Origin: an uncultured Blautia sp.
Lineage (GTDB): Bacteria; Bacillota; Clostridia; Lachnospirales; Lachnospiraceae
NCBI GenBank assembly: GCA_946622645.1
Contig: CAMOQF010000012.1
Coordinates: 1 to 32,983 of the forward strand
Length of the DNA stretch: 32,983 bases
Direction: 5' to 3'
Shown piece after piece: positions 1 to 32,983 of the stretch. Each line of letters opens with the position of its first letter. Within the stretch, counting starts at the first letter, position 1. The notes below the pieces were generated by a model, which saw only the letters and a program-made list of their open reading frames with translations, did not search any database and was not told the DNA's origin. The translations under genes and the position numbers were made by a program.

Positions 1-310
1 CACACTCGATGTAGGCGGTTTTGGGCTCGTTATCACTGCTGTTATTCTTGATGGCGAGGCTCTTCAGGTTCATGATGATCTCGGTGACATCCTCCTTCAC
101 CCCGGGGATCGGGCTGAATTCGTGCAGGACGCCGTCGATCTTGACCTGGCTGACGGCAGCTCCCGGAAGGGAAGACAGCATGATCCTCCTGAGGGAATTG
201 CCAAGGGTTGTGCCATATCCTCTTTCAAGAGGTTCTACCACAAATCTGCCGTATTTCCTGTCATCGGATATTTCGGTAATCTCAATCTTTGGTTTATTGA
301 AATCAAACAC
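1..310 (-). CDS. rpoA: DNA-directed RNA polymerase subunit alpha, N-terminal part (truncated by window edge)
   Basis: The first 103 residues of the RNA polymerase alpha subunit are visible. The protein starts [10 protein letters not shown] and carries the alpha-NTD dimerisation signature [20 protein letters not shown] followed by [18 protein letters not shown]. Alpha dimerises to nucleate core polymerase assembly, and its C-terminal domain, outside this window, contacts UP elements and activators. The start is a GTG at 310 preceded by GGAGGG at about 317-322. It lies 74 nt downstream of rpsD, the usual alpha-operon position, and is expected to be followed by rplQ beyond the edge. The reading frame is open to base 1, so the truncation is purely positional. 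Confidence 0.97.
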
Positions 311-384
311 TAAAAGTCCCTCCGTTTCCTTTTCTGAGACTATTGAGGGGGTTTTATGCAGATTTTTCTGCGGGTCCTACGCTA

Positions 385-978
385 TTATTTGGAATACAGC
401 TCGACGATGAGCATCTCGTTGACCGGTACGTCGATGGCTTCTCTGTTGGGAAGCTCGTTGACGGTGCCTTTCAGGTTTTCCTGATCAACGGTGAGCCAGG
501 ACGGAACCAGTCTGCCGCCGGTAGCTTCCAGGATCTGTTTGTATCTCTCGGAGCCTTTTGCCTTCTCTTTGATCTCGATCTCATCCCCTGCCTTTACAAG
601 ATAGGAAGGAATGTTGACGATATGGCCGTTCACCAGCACATGTCTGTGGCCGACGATCTGACGGGCTTCTCTTCTGGTCCTGGCAAAGCCAAGGCGGAAG
701 ATCACGTTGTCCAGTCTGCTCTCCAGCATGACCATCATGTTTTCACCGGTCTGGCCGGGCATGCGGTCCGCTTTTTTGTAATAGTTGCGGAACGGTTTTT
801 CCAGAACGCCGTAGATGAATTTGGCTTTCTGTTTTTCTCTCAGCTGGGTGCCATACTCCGAAACCTTACGGGTGGAACGCTTCAGCTGTCTTGTGGACTT
901 TTTATCGATTCCCAGATACATCGGCTCCAGACCGAGAGACCTGCATCTTTTCAGAACGGGAACTCTGTTCACTGCCAT
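385..978 (-). CDS. rpsD: 30S ribosomal protein S4
   Basis: The 197-residue product matches S4, a primary 16S rRNA binder that starts assembly of the 5' domain of the small subunit. The N-terminus MAVNRVPVLKRCRSLG has only one Cys, so this is the zinc-free form. The S4 RNA-binding domain is seen at about residues 88-150 (SRLDNVIFRLGFARTRREAR, then VLVNGHIVNIPS). The ATG follows GGAGG with 9 nt spacing. It sits between rpsK and rpoA, as in many Clostridia; in Bacillus subtilis rpsD is a separate autoregulated gene. In other bacteria S4 is the autogenous repressor of the alpha operon, relevant to the structured gap upstream of rpsM. Confidence 0.98.
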   Translation of the reverse strand: MAVNRVPVLKRCRSLGLEPMYLGIDKKSTRQLKRSTRKVSEYGTQLREKQKAKFIYGVLEKPFRNYYKKADRMPGQTGENMMVMLESRLDNVIFRLGFARTRREARQIVGHRHVLVNGHIVNIPSYLVKAGDEIEIKEKAKGSERYKQILEATGGRLVPSWLTVDQENLKGTVNELPNREAIDVPVNEMLIVELYSK

Positions 979-992
979 GTTGCTCTACCTCC

Positions 993-1385
993 TTAGACTC
1001 TTCTGCGTTTGGGCGGACGGCAGCCGTTGTGAGGAACGGGTGTCACGTCACGGATGCTTGTAACTTCAAGTCCGCAGGCCTGAAGTGCACGGATCGCTGC
1101 TTCACGGCCACTTCCCGGGCCTTTGACCATAACGTCTACGGTCTTAAGGCCATGTATCAGGGCAGCTTTTGTGGCAGTTTCAGCTGCCATCTGTGCTGCG
1201 TAAGGGGTAGATTTCCTTGAACCTCTAAATCCAAGACCGCCCGCACTTGCCCAGGAAAGGGCATTTCCTTCAGTATCCGTCAGAGTGACGATGGTGTTAT
1301 TGAAGGAAGACTGGATATGGGCCTGTCCGCGTTCAACGTTCTTCTTGACACGACGTTTTGTCGTTTTCTTTGTCGTTTTTGCCAT
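993..1385 (-). CDS. rpsK: 30S ribosomal protein S11
   Basis: The 130-residue protein is S11, part of the 30S platform near the mRNA exit site. Diagnostic stretches are [20 protein letters not shown], the glycine-rich [16 protein letters not shown], and the basic C-terminus [16 protein letters not shown]. The length is standard. The N-terminus is very lysine-rich ([15 protein letters not shown]), normal for Firmicutes. It lies 42 nt downstream of rpsM and 14 nt upstream of rpsD. The ribosome binding site is weaker than its neighbours' (AAGGAAAG and AGG further from the ATG than usual), so some coupling to upstream translation is possible. Confidence 0.98.
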
Positions 1386-1427
1386 TCTAAACTAACCTAC
1401 ACTTTCCTTAATAAAAATCAAAACAGT

Positions 1428-1796
1428 TTATTTCTTCTTGTTTGCCACAGTTCTCCTGGGACCCTTGCGGGTTCTGGCGTTCGTCTTGGTCTTCTGGCCA
1501 CGGACCGGAAGTCCTTTACGATGACGAATGCCTCTGTAGCATCCGATTTCCTGCAGTCTTTTGATGTTCAGGGCGATTTCTCTTCTGAGGTCACCTTCCA
1601 CCATCATGGTTTCTTCGATGACGGAACTGATCTTCTTAACTTCATCATCTGTAAGGTCTCTTACCCGGGTGTCAGGATTGACGCCGGCCTGCGCAAGGAT
1701 CTTGTCCGCGCTGGATCTGCCGATCCCATAAATATAGGTAAGTCCGATTTCGATTCTTTTTTCTCTTGGTAAGTCTACACCAGCTATACGAGCCAT
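1428..1796 (-). CDS. rpsM: 30S ribosomal protein S13
   Basis: The 122-residue product is S13, which sits in the 30S head and contacts L5 across the subunit interface. Seen are [21 protein letters not shown], the helix-hairpin-helix [17 protein letters not shown], and the basic tail ending [15 protein letters not shown]. The ATG is preceded by GAGGAAAACAGTAC. It is the first gene after an unusually long 240-nt gap downstream of rpmJ; that gap folds well and is described separately as a candidate regulatory RNA. Confidence 0.98.
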
Positions 1797-2036
1797 GTAC
1801 TGTTTTCCTCTCTTTCTTTGTTCAAAAGCTCACGTCCTGTACACCACTTGCCGCAGGGCAAGGTGAAATGGGGTGCATCCGTCCGGGCTTTTTATGTTTT
1901 TCCTAATTGGGGTGACTCGGTCTCACCCAGCCGCCGCCCGGCATGGCGCATGCGGCCTTTCCGAAGTGTGGCATGTCCGCCACGATTGCCTCTCGGTATT
2001 AGGCAATACATGTACTGTCAGGATTGTCAGCCGCGA
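1797..2036 (-). promoter_or_regulatory. Structured intergenic RNA between rpmJ and rpsM (candidate r-protein-responsive element)
   Basis: This 240-nt gap interrupts an otherwise tightly packed operon and contains no credible reading frame. On the transcribed strand it can form several stems. They are 2001-2006 with 1986-1991 (6 bp), 1979-1983 with 1968-1972 (5 bp), 1923-1928 with 1910-1915 (6 bp), and 1857-1862 with 1847-1852 (6 bp, GCAG-type tetraloop region). A longer-range helix, 1936-1941 with 1883-1888, encloses the third hairpin. I see no U-run terminator and no convincing -35/-10 pair. By analogy with autogenous control of alpha operons by S4 this may be an r-protein-binding leader, but that function is inference only. 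Confidence 0.5.
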
Positions 2037-2150
2037 TCAGCCCTGACGCTGTTTGTGCTTTGGGTTCTCACAGATGATCCGGATGGAACCTTTTCTCTTG
2101 ATGACTTTGCACTTTTCACAGATCGGTTTTACAGATGATCTAACCTTCAC
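2037..2150 (-). CDS. rpmJ: 50S ribosomal protein L36
   Basis: This 37-codon gene encodes L36, the smallest large-subunit protein, located near the peptidyl transferase core. Translation from a GTG at 2150 gives [20 protein letters not shown], continuing [17 protein letters not shown] and a TGA stop. The zinc ribbon ligands are intact (Cys11, Cys14, Cys27, His32), so it is the zinc-binding C+ form. A strong AGGAGG lies 7 nt upstream of the GTG. It is the first gene after the terminator/promoter element at 2214-2262 and precedes the structured gap before rpsM. Confidence 0.97.
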
Positions 2151-2213
2151 GAGAAATCCTCCTTTCTATAAGAATAAACACAACTGCCGGTTTCCGGGCG
2201 CACTGATAGCCTG

Positions 2214-2252
2214 AAAAAGTGCGTCCACATGCAATAGTAGCATGGGACGCAC
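2214..2252 (-). terminator. Intrinsic terminator (or attenuator) between infA and rpmJ
   Basis: On the minus strand an 8-bp GC-rich arm (2245-2252 with 2219-2226) continues after a one-base bulge into a 5-bp arm (2240-2244 with 2228-2232). It closes a 7-nt loop and is followed at once by five U residues (2214-2218). This has the form of a rho-independent terminator for the transcript coming from rpsJ through infA. The promoter for rpmJ lies inside it, so transcripts started there lack the 5' arm. The 3' arm can also pair with AGTGCG about 13 nt downstream, giving an alternative hairpin. Confidence 0.75.
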
Positions 2253-2262
2253 CAGAATGCAA
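2234..2262 (-). promoter_or_regulatory. Predicted sigma-A promoter for rpmJ-rpsM-rpsK-rpsD-rpoA, nested in the terminator
   Basis: On the minus strand TTGCAT (2257-2262) and TACTAT (2234-2239) are separated by exactly 17 nt. The -10 box occupies the loop of the terminator hairpin at 2214-2252, so RNA would start within the 3' half of that hairpin. This would let the alpha part of the operon be transcribed independently while upstream transcripts are stopped. The hexamers are near-consensus, but no start site has been measured. Confidence 0.6.
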
Positions 2263-2275
2263 GTCTTTTTTTTAA

Positions 2276-2494
2276 TTATTTGTCTCTCCAGATGATCCGT
2301 CCTTTGGAGAGGTCGTAGGGTGAAAGCTCGATGGTCACTTTATCTCCCGGAAGGATCCGGATAAAGTTCATGCGGAGCTTTCCGCTGATATGGGCAAGCA
2401 CTACATGCTTGTTTTCCAGTTCCACCTTGAACATCGCGTTGGGGAGCTTTTCCAGCACTGTGCCTTCTACTTCGATCACGTCTGCCTTTGACAT
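2276..2494 (-). CDS. infA: Translation initiation factor IF-1
   Basis: The 72-residue protein is IF-1, a single OB-fold that binds the ribosomal A site during initiation together with IF-2 and IF-3. It shows [20 protein letters not shown], then [20 protein letters not shown] and [20 protein letters not shown], all classical. GGAGG lies just upstream of the ATG. It follows map by only 17 nt; the small KOW-domain gene commonly found between map and infA in related Clostridia is absent. A terminator hairpin follows within 30 nt of its stop codon. Confidence 0.98.
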
Positions 2495-2511
2495 ACTGTC
2501 CTCCTATATCT

Positions 2512-3273
2512 TTAATAATCCTTCGTCAGCGTTAAGATTTCCGGTTCTCCGTCGGTGATGAGAATGGTGTTCTCATAGTGCGCCGAAAGAGATCCGTCCA
2601 TGGTGACTACCGTCCATTCGTCATCCAGCCATGCCACATCCGCCCTGCCCATGTTGATCATGGGTTCCACCGCGAGGGTCATGCCCTTCTGCAGACGGAT
2701 GCCTTTTCTTTTCTGGGGAAAGTTGGGGATCTCGGGATCCTCGTGGAGATGTGTCCCGATGCCGTGGCCCACCAGATCGCGTACGACCCCGTAGCCGTAT
2801 CCGGCGGCAAATTCTCCGATGGCTCTTGATATATCATAGAGCCTGTTTCCCTCCCTGGCGTATTTAAGCCCTTCAAAAAAGCTCTGCCGGGTGACGTCAA
2901 TGAGCCTCCTAGCTTTGGGAGAAACCTCTCCCACCGCGTAGGTCCTGGCCGCATCGGAATGATAGCCCTTGTAGATCAGTCCTGCGTCGATCTTGACCAG
3001 ATCGCCTTCCCTCAGGATCTTCTCGTCCGAGGGGATCCCGTGCACCACTTCATCGTTGATGCTGATGCAGAAGGATGCCGGAAAACCTCCGTAGTTCAGG
3101 AAGTTGGGAACGCATCCCAGCGACCGGATCTTTTCTTCGCCGATCTTGTCGATCTCGCTGGTCTTCATGCCTGGCTTGATATAGGGGATCAGAGCGTCAT
3201 GTACTTTTTCGAGCAGATGGCCCGATTCCCTCATAAGCGATATTTCGTGTTCTGATTTGATGGTTACGGACAT
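2512..3273 (-). CDS. map: Type I methionine aminopeptidase
   Basis: The 253-residue enzyme removes the initiator Met from nascent proteins. The dimetal site ligands are all visible in order: VHGIPSD (His), KIDAGL (Asp), HSDAARTYAVG (Asp), GHGIGTHLHEDP (His), AVEPMI (Glu) and YENTILIT (Glu). The length is typical of the short bacterial type Ia form without an N-terminal zinc or SH3 extension. It starts 10 nt downstream of adk, with GAGGAT near the ATG. The adk-map-infA order is the usual one at the end of the spc operon. Confidence 0.97.
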   Translation of the reverse strand: MSVTIKSEHEISLMRESGHLLEKVHDALIPYIKPGMKTSEIDKIGEEKIRSLGCVPNFLNYGGFPASFCISINDEVVHGIPSDEKILREGDLVKIDAGLIYKGYHSDAARTYAVGEVSPKARRLIDVTRQSFFEGLKYAREGNRLYDISRAIGEFAAGYGYGVVRDLVGHGIGTHLHEDPEIPNFPQKRKGIRLQKGMTLAVEPMINMGRADVAWLDDEWTVVTMDGSLSAHYENTILITDGEPEILTLTKDY

Positions 3274-3283
3274 GGCTGGATCC

Positions 3284-3928
3284 TCAGGCTCCCAGGATCT
3301 CCTGGATCTGAAGGAACACTTCCTCCAGGCTCACAGTGCCGTCCACGGTCCTCAGAACGCCCTGGGCAGTATAGTAATCGATGAGCGGCTGTGTCTGCTC
3401 ATGATATACGTTCAGTCTCTTCTGGACTGTCTCGGGTTTGTCGTCGTCACGGAGGACAAGCTTTTCACCGCAGACGTCGCAGATCCCTTCTGTCTTGGGA
3501 GCCGCAAAGACGACATGGTAAGTAGCGCCGCACTTCAGGCAGGCACGGCGGCCGCCCATGCGGTTCACGATATTGTCATCCGGCACGTCCACGTCGATGG
3601 CGAAGTCGATCTTGCTTCCGAGCTTTGCAAGAGCATCCGTCAGGCATTCAGCCTGCGGAATAGTCCTGGGAAAACCGTCCAGAACATAGCCGTTAGCGGC
3701 ATCCGGCTGCTGGATGCGGTCTACGACCAGGTCGCAGGTCAGCTCATCCGGCACCAGAAGGCCCTGATCCATGTAGGTCTTGGCTTTTTTGCCGAGCTCG
3801 GTCCCGTTTTTGATATTGGCACGGAAGATATCCCCGGTAGAAATATGCGGGATCCCGTATTTTTCAGCGATCTTTTTGGCCTGTGTGCCTTTCCCGGCGC
3901 CAGGTGCTCCCAACATGATGATTCTCAT
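3284..3928 (-). CDS. adk: Adenylate kinase
   Basis: The 214-residue enzyme interconverts ATP + AMP and 2 ADP. It has the P-loop [13 protein letters not shown] at the N-terminus, the AMP-binding [12 protein letters not shown], the [10 protein letters not shown] motif, and a long LID domain with the zinc-binding pattern CLKCGATYH...CDVCGEK (four Cys). The zinc LID is characteristic of Gram-positive enzymes. A GGAAAGGAG ribosome binding site precedes the ATG. The 79-nt space from secY contains a GC-rich inverted repeat described under findings. Confidence 0.98.
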
Positions 3929-4007
3929 AATAATCTCCTTTCCGGATAAACAGGTATAAGGGGCTGCTGCGGAGCGTCTGCCCCGCGGCAGTCCCTTACC
4001 GCGTGAA

Positions 4008-5324
4008 TTAATTACCGAGGAAGCCCTTGTAATTACGCACGATCATCTGGGATTCGATCTGTTTGACCGTCTCCAGAATAACGCCTACGATAATGATGAG
4101 GGAGGTGCCGCCGAAAGATACATTGGCGCCGAACACACCATTAAAGAAGAACGGGATCACGCATACGATCACAAGTCCTACCGCACCGATAAATACGATG
4201 TAATTCAGAATGTTGGTGAGATAATCCGAGGTCGGTTTGCCAGGACGGATACCGGGGATAAAGCCGCCCTGTTTTTTGATATTATCCGCAACCTCCAGCG
4301 GGTTGAAAGTGATGGAGGTGTAGAAATATGCAAAGAACACGCAAAGTACGATGTAGAGGATCAGGCCCCAGCTGTACTTCAGCTGTCTCGGATTGCACCA
4401 GTTGTTGGAAGAAAGTCCTCTCAGGATCTCCGCTCCGACGCCGGTCCCGTTGGCATTGCCCGTCAGCTGGGCGATGATGTTCGGGAAGGACATGATGGAG
4501 GAGGCAAAGATCACGGGGATCACGCCTGCGGTGTTGACCTTCAGAGGAATGTTGGTGGACTGTCCGCCCATCAGCTTACGTCCTACCATCTTGCGGGAAT
4601 ACTGAACCGGGATGCGGCGTTCCGCGCCGTTCAGGATCAGGACAAGCACGATCACCAGCAGGATGATGGCTGCGATGATGATGGCTGCCAGCGCGCCGTA
4701 CGCGATGGATTTTCCCTTGATGAAGTTCTCATACAGCGTTCCGAGATCGCTGGGGATACGGGAAACGATGTTGACGACCAGGACGATGGAGATACCGTTG
4801 CCGATTCCTTTTTCGGTGATCCTTTCACCGATCCACATCAGCATTGCGCTGCCTGCGGTAAGGCATACGACCACAGCAAGACCTCTGCCGAAGTTCATGT
4901 TTTTGATCAGTCCCTGACGTCCGAATCCGATCGCCATCGCGATGGACTCAAACAGAGCAAGACCGACTGTTACATAACGGGTGATGGCAGTAATTTTCTT
5001 TCTGCCTTCTTCTCCGTCACGATGCATCTCTTCCAGGGCCGGGATGGCGATGGTGAGCAGCTGCATGATGATCGAAGAAGTAATGTACGGTGTGATATTC
5101 AGTGCGAATATCGACATCTGGGTAAAGGATCCGCCGGTAAACGCGTCAAAGAAGTTGAACGCATCGCCTGTGTTCTGCGCAAACCAGTCTTTGAAGAAGT
5201 TCGTGTCTACACCCGGAACAGGAAGCTGTGAGCCGATGCGGATGACAAGGATCATCCACAGGACGTAGAGCAGCTTCTGCCTCATCTCTTTTACCCGGAA
5301 AACATTTTTCAGCGTCTCAAACAT
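4008..5324 (-). CDS. secY: Protein translocase subunit SecY
   Basis: The 438-residue protein is the channel subunit of the SecYEG translocon in the cytoplasmic membrane. It begins [20 protein letters not shown] and has about ten hydrophobic segments. It has the plug-region pattern [20 protein letters not shown], the conserved GNGISI loop, and the cytoplasmic loop [16 protein letters not shown] that contacts SecA and the ribosome. The ATG overlaps the rplO stop in a TGATG, and the end of rplO supplies the GAGGTGATC ribosome binding site, so translation is probably coupled. Confidence 0.98.
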
Positions 5325-5764
5325 CAGATCACCTCTACTGTACCACCTGCGGCCTCGATTTTAGACTTGGCACCTTCGCTTACTGCATCGACCTTGACGG
5401 TCAGTTTTTTGCTCAGTTCACCGTTTCCAAGGATCTTGACGCCATCGGCTGCCTTGGAGATGGCACCGGTCTCAAGAAGCTTTTCGACTGTGATCTCTTC
5501 GCCGTCTTCATAACGGTTCAGAACATCGACGTTGATCGCAATGATCTCTTTAGAGTTAATGCACTTGAAGCCTCTCTTGGGAAGGCGTCTGTACAATGGC
5601 ATCTGGCCGCCTTCAAATCCCGGTTTCTTGTGGCCGGAACGGGCCAGCTGTCCTTTATGTCCTTTACCGGCGGTCTTGCCGTTTCCGGATCCGTGTCCTC
5701 TGCCTCTTCTGAAATTATCGCTGTGCTTAGAACCCTCTGCCGGTCTTAAGTTTGATAAATCCAT
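5324..5764 (-). CDS. rplO: 50S ribosomal protein L15
   Basis: The 146-residue protein is L15, which binds 23S rRNA late in assembly. The N-terminal half is the expected glycine- and lysine-rich extension ([20 protein letters not shown], then [20 protein letters not shown]). The C-terminal globular half includes [10 protein letters not shown] and ends [24 protein letters not shown] gives a clear start. It overlaps secY by one base. Confidence 0.98.
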
Positions 5765-5786
5765 ATTGGCACCTCCTTCTCAAACG

Positions 5787-5969
5787 TTAAACTTCTTCCA
5801 CCTTGACCAGATGGCTGATCTGCTGGATCTGTCCTCTGGTGGCCGGGTTGTCCGGAAGAATGATTGTCTTGTTCAGTTTTCTGAGTCCCATGGCCTCAAC
5901 CGTCTTTTTGTGTTTCGGCACTGCCCCGATCGGAGATTTGACCAATGTGATCTTTAACTTGTCTGCCAT
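5787..5969 (-). CDS. rpmD: 50S ribosomal protein L30
   Basis: The 60-residue product is L30, a small ferredoxin-like-fold protein of the large subunit. The signature is LKITLVKSPIGAVPKHKKTV, then EAMGLRKLNKTIILPDNPAT and the RGQIQQISHLVKVEEV tail. The length is standard for bacteria. The ribosome binding site is GGAGGGAAAGCTAA before the ATG. It lies between rpsE and rplO, as in most spc operons. Confidence 0.97.
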   Translation of the reverse strand: MADKLKITLVKSPIGAVPKHKKTVEAMGLRKLNKTIILPDNPATRGQIQQISHLVKVEEV

Positions 5970-5983
5970 TTAGCTTTCCCTCC

Positions 5984-6493
5984 TTACGCCAGAATCTCAT
6001 CAACAGATTTTCCGCGCTTCCTGGCAACCTCTTCAGGAGTCTTCAGCTGGGCAAGACCATTGATGGTAGCAAGAACGACATTCTGCTTGTTTCTGGAGCC
6101 CATGCACTTTGCACGGATATTTTTGATGCCTGCAAGCTCAACCACTGCACGGGCAGGGCCGCCTGCGATGACGCCGGTACCTTCCGGAGCTCTCTTCAGA
6201 AGCATCTCTGCGCTGCCGTATTTACCGATAAAATCATGCGTGATGGAGCCGTTTTCGTCTCTGGCAACCGTCACCATCTTCTTCATGGCATCCTCTTTTC
6301 CTTTGCGGATCGCTTCGGGAATTTCAGTAGCCTTTCCAAGTCCGGCGCCGACATGGCCGTTTCCGTCGCCCACAACCACAAGTGCTGTGAAGCGCATGTT
6401 GCGGCCGCCCTTGACAACCTTGGTAACACGCTTGATCGCAACTACTTTATCTTCCAATTCCAACTGACCAGCATCAATAAGATTACGCTTCAT
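5984..6493 (-). CDS. rpsE: 30S ribosomal protein S5
   Basis: The 169-residue protein is S5, located at the decoding region and mRNA entry of the 30S subunit, where it influences fidelity. It has the double-stranded RNA-binding-like N-terminal domain ([41 protein letters not shown]). The C-terminal domain has [21 protein letters not shown] and the [18 protein letters not shown] tail. A GGGAGG sequence precedes the ATG. The length and order between rplR and rpmD are conventional. Confidence 0.98.
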
Positions 6494-6510
6494 GGTTTTT
6501 CCTCCCTCTC

Positions 6511-6879
6511 TTAGAATTTCAGTCCAGCTTCTCTTGCTGCATCAGCGAGTGCTTTGACTTTTCCGTGATAGATATATCCGCCTCTGTCGAAAACCACGTT
6601 CTCGATTCCGGCTTCCAGTGCCTTCTTTGCGATCACGGTTCCAAGATGAGCTGCTGCTGCTACGTCGTCGGTAAAATTAAGCTCTGCCTTTACATCCTTC
6701 TGGAGAGTAGACGCAGATACTAAAGTGTGTCCAACGGTGTCATCGATGATCTGAGCATACATATGCTTGTTGGAACGGAATACTGCCAGACGCGGAGTCT
6801 GCGCGGTTCCCTTCAGATGATGACGAATTCTTCTGTGTTTTTTCTGACGAACATCCGCACGGGATACTTTACTTATCAT
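6511..6879 (-). CDS. rplR: 50S ribosomal protein L18
   Basis: The 122-residue protein is L18, which binds 5S rRNA together with L5. The basic N-terminus ([20 protein letters not shown]) is followed by [17 protein letters not shown] and the C-terminal [28 protein letters not shown]. The start is an ATG with GAGGAG about 9 nt upstream. Spacing to rplF and rpsE is 17 nt on each side. Confidence 0.98.
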
Positions 6880-6896
6880 TTTCTCACTCTCCTCAA

Positions 6897-7436
6897 TTAT
6901 TTCTTACCAGTCTTGCCGACTTTGCGTCTGATCACTTCAGTAGAGTACTTGATACCCTTGCCCTTGTACGGCTCAGGTCTTCTCTTGTCGCGGATCTCCG
7001 CCGCAAACTGGCCAACTTTTTCCTTGCTGATTCCGGAAACAGTGATCTTGTTTCCTTCTACTGTGGATTCGATGCCTTCAGGATCTTCCATCTCAACAGG
7101 ATGAGAATAACCAAGGTTCAATACAAGCTTTTTGCCCTGCTTGGTCGCTCTGTAACCAACACCGTTGATCTCAAGTTCTTTCTTGTAGCCTTCGCTCACG
7201 CCCACCACCATGTTGTGGATCAGGCTTCTGGTAAGGCCGTGCAGGGACTTCATCCTTTTCAGGTCATTGGGTCTTTTGACGACTACCTGGCCGTCTTCGA
7301 GTGTGATCTCCATCTCGGTCGGGAGCGCTCTCTCCAGTGTGCCTTTGGGGCCCTTCACTGTTACTACGTTGCCTTCAGCGATTTTGACTTCTACGCCTGC
7401 CGGGATGGCAACCGGAAGTCTTCCAATTCGTGACAT
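6897..7436 (-). CDS. rplF: 50S ribosomal protein L6
   Basis: The 179-residue protein is L6, a two-domain protein near the sarcin-ricin loop and the GTPase centre. Domain 1 starts [19 protein letters not shown] and has [12 protein letters not shown]. Domain 2 ends with the highly conserved [26 protein letters not shown] precedes the ATG. A 9-bp stem-loop (7465-7473 with 7477-7485) lies in the 77-nt gap from rpsH, about 14 nt before that ribosome binding site; it has no U-run and so is not a terminator. Confidence 0.98.
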
Positions 7437-7513
7437 ATGATCTGTCCTCCTACTTAGATTGTCGGAGACGGAAGCGTTCCGCCTCTGTTTTCAGTTTAAT
7501 ATGGCACCTGGAA

Positions 7514-7915
7514 TTACCAGATGTATGCGAGCACTTCGCCGCCGACATGAAGCTTTCTGGCTTCCTTGTCTGTGATCACGCCTTTGTTGGTGGAGATGAT
7601 GGCGATGCCAAGTCCGCCAAGGACTCTCGGCAGCTCATCTTTTCCGGCATAGATACGAAGACCGGGCTTGGAGATCCTCTTCAGGCCTGTGATGATCTTC
7701 TCGTTCTTGTCCTCACCGTATTTCAGGGTGATGCGGATGTTCTGGAAGTTTCCGTCTTCCACCATCTCGTACTTGGTGATATAGCCTTCGTCCAGAAGAA
7801 TGTTCGCGATTGCGACCTTCATCTTGGAAGACGGGATATCAACTGTATCATGTTTTGCTGTATTTGCGTTACGGATTCTTGTAAGCATATCAGCAATCGG
7901 ATCGCTCATTGTCAT
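7514..7915 (-). CDS. rpsH: 30S ribosomal protein S8
   Basis: The 133-residue protein is S8, a central-domain 16S rRNA binder that in E. coli autoregulates the spc operon. It shows [20 protein letters not shown], then [20 protein letters not shown] and a C-terminus [17 protein letters not shown] chose the ATG at 7915 because TTGGAGGAAACTAACATG places GGAGG 8 nt before it. The in-frame TTG at 7930 overlaps the ribosome binding site itself and is not a plausible start. Confidence 0.97.
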
Positions 7916-7970
7916 GTTAGTTTCCTCCAAATATGTTCAGACTTGACATGTCCTCGTTTCAAATAATATC

Positions 7971-8156
7971 TTACCAGGATGCTTTTTTGACACCCGGGAT
8001 CTGTCCTTTGTAGGCCAGCTCACGGAAGCAGATCCTGCAGATTCCGTATTTTCTCAGATAGGCGTGGGGACGTCCACAGATCCTGCAGCGTGTATACTCT
8101 CTGGTGGAGAACTTTGCGGGGCGCTGCTGTTTGATTTTCATTGCTGTTTTAGCCAT
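7971..8156 (-). CDS. rpsN: 30S ribosomal protein S14, zinc-binding (type Z)
   Basis: The 61-residue product is the short zinc form of S14 in the 30S head. The ribbon [20 protein letters not shown] contains two intact CxxC pairs, and the C-terminus [19 protein letters not shown] is diagnostic. Firmicutes often also carry a longer zinc-free paralogue induced by Zur under zinc starvation; none is in this window. GGAGGAAGTATTC precedes the ATG. The position between rplE and rpsH is conventional. Confidence 0.98.
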
Positions 8157-8180
8157 GAATACTTCCTCCTAAATCTTCCC

Positions 8181-8726
8181 TTATGCGTTCTTTGCAAAAG
8201 GCATGTTGAACAGTCTTAACAGCTCGCGTGCTTCTTCATCGGTCTTGGCGGAAGTAACGAAGATGATATCCATACCTCTCACCTTGTCGATCTTATCGTA
8301 TTCGACTTCCGGGAAGATCAGCTGCTCTCTGATACCGAGTGCATAGTTACCTCTGCCGTCAAACGCGTTGGGATTGACGCCGCGGAAGTCACGCACGCGG
8401 GGAAGCGCAAGGTTGATCAGACGATCTGCAAATTCATACATCTTTTCGCCGCGGAGAGTGGTCTTGCAGCCGATGGACATGCCTTCTCTGATCTTGAAGT
8501 TAGCGACGGACTTTTTAGCCTTGGTAGCCACTGCCTTCTGTCCGGTGATCAGCTCCATGTCAGCGATCGCGGAATCCAGAAGCTTGGCGTTTTCCTTTGC
8601 TTCACCGACGCCCATGTTGACGACGATCTTCTCGAGCTTGGGGATCTCCATCACGTTCTTGTATCCAAACTTCTTGACCATGGCATCCATGATCTCATTC
8701 TTGTAAAGCTCTTTTAATCTACTCAC
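8181..8726 (-). CDS. rplE: 50S ribosomal protein L5
   Basis: The 181-residue protein is L5, which binds 5S rRNA and forms the inter-subunit bridge with S13. Motifs are [40 protein letters not shown], and [20 protein letters not shown], then [20 protein letters not shown]. The start is a GTG at 8726, supported by GGGGG 8 nt upstream and by the family N-terminus ([11 protein letters not shown]). The spacing from rplX is 15 nt. Confidence 0.98.
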
Positions 8727-8741
8727 CTGTTATGCCCCCTC

Positions 8742-9089
8742 TCACTTTCTGGTCTTCTTGGAGGAAATGGTATCGATGACTTTTGTCTCGCCGCCGCCGA
8801 CTTTCGCCACGCGGAACTTTTTGCCATCCTCGATCTTGAAGCCAACGCGCACCGGCTTGTTTTCAAACAGGAGCATCACGTTGGAGATGTTGATCGGAGC
8901 TTCCTTGGAGATAATGCCGCCATTCTGGTTTGCAGCGGACGGTTTGGTGTGTTTGGACACCATGTTCACGTTCTCTACGATGACGGTATTGTCTTTTTTG
9001 TTGACGGCAATGACTTTGCCCTCTTTATCTTTTTCTTTTCCGGCGATGACCTTGACGGTATCGCCCTTTTTGATCTTCATAGCTGACAT
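8742..9089 (-). CDS. rplX: 50S ribosomal protein L24
   Basis: The 115-residue protein is L24, an assembly initiator that binds the 5' end of 23S rRNA. The KOW motif is at the N-terminus ([39 protein letters not shown]). The family core continues with [19 protein letters not shown] and [17 protein letters not shown]. Two ATGs are three codons apart; GGAGGG lies 6 nt before the first, so I use 9089. The C-terminus is slightly longer than in E. coli, ending SSKKTRK. Confidence 0.97.
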
Positions 9090-9102
9090 ACGGCACCCTC
9101 CA

Positions 9103-9471
9103 TTATAATACTTCCGGAGCCAGAGAAACGATCTTCATGAACTTCTTTTCGCGAAGCTCTCTGGCAACCGGCCCAAAGATACGTGTTCCCCTGGGGGTCA
9201 GGTCGTCTTTGATGATGACGGCAGCGTTTTCGTCAAAACGGATGTAGGAGCCGTCTTTTCTGCGGGCACCCTTAACGGTACGCACGACGACAGCCTTGAC
9301 CACATCGCCCTTCTTGACAACGCCGCCTGGTGTTGCATCTTTAACAGTAGCAACGATGGTGTCGCCGATATTGGCATATCTTCTGGTAGAGCCGCCCATG
9401 ACACGAATACAAAGGATTTCTTTTGCACCAGTGTTGTCGGCAACTTTCAGTCTGCTTTCCTGCTGAATCAT
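9103..9471 (-). CDS. rplN: 50S ribosomal protein L14
   Basis: The 122-residue protein is L14, a beta-barrel protein at the subunit interface that contacts 16S helix 14. It shows [20 protein letters not shown], then [20 protein letters not shown] and the C-terminal [20 protein letters not shown]. The length is exactly the family standard. GGAGGATTGCCAGT precedes the ATG. It lies 14 nt after rpsQ and 13 nt before rplX. Confidence 0.98.
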
Positions 9472-9485
9472 ACTGGCAATCCTCC

Positions 9486-9740
9486 TTATTTCACTTTTTC
9501 AACGATCTCAACCAGTCTCCATCTTTTATCTTTGGACAGCGGTCTGGTCTCCATGACCTTGACGGTATCGCCGATGCTGCATTCGTTGTTTGCATCATGG
9601 GCTTTGAGTTTATAGGTTCTCTTCACGATCTTTTTGTAAAGAGGATGTTTGACATGGTCTTCGATTGCAACGACGATGGTCTTGTCCATCTTGTTGCTGA
9701 CAACCTTACCCACACGGGTCTTTCTCAGATTTCTTTCCAC
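9486..9740 (-). CDS. rpsQ: 30S ribosomal protein S17
   Basis: The 84-residue protein is S17, an OB-fold primary binder of the 16S 5' domain. It shows [20 protein letters not shown], then [20 protein letters not shown] and the [20 protein letters not shown] signature near the C-terminus. The start is a GTG at 9740 with GGAGGAAACTATC upstream. The order rpmC-rpsQ-rplN is conventional. Confidence 0.98.
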
Positions 9741-9755
9741 GATAGTTTCCTCCTG

Positions 9756-9968
9756 TTAATTGGAAGCATTGGCCTGCTCAGTGATTGCGGTCTGGATCCT
9801 GGCGATCTTCCTGCGGACATCCTTGATGCGGCTGGTGTTGTCCAGCTGATTGGTCGCATTCTGAAATCTCAGATTAAAAAGTTCTTTCTTCGCAGAAACC
9901 AGTTCGGCATTCAGCTCCGCAGAGGATTTTGCCCTTAAATCATTCATGAAATCTTTATACTTCTTCAC
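9756..9968 (-). CDS. rpmC: 50S ribosomal protein L29
   Basis: The 70-residue protein is L29, a helical hairpin at the nascent chain exit that helps dock trigger factor and SRP. The signature is [20 protein letters not shown] followed by [15 protein letters not shown]. There are two in-frame GTG candidates, 9977 and 9968. I chose 9968 because AAGGCGGTGAT, a one-mismatch version of the full anti-16S sequence, is correctly spaced from it. Either start lies inside the end of rplP; with 9968 the overlap is 14 nt, which implies translational coupling. Confidence 0.93.
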
Positions 9969-10395
9969 TGTTATCACCGCCTTCTAAGTCTGCACGAGAA
10001 ACGATTTTACATTTGACTGGCAACTTGTGCATGGCAAGACGCAATGCTTCGCGGGCGATCTCTTCGGATACGCCGGCGATCTCGAACATTACGCGTCCGG
10101 GCTTTACGACTGCTACCCAGTATTCCAGAGTTCCTTTACCGGAACCCATACGGGTTTCAGCAGGCTTTGCAGTAACAGGTTTATCCGGGAAGATCTTGAT
10201 CCAGACTTTACCGCCACGTTTGATATAACGGGTCATGGCGACACGGGCAGCCTCGATCTGGTTGGATTTGATCCATGCGGGCTCAACAGCCACAAGACCG
10301 AAATCGCCATAGTTGATCTTATTTCCTCTTAACGCTTTTCCCTTCATGGAACCGCGGAACTGTTTACGACGTTTTACTCTTTTGGGCATTAACAT
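9955..10395 (-). CDS. rplP: 50S ribosomal protein L16
   Basis: The 146-residue protein is L16, which positions tRNA near the peptidyl transferase centre. It shows [20 protein letters not shown], then [20 protein letters not shown] and [20 protein letters not shown]. An ATG at 10395 overlaps the rpsC stop (TAATG), with a second ATG two codons later; both are compatible with the purine-rich AAGGAAGGGAG upstream. The C-terminal coding bases contain the ribosome binding site of rpmC. Confidence 0.97.
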
Positions 10396-11051
10396 TATTT
10401 ATCGCTCCCTTCCTTAGATGCCTTAGTGGGAAGCACTTCACCGTTGTAGACCCATGCCTTTACGCCAACCTTGCCGTAGGTGGTGTCTGCTTCCGCGAAA
10501 CCATAGTCAATGTCTGCACGAAGTGTCTGAAGCGGGATCGTTCCTTCACTGTAGAACTCGGTACGGGCGATATCCGCGCCGCCAAGACGTCCGGAAACGG
10601 CCGTTTTGATACCCAGTGCGCCTGCCTTCATGGTTCTCTGCATGGTGGACTTCATGGCGCGGCGGAAAGAAATACGGTTTTCCAGCTGCAGGGCAATGTT
10701 CTCAGCCACCAGCTGTGCGTCTCTGTCCGGTCTCTTGACCTCTTTGATGTCGACGATCAGCTTCTTGTCGGTATATTTTGCCAGTTCGGCCTTGACCTTC
10801 TCGATCTCAGCGCCGCCCTTGCCGATGACGATGCCCGGCTTTGCGGTGTAGATGATGATCTTGACTCTGTCGGATGCTCTTTCGATCTCGATCTTGGAGA
10901 CGCCGGAGCTGTACAGTTTCTTCTTCAGGAAATTCCTGATGTTATAGTCTTCTACTAAATAATCAGCGAAATCATTTTCTGCGTACCATCTGGAATCCCA
11001 GTCCTTGATGATGCCGACTCTAAGACCATGCGGGTTAACTTTCTGTCCCAT
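10395..11051 (-). CDS. rpsC: 30S ribosomal protein S3
   Basis: The 218-residue protein is S3, part of the mRNA entry channel and helicase activity of the 30S subunit. It begins [20 protein letters not shown]. The KH domain carries [20 protein letters not shown], and the C-terminal domain includes [20 protein letters not shown] and [30 protein letters not shown] precedes the ATG. It overlaps rplP by one base. Confidence 0.98.
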
Positions 11052-11062
11052 ACTTCTCCTCC

Positions 11063-11452
11063 TTACTTCTCATCCAGCACGATTGTGATATGGCTGGTCC
11101 TCTTTTCGATCCGATAAGCTCTGCCCTGTGCTCTGGGCTGGATCCTCTTCATTGTCGGTCCCTTGTTGGCATAGCATTCTGCGACGTAGAGATTATCTCT
11201 GTTCATGCCGTTGTTGTTCTCGGCATTGGCGATCGCAGATTCCAGCAGCTTTTTCAGGACGGAGGATGCGTATCTCGGATTGTAGGTAAGGATTCCAAGC
11301 GCGCTCTGCACATCTTTGCCGCGGATCACGTCCAGGACATAACACGCCTTGGTGACGGAAATTCTGGCATAAGATAACTTTGCAGACGGTCTTGTCTCTC
11401 TGTTATTCTCATTTCTGGCTCTTTTTATCTTGCTTCTATGTCCCTTTGCCAT
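11063..11452 (-). CDS. rplV: 50S ribosomal protein L22
   Basis: The 129-residue protein is L22, whose beta-hairpin lines the nascent-peptide exit tunnel and is a site of macrolide resistance. It shows [40 protein letters not shown], and the tunnel hairpin region [20 protein letters not shown] followed by [12 protein letters not shown]. The hairpin tip has no visible insertion or duplication. AAAGGAGTCATTTTACA precedes the ATG. Confidence 0.98.
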
Positions 11453-11485
11453 TGTAAAATGACTCCTTTCGTCAGATTAAAGCTG

Positions 11486-11767
11486 TCAGCGGACGCCGGA
11501 CTTCTTTTCGTCTTTTCCGTGTCCTCTGTATGTTCTGGTGGCGACAAACTCTCCGAGCTTGTGTCCGACCATATCCTCTGTGACATAAACCGGCACGTGC
11601 TTTCTTCCGTCATGTACAGCAAAGGTGTGTCCGACGAAGGACGGGAAGATGGTAGAACGGCGTGACCAGGTCTTGATTACGGCTTTATCGTTTGCAGCAT
11701 TCAGCGCGTCGACCTTCTTGAGAAGGTGTTCGTCTGCAAATGGTCCTTTTTTCAGTGAACGAGACAT
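11486..11767 (-). CDS. rpsS: 30S ribosomal protein S19
   Basis: The 93-residue protein is S19, in the 30S head with S13. The N-terminus [20 protein letters not shown] and the central [40 protein letters not shown] are family hallmarks, and it ends in a basic tail ([15 protein letters not shown]). GGAGGAGAAAGA precedes the ATG. Order rplB-rpsS-rplV is conventional. Confidence 0.98.
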
Positions 11768-11782
11768 TCTTTCTCCTCCTTA

Positions 11783-12628
11783 TTATTTCGATAATGCTCT
11801 GCCATCGCGTCTTCTTACGATGAGCTTGTTGGACTGTTTGTTCTTCTTTCTGGTCTTGAGACCAAGAGCGGGCTTGCCCCAGGGAGTGGAAGGACCAGGA
11901 CGGCCGATGCCGGTCTTGCCTTCGCCGCCGCCGTGCGGATGGTCATTCGGGTTCATGACGGAACCACGGACGGTGGGACGGATGCCCATGTTGCGTTTAC
12001 GTCCAGCTTTACCGATGTTGATAAGGTTGTGGTCACCGTTGCCGACAACGCCTACGGTTGCTCTGCAGACGATGGGGACCATTCTCATTTCGCCGGAGGG
12101 AAGACGAAGGGTAGCGTATTTGCCTTCCTTAGCCATCAGCTGTGCGCCATTGCCGGCGGAACGGACCATCTGGCCGCCCTTTCCGGGATGGAGCTCGATA
12201 TTGTGGATCATGGTACCGACCGGGATCAGTTCCAGCGGGAGGCAGTTGCCTACGCGGACCTCGGCCTCGGGGCCGTTCATGACCGTAGCGCCGACCTTCA
12301 GACCTTCGGGAGCAAGGATGTAGGCCTTTTCTCCGTCTACGTAGTGGATCAGTGCGATGTTGGCTGTTCTGTTGGGATCATACTCGATCGTGGCTACCGT
12401 TGCGGGGATGCCGTCTTTTCTTCTCTTGAAGTCGATGATCCTGTATTTTCTTCTGTTGCCGCCGCCGCGGTGACGGACAGTGATCTTGCCCTGGTTGTTG
12501 CGGCCTGCGTTTTTCTTAAGAGACACGGTGAGGGATTTTTCCGGCTTGGTCGCGGTGATCTCAGAAAAATCAGAGCCGGTCATATGTCTCCGGGACGGTG
12601 TATATGGGTTATAGGTTTTGATTCCCAT
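11783..12628 (-). CDS. rplB: 50S ribosomal protein L2
   Basis: The 281-residue protein is L2, one of the most conserved large-subunit proteins and required for subunit joining and peptidyl transferase activity. It shows [20 protein letters not shown], then [20 protein letters not shown] and [20 protein letters not shown]. The conserved C-terminal [20 protein letters not shown] contains the functionally important His. AAAGGAGTAACATCACA precedes the ATG. A 7-bp stem-loop (12644-12650 with 12663-12669) abuts this ribosome binding site. Confidence 0.98.
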
Positions 12629-12689
12629 TGTGATGTTACTCCTTTCGAATGAATTATCGTGTATTCGAACACATATCGCAAAGCTTTAA

Positions 12690-12989
12690 TCAAAGCCCTT
12701 CAAAGATCTCGATATCCTTGCTGTCTTCTGTCAGGGATACGATGGCCCTCTTGGTGGCTGCGGTCTTGCCCACAACCAGGCCGCGGCGTCTGTTCTTGCC
12801 GCACTTGTTCATGGTGTTGACGTTTTTGACCTTGGTCCCTTCGAACATCTTCTCGACGGCTTCCTTGATCTGTGTCTTGGTTGCATCGGGATGTACCTGG
12901 AAGGTGTATTTCTTTTCGCCCATCATGTTCATGGACTTTTCAGTGATGATCGGTTTCTGAATGACGTCATAATATTTCAGATCTGCCAT
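12690..12989 (-). CDS. rplW: 50S ribosomal protein L23
   Basis: The 99-residue protein is L23, the exit-tunnel docking site for trigger factor and SRP. It shows YYDVIQKPIITEKSMNMMGE, then KYTFQVHPDATKTQIKEAVE and FEGTKVKNVNTMNKCGKNRR. The ATG overlaps the rplD stop by one base in TAATG, so translation is probably coupled. A 61-nt gap to rplB holds the small stem-loop noted there. Confidence 0.98.
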   Translation of the reverse strand: MADLKYYDVIQKPIITEKSMNMMGEKKYTFQVHPDATKTQIKEAVEKMFEGTKVKNVNTMNKCGKNRRRGLVVGKTAATKRAIVSLTEDSKDIEIFEGL

Positions 12990-13609
12990 TATGCGTACAC
13001 CTCCTCAATCGCCGCGACTGCGTCCTTGGTGACTACGAGGGTCTTCTGATTCATGACATCGTAGACATTGATGGTCGCAGGTGTGGCTGTGATCACGTTT
13101 TCGATATTTCTGGCGGAAAGGGCAACGTTTTTGTCATCGCCTGCGGTGACGATGAGGGCCTTTTCAGCTTTCAGGTTGGCCAGGATACGGGCCATCTCTT
13201 TTGTCTTGATCTCGGAAAGCTCCAGAGCGTCCAGAACGACGATGTTGTTGTCCTGTACCTTGCTGGTCAGCGCGCTCCTGAGGGCGGCTCTTCTTTCCTT
13301 CTTGTTCATCTTGACGCTGTAATCTCTCGGCTTCGGAGCCCAGATGATACCGCCGCCTGTCCACTGTGCGGCACGGATGGAGCCCTGTCTTGCATGACCG
13401 GTTCCTTTCTGTCTCCACGGTTTTCTTCCGCCGCCGCTGACCTCGGAGCGTCCTTTTGCGCTCTGAGTGCCCTGGCGTTTATTGGCAAGGTTGCGTACCA
13501 CTGCAAGGTGCACCAGATGTTCGTTGATCTCTACGCCAAAGACTGCATCGTTCAGCTCGATCGTGCCTACTTCGGTGCCTTCCACATTGTAAACTGTTAC
13601 GTTCGCCAT
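12989..13609 (-). CDS. rplD: 50S ribosomal protein L4
   Basis: The 206-residue protein is L4, whose loop reaches the exit tunnel and which in E. coli and some Firmicutes autoregulates the S10 operon by binding its leader. Visible are VHLAVVRNLANKRQGTQSAK, the loop GRSEVSGGGRKPWRQKGTGH, ARQGSIRAAQWTGGGIIWAP and PRDYSVKMNKKERRAALRSA. GGAGGAGCACATCG precedes the ATG. Its role in regulating the leader at 14664-14880 is only a hypothesis here. Confidence 0.98.
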   Translation of the reverse strand: MANVTVYNVEGTEVGTIELNDAVFGVEINEHLVHLAVVRNLANKRQGTQSAKGRSEVSGGGRKPWRQKGTGHARQGSIRAAQWTGGGIIWAPKPRDYSVKMNKKERRAALRSALTSKVQDNNIVVLDALELSEIKTKEMARILANLKAEKALIVTAGDDKNVALSARNIENVITATPATINVYDVMNQKTLVVTKDAVAAIEEVYA

Positions 13610-13630
13610 CGATGTGCTCCTCCTTTCTTA

Positions 13631-14263
13631 TTATAAGGACTTAACTGACTCTTTGATGGTGACAAGAGACTTCTTGGGTCCGGGAACAGCTCCCTTTACC
13701 AGAAGCAGATTGTTTTCGGCATCCACACGGACGACTTCGAGGTTCTGCACGGTAACCTGCACATTACCCATCTGTCCGGGCATCTTCTTGCCGGGGAATA
13801 CACGGCTGGGATCGGATGCGGCGCCGTTGCTGCCTGCATGACGATGATATTTGGAACCGTGTGTCATGGGTCCTCTGGACTGTCCGTGTCTCTTGATGGC
13901 ACCCTGATATCCTTTACCTTTGGAGACAGCGGTCACATCGATGTGATCTCCTTCTGCAAAGATGTCTGCCTTGATCTCCTGGCCTGCTTCGTATTCGGCA
14001 GCGTTCTCAAAACGGAACTCGCGCACGAATCTCTTCGGAGCAACGCCGGCCTTTTTGAAATGGCCCTGTTCCGGCTTGTTGACCAGTTTTTCTCTGATTT
14101 CGCCAAATCCGACCTGAACGGCTGCGTAGCCGTCGTTCTCTTCTGTCTTGACCTGTGTCACGGTGCAGGGACCAGCCTGCAGAACGGTCACGGGAACCAG
14201 AAGTCCGTCGTCGTTAAAGATCTGGGTCATGCCCACCTTGGTGGCCAAAATCGCTTTTTTCAT
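13631..14263 (-). CDS. rplC: 50S ribosomal protein L3
   Basis: The 210-residue protein is L3, an early-assembling protein that reaches the peptidyl transferase centre. It starts [20 protein letters not shown]. It shows [20 protein letters not shown] and the extended loop [20 protein letters not shown] followed by [34 protein letters not shown] precedes the ATG. Length and position after rpsJ are conventional. Confidence 0.98.
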
Positions 14264-14345
14264 TTTTGTTTTTCCTCCTTATAGCGGATTGCCGCTCCGG
14301 CAATCATATAGTATATATATAAGCTGGTCAGCTTACTATCGTATA

Positions 14346-14663
14346 TTATTTTGTCTTCATCTTGATGTCGATATGCACGCCTGCGGGCATTTCGAGTCTG
14401 GAAAGAGCGTCCACGATCTTCTGGGTCGGCGTGATGATGTCGATCAGTCTCTTGTGGGTTCTCTGCTCGAACTGTTCTCTGGAATCTTTGTACTTATGGA
14501 CGGCACGAAGGATGGTCACAACTTCCTTTTTGGTGGGAAGCGGAACCGGCCCGCTGACCTGAGCGCCGTTCTTTTTGACAGTTTCGATGATCTTTGCAGC
14601 AGAAGCGTCTACCAGCTGGTGATCATAAGCCTTAAGTGTGATTCGCATTACCTGATTTGCCAT
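14346..14663 (-). CDS. rpsJ: 30S ribosomal protein S10
   Basis: The 105-residue protein is S10 (NusE), a 30S head protein that also joins the NusB antitermination complex. It shows [20 protein letters not shown], then [20 protein letters not shown] and [20 protein letters not shown]. The start [11 protein letters not shown] is used because AGGAGG lies 11 nt upstream of that ATG; an internal ATG five codons later would also give a complete S10. This is the first gene of the operon and is preceded by the folded leader. Confidence 0.97.
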
Positions 14664-14880
14664 AAAAAAAGTCTCCTCCTATTCGTACGATTCGTACGAC
14701 AAGCGGCGACTGTACACATCTCCGTGTGTGTCCTGCTGTGAACACACACCCCATCCTCGATGGTAGTTTGAACCTGTACAGTGACTTGTCGTCAGTTTCC
14801 TAACTTGACATTCGCTCCACGGAAAACCTGCCACATGCGGGCAGCAACCTCGCGCTTCACAGCTATCAATGTCACAGCAC
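14664..14880 (-). promoter_or_regulatory. S10 operon 5' leader with extensive secondary structure (candidate autogenous r-protein leader)
   Basis: The region has no credible reading frame but folds in two domains on the transcribed strand. The 5' domain is closed by 14868-14874 with 14806-14812 (7 bp) and contains a hairpin 14840-14844 with 14828-14832. The 3' domain is closed by 14785-14792 with 14696-14703 (8 bp) and 14775-14782 with 14709-14716 (8 bp). It encloses two hairpins, 14759-14763/14751-14755 and 14742-14749/14724-14731. A separate 7-bp hairpin (14693-14699 with 14683-14689) shares four bases with the outer stem and ends 2 nt before the AGGAGG of rpsJ. This looks like a ribosomal-protein-responsive leader; the ligand is unknown. 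Confidence 0.65.
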
Positions 14881-14885
14881 TACAT

Positions 14886-14914
14886 ATTATACACAACCGT
14901 TTAGCATATTGCAA
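14886..14914 (-). promoter_or_regulatory. Predicted sigma-A promoter of the S10-spc operon
   Basis: On the minus strand TTGCAA (14909-14914) and a perfect TATAAT (14886-14891) are separated by 17 nt. It lies just beyond the terminator of the gene at 14991-16097 and about 215 nt before rpsJ, leaving room for the structured leader. The upstream flank (14915-14945) is A/T-rich and could act as an UP element. Confidence 0.8.
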
Positions 14915-14950
14915 GAATTATTTTTAGAAATTTTGTGAATTTTTACAGAA

Positions 14951-14979
14951 ATTAAAAGGGCCGCTTTCTGCGGCCCTTC
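14951..14979 (-). terminator. Intrinsic terminator of the 14991-16097 gene
   Basis: A 9-bp GC-rich stem (14970-14978 with 14956-14964) with a 5-nt loop is followed on the minus strand by a U-rich tract (TTTTAATTT). It starts 13 nt after the stop codon of the upstream gene and insulates the S10 promoter from readthrough. Confidence 0.85.
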
Positions 14980-14990
14980 TGGGTACTATT

Positions 14991-16097
14991 TTATTCCTCG
15001 TCTGTGTCTTCATCCAGAAGATCGGAGTAATCAAACAGTGTGACGTCGGTGATGTCGTCCTGGAAAACGTCCGGGCTCTCACCTGCGGAAGCGGCTTCCC
15101 TGGCGAGCTGGGAAGAATTCCAGCCGGGGATGGCCCTTTTGCGGATCTCCTTGATCTCGGGTTCCTCCAACACATCGTCGAAGAAGGGTTCCGGCTCATC
15201 GTCCGGTTCCGGTTCGTCCGGAAGGTCGAGCTCGACTTCTTCAAGCGCTTCCGGCGCGATGCTGGCAAGGGGAGAAACTTCCTCTTCCTCGGCAGGCTCA
15301 TCGGCTGCAGCTGCATTTGCGGCGGCGGCGACCTCCTGGCGAAGGTATTCATGCGCCTCTTCCTCAGCGGGCTGCTGCGTCACGGGAGCTGCGTTCTGGG
15401 GAACATATTCTTCTTCGTCGTCCTCTTCATCGATGTCGTCCACAAAGCCGCCTGTGTGCACTTTACGCTTTTCGGCTTTTTTGCGGGCTTTCCGGGCAGC
15501 GCGGCTGTCTTCGTCGTATTCCTCGGCCTGTTCTTTTCTGGCTGCCTTTGCTTCTTTTTTCAGCTGTCTTTTTGATTTGCCGCTGTCCTCGTAGTCCTCG
15601 TCGTAATCGTCGTCGGAGCTGTCATCTTTTTTCCAGAGCTCCGCGATCACATAGAGGATGATCAGGAACAGAAGGACCAGGCCCAGGATGATCAGGCCTT
15701 CCATGCTCTTGGTGGCCACCTGCAGGTAGCCTACATAGCCGATGGTAATGACAACCTTCTGTACATAGCCTCTGTTGATGGCGACCGTGATATCCTTGGA
15801 GTCTGTTACGGACTGATCCTTTACGACGCCCGTGCCGTTGGCAAGATTGATGGACTCAATGTTGTAACGATAGGTGTTGCCGTCCTCTTCCACCAGGATG
15901 GGATCGCCCTGATATACATCCTCGGATTTTACGGGGATGGCGTAAGTGACGCTGCCCATGGGAAGATTTGTCTTTGCGTTGGGATCGTCCACAACGACTG
16001 TACGAACGCCGAAGAACGGCGGGATCGTAAGCCCCAGGGCTACGATGATCACACAGATCACTACCAGGTGGACAATAAATTTCAGGAATCTAGACAT
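14991..16097 (-). CDS. Signal-peptidase-like (S26-type) membrane protein lacking catalytic residues, with acidic C-terminal tail
   Basis: The 368-residue protein has a membrane segment at about 6-27, an extracytoplasmic domain at 30-125, a second membrane segment at 134-153, and a very long charged, probably disordered cytoplasmic tail with Asp/Glu runs and Lys/Arg patches. The outer domain resembles SipW-type signal peptidases (MGSVTYAIPVKSEDVYQGDP, NTYRYNIESI, VVITIGYVGYLQ). The catalytic Ser expected before the PMGS stretch is missing, and the expected THR is TYR (Tyr76). I therefore infer a non-catalytic relative, not a working peptidase. The start has AAGGAGC upstream and the gene has its own promoter and terminator. 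Its function is unknown. Confidence 0.65.
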   Translation of the reverse strand: MSRFLKFIVHLVVICVIIVALGLTIPPFFGVRTVVVDDPNAKTNLPMGSVTYAIPVKSEDVYQGDPILVEEDGNTYRYNIESINLANGTGVVKDQSVTDSKDITVAINRGYVQKVVITIGYVGYLQVATKSMEGLIILGLVLLFLIILYVIAELWKKDDSSDDDYDEDYEDSGKSKRQLKKEAKAARKEQAEEYDEDSRAARKARKKAEKRKVHTGGFVDDIDEEDDEEEYVPQNAAPVTQQPAEEEAHEYLRQEVAAAANAAAADEPAEEEEVSPLASIAPEALEEVELDLPDEPEPDDEPEPFFDDVLEEPEIKEIRKRAIPGWNSSQLAREAASAGESPDVFQDDITDVTLFDYSDLLDEDTDEE

Positions 16098-16189
16098 TTT
16101 TCTGCTCCTTCGCTTTCCCTAAGATCTGCTATACCGAACAGTCCGCCGGATGACGGCAGATAACTGTTTTATGTTATTCCATCGTGGAT

Positions 16190-16218
16190 ATTATAACTTG
16201 TTTTTTTCCGCTGGTCAA
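16190..16218 (-). promoter_or_regulatory. Predicted promoter for the signal-peptidase-like gene
   Basis: On the minus strand TTGACC (16213-16218) and TATAAT (16190-16195) are 17 nt apart. The leader to the ATG at 16097 is about 85 nt. It overlaps the oppositely directed promoter at 16198-16226. Confidence 0.75.
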
Positions 16219-16226
16219 TCTATAAT
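16198..16226 (+). promoter_or_regulatory. Predicted promoter for the PAP2 phosphatase gene
   Basis: TTGTTT (16198-16203) and TATAAT (16221-16226) are 17 nt apart, about 64 nt before the chosen start codon. It shares most of its bases with the divergent minus-strand promoter, so RNA polymerase could not occupy both at once. Confidence 0.7.
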
Positions 16227-16289
16227 TGATATCAATAAGAATATTTTATGTTAACATCGTCCATCAAATGTGACGATTGGGAGGGTATT

Positions 16290-17189
16290 ATGAGTTTTTT
16301 ATGGTTTTTGTCCGAATATCGTTCCCCGGCAGCCGATGCTTTTTTTCAGGGCGTCACCTGGTTCGGAGAAGAGATCTTCGCCATCGTAGTCATCTGCTTT
16401 CTGTACTGGTGCCTGAGCAAAAAAGCCGCTCTGTTTCTCGGCTTCTCCTATTTCTCGGCAGGTCTGGTGCTCCAGGCGCTGAAGCTTACCTTCCGGATCG
16501 AACGGCCGTGGATCCTGGATCCGGACTTTAAGGCGGTCGAATCCGCCCTTCCGAAGGCGACCGGTTATTCCTTCCCGAGCGGGCACACGCAGAGCATCAC
16601 CTCCATGATGGGGTCTCTGGCTCTGATGGCTCCTAAGAAATGGCAGAAATGCATCTGTATCGTTTTTCTCATCCTGGTCCCCTTTTCCAGAATGTACCTG
16701 GGCGTCCACACGCCTGCCGACGTGATCGTAAGCTTTCTGGTATCGATGACCTGCGTCGTCCTGTGCTACTGCTTTATATATAAGAAGGAAAACATACAGG
16801 ACAATCCTCTCCTGATCGTTCTGATCCTTCTGGCTGTCAGCATTGCAGTGACCGTCTATGCAGCTATCCTGTGCAGCACATATCACATCGATCCGGCTCT
16901 CTCCACCGACTGCTTTAAAGCGACCGGCGCCGGGATGGGTTTTGCCGTCGGCTATTACCTTGAAAGCCGCTTTATCCGTTTTGAGATCCCTAAGGACCTG
17001 AAAGTAAAAATCCTGCGCTTCCTGATCGGAGTCGCTCTGTCGGTCCTCATCCTGAAGGGCCTGAAGCCCATCATCGGCGAGTCTCTTCCGGCTTCCTGCA
17101 TCCGGTACTGCGTCACGATCATCTGGGTGCTCGCCGGCTATCCCGCAGTGTTTCAGAAGACAGAAAAACGTTTCCTGAAAGCCGCCTGA
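16290..17189 (+). CDS. PAP2-family membrane phosphatase
   Basis: The 299-residue integral membrane protein carries all three phosphatase signatures of the type 2 phosphatidic acid phosphatase family: KLTFRIERP, SFPSGHTQS and SRMYLGVHTPAD. These residues form the active site on the outer face of the membrane. Such enzymes hydrolyse lipid phosphates such as undecaprenyl pyrophosphate or phosphatidate; the substrate here is not known. About six to eight hydrophobic segments follow one another, with extra segments after the catalytic core. The ATG at 16290 is preceded by GGGAGGG with 5 nt spacing, so I do not use the in-frame ATG at 16248, which has no ribosome binding site. Confidence 0.9.
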   Translation: MSFLWFLSEYRSPAADAFFQGVTWFGEEIFAIVVICFLYWCLSKKAALFLGFSYFSAGLVLQALKLTFRIERPWILDPDFKAVESALPKATGYSFPSGHTQSITSMMGSLALMAPKKWQKCICIVFLILVPFSRMYLGVHTPADVIVSFLVSMTCVVLCYCFIYKKENIQDNPLLIVLILLAVSIAVTVYAAILCSTYHIDPALSTDCFKATGAGMGFAVGYYLESRFIRFEIPKDLKVKILRFLIGVALSVLILKGLKPIIGESLPASCIRYCVTIIWVLAGYPAVFQKTEKRFLKAA

Positions 17190-17220
17190 TCCGCCCGTCG
17201 TCCTTTCACGGCACAAAGTA

Positions 17221-17265
17221 AACCCCTGCGAAAACGGTCTTCATTTTTCGCAGGGGTCTTTTTTT
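17221..17265. terminator. Bidirectional intrinsic terminator
   Basis: A perfect 12-bp stem (17223-17234 with 17245-17256) with a 10-nt loop is followed on the plus strand by TCTTTTTTT, a strong terminator for the PAP2 gene. On the minus strand the same stem is followed by TTTACTTT and can also end the long operon that finishes with the HPr-like gene at 17293. Confidence 0.9.
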
Positions 17266-17292
17266 GCTGTTATGACCAGATCACTTCTCTGT

Positions 17293-17547
17293 TTATTGAT
17301 TGCGGAGATATTCCTCGATGCTGTTCATGGCGGCTTCTTCGTCGACGCCGTTCGCAGAAACCAGGATTTCTTCTCCTGCATCCAGTCCAAGTGTCATCAT
17401 GCCCATCATGCTCTTTGCATTGAATCTTTTTTCTCCAACTTCAACATAGATCTCGCTCGAGAAGCGACATGCCACCTGTACAAGCTGGGCAACCGGACGG
17501 GCCTCCAGACCAGTAGACAGGTTGATCGTGATCGGCTTTTTAATCAT
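17293..17547 (-). CDS. HPr/Crh-like protein with Glu at the phosphorylation-site position
   Basis: The 84-residue protein has the HPr fold length and motifs, but the active site that reads GLHARPA in HPr is GLEARPV here (Glu15 replaces His15). It therefore cannot accept phosphate from PTS enzyme I. Ser46, the HPr kinase target, is retained in NAKSMMGMM. This matches the logic of Bacillus Crh, which has Gln15 and acts as a CcpA co-regulator, and the position next to whiA and rapZ is where crh is found in Bacillus. I infer a regulatory rather than transport role. The ATG overlaps the whiA stop by 4 nt (ATGA). It is the last gene of the long operon. Confidence 0.9.
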   Translation of the reverse strand: MIKKPITINLSTGLEARPVAQLVQVACRFSSEIYVEVGEKRFNAKSMMGMMTLGLDAGEEILVSANGVDEEAAMNSIEEYLRNQ

Positions 17548-18503
17548 AATAGTTCCTCCTCGTTCTCCCGCAGTGATCCTGCAATCATACTCAGCTTGCG
17601 AAGCCGGTGATTAACGCCCGATTTGCCCACCTGCGGATCCAACATCATCCCTAGTTCTTTCAGTGTAGCTTCAGGATACTGCAGTCTGAGTTCGGCCATC
17701 TCAGCAAGATTCTCCCCAAGGCTTTCAAAGCCTATCGTCCGCTGTATATAGCGGATATCCTCCATGCTGCGCACAGCGGCGTTTACGGTCTTGTTGATGT
17801 TTGCCGTCTCACAGTTTACCTTACGGTTGACAGAATTGCGCATCTCCTTGAGGATCCGGATGTTCTCCAGCTCCATCACGGCCCGGTGGGCACCCATGAG
17901 CCCCAGAAGATCTACGATCTGCGCGCCTTCCTTTACGTACACCACATAGGATTTCTTGCGCATGACGATCCTGGCATCCATATGAAAACCGATGAGTACT
18001 CTTCTGAGCAGTTCCGCCTTTTCTTCTGCGGGAAAGACCAGTTCAAAATGATAACCCTTGTTAGGATCACTGATCGAACCTGAGGAGAGAAAAGCACCAC
18101 GCAGGAACGCTCTTTTGCAGCAGTCCTTTTGCAGGATCAGGGAATGATCCTGCAGAATAAGAGTCCCGTTATCCCCAGCAACGACTAACTTTGTGCCCTG
18201 CAGAATGTCAACGGCAGCGCCGGATCCTGCGATCTCGATGAGGTAGACCTTCCCTCTTTTTCCGGTAAAGTTATCGTGCATGGAAATCACTGATTCTATA
18301 TTATATGTTTTTCTTAATAATGTAAAGCATTTTCTTGCAACGGATTCATTTTCGGTGGAAATACGAAGCACCCCCGGCTCCGCCTCCTCCTGCAGCCATA
18401 TGCCGCAGTTCATCAGGATGGCCGAAAGCTCAGCGATCTGACAATGTCTTGCGCTCCCGGTCCTCTCTTCCAGCTCAAGTTTCACTGTGCCCGAAAAAGA
18501 CAT
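17544..18503 (-). CDS. whiA: WhiA family DNA-binding protein
   Basis: The 319-residue protein has an N-terminal homing-endonuclease-like (LAGLIDADG-type) region, including RAFLRGAFLSSGSISDPNKG and YHFELVFPAEEKAELLRRVL. A C-terminal helix-turn-helix follows (LRLQYPEATLKELGMMLDPQ, VGKSGVNHRLRKLS). In Bacillus WhiA influences cell division and chromosome segregation; in Streptomyces it controls sporulation genes. I chose the ATG at 18503 because AGGAGG lies 9 nt upstream and the family N-terminus is MSFSGTVKLELE. The longer frame from 18554 would run back into rapZ. It overlaps the HPr-like gene by 4 nt. Confidence 0.95.
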   Translation of the reverse strand: MSFSGTVKLELEERTGSARHCQIAELSAILMNCGIWLQEEAEPGVLRISTENESVARKCFTLLRKTYNIESVISMHDNFTGKRGKVYLIEIAGSGAAVDILQGTKLVVAGDNGTLILQDHSLILQKDCCKRAFLRGAFLSSGSISDPNKGYHFELVFPAEEKAELLRRVLIGFHMDARIVMRKKSYVVYVKEGAQIVDLLGLMGAHRAVMELENIRILKEMRNSVNRKVNCETANINKTVNAAVRSMEDIRYIQRTIGFESLGENLAEMAELRLQYPEATLKELGMMLDPQVGKSGVNHRLRKLSMIAGSLRENEEELL

Positions 18504-18516
18504 CTTTCCATGCCTC

Positions 18517-19398
18517 CTACATACCTCTTCTTGCAGGCCGGTCCCGGTCAACATCCCTGTGCTCCAGACGGAAACGGTATTCCTCCGAACCGGTCAGTCT
18601 TTTGAACAGCTCCCGCGCCATGGAGATGGAACGGTGCTTTCCACCGGTGCACCCGATGGCCAGCACAAGGCTGGTCTTTCCTTCTTTTTCATACCTCGGG
18701 ATCAGAAAACGGACCATCGACTCCAGCTGACCCGCAAAGTCCTGCGCGTCCGGATCTTCCATCACGTAGCTGTACACCGCCTCATCCTCACCGGTCAGAG
18801 GCCTCAGCTCGGATACATAATACGGGTTCGGAAGAAAACGCACGTCAAACACCAGGTCGGCGTCCTGAGGGATCCCGTATTTAAACCCGAAGGATACGAT
18901 GGAGACCATCATGTTCCGGAAGATCTTCCCCTGCACGAAGATGCGTTCCAGCTCCTGCTTGAGCTCCCTTGTAAGAAGGCGGCTGGTATCCAGGATAAAG
19001 TCGGACTGCCTGCGGAGAGGCTCCATCCGCTGTCTCTCCAGACGGATGCCTTCGTCCACCCGTCCCGTTTTGGAAAGCGGATGGCTGCGGCGGGTCTCTT
19101 TGTAGCGTTTGACCAGCACCGCGTCCTCGGAATCCAGGAACAGGATCTCGAAACGATAGCCGGTTTCCCGCATCCTCGAAAGGACGGCGTCCAGCTCCGT
19201 GAGCGATCCGCTCCTCGAATCGATGCCGAGGGCGGCGTTTTCCATATCTTCGCTGCCCGCCTCCAGCATCAGCCCGGCGAACTTTTCGATCAGGGCGATG
19301 GGCAGATTGTCCACGCAAAAGTAATGCATGTCCTCCAGCATTTTCAAAGCCGTTGATTTTCCTGCGCCGGACATGCCGGTCACGATCACAAGACGCAT
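18517..19398 (-). CDS. rapZ: RapZ/YvcJ family nucleotide-binding protein
   Basis: The 293-residue protein has a Walker A motif GMSGAGKST (residues 8-16). It has the family patterns MHYFCVDNLPIALIEKFAG and ETRRSHPLS, the C-terminal DLVFDVRFLPNPYYVSELRP, and LAIGCTGGKHRSISMARELF. In E. coli RapZ is an RNA-binding adaptor that tunes glucosamine-6-phosphate synthase through small RNAs; Bacillus YvcJ is a nucleotidase linked to competence. In Bacillus yvcJ, yvcK and whiA are adjacent; yvcK is missing here and murB precedes rapZ instead, 12 nt away. The target in this organism is unknown. Confidence 0.95.
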   Translation of the reverse strand: MRLVIVTGMSGAGKSTALKMLEDMHYFCVDNLPIALIEKFAGLMLEAGSEDMENAALGIDSRSGSLTELDAVLSRMRETGYRFEILFLDSEDAVLVKRYKETRRSHPLSKTGRVDEGIRLERQRMEPLRRQSDFILDTSRLLTRELKQELERIFVQGKIFRNMMVSIVSFGFKYGIPQDADLVFDVRFLPNPYYVSELRPLTGEDEAVYSYVMEDPDAQDFAGQLESMVRFLIPRYEKEGKTSLVLAIGCTGGKHRSISMARELFKRLTGSEEYRFRLEHRDVDRDRPARRGM

Positions 19399-19410
19399 CT
19401 TACACCTCTT

Positions 19411-20322
19411 TTAAAAATCTCCGAGAAGCCGCACTTCGCGCTCCAGCGTCACGCCGAACATGGAATACACCTTTTCCTGGACGTCCTGCATGAGCTGCAT
19501 CACGTCCCGGGCGGCGGCTCCTCCTGTATTGATCACAAATCCTGCGTGCTTGTCGGACACGCGGGCGCCGCCGACCTGATAGCCCCGAAGTCCGGCATCC
19601 GAGATCAGCTTCCCGGCAAAATAGCCCTCCGGGCGCTTAAACGTGCTGCCGGCGCTGGGGTATTCCAGCGGCTGCTTTTCATTTCTTTTCTGCTGCAGCT
19701 CCTGCATCCTCTGCCGGATCGCCTCGGGATCTCCTTTGGTCAGCGTGAGGACGGCTCCGATGACAAGATCCCCCCTCTCCTGGATCAGGGTGGTACGGTA
19801 GCCGGGCTGCAGATCTTTGTACGGGACCGTCTTTTCTTCCCCGTCCTCCGAAAGCAGTGTGACCTCCGTCAGGATATCCTTCATCTCTCCCCCGTAGGCG
19901 CCTGCGTTCATCCAGGCGGCGCCTCCAAGGCTTCCCGGAATTCCGCCGGCAAATTCCATGCCGGTGAGGGCGTTGTTCCGGGCCAGCAGAGCGATCCCGG
20001 AAAGCAGGGCTCCTGCCCCGGCGATGATCCTTTCGCCATCCGCCTCTGAATGGCTCATCTTTTTTCCGATCTGGATGACCACACCCCGGAATCCCTGGTC
20101 GCTGACCAGCAGATTGGTCCCGTTTCCCAGGACGAACCAGGGCATGCCGCAGGACCGGCATGCTTCGATCACATGGCGGATCTGCGATGTGTTCTCCGGC
20201 ATGACAAACACGTCCGCCGGTCCTCCTATCCTGAAAGAAGTGTGCTTTTCCATCCGTTCCTGCAGGAGGATGTCTTCGTCCGGCAGGATCTCTTTCAGAA
20301 GGCTTATGATCTGTTCAGCCAT
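19411..20322 (-). CDS. murB: UDP-N-acetylenolpyruvoylglucosamine reductase
   Basis: The 303-residue flavoenzyme reduces the enolpyruvyl group of UDP-GlcNAc-enolpyruvate to UDP-MurNAc, the second step of peptidoglycan precursor synthesis. FAD-binding signatures are HTSFRIGGPADVFV, GNGTNLLVSDQGFRGVVIQI and GIPGSLGGAAWMNAGAYGGE. The catalytic Ser lies in YPSAGSTFKRPEG, and the C-terminal Glu region is VEREVRLLGDF-like (LEREVRLLGDF). The length indicates the type II form. I chose ATG 20322, preceded by GGAAGGAG with 7 nt spacing; the upstream extension to 20523 is just the preceding gene in another frame. It overlaps that gene by 8 nt. Confidence 0.97.
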   Translation of the reverse strand: MAEQIISLLKEILPDEDILLQERMEKHTSFRIGGPADVFVMPENTSQIRHVIEACRSCGMPWFVLGNGTNLLVSDQGFRGVVIQIGKKMSHSEADGERIIAGAGALLSGIALLARNNALTGMEFAGGIPGSLGGAAWMNAGAYGGEMKDILTEVTLLSEDGEEKTVPYKDLQPGYRTTLIQERGDLVIGAVLTLTKGDPEAIRQRMQELQQKRNEKQPLEYPSAGSTFKRPEGYFAGKLISDAGLRGYQVGGARVSDKHAGFVINTGGAAARDVMQLMQDVQEKVYSMFGVTLEREVRLLGDF

Positions 20323-21046
20323 GGTCCGGCTCCTTCCCTTTTCTGATTCTTTGTCTGTGATGTGCGCTTCCCGCCGTAAGGATCCTGACCGCTTCCTGCG
20401 CAAGAAGCATCCCGGCTCTGGCAGGGACAAACACGATCCCGCCGCCTTCGGAAGCGGTCTTCTCCGTCTTCTCCCGGGAACAGACCGCCCACAGGTCCCG
20501 GATCCCCTCTTTTCGGAGGGCATGCCGGATCTCTCTGGCGAGAGGGCCGACAGACGCGCGGTGCAGCCGTACTCCGATCAGCTGATCCGCATCCGAAAGC
20601 CCTTTCGGCAGGATGCAGGAGATCGCAGCGGTCTTCTGTCCGGCAGCGAGCGACAGGAGCAGGAGCTTCCCGTCAATATCCGTTGTCGCGTCGATCACCA
20701 GATCGAAGGACCGCAGATCGAACATCCCGATCGTTGTGTCCGTCACATCCGTCTCATAGGTGTGTACCAGGATATCAGGATCGATCCGGGCGATCTTCTC
20801 TTTCAGGATGACGGCAGCGTTCTTTCCCGCAGTGTTTCTGTCAGCTGCGGGATGGACGGCGATGTCCTCCTCCGACAGGACGTATCCGGATACCAGAGTC
20901 AGGCTCCCGATGCCGCAGCGCGCCAGAGCCTCCGCGGCGAAAGCGCCCGGAGCCTCCAGGCCGAATACGGCGATCTTTGCTTTGGCAAGCCTGTCTGTTT
21001 TTTTCTCTCCCAGAAGCCTGGTTAATCCGGCATATGCATCCGGCAT
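20315..21046 (-). CDS. TcdA/ThiF-family E1-like protein with degenerate nucleotide-binding motif
   Basis: The 243-residue protein aligns along its whole length with TcdA (CsdL), the ATP-dependent enzyme that cyclises t6A to ct6A in tRNAs. The C-terminal part is well kept (ASVGPLAREIRHALRKEGI, then FVPARAGMLLAQEAVRIL). The ATP site is not: the GxGGxG loop is GLEAPG at residues 29-34, the Asp after strand 2 is missing (LVSGYV), and the conserved N-x-x-R region is replaced by DIAVHPAADRNTAG. I infer either loss of adenylation activity or a diverged role. GGAGGTAGACAG precedes the ATG. It sits 17 nt after the carboxypeptidase gene. Confidence 0.75.
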   Translation of the reverse strand: MPDAYAGLTRLLGEKKTDRLAKAKIAVFGLEAPGAFAAEALARCGIGSLTLVSGYVLSEEDIAVHPAADRNTAGKNAAVILKEKIARIDPDILVHTYETDVTDTTIGMFDLRSFDLVIDATTDIDGKLLLLSLAAGQKTAAISCILPKGLSDADQLIGVRLHRASVGPLAREIRHALRKEGIRDLWAVCSREKTEKTASEGGGIVFVPARAGMLLAQEAVRILTAGSAHHRQRIRKGKEPDHG

Positions 21047-21063
21047 CTGTCTACCTCCGATGA

Positions 21064-22137
21064 TCAGGGCACCAGTGTTGCGACGCCTCCCATGTCATTC
21101 ACTGCAGATGACTGCTCCGTAACCGTTTCTTCGGCTGTCTGCGCGTTCTCTGCCGTATCATTTTCCTGTGTATCTGCGCTCTCAGAGGGCGCGGGGCCCT
21201 GGATGTCTTTATAATAGGACAGGAATTCCTCCAGCGTGATGTCATGCTCCATGATGTAGGTGGCGGCTTCCACGCCTACATAGCGGAAATGCCAGGGCTC
21301 ATAGATAATGCCGGTCACGTCCTCCCGTCCTTTGGGGAACCGGACGATAAAGCCATATTCATGGCAGTGCTGGCTCATCCATTGATACATGGCCGTGTTT
21401 TCCAGCGATTCGTTTTTATATTCGTAGACCTGATCGGTGATGTCGGCTGCAAGGCCTGTCTGATGTTCGCTTGTGCCGGGGCGGGCTACGATGGTCGCCG
21501 CCACGTCTTCATCCCCGTACTGCGCCACCTTGCGCTGGAAGAGCCAGGTCTGGGTGCCGTAATCACGATAGCCTGAAGCCAGCACGACGCTCAGTCCCTG
21601 GGCGCGGGTATCCGCGACAAAATTCTGCATGGCCGGGATGATGCGGGCATCCAGCTGGATCCCCTCAATGTTTGCCACGGAAGGAAGATAATCATCGATG
21701 GAGTTCCATGGATTGGCAAGGATGAATTCCCAGCTGTTTACATCGATCTGCGGCAGATCCTGCGGTACGGAGGGCGTCGGCGTCACGGTGATCTGAGGCT
21801 CCGCCTCTCCTTCAGCTTTCCCTTCCTCCGGCGTTTCTGCCGTTTCTTCCGTGGTCTCCTCTTCCCTCGTGGTTTCCTTTGTCTCGGTCTCCTCCGGCAC
21901 GGTGGCCGTCTTTTTGCCGCTGCTGCAGGAATGGATCACAAGGATCAGCACGATCAGCAGGACCAGGGCCAGCGCAAAGGCGATGCGCCGGATCATCATT
22001 TTTCTTCTCTTCCGGGCCAGCCTCGCACGCCGTGCCTGTTGGGATGACCGGGCGGAAGACGGCTTTCTGCTGCCTGCGCTGCTGCTTTGCTGTGCCGGCC
22101 GCGCGCTTTTTTTCTCAGGTGTTTTTTCTGTACTCAT
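21064..22137 (-). CDS. VanY-type D-alanyl-D-alanine carboxypeptidase (M15B), membrane-anchored
   Basis: The 357-residue protein has a Ser/Arg-rich cytoplasmic N-terminus, one membrane segment at about residues 50-70, a Glu/Thr-rich spacer, and an extracytoplasmic M15 peptidase domain. The zinc site motifs are VVLASGYRDYGTQ, RPGTSEHQTGLAADI (His, Asp) and IIYEPWHFRYVG (Glu, His). Such enzymes trim the terminal D-Ala from peptidoglycan stem peptides. The C-terminus after the catalytic domain is a low-complexity Glu/Thr/Asn tail. The start is ATG at 22137, 16 nt downstream of the binding-protein gene. A role as housekeeping peptidoglycan trimming is more likely than glycopeptide resistance, as no van regulators or ligases are nearby. 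Confidence 0.92.
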   Translation of the reverse strand: MSTEKTPEKKSARPAQQSSSAGSRKPSSARSSQQARRARLARKRRKMMIRRIAFALALVLLIVLILVIHSCSSGKKTATVPEETETKETTREEETTEETAETPEEGKAEGEAEPQITVTPTPSVPQDLPQIDVNSWEFILANPWNSIDDYLPSVANIEGIQLDARIIPAMQNFVADTRAQGLSVVLASGYRDYGTQTWLFQRKVAQYGDEDVAATIVARPGTSEHQTGLAADITDQVYEYKNESLENTAMYQWMSQHCHEYGFIVRFPKGREDVTGIIYEPWHFRYVGVEAATYIMEHDITLEEFLSYYKDIQGPAPSESADTQENDTAENAQTAEETVTEQSSAVNDMGGVATLVP

Positions 22138-22153
22138 CTCTTATCCTCTACGA

Positions 22154-23173
22154 TCACTGGTAAAGATCTGCCATCTCGATGATATTATCGGATGTGATCC
22201 GGACGGGCGGTCCGAGAACGATCTCGCTTCCGCCGTCCGATGCGGGAAGGACTGTATATTCCGTATCTTCCAAGCGCAGCAGGTCTCCTGCTTTCCCGGA
22301 AAAAGAACCGTCTATGAGCGAAACGGTGGCGTAAGCGGCCAGGCGGCCCAGCTCTTTCATATCCCACAGAAAAAAGCAGGGACAACAGAACTCTTCCGTA
22401 TCGCCCGTAAAGCCGATCATCTCCGACGGAAGCCCCAGTCCCGTCAGGAGACACCGGGAGGCGTTCTCCTGCAGGTATTTCGCTGCGGAAGCGATCCCCA
22501 CCGTGGTCGGAGCGCAGATGACCTTCAGGTCCGGGTGCTCCTTCAAAAGCTTTTCGGTCAGATCTGTGCACAGGCGGGGATCATCGTCCCCGTATACGAC
22601 ATCGGTCAGCGTGAGCCTCTCGTACTCTTCCTCCTCCATGAGGGTCTGCATCTCTTCGATCCACGCGTTCTGGTTGGAAGCCGTGCCTGACCCCGAGAGG
22701 ATCGCCCACTCGCCCTCTCCTCCGGTGATCTCACAGACCGCGTCCAGCAGGACACGGGCTACATCCGGCGCAGGGGACTGATTGATAAAGATCTCGCGGC
22801 TGTCCGGTTCCGGAGCGGAGTCGAAAGAGGAGACCCTGATCCCGCTTTCCCTGACACGATGCAGGACTTCTTCCAGCGCCGCCGCATCGTTCACCGAGAT
22901 GCAGAGGGCATCCGGATGGCTTTTGATCACCTCTTCCAGGATGCGGATCTGTGCGTCCGCCGTAGCGGCCTCCGGATAGATGGTCTCGACAGCCGCGCCC
23001 AGGCGCAGCGCTTCCTCCTTGAAGGATACGGCAGCGACCTCAAAGAAGGCGTTCCCGGCGGATTTGCCCACCAGTGCGATCCGCATGCCATCGCTCTCTT
23101 CGGCGGCCGCCGGCACGGTAAAGCCAAGGAGCAGCGCCCCCGACACCAGGAGCATAGTCAGTTTCTGTTTCAT
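22154..23173 (-). CDS. Exported RhaS-like sugar-binding protein (orphan, no ABC partners)
   Basis: The 339-residue protein has a classical signal peptide (MKQKLTMLLVSGALLLGFTV followed by PAAAEE) without a lipobox Cys. The mature part is a type I periplasmic-binding fold. It resembles rhamnose-binding RhaS proteins over long stretches: SGSGTASNQNAWIEEM, VVYGDDDPRLCTDL, ICAPTTVGIASAAKYL, TGLGLPSEM and EIVLGPPVRITSDNI. No permease or ATPase gene is adjacent. An unusual FCCPCFFLWD stretch sits in the C-terminal lobe. The ATG overlaps the carrier-protein stop by 4 nt. A ligand such as rhamnose is inferred from similarity and from rhaB nearby; a sensory or scaffolding role is equally possible. Confidence 0.8.
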   Translation of the reverse strand: MKQKLTMLLVSGALLLGFTVPAAAEESDGMRIALVGKSAGNAFFEVAAVSFKEEALRLGAAVETIYPEAATADAQIRILEEVIKSHPDALCISVNDAAALEEVLHRVRESGIRVSSFDSAPEPDSREIFINQSPAPDVARVLLDAVCEITGGEGEWAILSGSGTASNQNAWIEEMQTLMEEEEYERLTLTDVVYGDDDPRLCTDLTEKLLKEHPDLKVICAPTTVGIASAAKYLQENASRCLLTGLGLPSEMIGFTGDTEEFCCPCFFLWDMKELGRLAAYATVSLIDGSFSGKAGDLLRLEDTEYTVLPASDGGSEIVLGPPVRITSDNIIEMADLYQ

Positions 23174-23406
23174 AAGTCTTCTTCCTGAAGTTCTGTGATC
23201 AGCTCCTGCATTGCCTGCACCGTGTTAAAGTTGTACGGCTCCAGGTCCGCCACGTCGATATCAACGTCAAAAGCTTCGTTCAGTTCACTGGCGATGGTGA
23301 TGATGTCAAAGGAATCCAGGATCTCGTCGTCGATCAGCTTCGTCTCGTTCAGAAAATCGACGTCCGGACGGATGTCCTGCAGGATCTCAAGAATCTTCTC
23401 TTTCAT
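23170..23406 (-). CDS. Acyl/peptidyl carrier protein of the dlt-like cluster
   Basis: The 78-residue acidic protein has the size and helix pattern of carrier proteins such as DltC. The phosphopantetheine attachment site is Ser32 in ILDSFDIITIASEL, with DSF in place of the usual DSL or DSM. It presumably carries the acyl or aminoacyl group activated by the adenylation enzyme at 27250 and delivers it to the MBOAT protein at 24275. AGGAGGTAACCGACC precedes the ATG, which lies 20 nt inside the end of the GNAT gene. Its start and stop both overlap neighbours, so it is very likely translated coupled to them. Confidence 0.9.
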   Translation of the reverse strand: MKEKILEILQDIRPDVDFLNETKLIDDEILDSFDIITIASELNEAFDVDIDVADLEPYNFNTVQAMQELITELQEEDL

Positions 23407-24259
23407 GGTCGGTTACCTCCTGTTCTGCTATGTATTGTGTGACACTCCTGTCCTGAATATGCAATCCGGCTTTCTGGCACATGCCCAGCGAAGCCGTATT
23501 GGTATCGGAGACCCAGGTGAGGCAGCGTTTCAGGCCGGCCGCCTTTGCGTCCGCCATCCATGCAAGCTGCAGCGTCAGGCCGATGCCTTTCCGGTAATAG
23601 TCAGGATGTGTGACTGCATGACGGCCTTCGCTTTCCCTTCGGGTGTTTCTCCACCAGTATGTGGCAATTATGCGGTCTGTGCTGCTTTCCTTGATCAGGA
23701 ACAGCTTGTCGGTCTCTTTCAGCTCCAGATGCTCCAGAGGGATGTCGCCGATCTCCAGATAAGCTTTCCAGAGCGCGGCAGCCTCTTCCATGTCATCCTG
23801 CGTTCCGAAGGCGCAGGCAAGGCCGATCTCCTGCAGCTTCCGCTTTCGGTTTTCCAGTTCATCAAAAGGCCAGTCACCGGATTCCGGCAGTTCCATATCC
23901 AGCAGGAGGCTTCTTTTGTCCGGAACAAATCCGGCTTTGAAAAGACGGGGCTCCAGATCCCGGATATACTGTTCCCGCCTGCCTCTTCCATCGATCTCAC
24001 GGAGAAGCACAGGCCTGCCTGTCTCCGGAGGCGCGAAGTCCTCGCCGCCCTTCCAGTAATAGATCAGGTTGTAATGATCCCCTTCGTCGATCAGGAGATA
24101 CAGTCCGTTCTCAAACGTCTTCCGGTACAGTCTTCCCTCCGCGATATACATCCGCAGCAGTTCAGGCGTCAGAGAAGAATTGGTCTGCACGTCCGGCAGC
24201 CTTTTTTTGCTGTCCCGCACTGTCTCTTTATAATCTTCTGTCGAAAGGATCTTTTCCAT
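23387..24259 (-). CDS. GNAT-family acetyltransferase-like protein
   Basis: The 290-residue protein has a C-terminal GNAT core with the acetyl-CoA loop HPDYYRKGIGLTLQLAWMAD (RKGIG) and the following beta4-alpha4 region LKRCLTWVSDTNTASLGMCQ, KAGLHIQDRSVTQYI. The first ~140 residues are not a family I recognise; they include WKGGEDF and a GDWPFDE segment and may be a second, degenerate GNAT half. It lies between the MBOAT gene (15 nt upstream) and the carrier-protein gene (20 nt overlap), which suggests that it acts on the same substrate or on the carrier-bound group. GGAGG is 8 nt before the ATG. Confidence 0.8.
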   Translation of the reverse strand: MEKILSTEDYKETVRDSKKRLPDVQTNSSLTPELLRMYIAEGRLYRKTFENGLYLLIDEGDHYNLIYYWKGGEDFAPPETGRPVLLREIDGRGRREQYIRDLEPRLFKAGFVPDKRSLLLDMELPESGDWPFDELENRKRKLQEIGLACAFGTQDDMEEAAALWKAYLEIGDIPLEHLELKETDKLFLIKESSTDRIIATYWWRNTRRESEGRHAVTHPDYYRKGIGLTLQLAWMADAKAAGLKRCLTWVSDTNTASLGMCQKAGLHIQDRSVTQYIAEQEVTDHEREDS

Positions 24260-24274
24260 TCATGTTTCCTCCGG

Positions 24275-25867
24275 TCAGAACTGTTCGTAGATAAAGCTGG
24301 CGCTGTTGTATTCCGCGCCGTAGATGCCGAAGACCAGGATCACGAGGATCGCCCCGATATAGACGATCCATCGGAAGATCAGCGGCTGTCTTGCGATGCC
24401 CTCCCGGATCCGGATCCCTTTTTCATGCAGCAGGTCCGTGATCAGAAGTACACAGACGGCGATCAGGAGCAGGACCCAGTTCGGGCTGTCAAGGCCAAGC
24501 TCGTTCAGCCTTCCGTCTACCCAGAAGGACAGATCCCACCACTGCACGGTCATGTTTTTAAACACATGAAGGGCCGTCATGACGCTCCCGGACCGGGAAA
24601 ACACCCTGCCCAGGGATATCAGCGTGAACGTCCGAAGGATCATGAACAGTCTCCATGAGAAGGGCGTTCCCTCGATTCCGGCCAGTTTTTTCATCCTGGC
24701 GTAGATCTCCGGCAGCAGAATGCCTGCCGCGATGATCAGGCCGTTCCAGAGCCCGTAAGCGATATATTTCCATTCCGGCCCGTGCCACAGACCCACCAGG
24801 GCGTAAACGATAAAGCTTGCCAGAAGGGCCGGCAGCCTCTTTCCGACAAAGGCGCCGAAGATCTTCCGGGTCTTTTTGGAGATCGTGACAAACGGTCCTG
24901 ACAGTGTCAGCGGGTAAAACACATAGTCCCGCATCCAGCTGCCCAGGGTGATGTGCCATCTGCGCCAGAAGTTCTCGACGCTGTCGGCAAAATACGGCTG
25001 GCGGAAGTTCTCTTCAAGCTCGATCCCGAGGATCTGCGAGACGCCCCGGGCCATATCCATACCTCCGGAAAAATCCGCGTATACCTGCACGCTGTAAAGC
25101 ACGGCTCCCAGAAAGAGCAGAAGCCCCGTGTACTGTTTTCCGGAATCGAAGATCTGCGTGACCGGGATCATCACCCGGTCCGCGATGATCAGTTTTTTCA
25201 TCCATCCCCAGAGGATCAGCTGCAGGCCGAAGGTGCATCTCAGGTAGCTGAAGCGGTGGCTTGCGTACAGCTGCTCTGCGAGCTGATGATGCCGCGCGAT
25301 GGGTCCCTGGACGATCTGCGGGAAGAAGGACATGAACAGCAGGAACCTGAAGAAATTCCTGTCCGCTTCTTCCTTTCCGCGATAGACATCCACCATGTAG
25401 GCGATGGCCTGCAGGGTGTAGAACGAGATCCCCAGAGGCATCAGGAACTTAAACGATGGAAGCTCGAATCCCAGAAGGCGCAGCCCCTGATTGGCTGTGG
25501 ATGCAAAAAAGCGATAGTATTTCAGGACCAGCAGCATCCCGAGGACCACCAGGATCGCACAGAACAGAAGGACTTTTTTCCTTCTTTTCACGCTTTCTCT
25601 GTACTTCTTTTTTTCTTCTTTGGAACTCCAGTCCTTCTCCTTCAGAAGCTTTTTGGAGGTCCTGTCGATGTTCGAAAGCCAGAGCCCCGTCAGAAACGCG
25701 GTCAGAGCGGCGGCAGCGAGAAACACCACGAGCCATCTGCTGTTCAGCCAGAAAAAGCACAGGCTCGCAAGCAGAAGCACGACCCACTGCCATCTGCCGG
25801 GCGTGATGAAATACACAAACACTGTCAGTGTGATAAATATCAAAAATGAAAAAGAAACAAAAGTCAT
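24275..25867 (-). CDS. MBOAT-family O-acyltransferase (DltB/AlgI-like)
   Basis: The 530-residue polytopic membrane protein is a membrane-bound O-acyltransferase. Family marks are LGISFYTLQAIAYMVDVYRG, FPQIVQGPIARHHQL, DFSGGMDMARGVSQILGI, NFWRRWHITLGSWMRDYVFY and the invariant His in GLWHGPEW (His362). These enzymes pass an acyl group from a cytoplasmic carrier across the membrane to an extracellular acceptor: D-Ala to teichoic acid for DltB, acetyl to alginate for AlgI. The lysine-rich loop at residues 70-100 is cytoplasmic. AAGGA lies 8 nt before the ATG. It sits between the SGNH and GNAT genes with spacings of 24 and 15 nt. Confidence 0.93.
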   Translation of the reverse strand: MTFVSFSFLIFITLTVFVYFITPGRWQWVVLLLASLCFFWLNSRWLVVFLAAAALTAFLTGLWLSNIDRTSKKLLKEKDWSSKEEKKKYRESVKRRKKVLLFCAILVVLGMLLVLKYYRFFASTANQGLRLLGFELPSFKFLMPLGISFYTLQAIAYMVDVYRGKEEADRNFFRFLLFMSFFPQIVQGPIARHHQLAEQLYASHRFSYLRCTFGLQLILWGWMKKLIIADRVMIPVTQIFDSGKQYTGLLLFLGAVLYSVQVYADFSGGMDMARGVSQILGIELEENFRQPYFADSVENFWRRWHITLGSWMRDYVFYPLTLSGPFVTISKKTRKIFGAFVGKRLPALLASFIVYALVGLWHGPEWKYIAYGLWNGLIIAAGILLPEIYARMKKLAGIEGTPFSWRLFMILRTFTLISLGRVFSRSGSVMTALHVFKNMTVQWWDLSFWVDGRLNELGLDSPNWVLLLIAVCVLLITDLLHEKGIRIREGIARQPLIFRWIVYIGAILVILVFGIYGAEYNSASFIYEQF

Positions 25868-25891
25868 GCCGGTCGTCCTTATACCTTTGTC

Positions 25892-27235
25892 TTATGAAAT
25901 CCGCAGATCGACCCCGGCAAAGGAGAAATTGCCAAAAAGGTCTTCTCCGTTCTCCGTCCGGAAGGGAAGCACCGTGTAGTAGAGCCTTGCCGCTTCTTCC
26001 GTATGGGTGTCCGTCCAGGTAAAGGTTTCCCCGGACGTCTCTGCTGTCTGCTTCCAGAAGGTATCACCTTCAATATTCGTCTTGCGGTAGATCCGGTACC
26101 CGTCTGCGCCGGGCGTTTCGGTCCAGGACAGGACAGCATGCTGCTCCTCGTCCGCGCGAACCGTCATCTCGGGAGCCTGCAGATCATAGTCCCTCGGCGC
26201 GTGGTCCCTCTCTATGTCAAGGGTCCACGGATCGATGTAATCTCCGTAAAGCGTGACGGATGTATCCCAGCTTTCCAGACTGTCCCGGCCTCGTTTGTCC
26301 GTGAAGCCGTAATTTTCTATCAGGTAATCGCTCAGATACTCCGTGAACTTGATGGAGCCGTGAATATTCAGATGGTTGGAATCGTGAAAATCCACCGCTT
26401 CCTGCACGCCGTAGGTATCTCCGAGCCCCATCATGTCCAGACATTCATAGCCTCTGTCCCGGACCATCTCTTCCAGATAGTTCAGTCTTCCCTGGCTTTC
26501 CTTGTCGAGCACCTGCGGTACGGTGACGAACAGGACTCTCACCTTCTCCCGGTCAAGATAATCGAGCAGCTCTCCCATGACCTGAAGAGTCTCTTCATCG
26601 GGCTGAGTGCTCTCCTCTGTAACGTCGAAGGTCTGAGGACTGCTTGTCTGCAGAAAATACTTGTAGTAATAAGCCCCTTTCAGCCCGTTATATGTATGGG
26701 TGAAGTCTTTGCTGGTCATTTCGGACCAGCCGGAATGGAACCGGAGCAGAGGCAGATAGAACTCCAGCCGGTTTTCGATGGAATAATTCTTTCTGGAGAG
26801 CAGGTCCTGCATCATTTCCAGCTTGTTTACAGACCAGGGCATGTAATCGAGATTGCGGTGAAGCGCTTTGTCGTTGAACCCCATCGACTTGAAGGAATTC
26901 AGGTTCAGGATGAGCAGCGAATCCGGCTGCCTCTTCAAGGCTTCTTTGACTCTGTACACATAGCTCTGCGCCGGCATGCTGGGGATCCCGTAGGAAAAGA
27001 CCGTGATCCCGTGGTCCTTCCAGGCCAGCGGGGGCTGAAAGAACGAGAACTCGTGACTCGCTCCGATATAGACCGCGTCCAGGCTGTTCTCCTCTTCCTG
27101 CAGGAAGCCCTGTTCTCTTGAATATATGCTGTAATCCCTGATCCCGAAAAAGTGCTGCAGGATCGCGATGCAGACAAAGAGCACGGCAAAAAACGCAATA
27201 CACTTTACGAGGATCTTTATCGTGTTTTTTTTCAT
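25892..27235 (-). CDS. Membrane-anchored SGNH-type (DltD/AlgX-like) protein with C-terminal FN3 domain
   Basis: The 447-residue protein has one N-terminal membrane segment (about 8-30) and an extracytoplasmic SGNH-like domain. The nucleophile block is VYIGASHEF (Ser60), and the distal block FHDSNHLNIHGS supplies Asp285 and His288. Residues 354-445 form a fibronectin type III module (APEMTVRADEEQHAVLSWTE, then ADGYRIYRK). In the dlt system DltD is the matching partner of the MBOAT protein; I infer the same job here. I chose ATG 27235 because the hydrophobic segment then begins correctly, although the ribosome binding site (AAGGAT) is close. The longer frame from 27355 lies inside the adenylation gene. 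Confidence 0.8.
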   Translation of the reverse strand: MKKNTIKILVKCIAFFAVLFVCIAILQHFFGIRDYSIYSREQGFLQEEENSLDAVYIGASHEFSFFQPPLAWKDHGITVFSYGIPSMPAQSYVYRVKEALKRQPDSLLILNLNSFKSMGFNDKALHRNLDYMPWSVNKLEMMQDLLSRKNYSIENRLEFYLPLLRFHSGWSEMTSKDFTHTYNGLKGAYYYKYFLQTSSPQTFDVTEESTQPDEETLQVMGELLDYLDREKVRVLFVTVPQVLDKESQGRLNYLEEMVRDRGYECLDMMGLGDTYGVQEAVDFHDSNHLNIHGSIKFTEYLSDYLIENYGFTDKRGRDSLESWDTSVTLYGDYIDPWTLDIERDHAPRDYDLQAPEMTVRADEEQHAVLSWTETPGADGYRIYRKTNIEGDTFWKQTAETSGETFTWTDTHTEEAARLYYTVLPFRTENGEDLFGNFSFAGVDLRIS

Positions 27236-27249
27236 ATCCTTGATCGGCC

Positions 27250-28821
27250 TTATCCGATTTTCCCTGCCAGATAGTCCTCCCGGATCCTGACGCGGTCCGT
27301 CTTCTGATGGCTGGTAAGCGGCAGGGCGTCCATCCGGACAAAACGGGTCGGCCACATGTATTTCGGAAGTTTTGAAGAGATTGCTTTGACGATCTTTGTT
27401 TTGAGGGCAGGCCCTTCTGTTTCCTCCGGATCCGTCAGAGGTGACAGCTGGAAGACACAGACGATGTTCTCCTTCTGTGCATCATAGAGACAGCAGGCCG
27501 CGGCAATAAAATCGAGGGCGTTCAGCGCCGCTTCGATCTCTCCCAGTTCGATCCGGTGTCCCATGTGTTTGATCTGGGAATCCGCGCGGGAGGAGAAGTA
27601 GATCCTTCCTTCGTCGTCATAGTAACCAAGGTCTCCGGTGTGGTAGATCGTATTCCTGTATGCCGGGAACTCCGGATGGTCCGTAAATACCTCCGCTGTC
27701 TTTTGAGGATTGTTCCAGTAACCCAGAGCGAGCCCGGTTCCTTCCACACAGATCTCTCCCACGACGCCGGGCTCCAGGATCCGTTCGTTTTTATCGTTCA
27801 GCAGGAACACCCGCGTGTTCGGGAAAGCTTTGCCTGCGCTGAGGGGCTTGTCGGGATCCACCGGTTTTTCAATGATGCAGTACGTGCAGTTGCAGGTGAT
27901 CTCGGTAGGCCCGTACAGATTGACAAAGACAGCTTCAGGGAAATGGTTCATCCAGTGCTCAAGCGAAGAAGGAGGCATCACCTCACCGGAGAACATCACA
28001 TACTTTAAATTCACCGGTTTTTGCGTCTGTACTTTGTCGAAGGTCCTGAAATCCGAGACGATCCGGACGGCCGAGACGGCCCAGATCAAAGTGTTGATCT
28101 CTTTTTCGGCCAGATATTCCACCAGAAGCTTCGGCATGCCGAATTTCTTCTTGGGAATGATCTCCACCCGGCCTCCGCAGTAAAGCGCGTTGTAGATGTC
28201 CTTCACGGAAACGTCAAAATCAAAGGGGGCCTGATTCCCGAACACACTGTCCTGCCCGAAAGCAAAGACCTCAGAAAAAGCGTTGACCAGATCCAGCACC
28301 GAGCGGTGGCAGATCAGGACGCCTTTGGGAACGCCGGTGGACCCGGATGTAAAGATGGAATACAGGGGATCCGTATCGATGATGGAATCCGTCATGATCC
28401 GGAAACGCTTCTCATCCGCTTCACTGATCTCTTCTTTTTCCAGGATCTCCGATACCGGAGGGCAGGGGCAGATCTCTGTCCTGCGATCCGTTCTGGCATC
28501 CAGGATCCCGATAGGAGCAAGCTCCGAAAGGATCACCTTCCGCCTTTCCACAGGCAGGGCCGGATCGAGCGGCACATAAAAGTTTCCGCTGGCGGCGATG
28601 CCCAGAAAAGCCAGTACGGACAAAGCGTTTCTGTCGATCAGGACTGCGACCGGCCTCTTGGTCTGTCCGTCCGCGAAGTTCCGGTCCACAAAGCACGCGA
28701 TCTTTTTCACCGCGTCCAGATATTCATGGTATGAAAAGCTGCGGGACTCGTCCGCAAGCGCCTGATGATCAGGAATCTCTTCCGCATTTCTCTGCAGATA
28801 ATATAATACACTGTGAATCAA
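27250..28821 (-). CDS. Adenylation enzyme related to D-alanine--carrier protein ligase (DltA-like)
   Basis: The 523-residue ANL-superfamily enzyme activates a carboxylate with ATP and loads it onto a carrier protein. Core motifs are intact: FTSGSTGVPKG (157-167), FDFDVSV (200-206), NLYGPTE (301-307), YHTGDLG (393-399), RADSQIKHMGHRIELGEIE (from 412) and the catalytic Lys507 in SHQKTDR. Length and order match DltA. In DltA the residue in the MFCGEV motif that shapes the D-Ala pocket is Cys; here the motif is MFSGEV (Ser278), so the substrate may differ. The start is a TTG with GGAGAG upstream. It follows rhaB after a terminator hairpin and is the first gene of the run. Confidence 0.88.
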   Translation of the reverse strand: MIHSVLYYLQRNAEEIPDHQALADESRSFSYHEYLDAVKKIACFVDRNFADGQTKRPVAVLIDRNALSVLAFLGIAASGNFYVPLDPALPVERRKVILSELAPIGILDARTDRRTEICPCPPVSEILEKEEISEADEKRFRIMTDSIIDTDPLYSIFTSGSTGVPKGVLICHRSVLDLVNAFSEVFAFGQDSVFGNQAPFDFDVSVKDIYNALYCGGRVEIIPKKKFGMPKLLVEYLAEKEINTLIWAVSAVRIVSDFRTFDKVQTQKPVNLKYVMFSGEVMPPSSLEHWMNHFPEAVFVNLYGPTEITCNCTYCIIEKPVDPDKPLSAGKAFPNTRVFLLNDKNERILEPGVVGEICVEGTGLALGYWNNPQKTAEVFTDHPEFPAYRNTIYHTGDLGYYDDEGRIYFSSRADSQIKHMGHRIELGEIEAALNALDFIAAACCLYDAQKENIVCVFQLSPLTDPEETEGPALKTKIVKAISSKLPKYMWPTRFVRMDALPLTSHQKTDRVRIREDYLAGKIG

Positions 28822-28845
28822 TTTTCTCTCTCCGTTATGTCTTTC

Positions 28846-28879
28846 AAAAAGTTGCCATCAGCCTTGGGAGCTGATGGCA
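28846..28879 (-). terminator. Intrinsic terminator downstream of rhaB
   Basis: A perfect 10-bp stem (28870-28879 with 28853-28862) with a 7-nt loop is followed on the minus strand by AC and five U residues. It separates rhaB from the adenylation gene; no good promoter is visible in the 25 nt that remain, so the next operon may rely on readthrough or on a promoter inside rhaB. Confidence 0.8.
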
Positions 28880-28892
28880 AAGGGATACTGAT

Positions 28893-30296
28893 TTATGCTT
28901 TATAGATCTTGATGTCGAAAGAATCATGGATGACCGTACGGGCAGCTTCCACAGAAGAAAAATCTCCTGCCTTCAGCATCTGTGCGGTGATATTGCCGAT
29001 GGCCGTAGCTTCACCCGGGCCGGCATGGATCTCTTTTCCCGTCGCTGCTGCCGTAAGCAGATTGAGATATTCCGCGTTGGAACCGCCGCCCACGATGTGG
29101 ATGCGGCTGTAGGTCCTGCCCGTCATCTCCTCCAGCTCTTCCGCCGTCTTTTTATAGCAGTCCGCAAGGCTCGTATAGATGACCGTCGCGATCTCGCCGA
29201 TGGTCTGCGGTACCTTCTGCCCGGTACGGCTGCAGTAGTCCTGTACTTCTCTGGTCATGTTCTCCGGCGAGAGGAAGCATTCATCGTTGGCGTCCACCCG
29301 TGACGGAAAATCCTTTGCTTCTTCTGCCATCGAGCAGATCTCGGCAAAGCTGTAGGCGTCCCCGGTCTCATGGCGCACGGACTGGATCATCCACAGCCCC
29401 ATGATGTTCTTGAGGTAGCGGAAGCGTCCTTCATAGCCGCCCTCGTTGGTCAGATTCAGTTCCATGCTCCTGTCCGAGCAGTCCGCGGCCGGACGCTCGA
29501 TCCCCATCAGGGACCAGGTGCCTGAGCTGATATAGATAAAGTCGTCGTCGTTCGCGGGAACCGCCAGCACGGCGGATCCGGTATCGTGCGTGGCCGGAGC
29601 CACCACTTCCAGATCATAACCGATCTTCTCCTGTACTTCGGGAGTCAGATGGCCGATGGAAGTACCTGGCATGATCAGTTTCTGGAAAATGCGGCGCGGA
29701 TAGCCAAGCAGGTCGATCAGTTCGTAATCCCAGTCTTTTGTGACGGGGCTTACCAGCTGGCCTGTTGTGGCTTCCGTGTATTCGCAGGTCTTTTTTCCTG
29801 TAAGGAGGAAGTGGAAATAATCCGGCACGTGGAGCAGCGTCTCCGCCTGTTCCAGATGCTCCGGATGCTGCTTTTTGACCGCCATCAGCTGATAGATGGT
29901 GTTGAAGATCGCCTTCTGGATGCCGGTCCTCCGGTAGAGATCCTGCTGGGAGATCAGCCTGTAAACCTCCTGATCCATCCCGTCGGTGCGGTGGTCACGG
30001 TAACCTACCGTGTTCCCGATGACCTGATCGTCCTTGTCGAGGAGCACAAAGTCTACGCCCCAGGTATCCACGCCCATGCTGACCGGGATCTTGCCGATCT
30101 CGCGGCATCTGATCATGCCGTTTATGATCTCTTTATACAGACGGTCAAATTCCCAGCAGAGAGAACCGTCCTTTTTGACCATTCCGTTTTCAAAACGATA
30201 TACTTCCTCCAGGACCATCCTGCCGTTTTCCAGATGTCCCAGAATATGACGGCCGCTGGATGCGCCGATGTCTACCGCAAGATAATATGTACTCAT
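28893..30296 (-). CDS. rhaB: L-rhamnulokinase
   Basis: The 467-residue FGGY-family kinase phosphorylates L-rhamnulose to rhamnulose-1-phosphate in rhamnose breakdown. It has the ATP-site motif AVDIGASSGRHILGHLENG, the substrate region MGVDTWGVDFVLLDKDDQVI, GNTVGYRDHRTDGMD, the catalytic Asp in ATHDTGSAVLAVP, and the C-terminal HIVGGGSNAEYLNLLTAAAT. GGGAGGATAAC precedes the ATG. No rhaA or rhaD lies in the window; the RhaS-like protein 5.7 kb downstream is the only other rhamnose-related gene. It is 33 nt downstream of the lipoprotein gene with no terminator between, so the two are probably co-transcribed. Confidence 0.95.
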   Translation of the reverse strand: MSTYYLAVDIGASSGRHILGHLENGRMVLEEVYRFENGMVKKDGSLCWEFDRLYKEIINGMIRCREIGKIPVSMGVDTWGVDFVLLDKDDQVIGNTVGYRDHRTDGMDQEVYRLISQQDLYRRTGIQKAIFNTIYQLMAVKKQHPEHLEQAETLLHVPDYFHFLLTGKKTCEYTEATTGQLVSPVTKDWDYELIDLLGYPRRIFQKLIMPGTSIGHLTPEVQEKIGYDLEVVAPATHDTGSAVLAVPANDDDFIYISSGTWSLMGIERPAADCSDRSMELNLTNEGGYEGRFRYLKNIMGLWMIQSVRHETGDAYSFAEICSMAEEAKDFPSRVDANDECFLSPENMTREVQDYCSRTGQKVPQTIGEIATVIYTSLADCYKKTAEELEEMTGRTYSRIHIVGGGSNAEYLNLLTAAATGKEIHAGPGEATAIGNITAQMLKAGDFSSVEAARTVIHDSFDIKIYKA

Positions 30297-30329
30297 GTTA
30301 TCCTCCCGTGAAGAAACGAGACTGTGTGA

Positions 30330-31295
30330 TCAGAAGATAATGTCGCCGCCCTGATCGTCCGGAGTAACCGGGACGACCGGATCGGGATTGACAGGCTGCG
30401 GATCGACAGGCTGCGGATCGACAGGCTGTGGATCGACAGGCTGCGGATCGACAGGTGCCGTGGTCGGTTCTGACGGTGCCGTGGTCGGTTCTGACGGTGC
30501 CGTGGTCGGTTCCGACGGTGCCGTGGTCGGTTCTGACGGTGCCGTGGTCGGTTCCGACGGTGCCGTGGTCGGCGTGGCCGGCGCTGTGGTCGGCGTCGCG
30601 GGCCGGACAGGCGTACGTGTCGGGGTGCGGGCCGGTGTGCGCGGTGCTGTGGTCGGCGTGGGCCTTGAAGGCTCTCTGGTCGGCTCCGGCGTAGGCGTCG
30701 GTTCTTCGGTGGGCGTCGGAGTGACCTCCGGCTCCATCGCGGCGATCTCCAGCGCTTTGGTGGTGACGGGCGCTCCGGTCACCACATCCTCGTACGCAAG
30801 GAAGATCACGTCGTCCTCAAACATGATGTCGCACTCGGATATTTTATCGAAGGGGAACTCATGCAGCGTATGGACGCTGTCGTCCTCGAAGGTAAGAGCC
30901 ACGTTAAACTTCCGTTCTGCGGGCGCATCCGCGCGCTCGTCAGGTTTGAAGCAGAGGATCCTCGTTTCCGCCGCGGCGTAAACGTCCCCGTCGGCCAGAA
31001 GATTGCCGGTATTCCACTCAGTATCCCGTTCTGCGACGACCACAGATTTGATCTCATGGCTGGTCCTGTTGGTGACCTTGATCTCATAATCGGCCATCTC
31101 ATGCGTTCCGATCAGTTTATACTCTTCCTGCTCCGGAGTGGGCTCCGGCGTGGGAGTCTGGGTGACCTCCGGTGCGGCTTCCTGTTTTTTGTCAACCTCT
31201 GCGGCTTTTTTACGGTCCGTGTTCTCCTCGCAGCCTGCGAAAACAAACGCCATCGCGGTGCAGATGAGCAGGATCTTCAATGATCTTTTTTTCAT
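30330..31295 (-). CDS. Repeat-containing lipoprotein
   Basis: The 321-residue protein begins MKKRSLKILLICTAMAFVFA with a lipobox ending in GC (Cys22), so it should be lipidated and surface-anchored. A globular part at about 50-190 (YKLIGTHEMADYEIKVTNRT) is followed by a Pro/Thr-rich stalk. The stalk contains five perfect TTAPSEP heptads and four VDPQP pentads, then an acidic end DDQGGDIIF. I chose ATG 31295 for the signal peptide and the GGGAG site upstream; the frame from 31424 begins in the promoter. The function is unknown. The low-complexity stalk suggests spanning of the cell wall. Confidence 0.85.
   Translation of the reverse strand: MKKRSLKILLICTAMAFVFAGCEENTDRKKAAEVDKKQEAAPEVTQTPTPEPTPEQEEYKLIGTHEMADYEIKVTNRTSHEIKSVVVAERDTEWNTGNLLADGDVYAAAETRILCFKPDERADAPAERKFNVALTFEDDSVHTLHEFPFDKISECDIMFEDDVIFLAYEDVVTGAPVTTKALEIAAMEPEVTPTPTEEPTPTPEPTREPSRPTPTTAPRTPARTPTRTPVRPATPTTAPATPTTAPSEPTTAPSEPTTAPSEPTTAPSEPTTAPSEPTTAPVDPQPVDPQPVDPQPVDPQPVNPDPVVPVTPDDQGGDIIF
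30391..30450. repeat. 15-bp tandem repeat, four copies, in the lipoprotein gene
   Basis: The plus-strand unit ACAGGCTGCGGATCG is repeated four times without gaps; the third copy has one C-to-T change. It encodes VDPQP on the minus strand. Copy number changes would keep the reading frame. Confidence 0.95.
30454..30558. repeat. 21-bp tandem repeat, five copies, in the lipoprotein gene
   Basis: The plus-strand unit GGTGCCGTGGTCGGTTCTGAC occurs five times in tandem with a single synonymous T/C difference in some copies, followed by a partial copy. It encodes TTAPSEP on the minus strand. Near-identity at silent positions suggests recent expansion. Confidence 0.95.
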
Positions 31296-31395
31296 GATGT
31301 TCTCCCTTCCACTTTTTGAGCAGCCCTGAAATGGCTGTCTGTAGTCGGTCCTGATCAGCCGGTCTCTGTCAGCCGGCAACAATAAGCTGAATATA

Positions 31396-31424
31396 ATTGT
31401 AGCATAAAGAAAACTTAAATACAA
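31396..31424 (-). promoter_or_regulatory. Predicted promoter of the lipoprotein-rhaB operon
   Basis: On the minus strand TTGTAT (31419-31424) and TACAAT (31396-31401) are 17 nt apart. The transcript would have a leader of about 95 nt that contains two copies of CCGGCTGA and a small CAGCC/GGCTG hairpin before the ribosome binding site. Confidence 0.65.
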
Positions 31425-31516
31425 CGGTTAAAAATACAGGGTGCCATGCAATGCCGGTAGATTTCCCCCTGTCCCGGTGTTATACTGTTGACCAGAAAAA
31501 TACAGGAGGCAATGTT

Positions 31517-31906
31517 ATGCGAATGACTGATTACCATCCCTCAAACGGAGGCTATACGATCACATGTCCGGACCTTACCGAGAGCATGCTGTTTTACACG
31601 GAACTTGGTTTTGACGTACTCTGTACGGACGAAGACAGCAGCACGGCATCTCCCGTCATCTGTCTTGGGCTCGGCGATATCCGGATCCTGCTGATACAAA
31701 CAGAAAGTGCCGCCATGGTATCTGACGGCACGGTCTGTTTTACGATCGTAGTGGATGATATCGCGGGTGCTTTTGACCTGATCTGTTCCCGCGGCCTGAA
31801 CAATCTGGACCAGTCGCTGCGGGAAGGCGTATTCTGGGGAAAGCCGTCCCTGCTCTTCTCGGTCCGGGGGCCTGCCGGAGAACACATCCGGTTCGTCAGC
31901 GCATGA
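31517..31906 (+). CDS. VOC (glyoxalase/bleomycin-resistance fold) family protein
   Basis: The 129-residue protein has the short VOC pattern: YTITCPDLTESMLFYTELGF, then a middle beta strand ICLGLGDIRILLIQT. The second half is VCFTIVVDDIAGAFDLICSR, ending with FSVRGPAGEHIRFVSA. Members bind a metal and act on small molecules or bind drugs; the substrate cannot be told from sequence. A Glu near the C-terminus (GEHIRF) fits a metal ligand. ATG 31517 has GGAGG 7 nt upstream; the frame from 31451 has none. A TATACT at 31481-31486 may be its -10 box, without a clear -35. It converges on the gene at 31923. Confidence 0.8.
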   Translation: MRMTDYHPSNGGYTITCPDLTESMLFYTELGFDVLCTDEDSSTASPVICLGLGDIRILLIQTESAAMVSDGTVCFTIVVDDIAGAFDLICSRGLNNLDQSLREGVFWGKPSLLFSVRGPAGEHIRFVSA

Positions 31907-31922
31907 AGGACGTGACAGGTTC

Positions 31923-32983
31923 CTATTTACGGATCGCCGTGGGGCCGTCCTCATATCTGCTGTAGATCGTTTTTCCATATGGTTCTTTCAGAAATGCTTT
32001 TACGATGTACTGATAGCGGACGCCTTTCTTGGCTGTTTTATCCGTATAAGTATACCGGAAATCTCCTCTGGCGTTTCCGATATGGGTATATTTGCTTTGT
32101 CCGACCACCCGCCTGTAGATGCTGTAGCCGGTGCAGCCGGGCTGTTTATACCAGAAGACCTTAAGCGCGTCCGTCTTGACCTGGATCTTCTGGATTTTCT
32201 GTTTAGCCGGAGAACCGATCACCGTATTGCTGTAAGAAGGATTCCCGTAATATCTGACTCCTTCGATCAGACGATAAGGCCGTACCCGGAAAGTATAGAC
32301 TGCAAAAGCCTGCTCTCCGCTGTCCTTAAAGGTCGTTTCCGTCTGCGTTTTCCGGACGGTCCAGGCACCGGTATCGCCGATCTTCCGGGCGATCTCATAA
32401 CCGCCGGCTCCCTTCGCGGCCGTCCAGGTTACGCTGGAGTACATCCCGTTGCTGACCGCCGCGTTCACCGAGACGGCGTCCAGCTGCGGCGTTACGGTGA
32501 CTGCCGTAGACCGGCTGCTGAATTTCCGCGTTCCGTTGATCGTTTTATACGACTTGACATAGTAAGTGTACGAAACCCCCGGCTTCAGATACCAATCGTT
32601 TTTGGAGCTCTCACTGTCCGTAAATGAGACTCTGGACGGACTGCCGCAGCTTGCCCGGGTCCGGACCTCGCCGCCGTCCTCCATACGGTATACAAAGTAT
32701 CCTTCACAGCCGGAAGTTGCATTCCAGCTGATCTTCATTTTATTGTACGCCGTCTGCGTGACGGTCACGCCGGTGGGAGCGGCCGGGAGCACCGTCACTT
32801 CCACTGCGGCCTGCAGATTGCCGGCCCCGCCGGTGATCGTCGGCCAGAAGACAGCCGTCGCGCTTCCGGAGGTAAGACCGGTCACGGTACCGTCCGAATT
32901 GACCTGCAGGACGCTCTCATTGGTGCTCCTGCCGGAAAAGCCCTTCGCCGTATAGGAGGACGGCGTGACGATGAGCCCTGCGC
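31923..32983 (-). CDS. Surface protein with Ig-like (BIG2-type) and fibronectin type III modules, C-terminal part
   Basis: The frame is open through the window end, so the N-terminus is missing; about 353 residues are seen. The first part has the end of a BIG2 Ig-like domain (NESVLQVNSDGTVTGLTSGS). Three FN3-like modules follow, marked by ISWNATSGCEGYFVYRM, TWTAAKGAGGYEIARKI and FWYKQPGCTGYSIYRRV. It ends TAIRK without an LPXTG or membrane anchor, so anchoring must lie elsewhere or the protein is secreted. The apparent GTG start at 32885 is inside the BIG2 domain and is not real. The role is probably extracellular adhesion or enzyme support. Confidence 0.85.
   Translation of the reverse strand, partial: AGLIVTPSSYTAKGFSGRSTNESVLQVNSDGTVTGLTSGSATAVFWPTITGGAGNLQAAVEVTVLPAAPTGVTVTQTAYNKMKISWNATSGCEGYFVYRMEDGGEVRTRASCGSPSRVSFTDSESSKNDWYLKPGVSYTYYVKSYKTINGTRKFSSRSTAVTVTPQLDAVSVNAAVSNGMYSSVTWTAAKGAGGYEIARKIGDTGAWTVRKTQTETTFKDSGEQAFAVYTFRVRPYRLIEGVRYYGNPSYSNTVIGSPAKQKIQKIQVKTDALKVFWYKQPGCTGYSIYRRVVGQSKYTHIGNARGDFRYTYTDKTAKKGVRYQYIVKAFLKEPYGKTIYSRYEDGPTAIRK

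What the first reader, a model, noticed from the sequence alone, without database searches (positions are those of the whole stretch)
23170..28821. Non-canonical dlt-like acyl-transfer cluster with an added GNAT enzyme
The sequence shows, in order, a DltA-like adenylation enzyme, an SGNH-type protein, an MBOAT acyltransferase, a GNAT protein and a carrier protein, all with short gaps or overlaps. In the known dlt system the parts are DltA, DltB, DltC and DltD. Here the order is different (A, D-like, B-like, GNAT, C-like), the D-like protein carries an FN3 domain, and a GNAT enzyme sits between MBOAT and carrier. I infer a machine that moves an aminoacyl or acyl group across the membrane onto a surface polymer, with the GNAT protein perhaps modifying the carried amino group. 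The substrate and acceptor are unknown.
Basis: partly seen in the sequence, partly recalled or inferred. Interest (0 to 1): 0.8.

Follow-up and report, generated by a model that had tools for sequence, protein, structure and literature searches.

The report
Dlt-like surface tagging with tailoring slot
This gene cluster looks like a relative of the bacterial machine that puts D-alanine on the cell surface, but it probably loads a different amino acid and chemically edits it on a carrier protein before export, and related clusters swap the editing enzyme, so the decoration it makes may be exchangeable.

Summary
The five genes are real: minus strand, in order A, SGNH(+FN3), MBOAT, GNAT, carrier. 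The genome has a canonical dlt operon on another contig, so this is a second system. DltA and DltB cut-offs are missed, the SGNH protein does not match DltD, and the A pocket (DVKSMSLCN) differs from that genome's DltA (DLMSLCTVA). The MBOAT is DltB-like but carries the DltX-type shuttle hexapeptide (FIYEQF) at its own C-terminus. In the 80 best related loci the place beside A and carrier holds a BtrK-like PLP decarboxylase (45), nothing found (18), this tandem GNAT (12) or a formyltransferase (5), while the pocket hardly changes (K239 in 85 of 88 distinct A enzymes). Natural fusions exist: A-formyltransferase, decarboxylase-carrier. A GNAT search that did not use A found A-GNAT-C-MBOAT-SGNH in 4 of 5 other genomes. 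Best reading: A loads an amino acid, probably acidic; the slot enzyme edits it on the carrier (here N-acylation); MBOAT and SGNH move it to a surface polymer. Substrate, acyl group and acceptor are unproven. Against it: the closest A relatives show no GNAT, and two GNAT loci have an A without the amine-binding Asp.

The parts
27250..28821 (-). A: stand-alone amino-acid adenylation enzyme, DltA-like (523 aa, TTG start). Pocket DVKSMSLCN at GrsA positions 235,236,239,278,299,301,322,330,331
   Evidence: TIGR01733 321 bits (cut-off 317.4); TIGR01734 DltA 299 bits (cut-off 559.85); pocket
25892..27235 (-). SGNH-type extracytoplasmic acyltransferase, N-terminal membrane helix (447 aa) and C-terminal FN3 domain (about residues 350-447)
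   Evidence: invariant G58, S60, H288 in 18 aligned homologues; model pLDDT 85.8; fold matches to FN3 and, weakly, to GDSL/SGNH proteins, PatB and DltD; no Pfam or NCBIfam hit (those scans used the longer reading 27355-25892)
24275..25867 (-). MBOAT acyltransferase, DltB-like, with acyl-shuttle hexapeptide FIYEQF as its own C-terminus
   Evidence: PF03062; TIGR04091 157 bits (cut-off 375); the 2 PDB sequences matched at E 0.001 are DltB; C-terminus
23387..24259 (-). Tandem GNAT, probable N-acyltransferase acting on the carrier-bound amino acid
   Evidence: PF00583; model pLDDT 85, fold of tandem GNATs such as MshD 2c27 (TM 0.58); recurrent in A/C/MBOAT/SGNH clusters
23170..23406 (-). Carrier protein (78 aa), phosphopantetheine site LDSFD
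   Evidence: PF00550; PRK05087 DltC 32 bits (cut-off 68); best PDB match DltC (E 7e-5)
22154..23173 (-). RhaS-like sugar-binding protein, start overlaps carrier stop by 4 bp; possibly co-transcribed, membership in the system not shown
   Evidence: TIGR02637 233 bits (cut-off 342); in L029 an SGNH protein follows the carrier instead
28852..28880 (-). Terminator-like hairpin (12 pairs, T-rich tail) between rhamnulokinase (30296-28893) and A, so the cluster probably starts a new transcript
   Evidence: consensus match; 14 found in the region, shuffles gave 8.1

Best explanation
A carrier-protein-dependent, dlt-like surface acylation machine with on-carrier tailoring. Inferred order of steps: A adenylates an amino acid, most likely an acidic one (Asp- or Glu-like), and loads it on the carrier. 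The tandem GNAT then N-acylates the amino group while it sits on the carrier. The DltB-like MBOAT takes the acyl group from the carrier to the tyrosine of its own C-terminal hexapeptide. The SGNH protein transfers it as an ester to a hydroxyl of a cell-surface polymer. Shown here: gene content, fold and family of each part, recurrence, interchangeability of the tailoring gene, the conserved pocket, natural fusions. Inferred: substrate, acyl donor, order of the GNAT step, acceptor.
For: Canonical dlt exists separately in the genome (C84: DltA 568.8 bits, DltD 309.8 bits; DltB, DltC and a DltX-like FVYSQF end). Of the 80 best-scoring loci related to the window A, labels are decarboxylase 45, none 18, GNAT 12, formyltransferase 5. 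The slot decarboxylase of L062 matches BtrK, the L-glutamyl-[BtrI carrier] decarboxylase, best of all PDB sequences (E 2e-31). The formyltransferase of L057 matches a GDP-amino-sugar formyltransferase best, then Fmt and, further down, the LgrA formylation domain. Fusions: A-formyltransferase in L066, remnant in L063, decarboxylase-carrier in L103. The pocket stays almost constant across slot types: of 88 distinct non-canonical A enzymes K239 in 85, D235 in 86, DVKS.S.CN in 75. GNAT changes state 8 times on the A tree, at least 6 forced by starred branches. A class-wide GNAT search (391 genomes) that did not use A found 5 other genomes; 4 have A-GNAT-C-MBOAT-SGNH, one of them on the same contig as L097. 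The MBOAT hexapeptide matches the acyl-shuttle motif FXYXXF described in PMC12148441 (passages): F.Y..F near the end of 42 of 62 complete MBOATs and ..Y..[FYV] at the end of 61 of 62. On-carrier decarboxylation then N-acylation of Asp-type substrates is described or proposed in PMC7756342 (passages).
Against: The closest A relatives (L036, L037, L041) have no GNAT in the stretch held (L036 is a 4.8-kb contig). Two GNAT loci (L030, L031) have the pocket VARGFTHAS, lacking Asp235, so their A should not hold a free alpha-amine. The window A does not have the shortened beta13-beta14 loop that VinN has, so distal-carboxyl activation is unproven. The window GNAT reads YRKGIG where R/Q-x-x-G-x-G/A is expected, and 3 of 13 GNATs in the 80 loci missed that motif in my search. 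GNATs also acetylate NDP-amino sugars (WecD is among the fold matches). No expression or biochemical data.
Confidence: 0.57

Rival explanations
1. Rearranged or duplicated dlt operon: the cluster D-alanylates teichoic acid and the GNAT is an incidental passenger.
For: The MBOAT and carrier have DltB and DltC as best PDB matches, and A matches the DltA models well, though below cut-off. 18 of 80 related loci lack any slot enzyme.
Against: DltA, DltB and DltC scores far below cut-off; pocket DVKSMSLCN versus DLMSLCTVA; canonical dlt already present; GNAT recurs in 4 of 5 other genomes of a search that did not use A, in the same gene order.
Confidence: 0.12
2. Pre-loading tailoring: the GNAT N-acylates a free amino acid (as N-acetylglutamate synthase does) and A then loads the N-acyl amino acid.
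For: L030 and L031 A enzymes have lost Asp235 (VARGFTHAS); a weak N-acetylglutamate synthase family match for the GNAT of L044 (19.4 bits, cut-off 280).
Against: 86 of 88 distinct A enzymes keep Asp235, as in A enzymes for free amines; A-formyltransferase and decarboxylase-carrier fusions favour action at the carrier.
Confidence: 0.15
3. The GNAT (and formyltransferase) modify an amino sugar of the acceptor polymer, not the carried amino acid.
For: Fold matches include WecD (TDP-fucosamine acetyltransferase); the formyltransferase's best PDB match is a GDP-amino-sugar formyltransferase.
Against: The gene sits between A and carrier in all 12 GNAT-labelled loci of the 80, though not in the window, L030, L031 or L032; another common occupant is a BtrK-like decarboxylase, for which a sugar role is not expected; A-formyltransferase fusion.
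Confidence: 0.1
4. The GNAT-fold protein is an aminoacyl-tRNA-dependent peptide synthase that adds a second residue to the aminoacyl-carrier.
For: Fold match to Sbb17 and Sba18, aminoacyl-tRNA-dependent peptide synthases (16-19% identity).
Against: 10 of 13 GNATs in the 80 loci keep an acyl-CoA loop motif, and the best sequence-profile matches are acetyltransferases.
Confidence: 0.06

Closest known systems
dlt operon (DltA, DltB, DltC, DltD, DltX), D-alanylation of teichoic acid
   Same: A + carrier + DltB-like MBOAT + SGNH protein; carrier-thioester donor inferred
   Different: Different pocket; no DltD match; shuttle hexapeptide fused to the MBOAT instead of a separate DltX; extra tailoring enzyme; separate from the genome's own dlt
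PatA/PatB and AlgI-type MBOAT-SGNH O-acetylation
   Same: MBOAT with its own C-terminal hexapeptide plus an SGNH partner (motif per PMC12148441 passages)
   Different: Has an adenylation enzyme and a carrier, which that paper says the acyl-CoA-using pathways lack
VinN/VinO/VinL, BolO/BolN/BolC and BtrK/BtrI systems of natural-product biosynthesis
   Same: Amino acid loaded on a free carrier and edited there; the decarboxylase and N-acylation steps have counterparts in the wider family
   Different: There the product feeds a polyketide, peptide or aminoglycoside; here it sits with an MBOAT and SGNH protein; loop and residue 331 differ from VinN
LgrA initiation module (formylation-A-carrier)
   Same: Formyltransferase fused to or beside an A enzyme in L066, L047, L056, L057
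   Different: A comes before the formyltransferase; MBOAT and SGNH instead of peptide assembly
Exosortase-A-associated ligase and decarboxylase (TIGR03098, TIGR03099)
   Same: Same pairing of AMP-ligase and PLP decarboxylase; window A 194 bits, the 5 slot decarboxylases scanned 162-194 bits
   Different: All far below the curated cut-offs (592 and 478)

Membership tests
canonical dlt operon | DltA equivalog score (TIGR01734 cut-off 559.85) | tested here: not met
   299 bits; the genome's own DltA scores 568.8
canonical dlt operon | D-Ala pocket as in DltA | tested here: not met
   DVKSMSLCN versus DLMSLCTVA
canonical dlt operon | DltB equivalog (TIGR04091 cut-off 375) | tested here: not met
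   157 bits, although DltB is the only PDB sequence match
canonical dlt operon | DltD (PF04914) | tested here: not met
   only hit in the genome is on C84; weak fold match to DltD 3bma, TM 0.27-0.33
canonical dlt operon | separate DltX microprotein | tested here: not met
   the gaps between the genes (24 bp at most) leave no room for one; hexapeptide FIYEQF is on the MBOAT
canonical dlt operon | phosphopantetheine carrier DltC | tested here: inconclusive
   DltC model 32 bits, cut-off 68; DltC is best PDB match
canonical dlt operon | transfers D-Ala to teichoic acid | not testable with these tools
   needs biochemistry
acyl-CoA MBOAT-SGNH O-acetylation (PatAB, AlgI) | C-terminal FXYXXF on the MBOAT | tested here: met
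   FIYEQF; own-genome MBOATs on C39, C26, C5, C50 end alike
acyl-CoA MBOAT-SGNH O-acetylation (PatAB, AlgI) | no dedicated adenylation enzyme and carrier | tested here: not met
   A and carrier in the same run of genes
on-carrier tailoring of acidic amino acids (VinN/BolO type) | A pocket: Asp at 235, Ser at 301, basic residue for carboxylate | tested here: inconclusive
   D235, S301 and K239 present; R331 absent (N), loop not shortened
on-carrier tailoring of acidic amino acids (VinN/BolO type) | PLP decarboxylase of BtrK type in the cluster | tested here: not met
   absent in the window; present in 45 of 80 related loci

The most novel reading that the evidence does not exclude
A widespread family of surface-decorating machines, mostly in gut Firmicutes, in which one conserved A enzyme loads an acidic amino acid through its distal carboxyl, and an exchangeable slot enzyme sets the charge of the decoration before export: decarboxylase gives a cationic omega-amino acyl ester, no enzyme a zwitterion, GNAT or formyltransferase an anion. 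The MBOAT unites the carrier use of Dlt with the built-in acyl shuttle of PatA.
Probability: 0.3. Interest if true: 0.88.

Novelty: new variant of a known kind. Interest (0 to 1): 0.73.

Why it matters
Surface D-alanylation affects resistance to cationic peptides and host interaction (established knowledge). If many gut Firmicutes use a different, exchangeable set of amino acyl decorations, their surface charge and recognition cannot be predicted from dlt alone: of 25 other genomes chosen because they hold such a cluster, 23 show no DltA-model match above 334 bits (cut-off 559.85). It also gives a testable hybrid mechanism (carrier donor plus MBOAT with built-in shuttle) that differs from both pathways described in PMC12148441 (passages), and joins natural-product carrier chemistry to cell-wall modification.

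Tried and rejected
Rejected: the cluster as the genome's only dlt. Rejected: FN3 as a family trait (3 of 18 aligned). Thought unlikely: rhamnulokinase as part of the operon, because of a terminator-like hairpin in between (a consensus match only). Not resolved: whether the RhaS-like protein belongs. The small genes at about 2.5-14.7 kb were tested as phage genes: 10 proteins scanned (two of them, 14991-16097 and 16248-17189, outside that stretch), 8 without a PHROGs hit, 2 with hits of unknown function; by size and order they look like ribosomal-protein operons (recalled, not tested).

Literature: ten full-text searches. In their listings (titles and starts of abstracts) I saw no description of a dlt-like cluster with a decarboxylase, formyltransferase or GNAT slot. 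I read passages of five papers only. The library holds no preprints and few subscription papers, so this is weak. One search searched known pocket codes as text and found none. The Glu pocket with K239 and the microcystin pockets with R239 are recalled from memory, not from a call.

Several loci are cut by contig ends. L044 and L050 share their DNA with L034 and L035, and L124 is the same contig as L097; pocket counts are given without L124, and the A enzymes of L032 (short), L034 and L035 were left out. L064 was labelled decarboxylase though the same run of genes also holds a GNAT. Loci labelled 'none' include L042, L076 and L114, where the view is incomplete or a core gene was not found. The class-wide GNAT search scored at most 6 candidates a genome, so its count is a lower bound.
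Full report
What is there. On the minus strand the window holds A (28821-27250), an SGNH-like protein (27235-25892), MBOAT (25867-24275), GNAT (24259-23387) and a carrier (23406-23170). A is an amino-acid adenylation enzyme (TIGR01733 321 bits, over its cut-off) but not a DltA (299 of 559.85 bits). The MBOAT is DltB-like but below the DltB cut-off (157 of 375). The carrier is DltC-like but weak (32 of 68). The SGNH protein has no Pfam or NCBIfam hit and the GNAT barely passes Pfam's cut-off. G+C content of the cluster (0.536) is that of its surroundings (0.530). A terminator-like hairpin separates it from the upstream rhamnulokinase; downstream a RhaS-like binding protein overlaps the carrier stop by 4 bp.

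The same genome. The assembly (2.5 Mb, 186 contigs, 93% complete) has a canonical dlt operon on contig C84: DltA 568.8 bits, DltD 309.8 bits, DltB and DltC between them and an open frame ending FVYSQF like DltX. It also has a second non-canonical set on C20 (MBOAT, SGNH, carrier, A) and a third, cut by a contig end, on C157 (carrier, MBOAT, SGNH). Four further MBOATs (C39, C26, C5, C50) end in the shuttle motif and showed no A or carrier in the stretches held, about 1.5 kb on each side of the match.

Mechanism parts. PMC12148441 (passages) describes that Dlt uses a carrier and a separate DltX whose FXYXXF tyrosine shuttles the acyl group, while other MBOAT-SGNH pathways lack the carrier and have the motif at the MBOAT C-terminus. 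The window MBOAT goes with a carrier and an adenylation enzyme and also ends FIYEQF. Of 62 complete MBOATs in the 80 related loci, 42 have F.Y..F within the last 12 residues and 61 end ..Y..[FYV] (6 cut or split ones were left out). The only PDB sequences it matches are two DltB sequences. The SGNH model (pLDDT 85.8) shows an N-terminal helix, a core with weak matches to SGNH proteins (GDSL 4rsh, PatB 7tjb, DltD 3bma) and an FN3 domain.

The GNAT. Its model (pLDDT 85, pTM 0.73) is a tandem GNAT; by TM-score the nearest listed solved folds include mycothiol synthase MshD, which acetylates a cysteinyl amine (activity recalled), and MAB_4324 (0.58 each); by E-value VipF comes first. Among 61 relatives 7 genomes including this one have a homologue. 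Of the 7 matches in the six others, 5 lie in full A/C/MBOAT/SGNH sets (in L032 the A frame is short), 1 has A and carrier only, 1 has MBOAT and SGNH only. A class-wide profile search (391 genomes) found 5 others at E 1e-15; 4 of the 5 show A-GNAT-C-MBOAT-SGNH in that order, one of these being the contig of L097, and the fifth is a partial match without the cluster in the 14 kb fetched. So the GNAT is rare but tied to this kind of cluster.

The slot. By their titles most are Lachnospiraceae or other gut and rumen Firmicutes; a few are labelled otherwise (for example Chloroflexi for L052, Coriobacteriaceae for L055). I labelled them by the gene beside A and carrier: decarboxylase 45, none 18, GNAT 12, formyltransferase 5. 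The commonest orders are A-DC-C-MBOAT-SGNH (22), A-GNAT-C-MBOAT-SGNH (7, or 9 with an extra SGNH) and A-C-MBOAT-SGNH (7). The decarboxylase of L062 matches BtrK best in the PDB, just ahead of a diaminopimelate decarboxylase; 43 of 43 near full-length ones have the PLP lysine motif and 38 of 43 the cysteine motif I searched for. L066 is an A-formyltransferase fusion, L063 carries a remnant, L103 is a decarboxylase-carrier fusion, and L064 has GNAT and decarboxylase in one run with an extra SDR and AMP-ligase. The window order differs: its GNAT lies between MBOAT and carrier.

The pocket. All 45 decarboxylase and all 5 formyltransferase loci have DVKS pockets. Canonical DltA of this genome is DLMSLCTVA. 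GNAT loci are more varied: of 19 distinct, 10 are DVKS[ML]SLCN, 7 end in VD (such as DAKSFALVD) and 2 are VARGFTHAS. The same pocket with different slot enzymes suggests that the amino acid loaded is the same and is edited afterwards. A BtrK-like decarboxylase needs a free carboxylate next to the amine, so the loaded amino acid should have two carboxylates; K239 fits a carboxylate (recalled precedents). PMC7756342 and PMC11253843 (passages) describe VinN and BolO: VinN Asp230 (GrsA 235) and Ser299 (GrsA 301) have the same residues here, and V236 recalls the A236V change that shifted TycA to a beta-amino acid; Arg331 and the shortened loop are not shared.

Evolution. On the A tree (86 rows, quick method) GNAT needs 8 changes, 6 of them forced by starred branches, against a shuffled mean of 14.9: gained or lost several times, yet clustered. 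The window A groups with enzymes of loci without a slot gene (L036, L037, L041), whereas its carrier and SGNH protein are closest to L029, L055 or L076, its MBOAT to L055, L049, L045 and L029, and its GNAT to L029 and L106. The cluster therefore looks like a mosaic, which fits exchange of A enzymes with the same pocket, and also means that the GNAT is no old partner of this particular A.

Relation to canonical dlt. In 25 other genomes chosen for such clusters 1 has a DltA over cut-off (G064, 560.9 bits) and one is just under (G018, 540.8); the other 23 show nothing above 334 bits. Several are incomplete drafts, so absences are soft.

Acceptor. Not identified. Some relatives sit beside a YfhO-like membrane protein and a family 2 glycosyltransferase (L063; L033 by reading the sequence), which hints at a glycosylated cell-wall polymer.

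Verdict.

Noticed in passing
window 22154-23173 and 28893-30296: A rhamnose-type sugar-binding protein overlaps the carrier stop by 4 bp, and a rhamnulokinase lies just upstream of A; rhamnose genes on both sides of the cluster.
   Followed up: partly
L018 939-1814 (own genome, contig C20): An arginase-family protein (PF00491) lies directly upstream of the MBOAT of the second non-canonical cluster, whose A has a different pocket (DIHSMALYV by the column mapping) and a beta13-beta14 loop one residue shorter than the window A.
   Followed up: partly
L030, L031: GNAT clusters whose A enzyme has lost the amine-binding Asp235 (pocket VARGFTHAS); substrate probably not a free amino acid.
   Followed up: no
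L064 2864-12713: One run of genes with carrier, GNAT, SDR, a second AMP-ligase, MBOAT, SGNH, A and decarboxylase: several tailoring enzymes together.
   Followed up: partly
L033 6822-15824: GNAT with MBOAT and SGNH but no A or carrier found, next to a PP-loop protein (weak QueC hit), a large membrane protein and glycosyltransferase-like genes.
   Followed up: no
window 30330-31424: Secreted-looking protein with a proline/threonine repeat tail (TTAPSEPTTAPSEP..., PVDPQPVDPQ); no Pfam hit.
   Followed up: no
L019 1770-3127 (own genome, contig C157): The SGNH gene of the third cluster reads as two overlapping frames; the contig ends within the set.
   Followed up: no
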